Of a DNA stretch of 64,000 nucleotides, positions 1 to 64,000 are shown in pieces (the first letter of the stretch is position 1; each line of letters starts with the position of its first letter). The notes below the pieces were generated by a model. It saw only the letters and a list, made by a program, of their open reading frames with translations, searched no databases and had not been told where the DNA came from. The translations under genes and the position numbers were made by a program. Source of the stretch: Peromyscus leucopus (taxonomy: Eukaryota > Chordata > Mammalia > Rodentia > Cricetidae); the NCBI RefSeq assembly GCF_004664715.2, contig NC_051069.1, positions 70,454,647-70,518,646 of the forward strand, in the 5' to 3' direction.

Positions 1-1982
1 GCAGAACACAGCCTTCCTCCATTAGAAACTCACAGATTTTATTTTCTGCTCAATCAAATTCAATTTTGCAACCAGTGTGTTTCACATAAATGAAGCCAGA
101 GGGTCCTGGATCCTATTTTAACCAGGGATGTTTTGATCTCCTATACCTAAGGCAGAGATACAATTCCCTGGGACATTTCTCCTTTTGAAGAAGAAAGATG
201 AAGAGTGACTGACTGACACATATATACATCCAAAGGTCAAGAACACCACTGTGGAGTGAAAAGCCTTGATGATTCAGTGGCCTGTGAAGAAATGTGATTT
301 CCATGTAGGCTAGGAGCAATCTCCTGTCGGGCCATCCTTGCCAATGTGCTGCATTCAGATTCCAGAAGGGAGTACCCTGGGTTAGAACATTAATTAATGA
401 AAGGAATTCCAAGAAGAGTTGTGGAGATGAAAAAGAAAATATTGACGTTAAAACACCTATGGCTTTAGATGTATTCTTTAAGAGCTCTATTACAAATTTT
501 CTCATGCAATAAAAACATTATTGAACTTCTCTTAAGAGAACAGTACTGCAAATCAATTATCATAAAAGCCTTAACATACCAAAGTAAGCATTCTCATGGA
601 AAGAAAGAGGCCAAGTTCTCCAATTTACACTTGCCTTCATTATAATTCATAAGCTTCAGATTTCAGGTTTCTGTTGTTTCTTTTAGGCCTTAGTTGTATG
701 GATTTCTCAGTTGCATTCTGCCCAACCAATTCGCTATCATCAAAGAGACAAAAGCCATGTTTGGTAAGTGTGTATTTGGATTCCTTCAGTTCTGCTGGGC
801 CACAATGTCTAATGCCATAAAGAGAAATGAGGTAGACTAAAGGAAAGAGCTTTTTCTCAATAGCACCACTTACCTAATATCCAAAACAAACAAAATGTTT
901 AAAATCTTTGCCAATAATATTATTAACACGGGTACATTTTGTTACATAAGGTTTCCTTATGCTGTTAATACACACAAAATTCTTTATTATACAGAGAAAG
1001 AGAACTTAATTTCTAAAACAGACAACATATGTTTATTAGAGGCTTATTCTCTTAATGTTTTTTTTTTCATATACACACACACAGTGAATGGGAAATCAAA
1101 TTGTAAATGATTTTCCAAAAGAATTTTATCTTCTAAATGACTGTAATATTTTATAATAGCGTACTTGTGTGGATTCCAAGCAAATATTTTCATCCCCTGA
1201 TGTCAAAGCATTATTATTTCTTGGTTTGTTTAGAAGTTTGCTTCTGTAAGTCACCTTTTACTTATGTGTTAGAAACGCCCTTCATAGAAATGTATTAGAA
1301 ATCATTCTAGGTACTGTGAGACAAAACAGAATGAGACACACTCTACATCATGATACTCAGTAGGAATTCAGATGTGTATAGGCATTCAGGAATGAAAGAG
1401 GTTGTATAATTTAATATTTTTATTAAGTTACCACATTAATAATATACCTGGGGTGATTAATATGTTAATACATTATATTAATTAATATAAAGTCCTGGCA
1501 AGGTTCCCTCTTGGATTCTTGGTGCTATTATGGATAGGAAAAGGAGAGGATCTACCTTCTACATTGTAAATGTAGACAGATGATCCATCAAAGAGGGGAA
1601 TTTGATTCACTCTGTCATAAACGTTAAATGAATCAGGTTGCCAAAGCCAACAGACTGAATTCTATACCATGGAAGTACCTGAGAAGGTGATATTTAGAGA
1701 CACATAAATTTCCCATTTTGATGAATATCCAATGGAAATATTAAAAGAAAATAACATGGTCAGATATTATCAGTCATTATAATTTACATTCCATGTGTGA
1801 TTAAAACCCAAATTACCTCTTTATGGTTTTCTGAATATTAAACATCAAATCAGGAGCTTGATTAGATGTTATAATGTTTTTTCATACCAAAAAATTAATG
1901 AATTAACTAAAATTACTTCTGCCTCCATTCTATACATCATGTATTATATAACTGTGGCTTTTTGTTTGAAATTATCTGTTTA
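1..1982. other. Unassigned AT-rich DNA
   Basis: I see no gene and no repeat family I can name here. The segment is AT-rich with short A/T runs and a short CA run near 1073-1083. A 130-codon open frame on the minus strand (505 down to 113) has no signal, domain or motif I recognise and no detectable splice context. I regard it as a chance open frame or part of an unrecognised decayed element. Confidence 0.5.
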
Positions 1983-2386
1983 GGGAAAGTAACATATGAG
2001 TTGGTAAAATGCTTGCTTAGTATTCACAAAGCTAATCACAGGTCAGTGAATCTAAACCTGAGGGTCAAATGCCTTTGGGGTTGCATGTCTGGTATTTACA
2101 TTAAGATAAATAACAGTAGCAAAATTAAAGTTATGAAGTGGAAATGAAATAGTTTTATGGTTGGGGGTCACCACAACATGAGGAACTGTACTGAAGGGTT
2201 ACAGCATTAAGAAGGTTGAGAACCACTGCTTTGGGATCAATACACATAACTGCAAAATGGGTACAATGGAGCAAACCTGTAGTTTGAGTTCTCAAGAGGT
2301 AGAAGCAAGTTCAAGGTCATCCTTAACTATATAGCTGGTTAGAGGTATACCTGAACTAAAAGAGACCTGTTCTCAAGAATAAATAT
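1983..2386 (+). mobile_element. B4 (RSINE1-type) SINE split by URR1
   Basis: The left part (1983-2043) looks like the ID/tRNA-related head of B4: 'gagttggtaaaatgcttgc' followed by 'tattcacaaagc'. The right part (2229-2386) looks like the B1-like half: 'caagttcaaggtcatcc', then 'ctatatagc' and a 'gagacctgttctcaag' end. Between the halves lies a complete URR1 DNA transposon. B4 is a composite, non-coding SINE of rodents made by L1 machinery. The copy is strongly diverged, so the exact ends are approximate. Confidence 0.7.
2044..2228 (+). mobile_element. URR1: URR1 non-autonomous hAT-Charlie transposon
   Basis: A 185-bp element with hAT-type inverted ends. It begins 'cagtgaatctaaacctgag' and ends 'ggttgagaaccactg', the complement of the usual CAGTGGTTCTCAACC end. 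The middle carries the diagnostic 'ggttgggggtcaccacaac' and 'aacagtagcaaaattaaag' stretches of URR1. It codes for nothing and would have needed a hAT transposase in trans. The 8 bases on each side (tcacaggt / ctttggga) are only loosely alike, as expected for an old hAT duplication. It is inserted into a B4 SINE, so it is younger than that SINE. Confidence 0.88.
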
Positions 2387-3039
2387 CTTGGCTCCTAAAT
2401 ACCTGCTGTGAATGTATTGCTGTGGATTAGTTTCTAATGAGTGTTTACTGCGATCAGAGACTACTCTGTCTCTAGGCATGCTAGGTTTCTATTTCTGCCT
2501 CTGTGTCTTTCAGAGGATAGCCCAAAGGCAGAGGATAGTCTTATAAACTGGAAATATATTTTCCTACTGAGAAATGAAAGACTAACATAACGTTCTCCAG
2601 TCTGAGTCAACTTGCTGTGATCTCAATAAGAACCATGTCATGAAGATGCAAGCTCTGGAAATTTGGAGTCATGTCTGCTCCACTTACTATATTCCAGTGT
2701 CCACAGCAGCATCCAGCTAATAACATGTGATCATTTCATATTTATTTTAAAGTTACTCATTAAAAAGTAAATAGCCCATGGCTTCCCAATTATAGAGGGC
2801 GTATCATTTAACCTTTCTGTTCCCAGAATCCGATGAATTAAAACAAATGTGGTTCTCATAACATGTGGTACTCATAAATAAGTGATCATTAAAGATAATG
2901 TGATAGATACAATAAAATACAATGTAATAATTCATGTCTGAAATTTTTGCATAAAAGGCAAGTTATAAAAATGAAGTTTAAAAAAGTATATGAAGAAAAT
3001 GATGGGTGGTGATGTTTTACATGGATTTTCTTCACTTTA
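2387..3039. other. Unassigned DNA between B4 and L1
   Basis: No gene or recognisable repeat. The sequence is AT-rich with no long open frame and no promoter-like or CpG-rich segment. Confidence 0.45.
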
Positions 3040-3540
3040 TTTTTTATTTCATCTTAAAAATTCATTCTTTGAGAATTTCTTATATTATATATATAAAATG
3101 AAATATGGCAATAACTACTCTCTATATCCTCATCCCAAATCCCTGCAGAACCCTTTCAACACCCCCAATACCTTCATGTCTTCTTTTATACTTTTAATAG
3201 CTCACTGGGTTGTTGCCTAAGCATGAATGAGTATGAGACTACTGGATCATGAGCAACCTGCCAATGGCCACAACTCCTCAAAGAATGTTTGTCTTTCTCC
3301 CAACACCTATTAGTAGCCAATGCTTTATTAGCAAGTGGTGTGGCTTCATGAGATTCTCCCCTGATCCATGATGGAATTTTGGCTACCTTGATTTCTGTAG
3401 GTCTTCTGCAGGAAATCAGAGCTCCTGTGCATTCCTGAATGTGATAGCCATGCCATCCCCAAAAGTCAGCTTTTCACAGTGCTCCTCTCCATCACACACT
3501 TCTTACATTCTTTATCAACTGGACTGTCAAGGCTCAGAGA
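3040..3540 (-). mobile_element. Old L1 (Lx-like) 3' UTR fragment
   Basis: Antisense to an L1 3' UTR type common in rodents. Recognisable steps are a 'gagaatttcttatattatat' start, a segment like 'cccactgggttgttgccta', 'acctgccaatggccacaac', and the 'cacagtgctcctctccatc' block followed by a 'cttacattcttt' word. The same block order recurs at 54.5 kb and 55.8 kb. It is heavily diverged and non-coding, so only the 3' untranslated part survives. Confidence 0.65.
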
Positions 3541-3865
3541 ACACGCAGAGAAAGAAGTGCAGCTAATAAGTGAATAAGTGTAACTAGTAAGGATTATAGG
3601 AAATTTTAGAATGGGACAGAGGGTTGTAGTAAGTGAAGAAGTTTTTAAGGTAGCCTCATGAAAAGTAACTTCAGGCAGAAGTAGTGTGCTCAAATCACCA
3701 GCTCAAGAATAAACTTGTCAAGATCAGGAAAGCACAGTTGAGGTGGGATGAGTCAGTAGAAGATAGGAGTCAGTTTCAAAAATGCACACTAGAGGTGAGA
3801 CAGGAAGCATCTTTGTGATGATATAAGAGAATTTAGATTTTATTCTGTCACTAGAAAGCTGGGAT
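3541..3865. other. Unassigned DNA
   Basis: No gene or repeat recognised. Minus-strand open frames of 75 and 93 codons overlap here, but they carry no recognisable domain. The second runs into the adjacent antisense B1, which explains its length. Confidence 0.4.
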
Positions 3866-4002
3866 ATCAGTTGGGTATGATGGTTCACATCTGTAATACC
3901 AGCATTTGGGAGGCCAAGGAAGAAAGATAATGAGATCAAGAGCAGCCTTAGGCTACATAATGAGTTTGAGGACAGCCTAAGAATACATAGTGAAATCATA
4001 TA
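3866..4002 (+). mobile_element. Old B1 SINE (proto-B1 type)
   Basis: 7SL-derived SINE. The A-box side reads 'gggtatgatggttcacatctgtaataccagc' in short pieces, followed by 'gggaggccaagg' and the 'gagtttgaggacagcct' B-box side. It is diverged by many substitutions and belongs to an early B1 type rather than the young cricetid B1 seen at 14.6 kb. Confidence 0.75.
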
Positions 4003-4487
4003 CATGAAAATAAGAAAAAAAATCTTGGGAAACAGAATAAGGAAACATAATTTTGATATGTAAAAAATTGCCAGCTATATGGAGAAAACTAGTAATGGAA
4101 GATATAAGCAATAAATAAGTGGTATAGTTAACACTAAAGTGACTCTACATCTGCACATTAAGACAGAATTAGACTCCATGGATAGCAGGTGTAGAATGGA
4201 ATGTGATTTTTAATTTTGCAGGTGTTTCCATTAATGTTGGGAACATTCGAGTCTATTGGTAATGAAAGATGAATAAAACTCTATGCTTATAATTGTGTAA
4301 ACTTGTATTTTATTGTGTGAATTGAATTTTGACTTGTATTTCACAGTCAATAGCTACTCAAGGGATTTTTTATCTATGATCTTATGTGTCTCAGTAGTTG
4401 AAAATGGAAGAGAAAATTTCTCTCCAAATGCCAAAAATAAGACCTGCCATTAGGGTACAGGTAGATCAATGGTCAACTTGATAGCTT
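4003..4487. other. Unassigned DNA
   Basis: AT-rich sequence without a recognisable gene or repeat, immediately 3' (in element terms) of the MaLR provirus that follows. Confidence 0.4.
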
Positions 4488-5092
4488 TGGTCTTAGGGTT
4501 TCTGTTACTGCGAAGAGACACCATGACCATAGAAACTCTTATAAAGGAAAACATTTACTTGAGGCTGTCTTATAGTTTCAGAGGTTTAGTTCATTATCAT
4601 CATGGCAAGAAACATGGCAGTCTTTAGGCAGCAATGATGCTGGAGAAAGGCTGAGAGTTCTATATCTTGATCTGCAAGCAACATTAAGATACACTGCGTG
4701 CCATACTGGATATATCTTAAGCATATATGAAACCTCAAAGCCTGCCTCCACAGTGACATACTTCCTCAAAGGCCACACCTACTCCAACAAGGCCATATTT
4801 CCTAATAGTGGTACTCCCTATGGACCAACTATTCAAACATATGAATCTATGGGGGACATACTTATTCAAACCACCACATTACACATCCTGGCCTCCATAG
4901 GCTTATTGCCATAACACAATGCAAAATGTGTTTAGTCCAACTTCAAAAATCCCCATGGTCTATAACAGTATCAAACTTATTTAAAAGTTCAAAGTTCATT
5001 CTCTTCTAAGAGTCATGCAACTTCTTAATTGTAATCTCCTGTAAAATCAAAATACAAAACAATTCCCAACATATAATGACACAGGATATACA

Positions 5093-5464
5093 TTACCATT
5101 CCAAAATAGAGGTAAGGAAAATAGTGAGGAAATACTGGACCAAAGCAAGACAGAAAACCAGCTGGGCAAACTCCAAACTCTGCATCTCAATGTTGATGTC
5201 AAAGCACTCTTCAGATCTCCAACTCCCTTCATCTTTGTTGACTGTAACACAATTCTTTCTCTTGGGCTGGTTCCACCCACTGTTAACAGCTCTCCTTGGC
5301 AGGTATCCCATGACTCTGGCATTTCCAACATATTGTGGTTTACAAGGCAATCCAGGCTTCACCTTCACAGCTTCACACAATGACATCCCTGGGCCTCCAT
5401 TAAGGGATACTCCTGACATATGAATGGCCTCAGCAGCTTCTTTAGTCACAGAGGGAAATTCCAT
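5093..5464 (-). pseudogene. Open frame in MaLR internal region (123 codons)
   Basis: An uninterrupted frame inside the MaLR internal region. MaLRs are generally regarded as non-coding, and I see no gag, protease, polymerase or envelope motif. A frame in the second MaLR provirus (32609-32896, plus strand) gives an alignable peptide: both contain MGYLP, then about 45 residues later an EMQ-LE-AQLVF-LALVQYF pattern. This shows homology of the DNA and a shared reading frame. It does not prove that a protein is made. There is no evidence of a host gene here. Confidence 0.3.
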
Positions 5465-5615
5465 AACTACTTTCTTCTATCCTTTACTCTAGAGCCAGAA
5501 TGAAATGGCCAAAGGTGCCCAGTTCTGCTGCTTGCTTGTGCTGGAACACTGCCCCCTTGTTCAATTATGTCTTCCCCAGCTTTCTCTTTTCAATGGCTTC
5601 CTTTATTGCCTAAAC

Positions 5616-5735
5616 TTGGCTGTCCTTGAAATTTCTCTGTAGACCAGGGTGGACTCAAACACAGAGATATGCCATCATCCTCTGCCTTCTGAAATGCTGG
5701 GGTTAAAGGTATACACCACCACACCCAGTTATAAG
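5616..5735 (-). mobile_element. B1 SINE inside MaLR internal region
   Basis: Antisense B1: 'tgtagaccagggtggactc', then 'acagagatatgcca', 'tgctggggttaaaggtata' and 'caccaccacaccca'. It interrupts MaLR internal sequence that resumes on both sides, so it inserted after the provirus did. Confidence 0.75.
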
Positions 5736-5920
5736 CTTTCTTTAATTCTTTTACAAGTTAGATGCTTAACCATGTGGGGTCTTGCCATGAGGTCACTGAA
5801 AGGACCAGGCAGATGCCATAACAGGCTGCTCAGTCTTCTCTTAGAGATCAGGCCTCAATTCCAATCTCCTGAGACTTGAGCAAGCAGTTTCTGGAAGAGC
5901 TATGAACAAAAGACACAGTC

Positions 5921-6379
5921 CTTGTAGTAGCTCCCTTTCTGCATGTATTCTGACTGCTCAAGGTTCAGCCAATTGTTTACTGTCTGGGACCCATCACCAA
6001 CTTAGAGCTACATGCATGGGTTAATGTAAAAGCCTGGGCCACTGAGCCAGCCCCCACAGTCAGTACATGTTAGGCCAGCCAGCCTCCATGGTAGCTCAAG
6101 GACAAAGCCTGACTTGTCCAGGCCTGACAAAAAATGGGTAACTGTAACCTTCAACTAACCCTAACCAATTAAAAGTTACTAACGTGATTGCCACTAGCAT
6201 AAACCTATCCTGAGTCTATTCCTATGTATTCTGTAGACCCCTTGCTTTAAAAACTATTGCTACACCCATTGCTGCTGCATCAGACAGATGGAGAGTCTCA
6301 AGTTAACTCATAATAAAAAGACTCTTTACTTTTGCATTGGATATGGTCTCTCTGTGGTCTTTGGAGGACTCTAGGTACA
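5921..6379 (+). mobile_element. ERV1-like solo LTR inside MaLR
   Basis: A 459-bp LTR-like segment. It starts at or just before 'tgtagtagctccc'. It has a polyadenylation signal in 'cataataaaaagactcttt' and a U5-like 'ggtctctctgtggtctttgg' stretch, and ends 'tctaggtaca'. A 6-bp direct repeat ACAGTC flanks it (5915-5920 and 6380-6385). The overall look, with R/U5 after AATAAA and a CT-rich U5, suggests a gammaretrovirus-like (ERV1) LTR. I do not know the family name. It sits in the internal region of the MaLR provirus, so it is younger. Confidence 0.65.
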
Positions 6380-6387
6380 ACAGTCAC

Positions 6388-6873
6388 TGTGGTGATATTT
6401 TATTTGTGCTGAAATGTGGTGATATTTATATGTTAATAAATAAAGTTTGTCTAGAGATCAGAGGAAATAGCAAACCATTTTAGGTAACCACAAAAGTCAG
6501 GCAATGGTAGTACATGCCTTTAATCCAATTACTTGGCAGGTAGAGTCTCTGTGTGTTCAAGGCCACACTAGGAAACAGAGCCAAGCCTGGTGACACACAC
6601 CTTTAATCCCAGTGCCAACCATAGAGACCTGAAGGTCTGTACAGACAGGCAGTGACAAAGAAGTGAGGTAGCTGGACTAAAGCCAATGAGAGGGCAGAAC
6701 AGCAATGGAATAAAGGTGTGGGCACACAGGAAGTAGCTCACTTTGGAAGCTGCGGCATGGTGAGATAAGGTTAGCTGTTGGCTATTCCTTTTTCCTTGAT
6801 CTCTAAGGCTTTCACCCCCATATTTGGCTCTGTGTGTTTTATTTAATAAGATCGCTTACAAATTCATTTACAT
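6388..6873 (+). mobile_element. SINE-bearing LTR, family 'B', copy 1
   Basis: Starts 'tgtggtgatattttatttg', has 'aataaataaagtttg' near the start, and ends around 'gatcgcttaca...atttaca'. A likely 6-bp TSD AGTCAC is at 6382-6387 and 6874-6879. Between these, two B1-like pieces lie in sense orientation: 'ggcaatggtagtacatgcctttaatcc', split here as 'ggcaatggtagtacatgc' plus 'ctttaatcc', and later 'cacacacctttaatcccag'. Then come 'ccaatgagagggcagaac' and 'acacaggaagtagctc', which are shared by all copies. Four other copies lie in the window (11409, 25150, 25929, 46690). It is non-coding; I read it as a solo LTR of a cricetid ERV. The family name is unknown to me. Confidence 0.7.
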
Positions 6874-7477
6874 AGTCACCACTCCCTTTATTCCGTTTCT
6901 TAATCTGTTTATTTCCTTGAACACAGGATTTAGTTCCATTTCACTTACCGGTGCTCCTTTTCTCCTCAAATTTTACGTATTGTATTTTTCCTTGCTCAGC
7001 TTACTCCTTTTCATTATAGATCTTCGTAAGAGTGAACACTAATAACCATAGAACAGAGTCAATTCTATGATGTTTTGAGATTTCCTCTGCAGATGTAATT
7101 AATCTGAAACTTCACTTTAGCCTCAGGTAGAGTTTTTGGACAAAGGTAGAAAGTATCCATATTCTTCACCAAATTTCACAAGACCTTTCTCTAGGCCACA
7201 TACTAACATTCTTCTCTGAAACCTTTTGAGCTAGTGTCCTACAGTTCAAATCACCCTCAGCACCACTGTCTTCCATGCCCCTACTAGGATGGCTCATTAA
7301 GCCCTACTTAAGGATTCAACCTCTTTTTTAATTCAAGGTCCTAAGTCCATATTCCTCCAAACAAACACATGGCCATGCTTATCACAGCAATAACCAAGTC
7401 CCTGATATCAAGTTCTGTCTTACAAAGGGTTTCTATTGCTGTGAAGAGACACCATGATCATAGCAATGCTTATACTT

Positions 7478-8415
7478 TGTTACTTTCTTGAACATTCAAA
7501 CATGTTGTACACCAATTTGTGATTGAAATCACCACTATAACAAGAGTTTCCTGGGTGAAAATTAATGAGCTGCTTACAGAGTTGATCCTCAGGGATATGC
7601 TTAATTTTATTTTCCACTCAAATCTATACAGACATCTTACATAATGCAATTAGAATCATTAAATACCACATACTAAGAATAACAAAGAAAACACACTGTA
7701 CATGAAGATTCCAACAACAACAGCAACAAAATAGCCAGTGTGGGTATCAAATGCTTTTGTGGCTTCTTTCCCAGCCAAGTAATTATCAGTGAAGTCATGT
7801 GTGGAAAATTTGCTGCATACAGAATTTCTGAAGCTGTTGCTGAATCAAAAATTAATGAAAACAATTTGTGGTATGCAAGGCTTTAATTAGTCAAACCAGA
7901 AGAATGACTATTTGCATTGATATGACAAGAATTCTAACTGGATATTTTAAATTAGGACATGCCATCATGTAAATAGCTGAATTGGTTATTTTAGTCTACA
8001 ACATTTAGAAAGGTGGATTCTTTTAGTTAGCATGGCACCATTCAATTATTCAAGTCTGTAACTATTGAATATCTCCTTCATAGAAATTCTTCTTAAGGTT
8101 AATATATAGAATATGACTCTGTTTGTCTTTTGGTTTGGGGCATTATGATACTTTTATTAATACAACAAATGATCTTATAATTTATACAGCTCTGCATCAA
8201 TCTTGTTAACATTCATGCTATATTTAATTTGGTACATTATTTTCCAAGTAATCTTTCATTATTAATAACTTTTGCCACCAGTATAGAAACTGAAGGTAAA
8301 AAGATCATATCTAGTTCAAGATTCATAAGACACATAGTACTGATATAAAAAAAAGTCTTGGAGGAATGAAAATACAAACTAAAATCTATAGTGTCATTAA
8401 TATTGAATTTTAAAA
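7478..8415. other. Unassigned AT-rich DNA
   Basis: No gene or repeat family that I can name. The sequence is AT-rich with frequent stop codons in all frames. Confidence 0.4.
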
Positions 8416-10279
8416 AATAATTTGAATTTATTTGCAGCCTTCTACACGTTGACCTGCTAGAAGAGAAAGTAGGAAGGCGTCTTGAACGCATTGGCATAGG
8501 AGATCACTTCCTAAATATAACACCAGTAACACAGACACTGAGAGAAACAATCAGTCAATGGGACCTCTTGAAACTGAGAAGCTTTTGTAGATCAAAGGAT
8601 ACGGTCAACAAGGCAAAGTGACAGCCTACAGAATGGGAAAAGATCTTCACCAACCCCACATCTGACAGAGGACTGATATCCAGAATATATAAGGAACTCA
8701 AGAAATTAGACATCAAAATGACCAACAGTCCAATTGAGAAATGGGCTTTAGAACTAAACAGATAATTCTCAACAGAGGAAACTCAAATGGCTGAAAGACA
8801 TTTAAGGAATTGCTCAACATCCCTAATCATCAGGGAAATGCAAATCAAAACAACTCTGAGATACAACCTTACACCTGTCAGAATGGCTAAGATCAAAAAC
8901 ACTGAAGACACTTTATGCTGGAGAGGATGTGGAACTAGGAGAACTCTCCTCCACTGCTGGTGGGAATGCAAGCTTGTACAACCACTTTGGAAATCAATAT
9001 GGCGCTTTCTTAGAAATTGGGAATCAATCTCCCCCAAGATCCAGCTATACCACTCTTGGGCATATACCCAAGAAATGCTCCATCATGCCACAAGAGCACT
9101 TGCTCAGCTATGTTCATGTCAGCATTGTTTGTAATAGCCAAAACCTGGAAACAACCTAGATGCCCTTCAACTGAAGAATGGATAAATAAATTGTGGCACA
9201 TATACACAATGGAATACTACTCAGCAGAGAAAAACAATGACATCATGAGGTTTGCAGGCAAATAGATGGATCTAGAAAAAATCATCCTGAGTGAGGTAAC
9301 CCAGACTCAGAAAGACAAATATGGTATGTACTCACTCATAGGAGGATGCTAGATGTGGAACAAGGATGACTGGACTGCTACTCACATCACTAGTGAGGCT
9401 ACCTGGAAAACAGGATCCCAAGAAAGACACGGAGAAATGGATGAGATCCACATGAACAGCCTGGACATGAGTGGGAGCAATAAAGGGTGAGGGTGGAGGG
9501 AAAGAGAGTGGGAGATCCTAGCTGGATCAAGAAAAGAGTGGGAGAACAAGGAATAGGAGACCATGGTAAATGAAGACCACATGAGCAAAGGAAGAAACAA
9601 AGAGCTAAAGAGGCCCACAGAAATCCACAAAGATACCCCCACAAAAGACTGCTGGCAATGGTCGAGAGACAGCTGGGACTGACCTACTCTGGTGATGGGA
9701 TGGCCAAACACCCTAATAGTTGTGCCAGAAACCCCATCCAAGGACTGAGGAATCTGGATGCAGACATCTACGGCTAGGCCCCGGGTGGAGCGCTGGGAGT
9801 CTAATTAGTGAGAAAGAGGACGGTTTATATGAGCGAGAATGGTTGAAACCAAGGTTGGATAAAGAACAGGGACAAATAACCAAACGAATGGAAACACATG
9901 AACTATGAACCAAAGGCTGAGGGCCCCCAACTGGATCAGGCCCTCTGAATAGGTGAGATAGTTGATTGGCTTGATCTGTTTGGGAGGCATCTAGGCAGTG
10001 GTACCAGGTGTAGGCTCGTTGCATGATTTAGCTGTTTGAAACCTGGGACTTATGCAGGGATGCTTGGCTCAATCTGGGAGGAGGGGACTGGACCTGCCTG
10101 GACTGAGTCTATCAGGTCGATCCCAGTCCTAGGGGGAGACCTTGATCTGGAAGAGGTGGGAGTGGGGGATGGGCTGGGGGGAATGGGAGGGGGGCAGGAA
10201 GGGAGAGAATAAGGGAATCTGTGGCTATTATGTAGAACTGAATAGTATTGTAAAATAAAAAAATAATAATTTGAATTTA
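8416..10279 (+). mobile_element. 5'-truncated L1 (ORF2 end plus 3' UTR) with TSD
   Basis: The insertion body is 8431-10264, flanked by the 15-bp duplication AATAATTTGAATTTA at 8416-8430 and 10265-10279. The target is preceded by TTTTAAAA, as expected for the L1 endonuclease. The body holds the C-terminal part of ORF2 up to about 9270, the 3' UTR with a G-rich tract at 10156-10210, and an A-rich tail. ORF2 is dead: in-frame TGA near 8620 (a CGA-to-TGA type change) and TAA near 8760, plus frame breaks after 9000. Conserved C-terminal words such as '[17 protein letters not shown]' and '[17 protein letters not shown]' identify it. The other three L1 insertions with matching 3' ends (17.2, 43.0 and 60.5 kb) belong to the same or a close family. 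Confidence 0.93.
8434..9270 (+). pseudogene. L1 ORF2 C-terminal remnant (broken)
   Basis: Remnant of the L1 ORF2 protein, which in intact elements carries endonuclease, reverse transcriptase and a cysteine-rich C-terminal domain. Only the last part is present because the insertion is 5' truncated. Short readable stretches are spread over different frames (8787-9134 in one, 9017-9265 in another), which shows at least one frameshift near 9020. Two stop codons precede them. It cannot make a functional protein. Confidence 0.9.
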
Positions 10280-10454
10280 ATATAATTTTAAGAAAAATTC
10301 TATTGGACTTTTAGAATTAAACTAGACAAAACATTCCAATTGTTTATGTATTAGAATAAATGAAGGCATAGGAAAAGGGAACAGTACATATAGTACCTGT
10401 TATACAAATGTAAGGACCTAATTAGGTCCTTGTAAAATTAGGTCCTGTGTAAAA

Positions 10455-10672
10455 TCCTAGCACAATAGAACACATCTGAAATTTTAGTTCTGGGACATGA
10501 AGATAGGATGATGCCTGGAACTCATTAGTTATTCAGGCTATCTAATCTATTAACTCATTGTTCAATGAGAGATCCTCTCTCAAAAGATAGGTAGAAAATA
10601 ATGAAGGAAAATAATGCATATCAACTTCCACCTTCCATATCATCCCTACACAAAACAAATAAAAAAAAGATA
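10455..10672 (+). mobile_element. B4 SINE, 3' half
   Basis: Matches the B1-like and tail part of B4. The sequence is 'cacaatagaacacatctg', 'tgatgcctggaactcatta', 'ttcaatgagagatcctctctc', then the characteristic A-rich tail with 'aacttccaccttccatatc'. Just upstream (10431-10463) a 16-17 bp unit 'aattaggtccttgtaa' is tandemly repeated with changes. Confidence 0.6.
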
Positions 10673-10874
10673 TTCTCAAAACATTGAGAGGTAAGAAGAA
10701 TCAGCAGGAATGTACCTTTCCCAGATGACATCTGTTAATACAGCTGTGACTGCATAATACACTTGGCAAGTCATTGCAACAGAGCAAATAGCATGAAAAA
10801 AGGACCTTTGCAATGTTGAAATACAAGTAGTTTCATTGCTATGTTCAGTTAGTGGAATAATAGAAGTATATTTT

Positions 10875-11045
10875 TACCTAGGGCACTGTGACGTATCTAG
10901 ACTCACGTTCTTGACCTCATTAATGGGTTCAGGCACAAGTCCCATCTCATGATGGAGACCATAAATTTAATCCAAAAAAAAAAAGGTTGGTTACTTCCAT
11001 ATCATTTGTTCCACTATTGAGCTAGTAGGTATATTTCTCAAAGGT
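10875..11045 (-). mobile_element. Old L1 3' UTR fragment
   Basis: Antisense L1 sequence of the same kind as 37.5 kb: 'gacgtatctagactcacg', 'ttcttgacctcattaatgg', 'ggttggttacttccatatc' and 'agctagtaggtatatttctc'. An A-rich run of 12 interrupts it. Diverged and non-coding. Confidence 0.65.
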
Positions 11046-11408
11046 TAAAATATAACAATATTCTTAATGAAGTTATAATCTAATACATTTAAACCACAAT
11101 TGAGCGAGAAATCATTAGACAATGGTCAACTAATTATAAAAGTACAATAAAATCAATATAACTATGACTTATCAAACTTTGTTTCATTCTGAATTAAATG
11201 CCTAAAAATCTGATCTCAGAATTACAAAAAGAAGTTGTTAAGAATAATTCCTTGGATTCCATCTCCGCCATTTATTTTGTAAGCTTCATACAATCACTTT
11301 ATCACTTTTGCAGAAGAAATTGTCTGAGAAATTTAGCAAATTGGCCCACAATATATAGAGAAAAATAAGGTGTATCAAACTTAAAGTCAAAATTTCCTGT
11401 ATATCAAA

Positions 11409-11885
11409 TGTAGATGTAACCATCTTATTAAATACGAAACACAGAGCTGATTCAGAGATGAAAGCCAAGAGGTCAGAGCAGTAGCTAAGAGCTGAGATTA
11501 AAAACCTTACCCTTCACTGCCACTGCTGTCCTACCTCTCCGCAAGAGAGCTACTTCCTGTGTGTTTGTCCTTTTTATTGACTTTTTATTCTGCCTTCTCA
11601 TTGGTTGTAAACCCAACCACATGACCTCCTCATAACTGCCTATCTGTACAGACCTCCAGGTCTTCTATGGTTGGTATTGAGATTAAAGGTGTGTGTCTCC
11701 TTGCTGGCTGTATACTTGAACACACAGAGATCCCCCTAGCTCTGCCTCCCAAGAGCTGGGATTAAAGGTATGTGCCACCAATGCCTGGCGCTGCTATGGC
11801 TTGCTATTAGCTCTGACCCCCAGGCAACTTTATTTATTAATATACAAATAAAATCACATTTCAGTACAAATAAAATATCACCATA
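11409..11885 (-). mobile_element. SINE-bearing LTR, family 'B', copy 2
   Basis: On the plus strand it runs from 'tgtagatgtaaccatctta' to 'aaataaaatatcaccata'. Candidate 6-bp TSD with one mismatch: ATCAAA (11403-11408) and AGCAAA (11886-11891). The copy keeps a well-preserved B1 head in its U3: on the plus strand 'gagctgggattaaaggtat' followed by 'gtgccaccaatgcctggc'. The conserved 'gccttctcattggttgtaa' and 'gagctacttcctgtgtgt' words match the other copies. Non-coding solo LTR. Confidence 0.78.
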
Positions 11886-12119
11886 AGCAAATTCTAAAAT
11901 ATATCTGTTGTTAGTACTCTGCCTTTGCAAAACTGTTTAAACCTCTTTACTTATTTATTTCTTTATCAGTGAAAGGAGATAGAATTCCTCAAAAGTGCTC
12001 TTTAGAGATGGCCCTGTCCTACTCTTGAAACCAGAGAATATTATGGGAGATGCAAAGTTACAAATTAAGGTTACATATGGAATTATGGTTGCTAATAAAG
12101 CAACTTTAAAGACAGGGAG

Positions 12120-12639
12120 TGTGGTGGTATTGTGTTCCCCAAAATATTGTGTACCTTAATAAACTTATCTGGGGTCAGAGAACAGAAAAGCCACTAGTTA
12201 GGCAGTGATAGCACATGCCTTTAATCCTAGCATTCCAGAGGCAGAAATCCATCTGAGATCTCTGTGAGTTCAAAGCTACATTGGAAACAGCCAGGCATGG
12301 TGACTCACGCCTTTAATCCCAGAAATCGAGCCTTTAATCCTAGGGAGTAATGGTAGAAAGCAGAAAAGCATATACGGCGTGACAATCAGAAACTAGAAGC
12401 ATTTGGCTGTTTAAGCATTTGGCTGGTTAAGCTTTTAGGCTTCTAGCAGCACTGTTCAGCTGAGACCCATTCTGGATGAGGACTCAGAGGCTTCCAGTCT
12501 GAGGAGACAAGATCAGCTGAGGATCCGGCGAGGTGAGGAAGCTGTGGCTTGTTCTGTCTCTCTGATCTACCAGCACTGACCCCAATAACTGGCCCCGGGT
12601 TTGATTTTATTAATAAGAACTTTTAAGATTCATGCTACA
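12120..12639 (+). mobile_element. SINE-bearing LTR, family 'C'
   Basis: A 520-bp LTR with a perfect 6-bp TSD AGGGAG (12114-12119 and 12640-12645). It starts 'tggtggtattgtgttcccc', has 'taataaacttatctggggt' near the start, and ends 'aagattcatgctaca'. It contains two B1-derived stretches, around 12205-12290 and 12295-12350, each with a 'cctttaatcc' core. It shares with family B the TG-GGTGGTATT start, the position of the B1 pieces and a TTAATAAG word near the 3' end, so the two families look related. Non-coding. Confidence 0.8.
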
Positions 12640-12834
12640 AGGGAGAAAACGGTTGTTCTGGTGAACGCAATGTTTATACAGCTTCTGAAGAGGAGGGTGA
12701 ATGGGGTGGTGACAATGACATGATATCCTATGATATCTCAACCCTTCCTTTGAGAGTGGAGGCAGGACTCCAGGATCGTGAAATAAAAAAAAAAAAATAG
12801 ACAGAGAAAGAAATAGTTTTCTACCTCAGAAAAC

Positions 12835-12875
<41 letters not shown>

Positions 12876-14424
12876 AGCCATCGTGACCAAGTAATTTTAG
12901 CTCATTAAAACTTTTCTGTTTCTGACCCCTGGTATGTCAGATAACAAATTTACACTTACTGATCTATTAAACTTGTGGTAATTTGTTAGACTTATCAGAA
13001 AATAACATGATTTTGAGGGAGATAAATAAGGCAATTTACTGGAAACCATTGGAAATTACCTTGAAATATTTTGCTATGATAAGCATACAGTAATAAGAGC
13101 AGTGTTTGACAGTGTGTGTTATGCATCCAGTAATATAGAAGAATGAAAAGTCTATACTTCCAGTTGTCTATAAAATTCTCTAGAGTAGACTCCATGTATT
13201 TTTTTCTATGTGAAATATTGCAGACGCCAACACTGTACATCTTTAAACCCTCCCTTCCTAGGAAAGTACCGCATTCTTGCTATCTCTTTAAGCATTTGTA
13301 GTGATAAAAATCACAAATAAAATACTTTTGTCGACAGTTTTCTTTGGCAAGATAAAGAGTAAATAAAATTTAACTTTTTAAAAAATCTCTTCATAGAGTT
13401 CTGGGGTGGATATGTACATGGAGCCTCTTTAACTATAAGCTAGAAGATAAAACCAACATCGACACTGGCAGAGGATTTCGAGAAATCTGAGCACTCAATG
13501 TTATTGCTAAGCAATGGAATCAAACAACTCTCAGCAATGCTATTTAGTGAATGTCTTCTCTATCTGATCCAGTTTGCCGCTAAAAGCAGTCTTACTGGAA
13601 TTTTTGCCAAGGCCAGCTGCCTTTTGTGATTGTCCACAGAGAGACTTTCTGTAGATTTCTTTAGACAACTTATTGGCCATCCATCAGCCATATTGGGCAC
13701 CTCCTTTAGCACTGTTTACTGGCTTTACTGTGCAGGTGGAGAGAGGACAAATGTAATCCACAATTTTTGAGACTCCATTCAGCAAGGCCCTTAATGTCTG
13801 TTGTCAGGTTAGGTTGTATTTAACAGGCATTTTCAAGGATAAACTGGCGAATTTTTAAAATGGTAAGTCAATTGAGAAATTCTTCCAAGAAAAATTAGGG
13901 AAGGGATACATATGGCCATAACAATGGTACAGTCATGGCAGTGTTTCAAAGAACATTCTGGTGTGACAATAATGTGACCTCCTTTTTTATGTGCCTTATG
14001 GATTTGCAATATGGTACATTTTTAGATCCAATTATGTTACTATTTTTTAATGTTCTGTGAAAATTCAGTACTGATGTTTAGATCCATAGTTCATAACCAA
14101 CAGAAATGCTAGCCATGAGGGACAGATAAGCAGAGTTGGAGCCAAAAGTAAAGGCGACATATATTGAGCAAGAAATAATGTGAATGATGGAGAGAAGAAT
14201 GTGGAGTCCACACAAAGAAAAAATTCCTTTTGAAAGTAACCAGGATATAATGGGGCCTTATGAAAAGATACATTTCTACAGGTGTTGGAAGAGGAATGGG
14301 ATAAAATTGTGTTTTGATACACTGAGCTACATAGCTTTAGATAACTCATTAACCAACTCTTGGTCCTGGCTTCTTTATGCAGGTAGGGAGAGTGATATTT
14401 ATAACTAATATACATTTTTGAAAA
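12640..14424. other. Unassigned DNA with a long poly(A) tract
   Basis: Contains an almost pure A run at 12837-12874 (38 bases), with a shorter A run at 12786-12797. No retrocopy body can be recognised upstream of either. The rest has no gene that I can support. A minus-strand 168-codon frame (14571 down to 14065) overlaps the L1 fragment that follows and has no recognised domain. Confidence 0.45.
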
Positions 14425-14590
14425 GTTATTTAATTTTGATAGTTTTAAATGTGCACAATGAAATTGATCATATGAACTTCCCATTACTCCCTTCCTTACT
14501 TTCTCTCCTATTTTCTTTTCCACATGCCCTTTCCCATTTGCATTTTCTTTTTTTATAATCCAATAAGTCAAGTTATTCTATATACTTTTT
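14425..14590 (-). mobile_element. Old L1 3' UTR fragment
   Basis: Antisense L1 3' UTR words: 'ttgatcatatgaacttccc', 'attactcccttccttac' and a 'ttataatccaataagtca' block equivalent to the 'cccactgag' junction at 3.2 kb. It supplies most of the low-complexity C-terminal half of the 168-codon frame, which argues against that frame being a gene. Confidence 0.5.
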
Positions 14591-14769
14591 TTTTTTTTTT
14601 TGGTTTTTTTTCGAGACAGGGTTTCTCTGTGTAGCTTTGCGCCTTTCCTGGAACTCGCTTTGGAGACCAGGCTGGCCTCGAACTCACAGAGATCCGCCTG
14701 CCTCTGCCTCCCAAGTGCTGGGATTAAAGGCGTGCGCCACCACCGCCCGGCTTATTCTATATACTTTTT
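14573..14769 (-). mobile_element. Young cricetid-type B1 with 18-bp TSD
   Basis: Full B1 on the minus strand (14591-14751), including its poly(T)-looking tail, with a perfect 18-bp duplication TTATTCTATATACTTTTT at 14573-14590 and 14752-14769. It reads 'gagacagggtttctctgtg', 'tagctttgcgcctttcctgg', 'caggctggcctcgaactc' and 'gggattaaaggcgtgcgcc'. It has few apparent changes and intact CpGs, so it is young. The 'gctttgcgcctttcctgg' segment marks it as a B1 type I associate with cricetid rodents. Confidence 0.93.
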
Positions 14770-15096
14770 AATGATACATTGCAAGTATTTTAACTTGTAC
14801 CCTTGTGAGAAAAGCCAAGCTCCTGTGCTTCCACTGAGCAAAGCTCTAATTTAGTGTTCAGACACTTAATGATCCAACAGGCAGAGCTATATTCAGGGAT
14901 ATACTTAGCCTGAGCATCAATCTGAGCAGGTTGCTTATTTAGACAATGCTGTACAGACTCTAGAGTCTTTTTCATACATATGGATCATGATCTCATGGAC
15001 ATAAAAAAAAAAACTTGCCATCTATAAACTCTAGAATAGGCCAAACTCCATTTGTTAAGTGATAAATATTTTTAAAGTAGTTTTCTTCTTCATACT

Positions 15097-15487
15097 TGTC
15101 CTGATTAGTTTTTATTGCCAACTTGAGACAACCTAGGGTCAACTGGGAAGAAAGACCATCAACTGAATAATTGTCCTGTGGCCATGTCTGTGAGTGATTG
15201 TTTTGATTTATGACTTACAAGGAAGAACCCACCCATCTGTGGGGAATACAATACTTGCACAGATGGTCCCAGGCAATAAAAGAAAGCTCATTGAGCATAA
15301 GCTTGTGTGAAAACCCAGTAAGAAGTGTTGCTCCATGGTTTCTACTTCAGGTTCTTGACTTTGATTCCAGCCTTAAATTCCTTCTGTGATAGATTATGAA
15401 CAGGAAGTGTTATCCACATAAACCCTTCCCTCCCAAAATTATGTTTGGTAATATGTTTATTACAGCAACAGAAAGGAAACTAGAAAT
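15097..15487 (+). mobile_element. ERVL-MaLR LTR (MTE/ORR1-like)
   Basis: LTR starting 'tgtcctgattagtttttat', then 'gccaacttgagacaac', 'ggaagaacccacccatctg', 'agctcattgagcataagc', 'gttgctccatggtttctac', 'ccacataaacccttccctc', and ending 'acagaaaggaaactagaa'. These steps follow the order I know for MaLR LTRs of this group, with a polyadenylation-like AATAAA at 15277. Solo, non-coding and moderately diverged. Confidence 0.75.
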
Positions 15488-15568
15488 AAACTTTATGATA
15501 AATAGCACTCAGATTGGCTAGTGTTTATTGGATGTTGTTTTTCCAATTACAAAGAAAAAAGTAGCAGC

Positions 15569-15627
15569 TTCTTCTTCTTCTTCTTCTTCTTCTTCTTCTT
15601 CTTCTTCTTCTTCTTCTTCTTCTTCTT
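15569..15627. repeat. (TTC)n microsatellite
   Basis: About 20 uninterrupted TTC/CTT units followed by a pyrimidine-rich run to about 15665. The 70-codon poly-Phe frame across it is a by-product of the repeat. Long pure GAA/TTC tracts can form triplexes. Confidence 0.97.
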
Positions 15628-15665
15628 TCTTCTCTTCCACTTCCTCTTTCTCTTCTTTTATTTTT

Positions 15666-16508
15666 ATTTTTTGCTTTATAGTGTCCAATTATTTTTAACA
15701 GGAGAACTACATCATGAATACATAGCCTTTTAGAGGCTTTATATCATTCCTTGTATATCACTATAAGGGTTGATCCTGAACATGAAGCTTGCCAATGGAC
15801 ATTTGCCCTGAAGTAGATATATGACAGTAGGTGCCGTGTCACAGTCTTGGTGTATTAGCTGCATTCAGATGGCTTTATCCCATTTAGTTATGCAAAATTC
15901 TTTGAGAATGTGAAACAGTTCTTCCTGATTTTCTTCATCAGTTTAAGATAAAGATGAGTAATATAAATTACATTGAACTCAGAGTTCTCAAGAATAAAGA
16001 ACAACCTCTCAATTTATTAGACAAGAAAGTTAAGGCAAATGACTTCAACATTTGGTTTTCACAGCATTAAAATTATGATGGTGGTGATGATGATGATGAT
16101 TGCTGATAATGATGTCTATTATAGACTTTTGCATACAAATCATACTTGAATGTTAATCTCAAAAAATTGAAAGTACAAAAATGGTAGTCAGAAGTAATGG
16201 AGAAAATGGGAAAGAGAGGAATAGGATGAGATTGATAGTGGATATTAAATTGCAGTTTGAAAGAACTGAGTTCTAGAATGTTCTTGCACTGTAGTCTGAA
16301 TATAGATAATGTCAATATTTACTTCACAATGTTTACTTCACAAATCAGGAATGAAAGACTCTCAATGGATTTTTTGTTTTAGTAGTGAAGTGATAAAATC
16401 TTGATAAAATCTTGAGGAGACACACACACATATAATTGAAATACTGCATAATGAATATATATATATATCAAAATAACAGGATGCCTAATAAATTATACAT
16501 TTTTGTGG
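15666..16508. other. Unassigned DNA with a (GAT)n tract
   Basis: No gene or element recognised. A short imperfect GAT repeat lies at 16076-16102 and a short (AT)n at 16457-16468. Confidence 0.4.
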
Positions 16509-16667
16509 GGTTTTTTGTTTTGTTTTTTGAGACAGAGGTTTTCTGTGTAGTCCTGGCTGTCCTGGAACACACTCTGTAGTCCAGGCTGCCATCAAACTCA
16601 CAGAGATCCTCCTGCCTTGGCCTCCCGAGTATTGGGATTAAAGACATGCACCATTACCTCACAACTA
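16509..16667 (-). mobile_element. B1 SINE
   Basis: Antisense B1 with its T-rich tail at the left: 'gagacagaggttttctgtg', 'gtagtcctggctgtcctgg', 'aactcacagagatcctcc' and 'tattgggattaaagacatg'. It uses the common muroid form, without the 'gctttgcgcctttcc' segment of the copy at 14.6 kb, so it belongs to a different B1 lineage. Confidence 0.88.
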
Positions 16668-17173
16668 GTTTTTTTATGTTTACTTTTACAAAGTAGATTT
16701 CAATTCAAAATAAGACTTATTTTGCAAGATCCTCATGATGATAAAGTAAGATAATATACACAGAGTTCCATGCTTAAGTACTGGCATATATAAATACCTT
16801 ACAATGGGTATTAATATTTATTATTACCTACTGCATGACATAGGAGTAGTCACATTTTAATATGAGGTTAAAATTCTGTCAGATTTATGCTTAAGGGACA
16901 TAGTGTGTATCATGTTGAAAGAGCAACTAACCCAGAGTCTGGCAGTATTGTAAGCACTAAGTCTGGAATTCAATGTGGTGAGTGCTCTGGGTAAAAAGCA
17001 TTGCTACAACATTTAAATGTCATTCATCTCCTCTGTATTGGGTTCCATTCTAAAGTCTGTAAAATGTGATAACATGAGTAGGAAGCAGGTTTTTAATTAA
17101 GATTTTGAGGGAAAACATCAGAAATATAAAAGCCTTCTAGTCCTAGATTCTGATACATACGTGGGTCTGGGTA

Positions 17174-18094
17174 TCCTAATAAGACTGTCCCCCCCCCAGT
17201 TTTCTGTTTTTTATTTTATAATTTAATTTAATTTTACATATCAGCCACGTATTCCCTTGTTCTCCCCGCTCCCGCCTCCCTCCTTCCCCCCAGCCCACCC
17301 CCCATTCCCATCTCCTCCAGGGCAAAGACTCCCCTGGGGATTGAGTTCAGCCTGGTAGATTCAGTACAGGCAGGTCCAGTCTCCTCCTCCCAGGCTGAGT
17401 CAAGTGTCCCTGCATAAGCCCCAGGTTCCAAACAGCTAGCTCATGTATGGAGAACAGGTCCCGGACCCACTGCCTGGATACCTCCCAAACAGTTCAAGCT
17501 AATCAACTGTCTCATTTATCCAGAGGGCCTGATCTAGTTGGGGCTCCTCAGCTACTGGTTCATAGTTCATGTGTTTCCATTCATTTGGCTATTTGTCCCT
17601 GTGCTTTTTCCAATCTTGATCTCAACAATTGTTGCTCATTCAAGCCCTCCTCTTTCTCGCCATTTGGACTCCTGGAGCTCCACCTGGGACCTGGCCGTGG
17701 ATCTCTCCATCTGGTTCCCTCAGTCATTGGATGAGATTTCTAGCACAACAATTAGGGTGTTTGGCCATCCTGTCACCAGAGTAGGTCAGTTCGGGCTTTC
17801 TCTCCACCATTGCCAGTAGTCTATTGTGGAGGTATCTTTGTAGATTTCTGTGGACCTCTTTAGCACTTTGCTTCTTCCTATTCTCATGTGGTCTTCATTT
17901 ATCATGATCTCTTATTTCTTGTTCTCCCTCTCTGTTCTTGATCCAGCTGGGATCTCCCGCTCCCCTAAGCTCTCTTTCCTTTGAACCTAGGCCTTCATTA
18001 CCCTCATGCACGTCCAGGTTGTTCATGTAGATCTCATCCATTTCTCTGTCATTGGGCCATCACTGTGTCTTTCTTAGGGTCCTGATAAGACTGT
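17174..18094 (-). mobile_element. 5'-truncated L1 3' UTR insertion with TSD
   Basis: Antisense L1 body at 17189-18079. The flanks are TCCTAATAAGACTGT (17174-17188) and TCCTGATAAGACTGT (18080-18094), a 15-bp duplication with one change. The sequence mirrors the 3' UTR at 9385-10240: C-rich tract at 17275-17310, 'cagagggcctgatctagttgg', 'gtgtttccattcatttggc' and 'gtgtttggccatcctgtca'. A pure run of nine Cs replaces most of the tail at the left junction. No ORF2 of note remains. The plus-strand 95- and 93-codon frames here are antisense shadows. Confidence 0.9.
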
Positions 18095-18595
18095 TTTGAT
18101 TCTGCAGTGCTGAACATTGTATAAGTTAGATGAGTAACAGCTGTCAAATCCTTTCCATTCATTGGAGCATTTTTGGATGAAACAAGGAAGGCAAATATCT
18201 TTGTGATTTAGAAAGAACAATAGTCTTTCAAGATAACCTGGGAATGCCATAGCAAGGGCACATAGGTCCAGAGCCACTGACACACCAAGAACCCCAAAAG
18301 AGACTACATAGCAATAGTTTACCATTTTATGACACATTGTCTGCTTCCCTCCTTTCCTTCAATAATCCCAATGTAAATGGAGTCTAAGTTCGAGAGATGG
18401 TTTAATATCACAGGGTTTCTGTTGCATGAACATTTGCAAGGCAATTCCTAATTCAAACTATCCCTAACTCAACTCACACTCACTTCATGAGTTTCTTTGA
18501 ACAAAATCCCTACAATGTGAATGTCTTCATGTGGAACCCTTTGCCATGAATGCACACACTGTACACATTGGCTCTGGAGCGCCCTTTGAGTACAT
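18095..18595. other. Unassigned DNA
   Basis: No gene or repeat recognised. The 87-codon minus-strand frame (18337-18074) has no recognisable features. Confidence 0.4.
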
Positions 18596-18710
18596 TGTTG
18601 AACCTTAGTTTATTTCAGCCCTTCTTCTCTAAAATGCAGGAAACATGTCACTCAGGCCTGGGTGAGGATTAAAGGTGCAGTACATTGAAAAGAGTGCCTG
18701 GAATACAGAG
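18596..18710 (+). mobile_element. MIR SINE fragment
   Basis: Ancient mammalian SINE. After a 'ttgaaccttagtttatttc' start come 'ctctaaaatgcaggaaac', 'gggtgaggattaaaggtgc' and 'aagagtgcctggaatac', which follow the MIR core order (cctcagttt, taaaatggg, gtgaggattaaatg, agtgcctggcac). Its presence indicates old DNA not replaced by younger insertions. Confidence 0.7.
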
Positions 18711-20382
18711 ACTTCCCAAAAGTTTTTTTGTTTTTTGTTTTTTTTTTTTTTTTTTTAATCATCATTCACATGACTTCATGACATCGAATTTAGTTTCTGG
18801 GCAGGAGGAAAAGGAAGAGTAGGAATAAGCTTGTGTCATAATGCTTCATAAGGCTAGGCTAGAAAGATAAATTTTTTTCTATGTAAGGTAATGATAATGA
18901 AGACAAACATGATATTACAACAACTGTTTTAAAATTCTTGTTGCTCTGTTATTGCATTTAATCAAAATCGGAAATACTTCCTCACATAATCCATCATGGG
19001 TCTTCTGACAAGTACCTCAGATCATCTATGACATGGAAGCTAATCCATGATGCAGAATCAATCCTTTAAGTCATCTGGTAAGAGCCTTTGCATCATAATA
19101 TCTGGATTTCCAGATCCTGTTACCTTTGTGTGCTCTTGCAGTTTTGTGCCAGAAGTACACCATTTGTTCCCAGAATGATATTCCTGGCATTCTAGGCCTC
19201 TGTAGACCAAGATGCAGAGGGAGGGCCATCATCCTAGAGCTCCCTGTCACCACACCTCTTCTAGAGTTTACATGAGCTTTCTATGGAGAATGGTTCAATT
19301 TAGATACATAGACAGTCCTTTCCTCCAAGTCAAATGATTTCCAGACTCACAATCCTAAGTAGGCAAAAGTCACCTCTTTTTCAGTAGTACATCAGTGAAG
19401 ATCCCTAGGATGACTGAAACCTGGAATGGCATACTATTTTGTAGTTTACTTCAGTTAAGTAGAATTCTTGGCTGTTAAGTAGAGAAACTCAGATACCATA
19501 TCAGCAATCTTAATATGACCTAGATGTTAACCATTTATACTGGAAAGACTATTGACACTTTTGAAGAGTTAGCATATCTCAGTCAATTCCTAGGCTCTTG
19601 AGCAGATAAACAGTTCAGAGAGAAATATGCTTATAAATATAACAAAAATAATCATTGGTCATGATTTTCCTGGTAATTATATTTATATCTACATACAATA
19701 AGACTTATTTAAACATATCTAACAAAAATTTTCTTCAAGATTACTATTTTTGTCTTCATCTTGCAATTTCATATTTACCTTGTTCTTCAACATGAGTTCA
19801 TTAGCTTGCTATCATTTAGTTGTTTATTTATTCTCTTATTGAGCAGATCTTTATATAGTCATTATGCATCAGGCACACGGTTAGCTCTAGTCCTGTAAAA
19901 ATGAACATAGAGATGTTCAGTTTAACAGAACTAAATACTAAGAAATAATCAAATCTAGGAAGAGAACAGATTTATGGCAGCAACAATTTCTTCCTTTAGC
20001 AGCAGCTGAATTGATGGGGGATTTTCTAACATTTGTTGAGATAAGTCTCAGTGTAGTTATTTCAGGGAAAGGACACTAACCATGGAATGTTCCATTCTAA
20101 GATCTAGTTTTCAGATTCTTAGAGGACCTGCCACTGATTTGAGATGGTAAGAGCAATTTCCAGTTACTTTCCACCTGGTTAAGAGAACCAGCATATTTGG
20201 GCTCTCCTTCAAGTTTCAGGGAACCTTGCACCAAATGGCCAGAGTCTTTTTCCATCAGGTTGGGCTGTGGCTTCATAATGTCCTCTGTGTCCCTAAGATT
20301 TTGAGATTCCAAGCATCCTTCTATGTGGGAGCTGCTTTTTAAAGGGACTACACATATATAATACCTTAATGTTTTGGCTTTT
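18711..20382. other. Unassigned DNA
   Basis: No gene or recognisable element apart from a T-rich run at 18725-18757. Minus-strand frames of 60 and 71 codons are not supported by any domain. Confidence 0.45.
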
Positions 20383-20576
20383 AAAAGTATCCACAGGGCT
20401 GGAGAGATGGCTCAGAGGATAAGAGCACTGGTTGCTCTTCTAAAGGTCCTGAGTTGAATTCCCAGCAACTACATGGTGGCTCACAACCATCTATAATGCA
20501 ATCTGGTGCCCTTTTCTGGCATGCAGGCAGAACACAGTATACATAAAAATAAGTAAATCTTTAAAAAAGTATCCAC
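20383..20576 (+). mobile_element. B2 SINE with TSD
   Basis: tRNA-derived B2, body 20395-20564. It reads 'gggctggagagatggctcag', 'gagcactggttgctcttc', 'ctgagttgaattcccagc' (A and B box regions), 'acatggtggctcacaacc' and an A-rich AATAAG-type tail. Perfect 12-bp TSD AAAAGTATCCAC at 20383-20394 and 20565-20576. Moderately young. Confidence 0.95.
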
Positions 20577-21657
20577 TTGACAACTTTATTTATTAATATT
20601 TAATTCTGTTAAAATGTCAAGCATGTGACTTGATCTCCCCACTAGATCTTGACAGAATTGATCAGGAATGGCCTTTCATATTCTCCACATCCTATAATCT
20701 CCCTGATGAAATTGTTACTAATGGTCATTGTGTCATATTTGATGAAGTGGTACAGGTGAAGAGACTAGTGAACATTCTTAGTATATGACATTTCATATCA
20801 ATAAAATGATTAATGTAGACAGTTCACATTTTTAAGTACAGAAATCAATGGCATTTTCTGAATGAGCTAGCTCCTCTCAGGACAGACAGACACTCTGACA
20901 TGGACTATCGACATGCTGAAGAATATCTTCAAGTCTCCAGAAAAGGGAATTGCACTAAAACACGGGGCAGGAGGCATTCTCTAACTTGCCACTGGTCTCA
21001 TTCATGATGTATGTAGTGACATGAATGTGAAAATACATGAGAGCTTCAGAAAGAAACGCAGTTTATAAATGGAAGAAAAAATAGATGGTGTCAAACACCA
21101 TCCTCAGGTATCCTATATGATATGAATGTGCCTGGTAGATTCTCAGAAACAAAGACTTATAGACTAACATAATTAAATGGGATTTTAAAATATATATGGT
21201 TTTATATTGAAAAATAAATGCTCAGTAGATAAGGAATGGGCTTTAGACAGTTAAAATTTTGAACCCTGAAACTCCTAGTAGTAACTTCCTATACAGAGGC
21301 AAATGTAAACAAGTTCAATAATATGCTACAATCATTATACCAGGAATAACTAATAAGTATGAATGGGTCTATGATACAATACAATTATAGTTTAATCTAT
21401 AATGTACTATTCTTACTTTTCTGCATTAATCTAGTAGAACTAATCATAGTAAGGATTGCCAAGCCCTATATTAGACAGAGAAGGTCACACAGATCTACTG
21501 TCTATGATGAAAGAAGGAGGCTGAGCTTTTCGAGAGAACTAGAGAATTAGAACAATCTGTCAAAATGTTTGGTAAGTGGAGACCTACATACAATAGGGAT
21601 AGCAATGACTTTACACAGTTAGTTACTTCCTTATTTACATTAAAACACTTAATATAG
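20577..21657. other. Unassigned DNA
   Basis: AT-rich. A 63-codon plus-strand frame (21359-21550) with a hydrophobic N-terminal half and an Arg-rich C-terminal half has no homology I know of and is probably by chance. Confidence 0.4.
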
Positions 21658-21930
21658 GGATTAAGGAGATAGTTTAGTCAGTGAAGTTGTTACTCCACAG
21701 ACATGAGGATCTCTGACTTCAGATTCGCTTCACACAGAAAAAATCCAGGCATGACATGCATGGTCTTGCAGTTATAATCCCAGCATTGAGGTTTCAAAGA
21801 CAGGCAGACCTCTGGAGCTTTACTGGCCTGGCAGTCTAGCTAAATCAGTGAGCTCCAGGTTCAATGAGATAACAGATTTCAAACCACTGAGCCTGATACC
21901 TGGAAAAATAGTAAATGTTCAATAATTGAG
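21658..21930 (+). mobile_element. B4 SINE, followed by a MIR/L2-like tail
   Basis: Composite SINE: tRNA-like head 'agtttagtcagtgaagttg' and 'acatgaggatctctgactt', then the B1-like half 'agttataatcccagcattg', 'gcctggcagtctagctaa' and 'gagctccaggttcaatgag'. The next stretch, 'gatacctggaaaaatagta' and 'atgttcaataattgag', resembles the 3' end of an ancient MIR or LINE2. Confidence 0.65.
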
Positions 21931-24900
21931 ATTTCAAAGGCAACAAAATAATTATTTGTTTAGATTCAAATTATTCTAGCTGAAGAAGTAAGTGTTTTGC
22001 AAGATGACTGGGTGATGATAATCTTGATACTTAAACACCTCACCCTACATTTCCCAGGAAGTATGTCTAGTTAAGTCTTACTTGCACTAAAAATTTTAAT
22101 GATGATGATCCATAACTAGTACTTCATGAACACCCAAAGGCAGCTATAATGATTTTTAACTATTTCTGTCGGCAAATCACTTATTGCTGTACCTCCCACC
22201 AAGCAACATGTTTTTCAAATCCCTTTCAATTTTAGTTTTTTCATTACCATGTCCATGAACACTACAGATATAGAACACAAATTCCTTTCACATATCTTAT
22301 CTGTTCAAATAATTGATACACTTCCTTATGAGACATGTCTTTAGAATGTTGCAACCCTATCGCATTGTTGCTAATTTAGCCTATAACTACAATGAATGTT
22401 CTGAAAGTAAATATAAAGGAACATTTTAATCTAATTTTGTTATACACACCTGGAAACTATTATGTGAACTAGATTTACTTTGAGAAAATTGGATGTTTGT
22501 ATGCAGTTTGGAATTTTAACCCTTGGGTATCATTTTGAAACACATTCCATATCTTCAGCATAATTCTTTGAAATGGGGAATGAAAGGCTCCCATTGAACT
22601 TAGACCTCTCTGGAATTTCAGAAACAAGAATTTTAATAAGAAGCCTTGATAGAAGAATTGCTAAGAAGGTGTTTATCAGCTAGCCAGCATCTTATACATA
22701 GAATATAACAAGGGTCTTTTGAGTTGTAAATCAACATGAATGACAGCAGAAGCAGGAAAACAAAAACAGAAACTAAAACTCCCCAAAGGCATTACCTATG
22801 GAGTTATCATCTTTGGCTAAGGTTTTAAGCTCACTATAGACTGAAGAATAAAACACATTTTTTTTTAATCTGTTGGTATTTTGTTATTCTAACATTACGT
22901 ATTTCAAATATCCCAATGATTGTCCAACATTGACTTTTATTTACCAACATTTACATCCTTCTTTTTAAATAAACAGTGGAATGGAACACCCAAAGTTCTT
23001 CTACCTGCCAATCAATCCATTTTCTCCAGGGTCTCATTCTTGAGTTTCTTCAGTGGCTCCTTCTATGCCTTAGGTGTAGCAATTTGATTTTGAATATATA
23101 AACTGAGATGTTGTAGTTTAGCCTTGGCGTAGTGAAGAAGCTTCCATGAATCTGTGAAATCACTGAATATGGATTGCTTCCTTTACATTTGTTCTGCCTT
23201 ACAAGGGCATTTTTTTTTTTATCTCATTACAGAAGTTTGCAATGACTTAATGTATTATAATATTCTCATTTATACTGCTCTCACATCTTCAAATGCTTAA
23301 AAATGGAGTTAGGATTTCAGACACAAACCAACTTAAGAGTGAAAAGAATAATGGTTTTGGTTAAACCTGGCAAGCATTTTTTTTTTTTTTTTTTTTTTTT
23401 TTTACTCATGGGAAGTATTAATGCGGTGACTCCATTCCAGGGATTTTCAATGTTGTTTAAACTGGTTATAAACTTGAAGGAGACACAGGTCATCTGCAAA
23501 CAAAGGAAAGTATTTCTATCTATCCTCTAAGCTTAGAAGACATCTGGAGCTACACATTTTATTTTTATACTTAAAATAAAAACTTTCAGAAACAAAAGAA
23601 GCCTAATAGGCTTCAGTGGGATGTGGTGATTATAGACACACTTTTTCCTAGGTTTATTCCTGAAACAGAGGCTTGACTCTGGTGGCTAGCTATTCAAACG
23701 TGACCTGCATGACTCTTTGGTTTCCTTGTAATGAGAATTAAGCAATCTTAATTACTTGCAAATATTAAGCACTAAGATATTCCACATGTAAATACCAAGC
23801 CTCTCCTCATAAAATATGCAGAGTGGTCATTGCATATACTATTACACCTTGCAGCTGAGTAGAAACCTTAAATGGAGGGGCCATTGTACAGTTGCAATGT
23901 ATATTTGGACACTGCAAACTTTAGTATCTGTTTTCTCTGCAAGTAGATAAAGAAAATAATAAAGTCAGTTTCAGGTTATAATTACTGATTGCAGGCAGGG
24001 AGGGTTTTGCTTCAGTGTCAATGGACACTAATTTTAGGACACACCATCTCATTCAGATGTTTGACTTAGTGCCACCAATAACGTCTATGTTTGACCTAGG
24101 CTAATTCATCAATGTACTTGGTATGGTTCATATCACTGTCAAGTGCTGCCAGTTTGGTTTCATCTCTCTATACTCTATAAAGCGAAGTGGGAGGATCTGC
24201 AACTGAGGGTGGTCAGAGGGTCCCACAAGCATTGCCAATGTGGGTGACAGTAGAGTCCCTGGGCTGAACAATAGAGCTGTTAATGGAGCAGAAGCAGAAG
24301 GCTTCTGAGTAGTAAGAAGCCACAAAATGTGACCAGAGCGTCATGGCAAGTAGATGGCGGTCACCAAGACAGATGGGCATTAGAGAAGAGCACACAATGA
24401 GCTGTTCAGGAATTTGGCTGCAAAAGGAAAGCGTGTACTTGTGACAGCTGAACCGCTGCCTGGATGGAGTTTCTGGGCCCATCTGTGTGCCGAGGGTCTC
24501 TGCCAACTGAACAGCTGCACTAGCAGACTGAAACTAGACCAGTCTCTGCAGTAGGTGAGAAGAAAGCCAGGCAGGATAGGCAATGCCATCTATAGCTTAA
24601 CCTTTACACTTGTGGTTTCAATACAATGTTAAGTCAACACAAAAATTAGTGTTTCTGACAATAATTGCAAGTTTCTGGAATTAGTAAATCTTAATTATCA
24701 ATTTTTATAAATGAATGAAAACATTTATTTTATTTAGGCACGTTTTATTTCCTATTTTTATAAGCCTATTATTAGTTATATTATGAACACTTAGAGTTTA
24801 GTAAGATATTTTACCCTTGGGAATTAGTCTTCAAATCATGTAAGCATAATAAGCTTTAAAATAACAAATATTATTGATATCAGCAGCATACACAGTCACA

Positions 24901-25149
24901 TATTATGAATAAGGTACATCATACATATGAGATTATTTTGTTCTTGCAATGAGACCAAATGGTAATATTATTTATATTTTAAGGATGTGGAACTGAAAAG
25001 CTACAGTTTAGTGATAATGGAGCTACTGCATTAAAAAGCCAAGACAGCAGTCAAAGATGGCATGATACTCCTCACCATATGTATGCATGAAAAGGTAAGC
25101 ATGGTGCACAGACCCATCTCAAAGGCTTCCTTTGACTGTTTTATTAATA
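21931..25149. other. Unassigned DNA, about 3.2 kb
   Basis: No recognisable repeat other than a T run at 23379-23403. 24128-24600 is less AT-rich than its surroundings and open in two minus-strand frames (65, 97 and 69 codons), but I find no domain, no start context and no clear exon structure. It may be low-divergence ancestral DNA, so possible conserved non-coding sequence cannot be excluded. Confidence 0.4.
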
Positions 25150-25350
25150 TTGTTTGGGTTTATAACCAATGAGAAGGCAGAACAGAAAGACTATATAAAG
25201 ACAAACACACAGGAAGTAGCTCTCTTTTGGACAGGTAGGACTACCGCAGGAGGAAGGGTAAGGTTTTAGCTCTGAGCTCTGACCTCTTGGCTTTCTCTTT
25301 TACATTGGTTCTGTGTTTCTTATTTAATAAGACGGTAGGTTACATCTACA
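25150..25350 (+). mobile_element. SINE-bearing LTR, family 'B', truncated copy 3
   Basis: Only the 3' part is present. It begins at 'gtttgggtttataaccaat', then 'gagaaggcagaacagaaag', 'actatataaagacaaacac' (TATA-like), 'caggaagtagctctctttt', 'gacctcttggctttctctt', and ends 'aggttacatctaca'. The 5' part with the B1 pieces is missing. It lies 578 bp from copy 4 in the opposite orientation. Confidence 0.75.
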
Positions 25351-25928
25351 AAGATGTATGTAATATTGTCACTGGACTGGACATGTTTCAATATACAATA
25401 AAGCAAGAAATATATCAATTAGCCATTCTATTACTTATTTATTAAACTATATGCTAAATATCAGATGCAAGTGTTCTTGTTACAAAACCTTTTAATGAAT
25501 AACCAATTTTGGAATTATTGTGATTATTTTGAAGTAAGACTTTGTAAGTGAATTTTTCCCAATTCTTGTGGCATTTGTGTTTCTTCTTGCTTAGCATATC
25601 TGGACAAACATGCTTAAATAATTGAAAGTAAGAACTATTATTTCTGTTCTGATTTCAGAAATACTTTTCAATGTCATCAGTAAGCACAGTGTTTGTTGTA
25701 AATTTTTGTAAATATGTTTGTTTAGGTTAACTATATCACTTTCATTACTAATTTATTTATATTTGAGACATTGATCTTACAAATGTTATTGTAACATAAT
25801 GTGGAAATTTTATAAAGGTTTTATAGACTCAATTACAATTAGGACAAGGATTATGTTTTACTTAGTTAATATACTGTACTGTACAGCCACTTAAAAATAC
25901 ATAATTTCTCCCTCTTTCTCTCCCTCTT
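25351..25928. other. Unassigned AT-rich DNA between two LTR copies
   Basis: AT-rich spacer between opposite-facing family-B LTRs. No gene or element seen. Confidence 0.4.
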
Positions 25929-26385
25929 TGTAGATGTAACCAACCATCTTATTAAATAAGAAACACAGAACCAATGCAAAGAAGAAAGTCAAGAGGTCAG
26001 AGCTCAGAGCTAAAACCTTACCCTTCCTCCTGCGGTGGTCCTACCTGTCCAAAAGAGAGCTACTTCCTGTGTGTTTGTCTTTATATAGTCTTTCTGTTCT
26101 GCCTTCTCATTGGTTGTAAATCCAAACACATGACTGCCTCGTCACTGCCTGTATGTACAGCCCTCTAGGTCTTCTATGGTATTGAAATTAAAGGCATGTG
26201 TCTCCAATGCTGGCTGTATCCTTGACCACACAGAGAATCCAAGCTCTTCTTCCAAGTGCTGGGATTAAAGGTGTGTGCCACGAACGCCCAGCTCTGCTAT
26301 GGCTTGCTATTAGATCTAACCTCCAAGCAACTTTATTTATTAATATACAATTAAAATCACATTTCAGTACAAATAAAATACCACC

Positions 26386-26388
<3 letters not shown>
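25929..26388 (-). mobile_element. SINE-bearing LTR, family 'B', copy 4
   Basis: Plus-strand view from 'tgtagatgtaaccaaccat' to 'aataaaataccaccata'. Candidate TSD CCTCTT / CCTCTC (25923-25928 and 26389-26394), with one mismatch. It inserted at the edge of what is now a CT-rich microsatellite. Contains the B1-derived 'gtgctgggattaaaggtgt' and 'gtgccacgaacgcccagc', the conserved 'gccttctcattggttgtaa', and the polyadenylation region 'tttatttattaatatac' near its U3 start (complement). Confidence 0.8.
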
Positions 26389-26431
<43 letters not shown>

Positions 26432-26510
26432 GTCTCTCTCTCTCTGTCTCTCTCTCTCTCTCTGTCTCTCTCTGTCTCTCTCTGTCTCTCTCTGTCTCTC
26501 TCTCTGTCTT

Positions 26511-26558
<48 letters not shown>
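26389..26558. repeat. (TC)n / (TCTG) / (GT)n compound microsatellite
   Basis: About 120 bp of TCTC with repeated TG interruptions, then 23 GT units (26513-26558). The 124-, 75- and 145-codon frames across it (Arg/Glu-, Ser/Leu- and Val/Cys-rich) are products of the repeat. Confidence 0.97.
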
Positions 26559-26560
<2 letters not shown>

Positions 26561-26587
26561 ATGTGTGTTGCTGTAATCAGTCATCTG

Positions 26588-26726
26588 AAGTTTTTCTGTG
26601 AAGCTTTGGAGCCTGTCCTAGAACTTGCTCTGTAGACCAGGCTGGCCTCGAACTCAGAGATCCACTGCCACTGCCTCTGCCTCCTGAGTGCTGGGATTAA
26701 AGGTGTGTGCCACCACCGTCGGGATT
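26588..26726 (-). mobile_element. B1 SINE
   Basis: Antisense B1 following the microsatellite: 'tgtagaccaggctggcctc', 'gaactcagagatccactg', 'gagtgctgggattaaaggt' and 'gtgtgccaccaccgtcggg'. Its tail side points to the microsatellite, a common arrangement in which repeats grow from SINE tails. Confidence 0.85.
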
Positions 26727-26887
26727 CAACTAAAGTTTTATTAAGATTTTTGCAACTCTCTGGAAAAGGAAGTCTTGCTGTGGTTTTACTTACCTTTAAA
26801 ATTTACCAATTTTGGCACTGAAGTTATAAAATTCCAATAAGCATGAAATAACAAATTTCTTCTTCTATGCTTTGAGAATATATCTGT

Positions 26888-26942
26888 GAGCCGGACAGTG
26901 GTGGCACATGCCTTTAATTCTAGCACTCTGGAGGCAGAGCCC
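26888..26942 (+). mobile_element. B1 head, truncated
   Basis: Only the first ~50 bp of a B1: 'gccggacagtggtggcac', 'atgcctttaattctagcac' and 'tctggaggcagagc', followed by a G-rich junction 'ccggggggagggggga' and a locally duplicated 'tatctgtga(g)' / 'ccttagggagagatcatcct' stretch at 26959-27030. Confidence 0.75.
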
Positions 26943-27149
26943 GGGGGGAGGGGGGAGTATATCTGTGATATATCTGTGAGTCTGGACCTTAGGGAGAGAT
27001 CATCCTAAGGTCCTTAGGGAGAGATCATCCTTAAGGAGCCTTCTCTTTAGTGGGCATCAACATGAAGCTGTCTTTTTGGGAAATTTTATTTCGATTACTT
27101 CAGTTAGTGTAAGTCCATTCATGTTCTGTCTTCTTGCTGCTGTTTCTTA

Positions 27150-27530
27150 GTTATATATACCAATGTCCCTGTCTTATTTTTCTGTCTAAATATCTGAACA
27201 CATCAGTCCACAGACAATTCTTTTTCATCATATTTCTAATTTCTGTGGCATCTGCATTCATCACCCATTTCCTGAGTTTTATTAGTGTCGCTAATGGATT
27301 GACTGACAATGTGTTTAAAGAACCAGCTCTTGCCCTTTGTCCTTTTTGTTATATATTAGATTTCTATATTAATCTTTCCATTACTTTCCTTTTGATCACA
27401 TTTTATTATTGTCACTTTCTAACTCAAATGTTGATAGTTTTTAACTCCCTAGTCTTTCCTCAAAGAACTAATTTAATTGTATCCCAGATTTTTATTATGA
27501 TTTTGGTCACTCAATTTTAATAAAACATTT
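27150..27530 (-). mobile_element. L1-like ORF2 antisense fragment
   Basis: The plus strand gives words typical of antisense LINE ORF2, for example 'cctgagttttattagtgtc', 'ttaaagaaccagctcttgc' and 'ctagtctttcctcaaag'. A 128-codon plus-strand frame rich in Phe, Ile and Leu spans it (27134-27520). Antisense LINE ORF2 often looks like this, so I do not call it a membrane protein. Assignment to L1 rather than another LINE is tentative. Confidence 0.45.
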
Positions 27531-27599
27531 TTATTTTTGTATTAGCTAGAAATTATTAGTGAAATGACTTAACATGTATACCCAAAGATTTACTTTACA

Positions 27600-27828
27600 T
27601 TTTATTTTGTAGTAATTTTGTTTATTTTCATGTGTATAAGTGTTTGTCTGAGTGTATGTCTGTACAACACATGCGTGCAGTACCCACAGAGACCAGAAGT
27701 GAGTGTTGTATCTCCTGGGACTAGAGTTACAGATGACCTTGAACCATGATGTTAGTGCTGGAAAACTAATCTAGGGCTTTTGGACGAGCAGCCGGTTCTC
27801 TTAACTCCTGAGCCATCTTTCAAGGCCC
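27600..27828 (-). mobile_element. B3 SINE
   Basis: Antisense B3: 'tgtgtataagtgtttgtct', 'gtacccacagagaccagaa', 'ggactagagttacagatga', 'ttaactcctgagccatctt' and 'caaggccc' at the tRNA-like end. Moderately diverged. Confidence 0.85.
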
Positions 27829-28764
27829 GTAGCTTTCCATTTTTATTACATAGTGATGACAGATATATGAAACAGTCCTGTAAAGTAATTGAAATCTGCC
27901 TATATCTGATAGATTGGTTGAATTGGTTGATATAAATCAGGTACTGTTTTAAATGATTGTGTTGATCAAATAAACTGTGTATAATTGAAAAGCATACATT
28001 ATACAGTTGTTACATCATCAGTTTTGCATATTAATATCTAATTGCTCTAACATCAGCTCTTGAAGGCAACCATTTCCCAATACATTCACTTAGAACCTCT
28101 TGAAAATTAATTGACAATAAATACAATGATTTACTTTTGAGTTTTTAATACAATCAATATATAGATAGAAACATACAGAAATATATTTATATATAGTTAT
28201 CTAGCCATACTACCTCTGTAACTGTACTTTAAAAATAAGTTTTCAAAGTGTAAAGTGAAAAAAACCTCAAATTTTGATGGTTTGAGGACATTTTGTTCAT
28301 TCTAGGCATTTTGCATTTTAAAATTAATTTTGATGTCAGCTTGGCATTTTTTATTTTAAAGGGACCTAGTGCATACTTGACTCTATTGTTTTGCATCTGC
28401 AGATCAATTTGGTTAGAAATGCTGAGTGCCAAGCTTGATTCTCCCAGTCCATGAATATGAAATGCCTCTCCAATTTTTTTTATCTTCCTTTATTTTCCCC
28501 ATCCATGTGCTGTCATTTTCCATGTGAAAATTTTTCATTTCTTGATAATGCTTCATTAAATTTATCCTTTAAGATGCTATTACAAATCAAGTTGCATCAT
28601 GTATTTTGTTTTTAGACTCTTTGTTGCTCATATATAGAAATATAGTGAGACTATCAATTAATCATCATGTTTTGTGTAGATGTATATTCTCATATAACTG
28701 TAAAATTATGGTACAGAAAGATTATGTGTTTTAGTCACCAAGTTTTCTTAAATGACAACATCTG
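27829..28764. other. Unassigned AT-rich DNA
   Basis: No gene or named repeat. Very AT-rich. Confidence 0.4.
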
Positions 28765-29610
28765 GGAATTTCTTTTTTTTATTAAAAATAGATTCTTCTC
28801 TCATACAATACATCCCAAACACAGATCCCCCTTTCTCCTCTCTTCCAAGCTACTGCCCTCTGGTCCACTCTCTTCCAGGTCCACTCCCTCTCAGTTTCCC
28901 TTCAGAAAAGAGCAGGCCTCCAAGAGACAACAACTAAACAAGACCAAACAGACTACAGTAAGACAAGGCGAAAGTCCTCATATCAAGACTGGAGAAGACA
29001 ATCCACCAGGAGGGGAAAAGTTTCAATAGCAAGCAAAAGAATCAGAGACACACTCACTGTTAGGAGTCCCACAAAACACCAAGCTAACAGCCATAATATG
29101 TACACAGTGGACCTGGTGCTATGATTTATTTTACCCATTCTATAGGTGAGCAGTGATGTTTCATTATGGTTTGGATTGAATTTCCCTGACTGCTAGTGAT
29201 GATGAGCAGTTTCCATGTGTTGTATGCTTTATTTGCAGATTGGTCATTTCTTACAGATGAAAATATAATTGATGTTTGCATACTTGATCCCTCCTACTTT
29301 CTTATATTTGCCTATATTAATCCTAACCTTTTGTGGATCCCTGAGAATTTTCTACATACAGGATTATATCATCTGAAAGTAACATCTTTCTTATTATTAT
29401 TTTATAATTTGAGTGCTTTTTTTTTTCATTTCAATCTGACAACAAAGTAGGGAAGGTAGGCTAAATTCCTCCTCTTTTCTGTTGAGATGGAGATTCTTAA
29501 CTTGATTTTTTTGCACAGAGAAGCATCCTGATTGTTTTGAATCACTTTATTTGAGGGATTGTTTTGTCCAAGGCATAATTTTATTAAATGAGTTCAAATG
29601 GCTTATTGAC
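28765..29610 (-). mobile_element. Old L1, ORF2 end and 3' UTR
   Basis: On the minus strand the higher coordinates (29150-29610) correspond to the ORF2 end: plus-strand words 'ttccctgactgctagtgatg' and 'catacaggattatatcatctg'. The lower part (28765-29110) is the 3' UTR: 'gattcttctctcatacaat', 'aagagcaggcctccaagag', 'gtaagacaaggcgaaagtcc' and 'agcaaaagaatcagagacac'. The plus-strand frames of 120 and 84 codons are antisense shadows. Decayed. Confidence 0.65.
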
Positions 29611-30714
29611 AATGTGTAGAAATACAACTGACTTTTGTTTTTTAAAACCATAGTTTATAATCTTGCTACTCATTTGTTTTCACAGCAGCTGCTTTAATGT
29701 TTCTGTTTAAATAGCCACACTTCCTCCAAAAATGAACAGAATAGTGCTTTATTTATTTTTCAATATTTGCAATAGTCACATTTCTGTCTCTGTGTCAGAA
29801 TGCCTAATGTAAACAATTGTACAGGTAGAATGATTTATTTTAGATTACAGTTGCAGAAGTGTTGGTCTGTCATCACCACCATTGATTCTGGACCCATGGC
29901 AATTAGAAAATAACAGTGGAAGTGTGTAGCATAGACTTCATGATGATCAGAAAGCATTGTATGAATGCATTAAAGAACTGGCTGATCAATTGGGTAAAAG
30001 CTTTTAGATTTTGATTACTGTCTGTGAACTCAACAGTTGACAACCAAAAAGATTCCACATAAACAAGTGAGGGGATGAAAATAATACCAAGAAAAGCCAT
30101 TTAAAAGATCATAGTTTTCCAATTGGTATATAAAAATTATTCAGTCGAAAAGCACATTGTAGTCATTTTACAAACCAATAACACATTCTTAACATGGAAT
30201 CCAGAATGGCAACACATGTGTCACCAATTATTTGTTGAAAATGCAAAATCCTAGGCCTCAAACCAGGATCCAGTAACAAAAGCAGAACCATGAAGGGAAA
30301 ATCTCAGCAGCCTGTGTTTTAACAAGGCCTCCATAGAATCCCAGTTCATGTCATAGTTCTAAAATTACTGACTCAAGTCATATCCTTCATTACTAGCCAG
30401 CTTAAATCCTTAGCCAAATTACATAAACAGGAGAAAAACTTGTGTGTCACAGGAAGAACATAATCTCATCAGGTCTGCATCCCAGAATAGACTTCAGTCA
30501 GCTTATGTTCACAGACTCATGAAACTCTATCCCTGGAATTAATGGACCTTGAACATATGACAGTCATTTCTGTTTCATGGTGGTCCAACTGATATCTCTT
30601 TACCTACAAAGATTTTGAAGGTTTTCCTTAATCTGACCTAATCTGGTCTAGAGATTGTAACATGAGATCCTACTTAAAAACAATAACAACAACAAATACA
30701 ACAAAAACAAAACC
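29611..30714. other. Unassigned DNA
   Basis: AT-rich; no gene or repeat that I can name. Confidence 0.4.
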
Positions 30715-31246
30715 AACTTTTTTTTTACATACAATATATTTTGATCATATTCTTTCCCTTTACCCAATTCCTCCAAAATCCTCCCCACATCCTTAACCAC
30801 CAATCTTCATGCTTCTCACATGCACATTTTCATTCTCCATTCCCCCCTCCCCATAAAAGAAAAAAAGGTCAAAACAAATAAACAACAACAAAAAAAATAC
30901 AGTAAAATAAAACAAAAGACACATAAAATAAACATGGAGTCAATTTTCTGTTGGCCAACTACTCCTGGGCATGGGTCCTACCCTGGAGTGTGGTGGATAT
31001 ACTCAGTGACAATCTATTGGACAAAACTAATTTTCCCTTCCCTAGCAAGAATCAATTAAAAAGAGCTTGTTGGTTAGGAGTGGAACTTGGTGCCCAATTT
31101 TCTTTCTCAGTACTGGAATTTTGTCTGGTTTTAACGCATACAGGTCTTGTTTTCTGCTGTCACGATCCCTATGAGTTTATATGTGCATCAATCCTGTTGT
31201 GTCTAGAAGATATGCTTTCCTACCACCTCTGGCTCTTACAGTGCTT
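30715..31246 (-). mobile_element. Old L1 (Lx-like) 3' UTR, left part
   Basis: Antisense L1: 'acaatatattttgatcat', 'cctccaaaatcctcccc', an A-rich block at 30857-30935, 'gttggccaactactcctgg', 'gtgcatcaatcctgttgtg' and 'cctctggctcttaca'. The L1 resumes at 33397 after the MaLR provirus, so the two pieces are one L1 split by a later insertion. Confidence 0.72.
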
Positions 31247-32207
31247 ACAGTTCCTTTGAAAGAGAAGTCCCCCAAAGGGAGTGGCACTATTAGGAGGTAT
31301 GGATTTCGCTGGATTATGTGTGGTCTTATTGGAGGAAGTGTGTCAATTTGGGAGTGGTCTTTGTGGTCTCCTTTGCTCAAGCATTGCTCAGTGTGACACC
31401 TAGTTCACTTCCAGTTCCCTGCAAGTCAAGATGTAAGACACTCGGCTGCTTCTCCAGCACCATGTCTTTCTGTATGCCACCAGGTCCCGTCATGATGATA
31501 ATGGACTAAATTGCTGAATCATCTGCCACCCATTAAATGTTTCCTTCATAAGAGTTGTCATGATCATCGTACCTCTTCACAGCAATAGAAACGCCAACTA
31601 AGACAGAAATTGGTTCCAGGGACTGGGGCATTATTGTGACAGGGCTGACCATGTTTCTGTTTGTAGAAATTTGGACATTGGTATTTTGTGTTAGGAAAGC
31701 AGTAGAATGCTTTAAGCACTGCTAAATGGGCTGTACTACCAGGAGCATGAAAGACAATGGTGCTAAAAATGATTTGAACTTTTGGGAATTGAGGCCTGGC
31801 TCAAGAGGTTTCAGAGGAGAATTTTAGTATGTTGTCTAGATATTGTTCTTGTGATATTTTAGTGAAGAATGTGGCTACCTTTGGCTCTTATCCAAAAAGT
31901 CTGCCTGAGGATAAAGTGAAGAGTTTTAGATTAATTCTGTTGACATCAGAGATCTGAAAACAGCCTATTATAGACTCTGATATTTGGTTATTAGTAGTAA
32001 GATTTACAATGCAAAGGAGCAAGCTGAACAGGTAAATTACAAAATGTAAAATTTGAGAAGAAAAGGAACATCAGGAAGTGGAATGGAGCCAAATCCTGTG
32101 TTCAAGGAGATAAACAGATTAAGGAATGGAAGAAAGGGAGTGGAGACCTCAGAGCAAGATCCTACCCAGCTAAGTTTCCAACTTGTGAAATTAAATCAAG
32201 CTTAGAG

Positions 32208-32325
32208 CTGGGTATGGTGGTATATGCCTTTAATCCCAGCACTCAAACGGCAGATGCTCGCATACTTCTGAATTTGAGTCCAGCCTGTTCTACAGAGCAA
32301 GTTCAAGGACAGCCAAGCTTAGACA
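32208..32325 (+). mobile_element. B1 SINE inside the MaLR provirus
   Basis: Sense B1: 'gctgggtatggtggtatatg', 'cctttaatcccagcactc', 'gaatttgagtccagcctg' and 'tctacagagcaagttcaag'. It interrupts MaLR internal sequence, so it is younger than the provirus. Confidence 0.82.
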
Positions 32326-32608
32326 GTAAAGACAACCATAAAAACCAGAAAGCTAGTGAAGTTGTAATTGTACAATGGAGCCATGTTCCAGCCCCAGCAA
32401 GCAGAAGAACTTGGCAGCTTTGTCCACATGGCTCTGGCTTTAGAGTTAAAGAAGAAAGGGGTTATGGAATATTCCTTTTTGACTAAGGAAAGCTGTTGAA
32501 CCCAGATATGTTTCAGGGGTTTCCCTGAATGGAGGCCTAGAGAGACCATTGTGCGAAGCTGTGAAGGAGAAGCCTGGATTACCTTGAAGACCCCAAGATG
32601 TTGGAGAT

Positions 32609-32896
32609 GTGGGATACCTGCCAGGAAAGCTACTGACAGGGGGTGAAAACAGCTCAAGATATAGAAGTGTGTTGCAGACAACAGAGTTGAAAAGAGTTGG
32701 AGTTTTGAAGAACATTTTGACTTCAGACATGGAGATGCAGAATTTGGAATTGGCACAGCTGGTGTTCACTCTTGCTTTGGTCCAGTATTTCTTCATTATG
32801 TTCCCTTCCCTACTTTTTGGAATGGTAATGTGCATCTTGTGCCATTATGTGCTGGGAGCACACAATCTGCTTGATTTTACAGGAGATTACAGTTGA
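32609..32896 (+). pseudogene. Open frame in second MaLR internal region
   Basis: A 95-codon frame starting MGYLPGK and containing EMQNLELAQLVF and LALVQYF. It aligns with the frame at 5093-5464 of the other MaLR provirus. The C-terminal half is hydrophobic (VQYFFIMFPSLLFGMVM). No retroviral domain is visible. Either chance retention or a short conserved frame of the family. Confidence 0.3.
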
Positions 32897-33396
32897 GAGA
32901 TTGCATGAATCTCAGAAGAGACTTTGAACTTTAGACTTCTAAATAAGTTTGAGACTGTTACAGACTTTTAAAGTTGGACTGAATGCATTTCCCCATTATG
33001 ATTTGGCTACAAGCCTTCATGGGCCAGGGCATGGAATGTGGTGGTTTGAAAGAAAATCCCTCCCCGCAATGGGAGTGGCACTATTATGAGGTATGGATTC
33101 GTTAGAGTAGGTGTGGTCTTATTAGAGGAATTGTGTCACTATGGAGGTGGGCTTTGGGGTCTCCTTTGGTCAAGCTTTGCTCAGTGTGACACCTAGTTTA
33201 CTTCCTATTGCCTGGAAGTCAAGATGAAGGACACTCATGTACTTCTCTGGCTCCATGTCTTTCTGCATGCCACCATGTCCCACCATGATGATAATGGACT
33301 AAACCTCTGAGCTGTAAGCCATCCCATTAAATGTTTTTCTTTATACTAGTTGTTGTGGTCATGGTGTTTCTTCACAGTAATAGAAACTGTAAGACA

Positions 33397-33980
33397 AAGC
33401 TTTTCTGATCAGGATTAAGATATTGACTGATAGCAATTTGTCTTAAGAGTCATTTATTGCTATGTAGAACAAAACAGAATGTGTTTATATTACGTTCTCC
33501 AAGGGCCCATGACTTAGTCTTACATTTCTTTCTTTTTTTTTGGGGGGGGGATATTTTAGCAGTGTCATTTATAAGTTCCTTCTCATAGCATGGGCTATAA
33601 ATACAAGCAATGGTGTTTAGATACTACCATAACATTTTGGCCACTACTGCTCCAGTATATCTTACAGACAGGTCACTGCTGAAGGTTGCAGGGTTTGTTT
33701 CTGGGTGATGTTGATGATTAATTTTCTCCTTTTGTCATGTGCAGAGTACTTTGAAGCACCAGGAGAGCTATTCAGTAAGGGTGAAGCTTCTAATTGGGCC
33801 CCAGCTCATTTTCTCTATGTTTCAATTGAGAGATAGGTGATACCTTCAGCACAAGATTTTACTGCCAGGTTGTACAGGATAACAATAGCTTTTGCAATGT
33901 CTTGTGATGTTTTGGAATCAACTCAACAATAATAACTCATTCCTGACACTGGAGGTTTTACTTGGTAGCATAAGATGTGT
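33397..33980 (-). mobile_element. Old L1 3' UTR, right part
   Basis: Continuation of the L1 at 30715-31246. Words: 'aagcttttctgatcaggat', 'gagtcatttattgctatgt', 'cactactgctccagtatatc', 'ttgcagggtttgtttctgg' and 'gatgttgatgattaatttt'. Part of the L1 expected between the two pieces is missing, implying a deletion at or after MaLR insertion. A pure G run sits at 33542-33549. Confidence 0.65.
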
Positions 33981-34147
33981 AGTTGGGACATTTTCTTCAC
34001 TATTATATGGTTACCCCACTTAAACACTTTTCATATATGTATGCATTTTAGGAAGTTTCTGCAGTACTATGTTTCCAGATGTTTTTTCTAAAGGCATTTA
34101 TCCTCCTTTATCCTGTCCACCAATCCTCTTCTTCATTTAATCCTCCA

Positions 34148-34352
34148 AAATGGTGGCATACATATTTGATCACAGCACTAGAATTCAGTGGCAAGTGGAT
34201 TTTTTGTCTTCTTTTTTTTTTTCATTTTTCTTTATTAAGAAATTTTTTACTCACTCCACATACCACCCACAAATCCCCCCTCCTCCCTGATCTTTATTAG
34301 TTTGAGGCTAGCCTGGTCTACATAGCAAGCTCTGGGCCAGCCAATGCTACAA
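34148..34352 (+). mobile_element. B1 SINE split by an L1 3' fragment
   Basis: B1 left part 34148-34200 ('ggtggcatacatatttgat', 'cagcactagaattcagtgg') and right part about 34300-34352 ('agtttgaggctagcctggt', 'ctacatagcaagctctgg'). In between lies an antisense L1 3' end (T-rich start, 'tttctttattaagaaattt', 'cataccacccacaaatccc'). The L1 piece is therefore younger than the B1. Confidence 0.65.
34203..34295 (-). mobile_element. Very short L1 3' UTR insertion
   Basis: About 90 bp of antisense L1 3' UTR with a poly(T) start, inserted into a B1. Strong 5' truncation is normal for L1, but this copy is at the short extreme. Confidence 0.65.
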
Positions 34353-36369
34353 AGTGAGTTCTTTATTCCTCCCCTATTTTTTCATGATAATTGTTAACAA
34401 GTCACTAAGTTCTGGCATTTAGATTTTGGCAGAGAACCAAACTAATGAGTAAATAATCCCAATAGATTAGGTATGCAGTTCCCCAAATTTCTGAAGCAAT
34501 GGGATTACTTTTACAAATGAGTCTTCACAGGAGTGTAAACGCATAAATTAACACATGAAGAATGGTTACTAAGGAGTTCATTCTGGGTTGTCTTGGCTCT
34601 ATGCAATTTACAGAGACAGCAAAGAGGACGCTTCCAATCTTTGTTCTTGTTTGTGTGCTCAGAACCAGTGCCCTGCATGAAATTTTAAATGTTATGGAAG
34701 ACACTGTTGGGGACCATTTATGACTGAGAGAATGAAACTATATTTTAGAAAAATCTCAGCATTAGAACTCCCCAGGTTCTATTTTTTTTTCAGCTAAATA
34801 TGGTGATTTTTCAATGAAACAAAACAGCCAAATGACTCTCTAACTTTACACTAAAGAGCATGTTAAGATAAAGAGTCATTATCTTTGGGCCAATTCCTTT
34901 GGCCCAGTAGGTGATTTTATCACCACTGTTGAAAGTGGAACTCATGTTCTCTAGAATCTCTTACCTCTGCATAAATAAGAATATCTTTTCACTTAGTTAC
35001 TTGAAAAAGATTGTAAGTATTGGCATCAGTATATTCACAGTACAGTGTTCTCTACATACAGAATTGCTGTTGGCCACATTAAGACGAATTAAAGTAAGTC
35101 CCAAGATTTTATGCCAGTGTGGTTTAATAATCACATCTTCTCATTTATTTATTTTTCTAAAATTCTTTTGAGAAGATCATTATAGTGAAATGAACCCAAA
35201 CAAAAGCAAAACAATGGACATGACCAGATAAACAAGATGGTACTTGTAAAGGTAGATATCTACTGTTATTTATTGAAATATACAGTGAGAAAATGTTTCC
35301 ACATTTTGCCCTGGAGCTTTTATAGGACAGCCATCTTTCCCTTACGGGAGCAAAAGTGAATGCTTTCAGGAAGCATTCTCTATCAGATTATATAACAATT
35401 TGGAGAAAAATATGTATTTGAAAGTTATAAAACACAGAATTATCTAAATAACATGCTGTGTGGCTACTGAAATGTCAATTGCCTTTAAGTAAGCACTCTA
35501 AATTAAATTTTCAGTCAATTTACTCTGATATACAAATGTATTAATGTTTATTGATTTCCTTCCCCTATTGTCTGTGGGAGAGATGCAAAGAAACTTTCAA
35601 ATTTTCTTGCCTCCAATTATGTAAACAAACTTACACTTATAGATTCAAAAATATGTCTACCTAAGTAATTACACTCCTAGATCACAGTCCAGTTCAAATT
35701 ATTCCCAAAGTTGAAATCACTGGATAAGATTCCCCTTAGTATTATGTGAGTCACTGCTTTCCAAACAAATGCCTCAGATAAATGTCCAAAAGCCTCTATT
35801 TTTGGCTGAGGTTTATGCAATGAAAATCACTGACTATCATACTTAACCATGTAATTATTATAAAACCACTAATGGGCATGATCTGTAGTTGCTAAAGCAA
35901 CAATAAGGGAGGATTTTTACAGAATCTCTGCAAGGTATATGGGAACAACCTTGTCACAGTAAATTAGATGTGAAATCCTAAGACAAAAAAAGACCTGTTC
36001 AGAGGCCTTCAATATGTATCATTTTCATGAAGAGAGAAAGGCAAGGTGGAGAAGATGCAAAGAACACATTTAGACATTAGGTATAAAACTGAACTTAGCA
36101 TCAGTGTTCTTTTCAGGTAGTTCATTTTATCTGCAATAACCTTCTTTCTCTAAAGATTGCCACATTTACTTCATATTCTGATTTAACTCACAATGCGGAT
36201 CTGATTTGAGAGAGATATAAAGAAATACATCGATTACTTGTAGAAATTCCCAGAAAGGTACTAGAGATAGTTATGAAATAGACATTTTAATTTTAAAAAG
36301 ATGGTTTTTTTTTAACCTCAGGGAAAAGATTTAAAAACTGCATTGGTTAATATTTTTAAAAATTGCTAT
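34353..36369. other. Unassigned DNA, about 2 kb
   Basis: No gene or element that I can name. AT-rich, with stops in all frames. Confidence 0.4.
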
Positions 36370-36552
36370 TACTGTGTGTGCACACATGGTGATATATGAA
36401 TGTGCTGTGTATGTCAAGACTCACATATGGAAGTCAAAGGACAGCTTTGAAGAGTTGGTTCTCTCCTTCCACATTTACATGGGTACTAGGGACTGAACCA
36501 GGTGGCCAGGCTTCTGCATTAAGCACCTTCATTCACTGAGCGAACCCTTAGT
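36370..36552 (-). mobile_element. B3 SINE
   Basis: Antisense B3: TG-rich start 'tactgtgtgtgcacacatg', 'ggaagtcaaaggacagctt', 'agttggttctctccttcca', 'catttacatgggtactagg' and 'ggtggccaggcttctgc'. Diverged. Confidence 0.85.
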
Positions 36553-37469
36553 AACTGTCTTAAAAGTAGCTTTAATTTTAAAATTTGTTGAACTTTACTG
36601 TGAACAGGACTGATTTTTACCTTTCAAAATACTGGCAAATATTTTTTATGGCAGACACACTTTATCTGTATGAACTTTTTTCAAGCACAGTTTTCAATTT
36701 CTACTCTTATGCAGAGCCTAGACCCTCTTCTCACATTCATGCAATATTTTATCTGATCTCGGTCATCTGCACATTTCTTAGAGTATATCCATGTGAAGCA
36801 TTTGAAGAGAGAACGAAACACAGAGCACTGAGTCCTCATGGGTAGGTTTTCAGCTGAAGACAGAGAACACTGGCAAGGTAACAGATATTTACAAGAAGTG
36901 CTCTTCAGCTCAAGTATTAGAATTTTATGACAGAACCACGAGAACCATTGATTGAAAAAAAGCAGGTCTTTTTCCTTCATGGCTTTCCATAAGTTTTTGA
37001 AGGAGGGAAATGGCCAAATTCACTTTCTATTGCTCATACATGACCTACAATTGTCTAATGGCATTAGTGATGTCAATAATAGAAATATTTTGGAAGTTTG
37101 CTTTATGCGACACATGCCCTATATAAATAACTATATACTTGCAAGGGCATTAAAATTTCTTTTAAGTATTTGAGTAACAAAAGCAAAACACTTATTTCAA
37201 GGAATGGAGTTTTGAATATTCCTGAAGAGAAATACTTTCTATAACTAGCAAATGGTACCTGAGACAGGACATCTCAGACGAACACCAAAACAGGCAGGTG
37301 TGTTTTGAGGCAGTCACCGAGACACAGACAAAGGCTACAAAAACCAAAACCAAAAATCCAAATAAAAACACATGATTGACTTTTGAGAAGGGTAATTTGG
37401 AAAAAAGACCAGTATTTTTTTAAAAGTATATTGGATTTCATTAAATTCCAATTAAAACATCTCAATCTT
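36553..37469. other. Unassigned DNA
   Basis: Nothing recognised. Plus-strand frames of 86 and 73 codons and a minus-strand frame of 99 codons overlap, with no domain visible in any. Confidence 0.4.
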
Positions 37470-37920
37470 TGTGCTAATTACCATATAGAAGAAGCCTCTC
37501 TGATGAGGACTGACTGATGCATTAATCAATGGGTATAGCAATATGTCATTAAGAGTCACTATTATCACTGTGTTTCCTTAGAAGAATAGCAGTGAGTTTC
37601 CCCCTTGGACCTATGACCTATGTAGTCACAGATTCTTGGCCATAGAATCAGTGTTATGTGGGGGTTCCATCTTATGTGTGGAGTGAGCCTCAAATTCAAT
37701 CAAAAAGTGGTTGGTTACTCCCATAATATTTTTGTCACAATTGCACCAGAATATCTGTAAGCATGTCTCTGTAATAGGGGACAGGATTTGTATTTTGATG
37801 ATATTAGTGATTACTTTTCTTCTCTTGTAGGGAATAGAGGAACTTAGAGCATCATGAATGCTAGTCAGTAGGGATGAAGCTTCTAATTGGGCACCAGTTC
37901 AATTTCTCAATGTATCATAT
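37470..37920 (-). mobile_element. Old L1 3' UTR fragment
   Basis: Antisense L1 words in order: 'gaagcctctctgatgagga', 'gggtatagcaatatgtcat', 'aagagtcactattatcac', 'cctatgacctatgtagtc', 'agtggttggttactcccat' and 'gctagtcagtagggatgaag'. The start of the 97-codon plus-strand frame here is antisense to L1. Confidence 0.72.
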
Positions 37921-38109
37921 TCTGTATTTTACAGACAAAAGCCTAAAGCTAAGTTTGTGGGAATCAGGATTGGAGTGCAAATGTGTCTTACCTCATCAGT
38001 AGTCTGTTTGGCTCATAGAATTATCTGCCTCTGGACACTAATCAGCTCCATGGGTAATCTCCTCAGATCTGTCCTAGTACAGACAGGTATGGCTAAGATC
38101 CAGATCTAC

Positions 38110-38212
38110 CATACCATTATATATACAGATAATGTGGGTAATGGTTTCTAATTATTATATAGATTTACCACACAGTTATGCAGGTAATATTTTCTAATTA
38201 TTATATAGACTG
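38110..38212. repeat. Two-copy tandem duplication, about 46 bp
   Basis: The unit 'ttctaattattatataga' preceded by 'gggtaatgg' / 'caggtaata' occurs twice (near 38125-38163 and 38171-38209) with several changes. A small local duplication of unknown origin. Confidence 0.6.
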
Positions 38213-38549
38213 GCTTTGGGTCTTTGAAGACATTTACCAAGAAATCATAGACCTGCAGGAAGAAACTAGAATTAGGTTTTCTGTATTAATAAAAGCTCGG
38301 CTGAAAGCACTACACACTGTCACCAGAGTGCTGCCCCTTTTAATTGGATCTCACATTAGTCAGGAATTGAGCAGTATAAAAGTCTACTATGCAAATGAAA
38401 ACTTTTCAGTTGCTCAGGCTCCAAACATTACAATTATTCTTAATTCTTTACTTTTAAATGACATTTATTTAACCTCTTAGGAAATCCTTGTGGCTCTACT
38501 TTCTATGTACAGCCACATATAATATGGCTACTTCTTACTAGGTTCATAA

Positions 38550-39030
38550 CTTTGCTGCATTTCTAATCAGCATTATCTCTTGCCTGACTGCTGCAATAAA
38601 TGCCTAGTTGATCTCCTTGTATTCTTATGTCCTGCACAAGAATATGTCTCTTCTTTGTACAAAATCTTGATGATCTTTGAAAAAACTGGTTTAATTCATA
38701 ATTTCAAACCCTCTCTTGACTTTCTAACTCATTCATGATAAAATTCCTTACAACAATTTACAATGTTGACCATGACATCCTATGCCTCTGTGTTTATCTA
38801 TTAATTATTCCACCCCTTCCTCTATTTGCTCCAGGCACACTTATCTCAGGATTGCTGGATTCCTGACCATATTCTTTCCTGCTTGAGTAACTTTATAAAA
38901 GCAGTTTCTTAGAAGCAGTAGGATTTCCTCCCCCATCTTTTTCATTGCTCTACTCAAATGTCATCTGTCCAATTGGTATGCCTTTTCTACCCAATTTAAA
39001 ATGAACAATCCTTACATCATGTTGGGTTTT
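38550..39030 (+). mobile_element. LINE2 fragment
   Basis: Ancient LINE2. 'tcttgcctgactgctgcaat', 'tgcctagttgatctccttg', 'accatgacatcctatgcctc', 'ttgctccaggcacacttatc' and 'ctactcaaatgtcatctg' follow the order of the L2 3' region. Highly diverged and without an open frame. It marks old mammalian DNA. Confidence 0.6.
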
Positions 39031-39059
39031 TTTAATCTTAGATTTTCAAAATGATATAT

Positions 39060-39243
39060 TTTCATAGAGCTATGAAACAATGGTCTCTGTTTTGGGCATG
39101 CTGAGAGGGGGCTTGAGTGTGGTCTGACAGTCTGCAGTATCTTACAGTCTATAATAGGTCAGCCTCCTTCCATTTCCAGAATGTCTGAAAGTAGAGCCAC
39201 CAAACATGAGCCTGTGGGGACATTTCAGATTCAAACCATAACA
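39060..39243 (-). mobile_element. Ancient MaLR LTR end (MLT1/MST-like)
   Basis: The plus strand ends 'gacatttcagattcaaacc' and 'ataaca'. Its complement is the familiar TGTTATGGTTTGAATCTG start of an ERVL-MaLR LTR. Only the U3 start is convincing; the rest to 39060 is degraded. Confidence 0.6.
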
Positions 39244-39990
39244 GGTGTTAAGAAGGTGGCATTCCTTTATGATTTTGCTTAAAATCCTCCTGAATGAAAA
39301 AAATTTAATTAGACAAAAATATCTTATTTAGTCATGTAAATGAAATAAATCTGTTCAATCTGTTCTGGTCATTTCTAGAAGCTTTGAAGCTTTTTAGGGG
39401 AATGCTTAGAGAATATGATAAAGTCTTAATGAAAATGAAAAGGATCATTCTTTAAGATTATATTTAACCAAAATATATCTAATTATACATAACAATAAAT
39501 CACTTTTTATTTGTGGGTGATTTTAAACAGATCTCAGCCCTTTAGGACAGATCCATTTGTTTTAATTTTGTGATTAAGTGAAAATTTTAGATTTAGGTTG
39601 CCCTAAATCGGAAAGTTACATGGGGATAAAGAGCTCACACATTAGTATGTTTATCCAGTGCCTCATTTCCAACTACATTTGTACAGCAAGTCACAGTATG
39701 GTTGGTAAGCACCTTATCAATGCTGCAAAATGGAACCAAGGGGGCCACATTTGCCATGGAAAATAAAAGTGCCCACTTGCCATGCTCAACCAAGCCAGAT
39801 CATCATCAGGACTCAGGCAAGTCCAGGCAGCTCTCCATGCCCAAGAGGCTTGGATCCCAGGAAGCACCTTTCCAAGCAACACCACTTCTCTCATCTGCAG
39901 GGCCCCCCAGGAAGCTGCTGAGTTAGAGATGTTCTGTAGGACATGCCCTCCGTCAGAGCAGCTCAACTCAGATTCAGTGATTATCCTTTA
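39244..39990. other. Unassigned DNA with a GC-richer block
   Basis: 39690-39966 is clearly less AT-rich than its surroundings and open in several frames on both strands (up to 91 codons). I recognise no protein in any of them. It could be a decayed retrocopy or an exon of a non-coding transcript. There is no poly(A) or TSD to support a retrocopy. Confidence 0.35.
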
Positions 39991-40087
39991 GAGGTCCAAA
40001 TTTAGGCACTTGAAAACAGGGAAATAAACATTTCTTTTTGTGAGCAATATCTAATTGCCTTATTTGGTTTTAAATATTTCTTGACCC

Positions 40088-40142
<55 letters not shown>

Positions 40143-40216
40143 ATATGCATGTACACCTGTGTTTACATGCATACATGTCATGTCTGTAAGTGTATGTCTG
40201 TGTGTGTGCATGTGTG

Positions 40217-40272
<56 letters not shown>

Positions 40273-40304
40273 TGTGTGTTCCTACATTCCATGGAACACT
40301 TGTA
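39991..40304 (+). repeat. Left arm of an inverted duplication
   Basis: The non-repetitive part 'ctaattgccttatttggtttt' reads in complement at 43640-43660 ('aaaccaaataaggcaattag'). 'gttcctacattccatggaac' reads in complement at 43508-43527. The arm holds unique flank, a long TG tract and the start of a B3 SINE. The partner arm is 43499-43711, and the spacer is about 3.2 kb. Confidence 0.85.
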
Positions 40305-40417
40305 AAGATCAAAGAACAACTTTTTGGAGTCAATTACTCCTCTGACCATGAGGGCCTGGGGATTAAGCTCAGAATGTCAGGCTTATTAGCAAGTCCACTG
40401 AGCCCCCTGACCAGCCC
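40090..40417 (-). mobile_element. B3 SINE with expanded TG tract
   Basis: Antisense B3 (40280-40417: 'aagatcaaagaacaacttt', 'gagggcctggggattaagc', 'tgagccccctgaccagccc') whose tail grew into two long TG blocks (40090-40140 and 40198-40279) separated by a TG/CA-mixed segment. The 115-codon minus-strand His/Thr-rich and the 114-codon plus-strand Val/Cys-rich frames are repeat artefacts. Confidence 0.8.
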
Positions 40418-41259
40418 TCACTACCTTATTTGATACATAAACTGATTGTGTTTTACGTTAGAATTCTAGAATCTGTTTCTTCTAAATGGTTTGTTATTAA
40501 AAACAAAATTGATTATGATTAAACAACAATTCACTACTTTTTGTTTCCACTTTTAAAGTTAAATTCCCCGTGAAGAGTATTTAATGTTGTTTTACAAGTG
40601 CTAGCATCAGGATGTGAATAAGTATTGTAGCATGTCAGGCTGTGAGGACAGATAGGTTTGAGAAATGCTGGCCTAAACCAAATTACTGAAACCAAATTAT
40701 TTAATTTTAATTTTAATTGTTTTTTTACTGAGGTGCTTGGTAAATCCTAGATGTCACTACACCATATCATAATTTTCAGAATTATTTTCCCCAGATAATT
40801 TATTCTTCTAATGATTAAAAAACCATTTTGGAAAATGCTGTCATATAAAATTCATTGTGTAAAAATCACACTTTTCAAACAGAGAAAATGCACATTTTGT
40901 TTTACTGGAACTTCTCTCATTAAATGGTCACACAGGAAGTCAGATATTTGAGAAAAAAATTAGTTTATAGTGTCAAGAAATAAATGGTAAGTACATGCAC
41001 CTGCCCATTACACTATAATTTATCCCCAAGCAACAATAATAGCAAATAACTTCTAAATGCCAGACTGCCTTTGATAATATTGCCTGTGTCAAATCAACAA
41101 CCTGACTCAAAGAATAAAAAAGTGAACACTGCTGAGCAACTGTTTTATTGTTTTACTCTTTTTTTTTTTAGAAATTATTGAAGAGTTGTATCAGTAACAA
41201 GAATATGAGGTAATAAGATAGGAAAGTCTTAGAGTTTAAAAACAAAAGGCAATTTTAAT
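40418..41259. other. Unassigned AT-rich DNA
   Basis: No gene or named repeat. Confidence 0.4.
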
Positions 41260-41758
41260 GGGTCTGGAAAGATGGCCCAGTAGTCAGCGTTACTGATGCT
41301 TTTGCAGAGAACTGAAGTTCAGTTCCCAGCACCCATGTAAGGCAGCTCACATCCACCTGTGTAACGAATCTTTCTCTGTCCTGCCAGATAGCTCCCTAAT
41401 AATGACAAAGCAACTTATTAATTATGAAAGCTTGGCCTATAGCTTAGGCTTGTTCCTAACTAACTTTTGTAACTTGACCCATTTATATTAATCTACATTC
41501 TATCGTGTGGTATTACTTTACCTCTTGTTTCCTCTCCATGTCTCCTGGCTTCTCCTGCCCCTCAATTCCTCCTCCTCTTCCTTCCTTGAACAAGAAACTC
41601 TGCCCTATCTTCCTCCCTAGCTATTGGCCCTTCAGCTCTTTATTAAACCAGTCACAGGAATATATCTTCACAAAGTGTACAAATATTCTACAACACACCT
41701 GTAACTCCAGCTCCTGGGCATCCAACACCATCTTCTGTATTCTTCAGGCCATCTCTTT

Positions 41759-41807
<49 letters not shown>
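41260..41807 (+). mobile_element. B3 SINE split by a solo LTR
   Basis: The left part 41260-41353 ('gggtctggaaagatggccc', 'ttcagttcccagcaccca', 'ggcagctcacatc') continues after the LTR at 41702 with 'taactccagctcctgggca' and 'tccaacaccatcttctgta', then the CA-rich tail (CA)n at 41762-41807. Removing the LTR and one copy of CACCTG restores a continuous B3. Confidence 0.88.
41360..41695 (-). mobile_element. Solo LTR, family 'D', in a B3
   Basis: A 336-bp LTR on the minus strand with a perfect 6-bp TSD CACCTG (41354-41359, 41696-41701). Its ends on the plus strand are 'tgtaacgaatctttctctg' and 'aatattctacaaca'. A polyadenylation-like signal in complement is at 'ctttattaaaccagtc'. The 6-bp TSD and structure suggest an ERVK-class LTR. 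A second copy lies at 55138-56337. The 101-codon plus-strand frame is antisense to it. Confidence 0.85.
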
Positions 41808-41811
<4 letters not shown>

Positions 41812-41821
41812 TCCTTTATTT

Positions 41822-42018
41822 AAAAGATGAACTACAGGCTGTGCAGTGGTGGAGCATGCCTTTAATACCAGCACTCGGAAGGTAGAGGGAGGCAGATCTC
41901 TGTGAGTTTGAGGCCAGCCTGGTCTACAAAGCGAGTTCCAGGAAAGGCACAAACTACACAAAGAAACCCTGTCTCAAAAATCTAAAAAAAAAAAAAAAAA
42001 AAAAAAAGATGAACTACA
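41822..42018 (+). mobile_element. B1 SINE with 15-bp TSD
   Basis: B1 body 41837-42003, with AAAAGATGAACTACA at 41822-41836 and 42004-42018. It reads 'ggctgtgcagtggtggagc', 'gagtttgaggccagcctgg' and 'tctacaaagcgagttccagg', then 'aaaggcacaaactacac', which is the cricetid-type variant segment, and a pure A tail. Young. Confidence 0.93.
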
Positions 42019-42990
42019 ACTTTTTTCAACTATAACCAGCTATATAGCTACAAAGCACATATTGCATATCATCCTTCAAAGGAGATCTAACAGAAATTCA
42101 ATTCAATTGTGCTGTGTGTACACTTTTGGTAATTTACAATGATGTGCTAGATACTACAGAAACAAATGCCAAAGTATGCAGCAGTCCACTCAGAAAAATA
42201 ATAAGGATTTTAAAAAACACAGAATTGGATGTGTATGTCCCCATTGTAGAGTGCAGAAAGCTTTGTGAGGGCATGCTCTTTGTGCTGGCTTTGAGAAACT
42301 GACAATCTTTAGATTGTTAGAGTGCTGGGAAGGAAGCAGCCTAGAGAGAAGCCACAGTCTTTGCAGAATGGTGACAAGAGTGGGTAGTTCTGAGCTATGG
42401 ATTTACGCTTGCTCTTTGAATAAAAGGGAAGGAAAGGGAAGACATTTTGAACCAATGAACAAGGGCCAGATTGTGAAAGGTGTAAGCTAAGAAACTTGTG
42501 CTTACTTTGTACAGGAAATAGAGACAGACATGGCTTAATGCAGTACGCTAACCTGAGCACACACATGCTTTGAGTATGTTATAGTGCCCAGAGCTGTGGA
42601 GAAATGACTGCTTATTTGAGAGGATAGATTCTTGATAAAACATCTACACATAAACTGAGGGCACTCACGGAGTGTTGGTTTCCTGGGCCATACTCTAACA
42701 TGCTTTAAGAAGAAAAATGCTCTCTCCATTTAGTGTTATTCTTTACTTTCTTTGTTGAAAAGAGATCTGGTTTGTATTTTCTGCCACTAAAATTAGGGTT
42801 GCTGACTTGTCTAAGAGTCCAAGTGCCATACTAAACAGATCAAATGTCTTTCAGAGGTACAATGAACTCTACGAATTTATAACATATGTGAGTTCTATAT
42901 GTCTGTAGACAGGATTTTCACGGGGTCTTCCCCAATCAAGCCTGATCCATATCAATCTGGAATGAATCCACAGCCTATCATTTCCTGTGG
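42019..42990. other. Unassigned DNA
   Basis: No gene or named element. Minus-strand frames of 85 and 64 codons overlap without recognisable content. Confidence 0.4.
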
Positions 42991-42994
42991 GAAT

Positions 42995-43136
42995 AAAAGT
43001 GTAACCTCTTACTATCTGTGGCTATTATGTTGAACTGAATGATGTTGTAAAATAAATTTACTTAAAAGAAAAAAAAAAGAAAAAAAAAAAGAAGCATGCT
43101 AATAGAACTGAAAAAAAAAAAAAAGTGTAACCTCTT
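42995..43136 (+). mobile_element. Tiny L1 insertion with 3' transduction
   Basis: Perfect 16-bp TSD AAAAGTGTAACCTCTT at 42995-43010 and 43121-43136. The insert (43011-43120) begins with the last ~50 bp of the L1 3' UTR ('tatctgtggctattatgtt', 'gaactgaatgatgttgtaa'), matching 10215-10250 and 61317-61350. Then come an A-rich tail, about 20 bp of non-L1 sequence ('gaagcatgctaatagaactg'), and a second A tail. Two tails with foreign sequence between them is the mark of a 3' transduction. Confidence 0.88.
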
Positions 43137-43498
43137 CCCCAAAGTAATATATCTTTTGACTCCCATTTTGAAGTTAAGGCATTTTTGAAATGTGTTATTC
43201 AGCCGTTTTCGTAATCTAATGTGTCTTAGCAGCTGTGGTTCCTTCCTCATCAATCAGAATATCTAAAGACAACACAATAACATACAGGATCCGACAATCT
43301 GTGCATTTCCAATCTTTAAGTTTTATATCAAATTTACCTTTTATCATTACTAAGGAAAATATTAAGTAGTCCCTGTGCTTATGAAGGGTTTTTAGGTTTT
43401 GTTTGCTTATTTTGCTTTGTTTGGGAAGAGAAATCTGTTCTGTTATTCAGTCTGGGGAATGGAACCTACTGCTTTGTACCCTCCACCACTGGGCTGTC
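43137..43498. other. Unassigned DNA
   Basis: Nothing recognised between the L1 insertion and the inverted duplication. Confidence 0.4.
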
Positions 43499-43566
43499 TA
43501 CAAGTGTTCCATGGAATGTAGGAACACACACACACTCACATGCATGCACACTCACACCCACATGCA

Positions 43567-43620
<54 letters not shown>

Positions 43621-43711
43621 GGGGTAAAAAAAATTTTAAAACCAAATAAGGCAATTAGATATTGATAACAAAAAGTTTATTTCCCTGTTTTTAAGTGTTT
43701 AAATATGGACC
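43499..43711 (-). repeat. Right arm of an inverted duplication, with (CA)n
   Basis: Reverse complement of 39991-40304 with a shorter CA tract (43571-43618) and the same unique flank ('aaccaaataaggcaattag', 'tttatttccctgtttttaag'). The inner end stops at 'tacaagtg', within the B3 sequence of the left arm. The outer end stops at 'ggacc', 15 bp before a family-E LTR. Confidence 0.85.
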
Positions 43712-43725
43712 ATATCTATAAGTAT

Positions 43726-44105
43726 TGCTGTGGAATGTCGACCTGTATGCTGTAAATGTGTGTTGCTCTGATTGGCTGATAAATAAAAGGCTGATTGGCC
43801 AGTAGAGAGGCAGGAAGTATAGCAGGATATAGAAGGATAAGCAGAGAGGAGAATTTGGGGAAGAGGAAGGGCTGAATAAGGTGTCATCAGCCAGACACAG
43901 AGGAAGCAAGATGACAAGGCAGAACTGAGGAAAGGTGCCAAGCCACTGGCTAAACATAAATAAGAATTATGGGTTAAATGAAATGTAAGAGCTAGTCAGC
44001 AGTAAGCCTGACAGTTTGGGTCCAAGTGACTGAGGGACCAGTGGGTGAGAGAGAATTGTCCTGAATGCAGGTCACGTAGAACACAGGAGAAAACTTTCAG
44101 CTACA
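43726..44105 (+). mobile_element. Solo LTR, family 'E', copy 1
   Basis: Starts 'tgctgtggaatgtcgacc', with 'gctctgattggctgataaat', 'aaaggctgattggccagt', 'gaggcaggaagtatagc' and 'gtcagcagtaagcctgaca', and ends 'gaaaactttcagctaca'. Resembles copy 2 at 50122. Class II (ERVK) look; the TSD is not clear here. The minus-strand 88- and 80-codon frames are antisense. Confidence 0.75.
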
Positions 44106-44234
44106 GTATCCTCAGTAGTATTTACCCTTCTCTCGGTTTTCATGTTAATTTCTTTTATTTTAGAGAGCCATTGTGACCCAGAAGAAATAAGAGAAGAACA
44201 AAATAAAATAAAATAACACAATAACGCAAACACA

Positions 44235-44430
44235 GGGGCTGGAGAGAGGGCTCAGCAGTTAAGATCACTTGTCAGTCTTCCACAAGGGCAGAGTTCAGTT
44301 CCTAGCCCTCACATCAGATGGCTCACACTTATCATTTGTAGTTCTGTGGGTTCGGCCACCCTTTTAAGCACCCCAAGGATACCTGCACACATGTGCACAA
44401 ACACACAGAGAGATAAACACACTTACACAT
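44235..44430 (+). mobile_element. B3 SINE
   Basis: Sense B3: 'ggggctggagagagggctc', 'gcagttaagatcacttgtc', 'gagttcagttcctagccct', 'cacatcagatggctcacac', then a CA-rich 3' part 'cacacatgtgcacaaacac'. Confidence 0.88.
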
Positions 44431-44875
44431 CTTTTAAATACATCTTTTAAAAATACATAAAAATATAAAAAAATGCATCTTTTAAAAAATATCACAAAAA
44501 GAAAATAATAAGGAAAAAGGAAACCAGAGTAAAAACTTGCCTCTCTGTGGCCCTTAAACAGCTGTGATACTCATGAAGAGTATCGTCGTGAAATGGGTAT
44601 GGAAAAAGTGAAAGAAAGCCTTTAACAACCAAAGGCAGTGAGGTCTATAACCAATGCATATTATGTTAATTAACTCATGTTAATCATCAATTCTGGTAGG
44701 TAAAATTAATTTCCTTTGGCATACATAGTTTTCAACTGTAAAGGAATCATTTCCTTCAACAAATATTCAAACAAGCATAGCTTTCCCTTTTTCTTTATGC
44801 CTTCACAAAACTAATTTTTAGTCAGCATACCAAATGATGGGTTTCATTGTAACATTTTACATATATGTATGTCAT

Positions 44876-45302
44876 TGTATGTTGGAAGACATTGCTGGCT
44901 GGTCAGAGGTCACAGGCTCCTCATGACCTAGCAGCTTATCTCAGTAAGCTCAACAACATGGAGCTTCCTCACTCCAGCAGAACTTCCTGCCTCTACCTGC
45001 CCTTATCTGGAGAATGTCCCTGGGCCTGGAGGACTGACCTTATCTAAAAGCTGTCTCTAAACCAGATGCCTGCTTCTTTTGCTTGACCCTTGGCACAGAT
45101 CCCTACTAAGAAGACTTGTGCTAAGAGATTTGCTATAGGACCGTACTGTCACATACTAAGCCTTGTGATAAGAGTGTACCACTTAAAGCAAATCAGTGTT
45201 TGTCCCCAGGATCTCCAATCCTATATATTCCTTATACTCTGGAATAAAACTTAGCTGATTCACTGAAGTCTGTCTCCCAGAAGGCTATTTCTGTTCATGC
45301 TC
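44876..45302 (+). mobile_element. ERV LTR of unnamed family
   Basis: LTR-like organisation: start 'tgtatgttggaagacattg', TATA-like 'cctatatattccttatact', polyadenylation signal 'ctggaataaaacttagctg', then U5-like 'gaagtctgtctcccagaag' and an end near 'ttctgttcatgctca'. Downstream 'gacctggtggccaacaggc' may be the beginning of internal sequence. No clear TSD. The 60-codon frame inside is not a gene. Confidence 0.5.
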
Positions 45303-46682
45303 ATGGGCCGTGTACAAAGCTTTCTGTCGACCCTTCTTCCTCTTTCCACTATTGACCTGGTGGCCAACAGGCTGAAAGGAAAAAAGGACCCCCATCATTA
45401 TACATTGTTCTTTTTCATCCCCTTATACCAGTGCTTTTCCTTGTCCCAAAGCAATGAATTACGTATACTCATAAATGATTTATTATTTTTAAAGAATACT
45501 AACTTGTAACCTTAAAATGGGATGCATTTAGTACAGAAAACCATGAATTTCTTATGACTATTTAATAAAGAAAAATTTCCAAAGTGTGTTTAATGTTTAA
45601 AAAGTGATTATAATATGTGGGAAGGTTGAGATACCAATGCATACTGCTTACTCACCCCACTGGCCAGCTGACCATTTGTTTTTCTAGTATTAATCTATTA
45701 TTTACATAAAATGTTTTGAAGTATTTCTACATATATTCATTACATAATCCATTGCTAAATCTTGTGAAATGGATGAAGCCAAACTGGAAAACCAATTGTA
45801 CACAATAAGATAGTGATGGTTGAAACAGAAAGTTACAAGCCCTCTTTTCTTTCATGTATGCCTTGATGATAAAATTTAATGAACTAGAAATTGTATGACT
45901 AAGTCATTAATGCAAAATGGAAGAATGAGAATGGTGTACAGGCTCTAGGGCAGTAAGACAATGTTGTGTTAGCCATTACAGAATGCTAGTGAGATGAGAA
46001 GAGGTCAACAAATATTTATGTAATTATTATTGTAATTTAGATATGTATTCACTGTCAATTATAGAATTGGGTTTTGGAATACCACAACTTCTCCATTCAT
46101 TCTGAAAACACTGGGAGAAATCATGTTCTCTTAATAAATTAAATATGATTTCACTTACATGAAACTATAAACAAAACTGAAGTTTCTTGTAGACAGCAGA
46201 TGTTCAAGGAATCCTACTTCTTCTCTGAGCCCAGGTAAATATCATTCATCTTCCTTGCATTACTCTATTGGCTACACACCTAAATATCGCATTGGCCAAA
46301 GTTGTATTCATAAAAACATTCATTCAGAGCTATAACAATATCGAGTGAGTGTAAAGGCTGAAGGGGTTAGCACTGGAAAATTCTAGAGGGCCCTGTGTCA
46401 GAGGGAGTTGATCAATGAGATGTGAGGTTATTCTTGAGTCCCCAAGTGTTTTATTCTACAGCTAGACCAACTGTGCTTGCTAACAAGTGTACACATTGGA
46501 TTTAGGCTTTTATCCTCCCACAGGGACAAAGTAATCTCTTCATTCATGATTGCTTTTCCAAAAGGTAATGTCCAGGTTCTTGAGAGAGATATTCTTCTTT
46601 GTAAAATTAGCAAAAGGCTGTGAAATTCATTTAAATTTTAAAAGGGACAAACTAAGGACTTCAAGAAAAGGGATATCATCAG
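45303..46682. other. Unassigned DNA
   Basis: AT-rich DNA without recognisable gene or repeat. Confidence 0.4.
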
Positions 46683-46689
46683 GGAACCT

Positions 46690-46968
46690 TATGGTGGTAT
46701 TTTATTTGTACTGAAATGTGATTTTAATTGTATGTTAATAAATAAAGTTGCCCTGTGGTCAGAGCTATTAGAGCCATAGCAAGAGCGTGGTGGTTAGAAG
46801 AGCTAGGTAGATTTCTGTGTGTTCAGGGATACAGCCAGTATTGGAGACATATGCCTTTAAGACCTGGAGGGCGGTATTTACAGGCAGTGACAGGCAGTCA
46901 TGTGTTTGGGTTTACAACCAATGAGAAGGCAGAACAGAAAGACTATTTAAAGACAGACACACAGGAAG

Positions 46969-47023
<55 letters not shown>

Positions 47024-47138
47024 GAAGCTAGGAGCACCACAGAAGGTAAGATTTTAGCTCTGAGCTCTGACCTCTCGGCTTTCTCTTTTACATTGGCTCT
47101 GTGTTTCTTATTTTAATAAGATGGTTGGTTACATCTAA
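46690..47138 (+). mobile_element. SINE-bearing LTR, family 'B', copy 5
   Basis: Perfect 7-bp direct repeat GGAACCT (46683-46689, 47139-47145). Starts 'tatggtggtattttatttg', has 'ttaataaataaagttgccc', a reduced B1-derived segment, 'accaatgagaaggcagaac', 'actatttaaagacagacac' and the end 'ggttggttacatctaa'. A pure (TC)n tract of about 48 bp (46972-47020) has expanded inside it, between the 'ggaagaagc' word and the 3' part. Confidence 0.85.
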
Positions 47139-47145
47139 GGAACCT

Positions 47146-47516
47146 GCTATTGATGTTGAAGGTTATGCCAGGCACTCTGGGTTAGTAACATTAAAGTAAT
47201 AGAATCAGAGTGGATTTTTTATGCCCTAAAGTTGGACTTATTAATTGGGAAAGAATAACTTTCAGGCAAATGTTGGCAAAAGACTACAGAGAGGCAAGGC
47301 TCTTTGAATAAGATTTCTCCAAACATGGAGTAGGCTCCTTCTTTGCCTTCTGTGGCTCTAATCACAACTGTGGCTTGGGACACTGTATAGTGAGAACTCC
47401 TAGAGTCCCTAATGTAGAAAATAAACAGAAGTCATTTTCCATTTTAAAGGTTTCCTATCTCCTTGGTCATAAAGGTTTCTCTTACTTTTCCTTTCCTGGC
47501 CCCTTTCAGCTCATTT

Positions 47517-47518
<2 letters not shown>
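47146..47518. other. Unassigned DNA
   Basis: No gene or named repeat. Confidence 0.4.
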
Positions 47519-47553
<35 letters not shown>

Positions 47554-48040
47554 ACTTGGAGGAAGCACTTCATCAGAGAGGAGAGCCAATTTCACAATCA
47601 TTTGTGCCAGTTCCTCTCTAAACACAGATATATTTGCTTTTCTGTGCATCCAAGTAAGATATTGCTCTAAACTAAAGTGCAACAGACAGTTCAGACTCCG
47701 TTCCAAGGGAGTACAGAGCCTTCACTTCAATTTCAAGACCTAAGCTCCTCTGCCCCTCTCTGTAGCTGCTGACTACCCAGGTGAGACACAGTGTTTCCCC
47801 ATCAAAGCATGAGTGAGCACTCCCTACCTACGGTACAGAGCTGAGCATTACCCCTTCCTCCGCCTACATTCTGCTTCTCAGTTCTTACTCATCTCTCCTT
47901 GATTCTCCTCTGTAATTATACAAATCGCCACGCCTCTTCCTCTATGTAATTGTTCTAAGTCACTTTCTTTTTTCTATGAACCTTTTATTTCCTTTCTTTT
48001 ATAAGACACCTCTGAATACTTTCAGATATCTCACTTCATT
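47519..48040 (-). pseudogene. Possible retrocopy with 34-base poly(T)
   Basis: A run of 34 Ts (47519-47552) is followed by sequence that, on the minus strand, would be an mRNA-like body ending in poly(A). A 66-codon minus-strand frame reaches the tail. Weak TSD candidates are CTCATTTCATT (left) and CTCACTTCATT (about 48029-48039). There is no AATAAA just before the tail and I recognise no parent gene, so this is tentative. It could instead be a SINE-less poly(T) tract. Confidence 0.25.
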
Positions 48041-49004
48041 CGTAGCTTAGGCAGTAAACACTCTTCAGAATGACAAAAATTCTTAAGGCTTCTTCTAAAA
48101 AAAATTCTCACCTATTTTGCACAGGAAACATTTAAGCCCCTTGGCAAATGTGTGTGTGTTCTTATGTCCTAGAGTTTTTTCAATCAGTGTCATTCATGGT
48201 GCTCAGATAGTCCGTGGATTGACTGAGTTTTACACATAGCCACATTCCCTCCCCTCCTCTTCTTGCTTTGTCTGTCAAATAACACAAGTTACAAAACACA
48301 CCATCCCACCCATGCACACACTAATTGTTTCCTCCACACCCATGAAGCAGTTACACACTTCAAATAGTCAAGTGGACACTCAAGAGAAATGCACATGACT
48401 GAAAATGACCACATACCAACAGACAAATGAGTCAATGATTAGGATGTTCAGAAACACAAAGTACAAATATAGTCCACAGCCTTATCTAACTCATGTTGTG
48501 GAAGGGCAGAGGGAATTGTGTAATGATTTTGTCTCATTGAGGTGAGAAAATGCCTTAAGGCAGAAAGAGACTGTTCTTTTGCTGTACCCGATTCAGCATA
48601 TTGGTGTCGTGTACCAAAGGCAGAGTGGGTGTTATACAGAAAATGCTATTGTTCACAGGTATTGTGCACTCCTTTGAATTATAACTTTTAAAATATAGAG
48701 AAAATCTTTTCATGTTCATTTTCAAGCATCCGGCTGTTATAAATTGAACTGCCCACAGGATTATGAGAAGGTGACTGTTTTTGTAGTCAAAATTACAGGG
48801 TAGTGCGGCAATCACAAGTATGGAGTCATTACCACCTGTGACATCAATTATACTTATTTGCTAGTTAGTGTAACACACTAATAGAATACCAGGTCTCTTT
48901 CAACTGCCTGTAGACACACCCCAGTGCTTTCTTTGGAAGAAGAAACTTCCTGTATATCATTTCCTTTATTCTCAGAAATGTGATATCTTTATCAGACGTT
49001 TCCC
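48041..49004. other. Unassigned DNA
   Basis: No gene or named repeat. The minus-strand 86-codon frame (48815-48555) has no visible domain. Confidence 0.4.
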
Positions 49005-49225
49005 CTCAAGGCCCAGGTACCTATGAGGAAGAGGCAGAAGGATTATTATAGCCAGAGGTTGTGGAAGACTCTAAGGATACAGTGTCTTCCAGGCACAACA
49101 GGGCTCATGTGCATCAAAATTCATGGGAACTCTGGCAGAATGCATAAAAACTAGACAGGTTTGAGCCAAACAAGGTTTCATCACTGAAAGAAGAAAGTAG
49201 ATGCCGAGTCCCCATCCTAATTCTG
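49005..49225 (+). mobile_element. Old L1 3' UTR fragment, sense
   Basis: Unlike the other old L1s, this one is on the plus strand: 'gaagaggcagaaggattat', 'acagtgtcttccaggcaca', 'acagggctcatgtgcatca', 'ggcagaatgcataaaaact' and 'gtttgagccaaacaagg', in the order I know from L1 3' regions. Confidence 0.6.
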
Positions 49226-50115
49226 ACAGTCATACCTTTTAGGTCTGTCTGTTATCTGCCAGCAGCCTCTTAAGATGCAGAGAAACCCTGCCATGTACTT
49301 ATATATCACTCCACTAAAAAACTGTGACGACTCATATTTCATAATCCATAAGTGAAATATTTTAATCATACTGTGTGTTTGTAGTGTGACCAGCACTGTA
49401 TATTGTCTTATGTCATATAAACTGGTTTTTTTTGACAAACCTTCTATATTCAGAGAATATGATTTCTATTTGGGAAGATGATGTCTCTAGAAACATTGTG
49501 TTCCTGTAATTTTTTTATTGAGTGGTTACACAGAGAATCCTTCAGAAAGTCCTGGAAAATATGCATGACCACCACCCCAGGCTACATTTAATGGTTCAAA
49601 TTCATGCTAAACGAACTCAAACAAATCAAGTGGTGGGCTACCTTTGGTCATTGTGTGAGAATTTATTGCTACTGATTTATTCTGATTTTTTTTTATGATT
49701 TGCCTTTAGTGGGACTCTTAGAACTAAAATTACATGAACATTTCTCCTTTCTCTATTTACAACCCTAATAAAATAGAGACTGGAAATAATAATGGACCCA
49801 GGCCAACAAATTAAAGTTGTTAGGGAAAACAATTGAAAAATTTGAATGGAACTTTATTTAGCAGTAAGTCACAGAATAGGGCAGAGCTAGATTTTCTCCC
49901 CTCAGACAATGTACAAATTACAAGTGAAGAAAAAGATCTGAATAAAGGAACTTCTGTGCCTAATAGCATTGTAAACAAAGTCAGTCATAGGAGGAATAGT
50001 GTGCTTTTAAGACTCAGGGAAGAAACTGAGCCTGTTACCCAGAGGTTTTAAGCATAAGGGATTTGCTTCCTTTAATCAGCCAAGTATGTTTTCTGTTGTT
50101 TTTGTTTTCTTAGTG
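49226..50115. other. Unassigned DNA
   Basis: Nothing recognised. A 72-codon plus-strand frame (49833-50051) with a charged composition has no known homologue and no supporting context. Confidence 0.4.
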
Positions 50116-50121
50116 GGTAAG

Positions 50122-50592
50122 TGCTGTGAGATGTTCTGTATGTCAAATTGCTCTGATTGGTCAATAAATAAAACACTGATTGGCCCATGGCTAGGCAGGA
50201 AGTATAGGTGGGACTAATAGGTCAAAGCTGGAACAGCTACCCACTACATCTCCACACTTTCCAAAAGCCCACACTCAGAAACTTTTATTCAATTGTTCTG
50301 GAGAGAGGAGAAAATAAAGAACAGGAAGGCAGAAGGAGTCACTGCCAGCTGCTGCCAGGACAAGCAGAATGTGAAGATGCTCGTAAGCCACAAGCCACAT
50401 GGCAAGGTATAGATTTATGGAAATGGATTAATTTAAGATATAAGGACAGTTAGCAAGAAGCCTGCCACGGCCATACAGTTTGTAAACAATATAAGTCTCT
50501 GTGTTTACTTGGTTGTGTCTGAGTGACTGTGGGACTGGCAGGTGACAAAGATTTGTCCTGACTGTGGGCCAGGCAGTAAAACTCTAGCTACA
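50122..50592 (+). mobile_element. Solo LTR, family 'E', copy 2, with inserted segment
   Basis: A 471-bp LTR with a perfect 6-bp TSD GGTAAG (50116-50121, 50593-50598). Starts 'tgctgtgagatgttctgta', then 'gctctgattggtcaataaat', 'ttagcaagaagcctgccac' and 'gtaaacaatataagtctctg', and ends 'gtaaaactctagctaca'. Compared with copy 1 it carries an extra stretch at about 50218-50300, containing 'gctacccactacatctcc', which matches the U3 end of the ERV at 58.4 kb. The 81-codon frame is not a gene. Confidence 0.82.
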
Positions 50593-50598
50593 GGTAAG

Positions 50599-51288
50599 AT
50601 ACACTCCTTCTGAGTATTATGAGCTTCATATGTCACTGTTTTATGTTGCTTTGCACATACCTGGTGGTGAAATGTCCATCATTGTCTTTGGCCCTAAGGC
50701 ATTCTAGTCAGACAGAACTGTATTTGATACTCTGCAACTTATTGATTTTCTTAGATTATAGAGGAGGGTAGAGAGTGGGGCAGAGGAAGTGAGTGGGAGG
50801 AGATTGATTTTATTTACTTGTTTGATTTAGGTAATATTTCTCCACTAGTAGGACTGAAGAATGTAGACATTTGTTAGCAATCCATGGTGAAGATGGCAGA
50901 CTGAGAAATCTCAGGGGCATTTCTTCACTCTGTCATGTATGAGAGGAACTATACTGTGGGGATATCTCTCTGTTCTCAGAAATTGGATTCTTCAAAGTGG
51001 CTGCAAGCCATCCTCCTGCTAGATCAAGGCCTGTCTCATTTCCAAGCAGTCATTTGCCATTTGGGAAATTTGGATCCTGGCTTCCTTGGGGAAATCCTGA
51101 TATCTAGAAGGCACAGAAAGAAGTAGTTTTTCAGATAGGGAAGATAGAGAATCCCATACTGAAGTTATTTATATGCATCTCTTAAGTTGGTTGTATTTTA
51201 AAATCATGGGGAAAGTGTAAACTAAATTTATTGGGCTAAGTCTCTAAATATATTCATTTAATTGGTTTGCATTTAACAATATTAAACA

Positions 51289-51291
<3 letters not shown>
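50599..51291. other. Unassigned DNA
   Basis: No gene or named repeat. Confidence 0.4.

Positions 51292-51332
<41 letters not shown>
51292..51332. repeat. (CA)n microsatellite
   Basis: About 20 CA units, uninterrupted. Confidence 0.97.
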
Positions 51333-51334
<2 letters not shown>

Positions 51335-51834
51335 CTTCCCAAAGGATTCCGAAGATCACTTAGTATGGGAGTGTCTGTTTTCAGATACTGGGGCTTTCAC
51401 AACAAAGTAGGAACTAAGCCAGAAAAAATGCACAAGAATGATGCTTCAAGATTTGTTGTTTATTTGTGTTTTCACACTCCTTTCCCTTGAACACTGGGGA
51501 GCAAAACACACCTGTGGTTTTCATTTTCTTCCTGCACAGTAATTCATTTTCATCTTTCAAACCCTAAGCTGAGATAAGCCTCCCTGTGCACATATGTCTG
51601 TTAGTGACAGAGGTTTACAGCCTCCTTTTCACCTACATTGAAAAGGATCTAGGCTCCAGTAAAATATGAGTGTCCTGAGTGTATAGAGAGAGACACCACA
51701 CAGGACACAGGTTCCTCCGCAGGGAAGCTGCTGGTAATGCTGCAGACTTTTTATGTAGGGCCCTCAGGAAGAATATTGCAGGACTGAGTGAAGAGTGAGG
51801 CTGGCTTAACCTACTTGTTCCCAAAGGTTCATTA

Positions 51835-51875
<41 letters not shown>

Positions 51876-52119
51876 CAACAATAACAAAAACTCCCTTTCC
51901 TGGTTTCCTGGTGACTTTCATGATACTTACCAAGTCATAGTTATCTTTTGACAAGTTTATTCTAGAATAAACAACAAATGACACATAGAATTAGAAATTA
52001 GAAAGTCTAGACCTATGATGCAATACCTAATGCCTAATAGGTATGTCCTACCCAGTATTTTATGTGCACTTCAAATTTAGCAGGTCCAATAATGAATAAA
52101 CTTTCTCTTCTCATATCTT
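51333..52119. other. Unassigned DNA with a 39-base poly(A)
   Basis: A pure A run at 51836-51874 follows 'aaaggttcattac'. No AATAAA, no TSD and no recognisable retrocopy body precede it, so I cannot call it a pseudogene. The minus-strand 84-codon frame includes the run. Confidence 0.35.
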
Positions 52120-52235
52120 CTCTTTCTAGCATTAGCTACTAGAAACCTAGTTCTCCATCTGCAACATGAGAGGCTTACTTAATCTAGGAGACTCTCCAAG
52201 GGCCCTCTCAGCTCTGAAGTTCTAATCAGTCATTC
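52120..52235 (+). mobile_element. MIR-like SINE fragment
   Basis: 'cctagttctccatctgcaac', 'atgagaggcttacttaatc' and 'aagggccctctcagctctga', followed by 'agttctaatcag', follow the 3' part of MIR-type ancient SINEs. Strongly diverged. Confidence 0.5.
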
Positions 52236-54318
52236 AACTCTCATTTCATTACTAATAGCATTATAAGTCTCTAGAACTTAATACTTTAAAGTCATTTAAT
52301 ATCATTAATTTTTACTTGGTTAACTATTGTTAATCCACCCTTTCTTTTTCTTTTTAATTTAACCAAACAGACCAATATATACATAGTTATAAACTGCCAA
52401 AAGGCAAGAAACCTAGACATGATGGGTCAAACCACAGCAGTTTACTACATTGGCCAAGGGTGGTCCTATAGACATGGTTCTCATACTTGTCCACTGTGAA
52501 TGGCAACAACTGTAACAGACCTAAACAGCAGGAAAGATGTATTCTTCCCAAACTGTCCACTCTTACCTTATGTTCCCTGAGACAACTTAAATTTCTCTGG
52601 TAATGCAGTCTCTCTGCTGAAAACTGCAGTTAGAGTCCTTATTTCAAATATAGAGTTCTGTTTTGAACATGATGGTGCTCAGCAGGCTGACCTTCCTAAA
52701 GGCAAGCCAAACACACAGGATGGGACAATAGCCTTGCTCATAAATGCTCTACAGTGCTTTCCCCATAATGTCACTCCTCTGCTCTCTGTGATCACAGGGG
52801 ATCCGGAGGTTTTATCTGTGTCTAAGAGCTTAAAATCAACCTTGAATACAGGTCTAATGGAGTACTCAGGGGAATTCTAGGATGTGTTTACTGTTCAAAC
52901 ATCTGCTTCTGGGACATCATCAAAGTAAGAATCAATATCTTTTATGTCCCATGTTTACTCTCCCTAGGTAAAGTGCCTCATTGCTCCTAGAACATTTTCT
53001 GCTCAGCACTCTAGTTAACACAAGAGGGATCTGAATGCATTGTGGCTTCTTTGAAGTAGCCATCAATTTGCCAATTTAGGTCCCCCCCCAGCCAAATTCC
53101 AAAGAAACATTACCATTCATCCAAGAAATATAGATAAGAATTCTTCCTATACATCTATCGGTGAGTTATTACTGTCTTTATATTTGCATTTAATGAAATA
53201 TGAAATAGTCTTGAAGAAAAGAAAACCTAAAATCAAAAGTGGTTATATTACTTGACAATACAAAATGTTAAACATTTGTATTAGTTTTTTTAAAGTTTTG
53301 ATTAAACCATGTATGTATATAATATATTGGGTTTAAATTCAGCCCACCTGTTTTTTTTCTTATTCCTCACTTATGATAACTTTTAAGTGCCTATGTGGCT
53401 CAGCGGTAAGTCTTTTCAGAGACAGCTCATAGAAGGTTAAGTTAAAAGAAACATTTTTTTTTTGATAAGCACAGAATATAACCGAAGGGGGGCATTTATT
53501 TTTTCATGTGTCTGAACAGTCTCCTAATGTCCCACTTTCAATGAGGGGGCTAGATCTGTATAACAAGCATGTTTACTCTGCTTGCCTCTTGGATGACCCT
53601 TGGTTGGTCATTCTCCCTGTTACCTAACCTTTCACTTGTCCTTACCATATTTCATCCCAGTCATCTTCTCTTCTGCTAATATTCTTATTCCATCCTATCC
53701 TTCAATCTTATTTTATCCTTAAATGAAAGCTGTATTTTTCTTCTTCCCAAATACTTCAGCTATCATCACCATTGGATGGTATTTTACTATTCTTATTTCT
53801 AGAATTTCCATAACATATACACAAATAACATTGTTATGATAGCTGCATGTCTATTTACTTCTATTTTGATGAGCTATGGACTCATTCAGTGTTTTCTTGA
53901 CTAAAATAAGTTGAAGTCCCAACTTTTGTCTTTATTACCTTGTAGCTTTCCATGGAATTTCTCATTTACTAGATCCTTGAATTGTGCATTTACTCAAATA
54001 TAAAGTGTGATATAAATTTTCACAGAAGAAATGATTTTAATTAAAAAGCAGAGTCATAAGATGACTTGACATTTTAAGAACTTATTTTAGTATTAGACTT
54101 TTCAAAGCAGCATCCTCATAGAAGACTAGGCTACAGCAATAATCATTCTGTGTTTTTCTTACTATGTGTTAATTATAAATAATGATGGGTTTTATTATTA
54201 TGTTTTCCTACATGAACATAATGCATATAAATTACATTCAATCCTCATTACTCTCTCTTGTTCCACTCTTGATAATACCCTTCTTCTCAGCTATCCCCAT
54301 TTCTCTTTTTGCACACAC

Positions 54319-54321
<3 letters not shown>
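52236..54321. other. Unassigned DNA, about 2 kb
   Basis: No gene or named element. AT-rich. Confidence 0.4.

Positions 54322-54367
<46 letters not shown>
54322..54367. repeat. (GT)n microsatellite
   Basis: About 22 GT units. The 84- and 64-codon plus-strand frames owe their Val/Cys runs to it. Confidence 0.97.
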
Positions 54368-54368
<1 letters not shown>

Positions 54369-54479
54369 ATGTCTGAGACTCAGTGAGATTCTTCAGGATT
54401 ATTTAGAGAAGAGTAGATGAGTTTGTTTACAGAAACATAGACACCATTACCAGTGGCTGCAAAACTGAAGAAAATGTTT

Positions 54480-55137
54480 TTCTCTCCCCTATCAAATGTT
54501 AACCATCTATAAATCCTCAGGATGGGGTGGAACCCCATGAGCCATCAATGGGAGGTTGTTGAAAGGCTCAATCTTGTGGAGATTTTGTGCAAGTAGTCAC
54601 AGCTGAGTTAAAAAAAATGCAACAAGCATGCTTGGAGGTTGATGTTCCCCCACCTCTCCACCTGCCTCAATTTCTCCTGCTCTTGAATTCTTTATTCTCT
54701 GTCTTCTGGAAGATTTCATGAACTTTGGAGGGATGGATGTAGGAGTACCATCTATGGATAGGTATTCAACTGTCATTTTTCTCTGATCTTTGACAAGTTA
54801 TGACTTTCTGTAGTCAACACTGACAAATTCAAAGAGAAATTTCTCTATCCAAAGCTAACAGCAACATAATCCTATGGATATAAACATAAATATTTAGAAG
54901 GAAATTTGACAGGCATATCATAGCCACTTAGAAGAACAAAAAGGGGACCTTCTACTTTAGGGCATTCTGAGCCATGAGCTGACTGGGTTATTAGTACCAG
55001 GTGTGAGTCTGTTCATGTGAATAAGGTAACAGATTCAGTCAGAAAGTGGCTAATATCCCCATCACAGACTTGCCAATATTGTGCCAGTGGCCCATCTTGC
55101 CTGGGTGGTCAGTATTGTTGCCCACAATATGCATAGT
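54480..55137 (-). mobile_element. Old L1 3' UTR, left part
   Basis: Antisense L1: 'gaaaggctcaatcttgtgg', 'agattttgtgcaagtagtc', 'tataaacataaatatttag', 'aggaaatttgacaggcata', 'tagtaccaggtgtgagtct' and 'ccagtggcccatcttgcct'. It continues after the nested LTR at about 56338. Confidence 0.68.
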
Positions 55138-56337
55138 TGTGTTGGAATTGTCTCTTTGCAAATTGTGTGAAGATATCTCTGTCCTTCCTCACCTGAGTAA
55201 GCACCTTCTGGTTGGTTTAATAAAGAGCTGAATGTCCAATAGCTAGGCAAGAAGAGGATAAATGGGATTTCCGGGGAGAGATAGAAACTCTGGGAAGGAA
55301 TCTGAGGGAGGAAATTTGCCAGCCAGACTTAGAGGAAATTGGACTTATGGTCCTGAGGAGAGGTAACAAGCCACATGACAGAACATAGATTAATATAAAC
55401 AGGTTAATTTAAGTCTTAAGAACGTTACAGCTTTAAGGGTGAGATTTCCCCACTCAGTCCATATTTAGAAACACCTTCACCAACATACCCAGAAGTGTGT
55501 CTCTTAGCTTTGTCCTAAGTATCACATGTACCAAAACCAAAAAGGAGTAAACAAAATAAATATTGACACTAAAATATGCTATCATAATAAAGATACACTA
55601 ATATAGACCTACAATTTGCCTCAATATTTCTATGGTAAACATAATAATTTATGGTAAATTTTCTAGACAGCATCTTGTGATTTCTGCAGTTTCTCCAAAT
55701 CCCAAGTAAAGAAGTGAAAATAAAATGATGAAAACATTTATAACTTTTTTATTTTTATTTTTATTTCTCTTTTAAAGGAATTTATTTATTATTCACTGAG
55801 TTCAGTTGGTGTTGCCTATATGCACCTGGGTGTGGGGTTATCCACTGGAGTTGGATTGGCCTACCAATGGCCACCAACTAAGAAAAGTGCCTCTTTTCCC
55901 AGCACCTAAAAACATCCAATACTCACTCAATTGTGTAACACCGTCCAACTGGTACCCCCTAAGAAAGTAGATTTATTACCATGCTTATAATCATCTACTG
56001 AGTTAGGACTCCAGCTTGTTCAACCTGATGTGGACTGAATATCAGTGACACAGGGAACTTACAGGCCTCCATGGCTAGTCTGGGGCTTCTGAGGCTTCAA
56101 GTTTTGTGAACTGAATAGATACCAAGATTTTTTTTTCTCTCTAGTGTGTACACAGCCATTACTGGATAACCCAGCCCACATTGTGTAAAGTAATCTAATA
56201 AATCCCCTATTATTAAAATAAAGTCTTAAGAGGTAGTTGAGAATAAGCCTAAGCTAAGGTCTAGCTTTCATAATTAATAAAAAGTCTCTGTATCATTATT
56301 CAGGAGCTACCAGTTCAAAGAAAGTCCAACTATATGT
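55138..56337 (+). mobile_element. LTR family 'D' split by an 800-bp insert
   Basis: LTR part 1 (55138-55420): 'tgtgttggaattgtctct', 'gtgtgaagatatctctgtc', 'taataaagagctgaatgtcc' and 'gttaatttaagtcttaag'. LTR part 2 (56231-56337): 'aggtagttgagaataagcc', 'taagctaaggtctagctt', 'tcataattaataaaaagtc' and 'tgtatcattattcaggag'. Both parts match the minus-strand LTR at 41360-41695 in the right order. The 10-bp repeat AAGTCTTAAG ends part 1 (55411-55420) and precedes part 2 (56221-56230). The LTR itself interrupts an old L1. Confidence 0.8.
55421..56220. mobile_element. Unidentified 800-bp insert with 10-bp TSD
   Basis: Flanked by AAGTCTTAAG on both sides and lying inside the family-D LTR. The middle (about 55745-55930) is antisense old L1 3' UTR ('actgagttcagttggtgtt', 'ctaccaatggccaccaac', 'cagcacctaaaaacatcc'). 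The rest, including the A/T-rich 55540-55740 and 'tctaataaatcccctatta' near the right end, is unassigned. A segment with old L1 content inside a younger LTR suggests a moved piece of existing genomic or transcribed DNA, such as a retrocopied non-coding transcript, rather than a known transposon. Confidence 0.55.
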
Positions 56338-56720
56338 TGAGTAAAATTGTTGTTAACAGTTCTCCCTATAGCACATTCTGGCAGTAGCTGGTTCAGAAGA
56401 TTAGAAGCTTCCAGAGAGTTACAGCTTGACTCCTGTTTTACAATCAAGGCACATTATATCTTCAGCAATGGAGTCTTATGATATAGTCCTAGTGGGCAAC
56501 TGAGAGCAGTGATAATTGTCTGTATTGTTTGTGGGGATCTTAGGAGTTAGGCTTCTCTGATCAACAGTTCATAAGCAGGTGACCACCCTGGCAATGAGAT
56601 TTTTATTTAATAACTTATGGCTTCCTGGAACAGTTTTATCTACCTGTAGTGGGTATCTCCATTCAAGAACAACCATTCTTTTAAACTTGGTTGTTTCCAC
56701 TTCACAGTGTTAAGGGTACT
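56338..56720 (-). mobile_element. Old L1 3' UTR, right part
   Basis: Continuation of 54480-55137: 'atcttcagcaatggagtct', 'gggcaactgagagcagtga', 'tgtctgtattgtttgtggg', 'acaagc'-like and 'atggcttcctggaacagtt'. Diverged. Confidence 0.6.
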
Positions 56721-58427
56721 TCATTTTGTGAGTGTTACAGGTAAAGTCTAGAAGCCATGCACTAAATTATTATATATTAGACAAAAAGTACCAGTCTGTT
56801 ATTTCATGTGATTCCATTCTCTTCTCTTCATGCTGCCTGTCACAAGACCTGCTTATTCCATACCCAGCTCCACCATACACTTTCATGTGGTCTTTCTGTT
56901 CCCTCTGTAATGAACTCCTCAATATAATGTCCATGCTTTATTCCTCTCTGAATACCCAGCACACCATTAGCTCATCTTTGAATTGACTTAACTAGTGTTT
57001 TATCTTACTTTTTTCATCATTTAAGCTGAAAGACACTAGGCACATCTTTTGATCTTCAGAAACATTCCAGAAATGGCCTTATTTATTTAAGATGATCCTG
57101 AAACAGTCAGAATGCCCTACATTAGGAAAAAATGGCTGCTTGTTTTTGTCATTTTATTCATTCTTTTGGAACATTCAGATTCTAGTTGTAGTCTACAAAG
57201 GGATGTGTATGTGTTGTTTCATCTTTTCAGCATCAAATATCATAGCGACATGATAGATAATTCTTTTTTGTAAGACTAAAATCTAAATTATGTTTGTTTC
57301 CAAATACTAGTTGAGCAAAAGATTTGGGTTGTATTTGAAAGCATAAAGTGCTACTTAAGGTAATTTGAGACAATTGCAATTTCTTCTGAGGTATCAATAT
57401 ATGAATCCTTCCACATAGCTATTTCTATGATATAATTTAAATAGAAAAAATCTATTAACATGATGATGATGAAGAAGAAGATGATGATGATGATGACGAT
57501 GATGATGATGATGATGATGTGTGTGTGTGTGTGTGTGTGTGTTTAGACCCTCTTATTTTACCTAAATGTTCCTATTTCAAAGTTCTTCTTAGCATATCAA
57601 CTCAGGGTATTTTCATTTCTGAGTGTATCTGAAAGTCTTCCACTGGAAATGACTTTTCAAAATTTCCCTGAATTCAGAAGCAGTCTCATGTATGCAGAGT
57701 GCTAAATCTAGGATCCAATCAAAAAACTTCTTCCAAGGGGAGGATACTTTTCTTCTACTGACATGTATTTTGTCTTCTAATATAAATCATGTTTTATCAT
57801 ATATCTCAAGAATCACTCAATATACCTAAAAGTAAAGCCACTCAGATATAAATGTCACTTAATTTAATGTCACTACAAATGAAAGTGTTAGACTTCTGCA
57901 TGGGCACCTCATGTAGTACTACATGCAGAAGACAGACAGTTTCTATCTTCCTAGACAAAATGAAAGACTAAACAATGTCATTTTATCCAAATAATGGTAT
58001 ATTGTATTTGAATATTTAGGATTATCTAAGTTGTATAGTTGCAGCAAACAGTGCCAGTTTTATTAGTTGATGTCAAGTTTTTACCCATGTTAGATGCTCA
58101 CTGTGTTGGAGAAGGCCTTGTTTCCTTTCAACTTCTAGAGACAAACTGATAGAAGATTCAATCTGAAACACACTTCCAAAATTGCCAAGCCAGTTAAAAA
58201 GGTAGGGATGCAGACCAAACAATGGATGTGTAAGCCCAGCAACGATATACACAGAGCATTTCATTTCCTTGACCAAGGCAAAATGTATGGCACTGCTTGA
58301 AAACCATCACAATTAATGAAAATTCTGGAAGAGTGAGAAAAACCATACAGGAAACAGCATAAATGGGCAAGTCCAAACTTAAGTCAGCAAGTCTTTGTAC
58401 ATGTCAAGGTCACAGGCAAGGAAGGTA
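56721..58427. other. Unassigned DNA with a compound microsatellite
   Basis: No gene or named transposon. Contains the GAT/GAA/GT tract at 57463-57541 and, at 57910-57925, the perfect palindrome CATGTAGTACTACATG nested in a longer hairpin ('acttctgcatg' ... 'catgcagaag'). Confidence 0.45.
57463..57541. repeat. (GAT)n / (GAA)n / (GT)n compound microsatellite
   Basis: GAT units, a short GAA block, more GAT with one GAC, then (GT)n to 57541. Imperfect but clearly tandem. Confidence 0.95.
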
Positions 58428-58434
58428 TCTCTAT

Positions 58435-58739
58435 TGTAGTGGGTAGCCATTCCAGCTTGGATCTGGAAGTTCCAACCCCCATTGAGACTCTGGCAACTGT
58501 CACGCCTACAAGGCAGGGCCAGGGGAGGGGCCTGGAGACCCGAGAGCTGGATGGGCCATCGCTCTCTCTGTGCTGGGAAGCTGAACGGTGAAGGTGGACT
58601 GTGCAGAGCTCCGGAGAACACCGCTGGATTGCGATACACCTTCCCCAGACCCGGTGACCTACCTTAAACTTAATTTGTGAGTTACGCCATTAAATAAATA
58701 TCCTTTTAACTACGTGGAGTGACCAAAATAATTTCTCCA
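58435..58739 (+). promoter_or_regulatory. LTR (U3-R-U5) of a Lys-primed ERV
   Basis: About 305 bp from 'tgtagtgggtagccattcc' to 'aataatttctcca'. A polyadenylation signal lies in 'gccattaaataaatatcc' (about 58687-58700). No clear TATA box. The tRNA-Lys primer and LTR size fit class II (betaretrovirus-like, ERVK). Followed by five bases and the primer-binding site. Confidence 0.85.
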
Positions 58740-58744
58740 ATATC

Positions 58745-58807
58745 TGGTGCCCAACGTGGGGCATGAACCCACGACCCTGAGATTAAGAGTCTCATGCTCT
58801 ACCGACT
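58745..58807 (-). other. tRNA-Lys(CUU) copied as cDNA (PBS plus tRNA body)
   Basis: 63 nt complementary to tRNA-Lys(CUU) from its CCA end to about nucleotide 14. The first 18 (tggtgcccaacgtggggc) are a normal primer-binding site. The next 45 read the T-arm, variable loop, anticodon arm ('gattaagagtctc', complement of CUU) and part of the D arm. Only three differences from the tRNA are visible: 58748 and 58764, both C-to-T at CpG, and 58763, an A where the complement of A58 should be T. It is not a tRNA gene: the 5' part including the A box start is missing and there is no acceptor stem partner. Confidence 0.93.
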
Positions 58808-58989
58808 CCGCACGGTCAACCTTCACTGTTCAGTGTCCCGGCACAGAGAGAGTGCTGGCCCATTCAGCTCTTGGGTCTCCAGGCGCCTCCCCTGGCCCTG
58901 CCTCATAGGCGTGACAGTTGCCAGAGTCTCATTGGGGGTTGGAACTTCCAGATCCAAGCTGGAATGGCTACCCACTACATCTCTATGAC

Positions 58990-60472
58990 TGAAGTAAACA
59001 CTTCTCTTGACACTCATCCTTTCAAGTAGTTTACATAACCCAGGCTGCATTTTTATAAAAGTGAAGCAATTACCTAGTTACAACTCATCATGTAATTTCT
59101 TCCTACAGAGAATATATTAAGTCAGGATGGCATATTACTAATATTAAAAGGCATAACAATTTTCAGAGATACTTCCATAAGTGAAAACCAATATCTTTCA
59201 AAGTGAGAGACACTATCAAAAATGGATATGTACTGTTAATAAATAAACAAAAGCAAAACTATTCTGTGCTTGTGGTCTCATTATAGGGAAAGAGAAAGCT
59301 GCAAGCTGACTCAAAAGTATGAGCTAAGAAGTAGCACTGTCTCTCCTTGCCTTCCTGACTGCCCGCCTGTCTGCCTGCTGCAAAGATGCTGATGAAGCCT
59401 ACCTGAGCAGCGTAGGTGGAAGCCTGGGTGTGCATGAGCATGACTGTCCTGCACAACCATGGTGAGGATGCCATCAGAAAAGAGTGTGATGACAAGGGAT
59501 GTGGTGCTAGGGCAGAGCAGAAGTTATGTTAAGGGAGCTTAGACAAGGTTTGCTCACAGGTCACTGTAAATGCACATAAGACAAAGCTCTCTAATCTTTT
59601 CACTGAAAACTGTGCTATGCATTCCATTTCCCATTTATTGAGGGATTTTAAAATAAATCTTCCCAAAATTCTCCTGTAACTATCTACATTGTCGTGCAAA
59701 TAATTCTACAACTGTGATTATGTGCATATGAAACTATTTGTTTAACGTAGACCATCTCATATACAGAAAGGAAATCAAGTCTGATATGTAGACTAATTGT
59801 TCTTCTTTAATAAAAATAACTTTGTTATTAGTGGGTCAGAAATAGCATTCTAAAGAATAATGCTATAAGTGAGAGGCCAGTGTTAGACTTTGGGAATAAA
59901 CTCATTTACCAATTAAATATGTGATTCATTTGATATATTAACCAGCTCTCTCAAATTACATTCTCCAACAAGAGTATCCATTTGAAAATTGTATTTTAAG
60001 CAATACTTCAAATCTTTTTGCATTTTAAAATTATCTAAAGATGATAACAAGGGTTAAAGACAAAGTTATGCTTATCCTTTTTCATTTTCATGCTACTATA
60101 AATGAAACCTATAACTGAACAAAAATTTCCATATGTTAAAATGTTTTGGTGGCTCTTGGGTCCTTTGGCTGCACACACAATGCTTACTCTGTAGGATATA
60201 AAAGATCATTACTAGGGACACTCTGTAGACTGGGGAGACATCTTTACAGTGCAGCCACTCATTTTGCGAAGACTAAGAAAACAATCCTTGTAGATGTTCC
60301 AACGATAAGATTTACTACAAGATGAAAAGGGAAAACCTGATAATAAATGCAGAGACTTAGAAAATAAATCAAAACAAACAGAAATAGGAATAAATATAAT
60401 TATCTAGTTATAATTAATTTTTTGTTTTATTCAGTATTTTATTTGTAGATAAATAGGATAAGCAAGCTTGAT
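58990..60472. other. Unassigned DNA
   Basis: No gene or named repeat. The minus-strand 78-codon frame (59495-59259) lies in a slightly GC-richer stretch (59280-59510) but shows no recognisable protein. Confidence 0.4.
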
Positions 60473-61419
60473 AAGAAGTACCAATATAGTTCATGTGTTT
60501 CCATTCATTTGGTTATTTGTCCCTGTGCTTTATCCAACCTTCGTTTCAACAATTCTCTCTCATATACACCCTCCTCTTTCTCACTAATTAGACTCCCAGA
60601 GCTCCACCAGGGGCCTAGCCGTGGACGTCTGCATCCCGATTCCTCAGTCCTTGGATGGGGTTTATGGCACAACTATTAGGGTGTTTGGCCATCCCATCGC
60701 CAGAGTAGGTCAGTCCCAGCTGTCTCTCGACCATTGCCAGCAATCTTTCGTGGGGGTATCTTTGTGGATTTCTGTGGGCCTCTTTAGCTCTTTGTTTCTT
60801 CCTTTTCTCATGTGGTCTTCATTTACCATGGTCTCCTATTCCTTGTTCTCCCTCTCTGTTCTTGATCCAGGTGGGATCTCCTGCTCTCTTTCCCTCGACC
60901 CTCACCGTTCATTGCTCCCACTCATGTCCAGGCTGTTCATGTAGATCTCATCCATTTCTCCTTGTCTTTCTTGGGGTCCCGTTTTCCAGGTAGCCTCACT
61001 GGTGAACCAAAGGCTGAGGGGCCCCCAACTGGATCAGGCCCTCTGAATAGGTGAGATAGTCGATTGGCTTGATCTGTTTGGGAGGCATCTAGGCAGTGGT
61101 ACCAGGTCCTGGGCTCGTTGCATGAGTTAGCTGTTTGAAACCTGGGACTTATGCAGGGACGCTTGGCTCAATCTGGGAGGAGGGGACTGGACCTGCCTGG
61201 ACTGAGTCTATCAGGTCGATCCCAGTCCTCGGGGGAGACCTTGATCTGGAGGAGGTGGGAATGGGGGGTGGGCTGGGGGGAAGGGGAGGGGGGCAGGAAG
61301 TGAGAGAACAAAGGAATCTGTGGCTATTATGTAGAACTGAATAGTATTGTAAAATAAATTTAAAAAAATAATAAAAATTTCAGCACAAAATAAAAAAAAT
61401 AAAAAAGAAGTACCAATAT
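60473..61419 (+). mobile_element. L1 3' end with 5' inversion (twin priming)
   Basis: Perfect 15-bp TSD AAGAAGTACCAATAT at 60473-60487 and 61405-61419. The left half (60488 to about 61002) is L1 3' UTR in antisense ('gtgtttccattcatttgg' to 'gtagcctcactggt'). The right half (about 61003-61404) is sense ('gaaccaaaggctgaggggc' to the A-rich tail). In L1 coordinates the halves are adjacent: the inverted half equals about 9395-9905 and the sense half starts at the base equivalent to 9906 of the copy at 8.4 kb. A G-rich tract lies at 61250-61305. No ORF2 of use. Confidence 0.95.
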
Positions 61420-61506
61420 TGAAATGATAGGTTAAGTATAGTTGCAAATCTTGGAACTATAGTTGAGAAATAAAATCTGTAATATTTTTTTTCAAATTTA
61501 GAAACT

Positions 61507-61622
61507 TTAATAAGGGCTGATGACTCACCTTTGTTCAGCACTTCAAAGGCTGAGGCAGGAAGATTGTGAGTTAGAGGCCAGCCTAGGTCATATGTTAAGT
61601 TCTAGCCAATCCTTGTCTCTAC
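61507..61622 (+). mobile_element. Old B1 SINE
   Basis: 'gggctgatgactcaccttt', 'tcaaaggctgaggcaggaag', 'agttagaggccagcctagg' and 'aatccttgtctctacc' follow B1 order; a diverged early type. Confidence 0.7.
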
Positions 61623-61814
61623 CCTACCAGTCCCTCAAGTTAGAAATTTTGTTCCTCAAACAAGCTCATTTTAAAAGAGACAAAAAAAATCAAATGGTAA
61701 TAAGACTATAAAACAGCAGTGAGAGGACTGGTTAAGTATGATGATATTATCATAAAATACAATAGTCAATTTGGAAACTAATTTAGGCAGATTAATTTTG
61801 CATATGCATGTTTG

Positions 61815-61817
<3 letters not shown>

Positions 61818-61850
<33 letters not shown>
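61818..61850. repeat. (AT)n(GT)n microsatellite
   Basis: Short AT units followed by about 13 GT units. Confidence 0.95.
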
Positions 61851-61924
61851 ATTTGTTTGAATATGAGCATAAATATGTGCAATACACATACAAATTAGAC
61901 CACTGGAAGCATTTCACGGCTGTA

Positions 61925-62110
61925 AGAATCAATATTGTAGACGTTCTGACTGGGGTAAGATGAAGACTCAAAGAAATTTTAATCTGCATTTCCAATGACT
62001 GAGGATGTTGAACATTTTAAAAAAGACATTTCTTATTCATCTGTATTTCCTCTTTGAGAACTGTCTGTTTTGTTCTCTAATCCATTTAAACTTGCATTCA
62101 AATAACCCCA
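61925..62110 (-). mobile_element. L1 ORF2 end, antisense
   Basis: Plus-strand words 'gacgttctgactggggtaag', 'ttaatctgcatttccaatg' and 'actgaggatgttgaacatt' are the complement of the L1 ORF2 C-terminal region (the LTPVR.. / ..LHLTPVRT peptide is visible on the minus strand at 61995-61940). Decayed. Confidence 0.7.
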
Positions 62111-62284
62111 ATGTTACAACACAGTGTTCTTCCCCATTTTTATGATCCATATTTGCCTTTTAAATTACTTTGTGGCAAATGTTAAATAACACATCATTAA
62201 AAGAATTAACCTGCTACTACACATACATGTTGCTGGTATGTGTGGAGGACACATATTGACTTTGGATGTCTTTTTTTATCCATC

Positions 62285-62490
62285 TCCACTTTATTTACTG
62301 AGGCAGGTTCTCAGGCTGAGCCAGGAACTCTAAAATTTGGTTAGCCTATCTTACCATTTGCCAAGGAATCTGATACATCTACCTCTTATATCAGACCGAC
62401 CACCACACCTTTGCCATGGGTGGTGAATTTGGTTCTCATGCCTGTGTGGAAAACACTTTTATCTATTGAGCCATTAAGTCACAGATCTAA
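62285..62490 (-). mobile_element. B4 SINE
   Basis: Antisense B4: 'ctttatttactgaggcagg', 'ttctcaggctgagccagg', 'cgaccaccacacctttgcc' and 'ttttatctattgagccatta'. Strongly diverged, so the assignment rests on block order. Confidence 0.5.
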
Positions 62491-64000
62491 CCCCTCTCAG
62501 GGAGATCTGGGTGTCCCTCCATGACCCACCAGTTATATCTGTGACTGAATATCAAAAGGTGCATCTCTGGGAATCTCTTAATGAATTGTTGAAAACCTAA
62601 ATTAAATAATGTGTGAAGACTGAAAAGGAATATGCTTCCTCCTCCTCCTCCTCCATATCCTTCCTTTCGTTCCTCCTTGCTCTTTCTCTTCTTCACCAAT
62701 ATTTATTGGATAGTTGGTTTATATTTGTGTATTTTCATTATCTATACATATATTCATATTCTCTGGCATCTGTTTTTGTCTAACATTTTAGCAATTTAAA
62801 GCCCATTTCTGATTGATTATTTTTCTAAACCTTCCAGTAATTCTATAGATTAATTGTCAGTCCACTCTACTTTAGGCTCCATCTCAACAAAGTACACCTC
62901 TGGGCTGTCCCTCACCCGAGTGCACCTACAAATCTAGTTCTACACTTTTACCTCTGCAATAGTCCCACTGTTACCTCTCACACCTCCAACTCCTGTGTCT
63001 TGGATCTCACACTGTGTCCTCCTGTTTCCTCCTCTCCTCACTCCTTAATTTCACAATTTAAATATTTATACCTTAATTCCAGAACAAATATGTCCCCCAA
63101 ATACCTCAAATAGCACAGTCTCTGTACCCTAATTGGGGATACATGGGTAATGCAAAAGGGTTTCACATAGCTAGGGGAAATAGAGATGCTGAGAAATTAA
63201 TGGGGTCACTAAGGCATCTTCCCCTAAAATAGCAGCAGAAAACACATTTCTTAGTGAAGATACCCTTTTAGAAGGACCCGCCCTAAACAAGACAGATAAA
63301 GCAGAATTGCAAAGAAGGAAAGAATTTAACAGCTTTTAGCTCCTCATCTTACACACCTGACTAAGCAGACTTGTGAGCTCTGACCTGAAGGGGAACCATT
63401 CTGACCCTCTCATAAGGACTGAACAAGTGGGTGGGCAACTGGGAACTAGATTTTCCCAGTAAATGTGGGAGATGACAGAAAAGTAATAGTGAAAAATAAG
63501 TGAAAGATTCCATAGTGAGAGATTAGGCTTGAATCAAAACCTGCAGAATACTTCCTGGCAATAAATTCCTTTTTTAATTGGAAGATAACAATAAAATTGA
63601 CATGTGTAATTTATATAACACCTTAAAATGAACCTTAACTCTCAGATCTTTCTCCTATATTTACATTTAACTAAGTATCTAATACAATTGCTTTGGAAAA
63701 TCAAATCTGAAATGTATTGAATTTCCTTGGAAAGACTAATTAATCAGATGAAACATCCCTAATTTTGTATAGCAGAACTGAAAGAAAAGCTATGTTTTTT
63801 TTTTGTTGTTGTTCTTTTTTTTTGATTATATATTTTGTCTCTAGACGTTGACCCAGTTGTGTGAATTGGATGTTTTAAATGGACTGGTTTCCTTCAGGCT
63901 CACAAATATTCCTTAATTAAACAGTTAGTTTATTGCTGTGAAACTTACAAAAGAGGGAGAAGATCCTAGAACTTTGAGCACTGTGGATTTTGACTTCAGG
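62491..64000. other. Unassigned DNA to the end of the window
   Basis: No gene or named element. Contains a short (TCC)n at 62640-62652 and T-rich runs near 63797-63823. Confidence 0.4.

Follow-up and report, generated by a model that had tools for sequence, protein, structure and literature searches.

A palindromic LTR insertion with a tRNA-Lys(CUU) complement at its joint in Peromyscus leucopus, a probable product of over-extended plus-strand DNA, and its relatives in the genome

Related systems and the architecture of the insertion

LTR elements of the ERVK (class II) type are characterized by a primer-binding site (PBS) complementary to tRNA-Lys and by a 6-bp target-site duplication (TSD). 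Inverted arrangements of retroviral DNA have reportedly been encountered before: judging by the titles, Colicelli and Goff in 1988 described a Moloney MuLV provirus that had been integrated with its LTRs inverted and by way of two U3 sequences, and Shoemaker in 1980 a segment in inverted orientation within circular Moloney MuLV DNA. The former is said to combine inverted LTRs with two-U3 integration, as does the locus presented here, but it is a Moloney MuLV provirus, whereas the insertions analysed below are germline, recurrent and carry tRNA read-through at the joint. The latter apparently contains a similar inverted retroviral segment, but in a circular molecule.

The second component of the locus, a copy of the primer tRNA, also has a counterpart. 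In the excerpted text of a review (PMC13191261), m1A58 of the tRNA normally halts the synthesis of plus-strand strong-stop DNA, and the ends named for over-extended products are nt 55, 54 and 37. These HIV-1 molecules resemble the sequences studied here in that the tRNA is copied beyond the 18-nt PBS, past m1A58; however, they end at nt 55, 54 or 37 according to that excerpt, whereas 66 of the 77 sites sampled here reach nt 1–14, mostly with nt 58 misread, and are resident in the genome. As for the host, excerpts of PMC10089650 describe the deer-mouse ERVK, MysTR among them, as a landscape rich in non-autonomous copies; the text mentions neither tRNA nor palindromic or inverted forms. Our literature search, thin on subscription papers and preprints, retrieved no account of a germline population in which LTR insertions are palindromic or run on into the tRNA; the ingredients are known, while their combination and frequency were not found described in the literature searched.

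The window, i.e. the whole stretch of 64,000 nt of P. leucopus DNA under analysis (contig NC_051069.1), contains a 545-base insertion enclosed by a perfect 7-bp TSD (Table 1). An LTR, whose last bases are AATA, is followed by TC, the PBS and the complement of tRNA-Lys(CUU) down to nt 14, after which LTR nt 174–1 recurs in inverted orientation; nothing else, and no viral gene, lies between the LTR and its inverted copy. Both outer ends are U3 termini (TGTAGTGGG starting at 58435 and CCCACTACA finishing at 58979). The locus, read from one assembly, agrees in all these parts and positions with the first-pass annotation, and the CT that the latter had placed at the junction is present as an overlap at the level of sequence.

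Table 1. Parts of the insertion and its flanking repeats, in window coordinates
Feature	Position	Strand	Remark
Left TSD, TCTCTAT	58428..58434	.	
LTR, 308 bp, TGTAGTGGG...CCAATA	58435..58742	+	Full-length matches at related loci
Left arm, LTR nt 1-174, U3 end outward	58435..58608	+	
AATAAA polyadenylation signal	58693..58698	+	
TC separating LTR end from PBS	58743..58744	+	
PBS, complement of tRNA-Lys(CUU) nt 76-59	58745..58762	+	
A opposite tRNA nt 58	58763	+	Presumed m1A58; T expected
Read-through complement of tRNA-Lys(CUU) nt 58-14	58763..58807	+	45 nt past PBS
CT common to tRNA complement and inverted LTR at junction	58806..58807	.	
Right arm, inverted LTR nt 174-1	58806..58979	-	Reaches U3 terminus
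Right TSD, TCTCTAT	58980..58986	.	

The tRNA-Lys(CUU) complement (58745–58807) matches in 60 of 63 bases the reference tRNA sequence, which genes of the same genome match in turn; the three mismatches fall at nt 73 (CpG), nt 58 and nt 57 (CpG). Rfam detected a partial tRNA on the minus strand with 29.2 bits (gathering score 29), and ARAGORN called no tRNA gene in the window. A tRNA gene or tRNA-derived SINE was rejected as an identity for the locus, given the absence of tRNA nt 1–13, the presence of the CCA complement and the lack of an ARAGORN call; a solo LTR was likewise rejected, as the TSDs enclose more than a single LTR. The palindromic insertion folds as a single strand with z = -28.

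Read-through sites in the genome and the base opposite nucleotide 58

The same P. leucopus assembly (2.475 Gb) served as the search space for related sequences. A pattern composed of the LTR end, the PBS and the read-through (any base at nt 58, ≤2 mismatches) revealed 390 sites on many contigs, and its reversed version, used as a control, none. With exact patterns, 133 of 285 sites with LTR end and PBS run on into the tRNA, and read-through was found in 15 of the first 30 loci from the LTR-end plus PBS search. LTRs with a normal continuation, which the first-pass annotation had proposed to look for, also exist in this genome, with 136 matches to a common ordinary leader (≤2 mismatches).

Other primers behave differently, although the patterns used for them lacked the LTR-end anchor of the tRNA-Lys(CUU) pattern: only one of 91 exact tRNA-Lys(UUU) PBS sites is followed by an exact tRNA match (at ≤1 mismatch there are 3 matches in total, one with A at nt 58), and for tRNA-Phe no read-through matches were found in the same genome against 182 exact PBS sites, a number that overstates the independent loci because these sites are often tightly clustered. 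A search with the T-arm without any LTR context returned 98 exact matches. In 18 of the 20 fetched, TGG (the CCA complement) precedes the match, while CGG precedes it in L123, beside a recognisable LTR end, and only L116 resembles a gene. Within this set, L117–L130 include at least two other LTR-like ends, unlike that in the window, which also pass from the PBS into the tRNA-Lys(CUU) complement. Five scans of viral contigs and one of genome contigs yielded two IMG/VR contigs, matched by the junction pattern, and nothing else; both were judged to be chance matches, as by a rough estimate about 2 were expected.

For detailed comparison 77 read-through sites were sampled, non-randomly. Of these, 28 loci (8 including the window's own, and 20 more) were drawn by a query that extended into the right arm and was therefore biased toward palindromes; the less biased sets are L031–L060, taken first in contig order, and L091–L110, hand-picked among the places that the search listed. 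Whenever two sites had the same context they entered the count as one (as with L054 and L055), and the tally for nt 58 comprises 76 sites, i.e. 77 minus the duplicate L105.

A continuous tRNA complement past the 18-nt PBS and a misread nt 58 are the marks of over-extended plus-strand strong-stop DNA, and both are present in the window. Throughout the population, the base opposite nt 58 is altered far more often than the rest of the tRNA. Among the 133 exact sites it is A in 110, C in 14, the faithful T in 9 and never G (124 of 133 non-T). In the sample, 70 of 76 sites are altered at this position (64 A, 6 C), which supports the earlier proposal that the plus strand had read through the tRNA; in the same 76 sites, other non-CpG tRNA positions beyond the PBS are altered in 24 of 3231 cases. 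Three apparent true tRNA-Lys(CTT) genes (L116, L132 and L133), classed as such by ARAGORN and by the lack of an encoded CCA, all have A58; L131, with an ARAGORN call and A58, was excluded from this count because CCA follows. The preference for A over C follows the same order as the misreading of m1A in the excerpted text of PMC11019740, mainly A-to-T with little A-to-G. That work is a chemistry study, carried out partly on reduced m1A, and according to its excerpts wild-type HIV-1 RT misincorporated nothing opposite untreated m1A; what is compared is thus the lesion and not the enzyme active here.

Could the enzyme have met a tRNA devoid of m1A58, owing to poor methylation in the germline, so that no bypass took place? 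The nine faithful sites would agree with such an origin, as would five outside the exact set (of six places picked for A58, L111–L115 proved to be TGG-joined copies with the faithful base), and plus strands are described in the excerpts of PMC13191261 as passing A58 in cells with mutated TRMT6-TRMT61A. Yet misreading at 124 of 133 sites is not what an unmethylated A58 would leave behind, and we consider this explanation of the read-through very unlikely. Bypass of the methylated base by the reverse transcriptase (RT) is the reading we prefer.

Junctions, palindromes and double-U3 integration

Copying of the tRNA extends to nt 1 in 25 of the 77 sampled sites, to nt 2–4 in 16, to nt 5–14 in 25 and less far in 11, so that the end points span nt 1 to nt 41. 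Two tRNA-Lys(CUU) isodecoders were used, at 65 and 12 sites, and 75 of the 77 junction signatures are distinct. The variety of junctions and the use of two isodecoders indicate mostly independent events and not the spread of one mobile palindrome. The first-pass annotation had suggested a small, integrase-mobilised palindromic element in case copies with the same junction existed; the genome does hold the 390 read-through sites, but as the sampled junctions are nearly all different, a mobile palindromic family was rejected.

Some junctions do recur. One of the two repeated signatures, L008/L017, merely reflects a common T-run after the tRNA. The other, L099/L105, is one junction whose two copies share 94.7% identity across 301 nt and are differently flanked, and since it did not match the LTR queries, its status as a palindrome is not established. 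Beyond these, L129 and L130 share one junction about 2.2 kb apart on C16, and L054 and L055 are tandem copies of one read-through junction on C3. Judging from the sequences, read-through copies may have been re-copied or duplicated at L099/L105 and L129/L130, and because of these three duplicated junctions not every site can be taken as an independent event.

Such duplicates are what would be expected if the tRNA stretch had been inherited as internal sequence within a single non-autonomous LTR family, in which palindromes arose later. That origin is hard to reconcile with the diversity of junctions and tRNA end points, and equally with two isodecoders, three different bases at nt 58 and read-through behind at least two other LTR ends; we regard it as largely refuted and its chance of being correct as very slim. 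Repeated, separate read-through accounts better for the population as a whole.

Beyond the tRNA, the 77 sites continue into an inverted LTR (19), a direct LTR (15, class D) or neither (43, class O) within the sequence examined, which measures 488–1,623 nt per site, so class O will include proviruses with a more distant second LTR. Of the 58 non-palindromic sites, 30 show within 420 nt same-sense internal sequence common to other copies, 8 have their best match in the opposite sense, and for 20 (18 O, 2 D) no match was found in the comparison library, which is small; several of the matches start well downstream of the joint, and the sense of a match is unsure where the ordinary copy itself holds inverted pieces (e.g. 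L092). Thirteen direct-LTR sites have mapped ends: 8 carry a 6-bp TSD, the flanks of L035 belong to a TA repeat, and no TSD accompanies L012, L025, L054 (tandem) or L101.

Certain joints point to the strand on which synthesis resumed. Among the 24 of the nt-1 sites that were kept in the nt 58 tally, TGG, the CCA complement, comes next in 6 (p = 1.5e-6 at 1/64 each), and 2 go on as long T-runs. In L008 the T-run is followed by inverted LTR from nt 277 (equivalent to 58711 in the window), 13 nt past the polyadenylation signal, which suggests that an RNA 3' end lay near there. In L010, a direct-LTR provirus, complete tRNA-Lys(CTT) and tRNA-Glu(CTC) stand end to end at 1414–1563 and are followed by internal sequence and a second LTR, with GCAGAC as the TSD. 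Pieces beyond the tRNA-Lys in L032 and L043 were seen by eye to resemble parts of the tRNA-Glu of L010, and tRNA-Glu may have served as a landing template more than once in these three loci.

Palindromes make up 19 of the 77 sampled sites; in the sets with less bias the figure is 9 of 50 (6 of 30 in L031–L060 and 3 of 20 in L091–L110). In 17 of the 19 both U3 termini could be mapped (L004 and L009, in which the left LTR start is missing, fall outside the flank test), and in 15 of these 17, the window included, the flanks match: 12 repeats are exactly 6 bp, that of the window is 7 bp, L021 lies in a G-run and L091 in a TG repeat, while L008 and L040 have no TSD. A random in-register 6-bp match is expected once in 4096 cases; one-base shifts were also tried, and all reported matches are in register. 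For a candidate ERVK assignment, the tRNA-Lys PBS fits, 12 sibling palindromes have 6-bp TSDs, and the window has one of 7 bp. The use of a double-U3 molecule by integrase, proposed for the window in the first-pass annotation, is supported by these flank repeats.

The arms themselves range from identical (0/320 differences in L045, 0/108 in L011, 0/60 in L091) to about 10% divergent (L039), a spread suggesting that the events span a long time. In L006 and L008 the arms represent two LTR length types, which differ by 13 nt at the same place, so two molecules must have supplied them. The arm begins at the U5 end of the LTR in 6 of the 19 palindromes, and the template accordingly contained U3-R-U5, as plus-strand strong-stop DNA does. 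In the window, synthesis resumed at LTR nt 174, a position at which DNA and RNA templates are indistinguishable, and self fold-back or a sister strand is a possible source of the second arm. Its two 174-nt arms are identical at 159 positions (91%). In 13 of the 15 differences one arm has the base common in the family and the other a rarer one, with both arms affected, and at 58587 and 58596 both bases are family-common; the arms were therefore probably near-identical at birth and decayed later. The mismatches crowd toward the junction: the outer 74 nt contain one of the 15, the remaining 100 nt the other 14 (p about 0.003).

Near-identity at birth is also what would be predicted if a self-folded hairpin had been integrated by one end and host repair had supplied the rest, and the identical arms of L045 and L011 agree with it. 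A hairpin, however, offers one U3 end, whereas the flank repeats in 15 of 17 palindromes imply two-ended joining, and the arms of L006 and L008 stem from different LTR variants; this route is thus highly improbable as the general explanation, and joining of two U3 ends is favoured. An assembly chimera or cloning fold-back, for which inverted repeats are a classic signature, has a negligible chance of explaining the window, and chance is likewise very unlikely, in view of the TSD, the 15 arm differences, 13 of them of a common base against a rarer one, and hundreds of relatives spread over many contigs.

Proposed route and neighbouring observations

We conclude that the insertion in the window is very probably integrated plus-strand DNA which overran nt 58 of tRNA-Lys(CUU), continued to nt 14 and switched template onto U3, with insertion probably accomplished by integrase via two U3 ends. 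In the proposed sequence of events, RT would pass the methylated nt 58, the usual stop, and copy the tRNA as far as nt 14. The over-extended 3' end would then be mismatched to the minus-strand PBS, so that normal second-strand transfer would presumably fail, and the unmatched end could be extended on any strand that it reached. Landing on minus-strand DNA would lead to deleted direct proviruses, landing on plus-strand strong-stop DNA (or U3-R RNA) to palindromes, and landing on poly(A) RNA or another tRNA to captured RNA. Copying through to the 5' end of U3 would create a second U3 terminus, so that integrase could join two U3 ends. Every palindrome would be a separate accident, without a mobile family of its own. 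Several findings speak against the model, among them the TSD of the window, which has 7 bp rather than 6, the absence of a TSD in L008 and L040, the tRNA end points far beyond those of the HIV-1 products, the duplicated junctions, and the 20 of 58 non-palindromic sites that continue into sequence unmatched in the small comparison library. With respect to the enzymes, Pfam analysis of four reading frames from two ordinary copies detected no RT and one integrase-like match below the curated cut-off; we infer that the element family's own enzymes were the agents of both read-through and integration.

On a broader scale, we find it reasonably likely that the RT copying tRNA-Lys(CUU)-primed elements in this rodent lineage habitually overruns m1A58, that roughly one in two insertions of this LTR type with a retained PBS represents failed second-strand transfer, and that this amounts to a standing germline mutation route yielding palindromes, deleted proviruses and captured RNAs, with the misread base as a fossil record of tRNA methylation. 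If so, hundreds of germline insertions would record the bypass of m1A58, including the base inserted, the point at which the enzyme fell off and the place where it landed, and strand-transfer failure would become countable in genomes. The flanks of the palindromes suggest that two-U3 integration has recurred outside the laboratory, and the joints suggest that synthesis jumped end to end onto CCA and poly(A) termini.

Several minor observations were made along the way. L051 carries a 233-nt GC-rich stretch between the tRNA and the inverted LTR, which looks like captured host RNA or CpG-island DNA. Elsewhere in the window, 34 bp on the minus strand at 50219–50252 match the beginning of this LTR's U3 (88%), embedded in otherwise different sequence. 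The window also contains B1 and B2 SINEs, as judged against consensus sequences, which point to a muroid rodent as the probable host. Finally, a retrotransposon-like insertion at 60473–61419 has its 5' part inverted (60486–61005 relative to 61003–61380), with direct repeats AAGAAGTACCAATAT and an A-rich end, and looks like the outcome of LINE twin priming.
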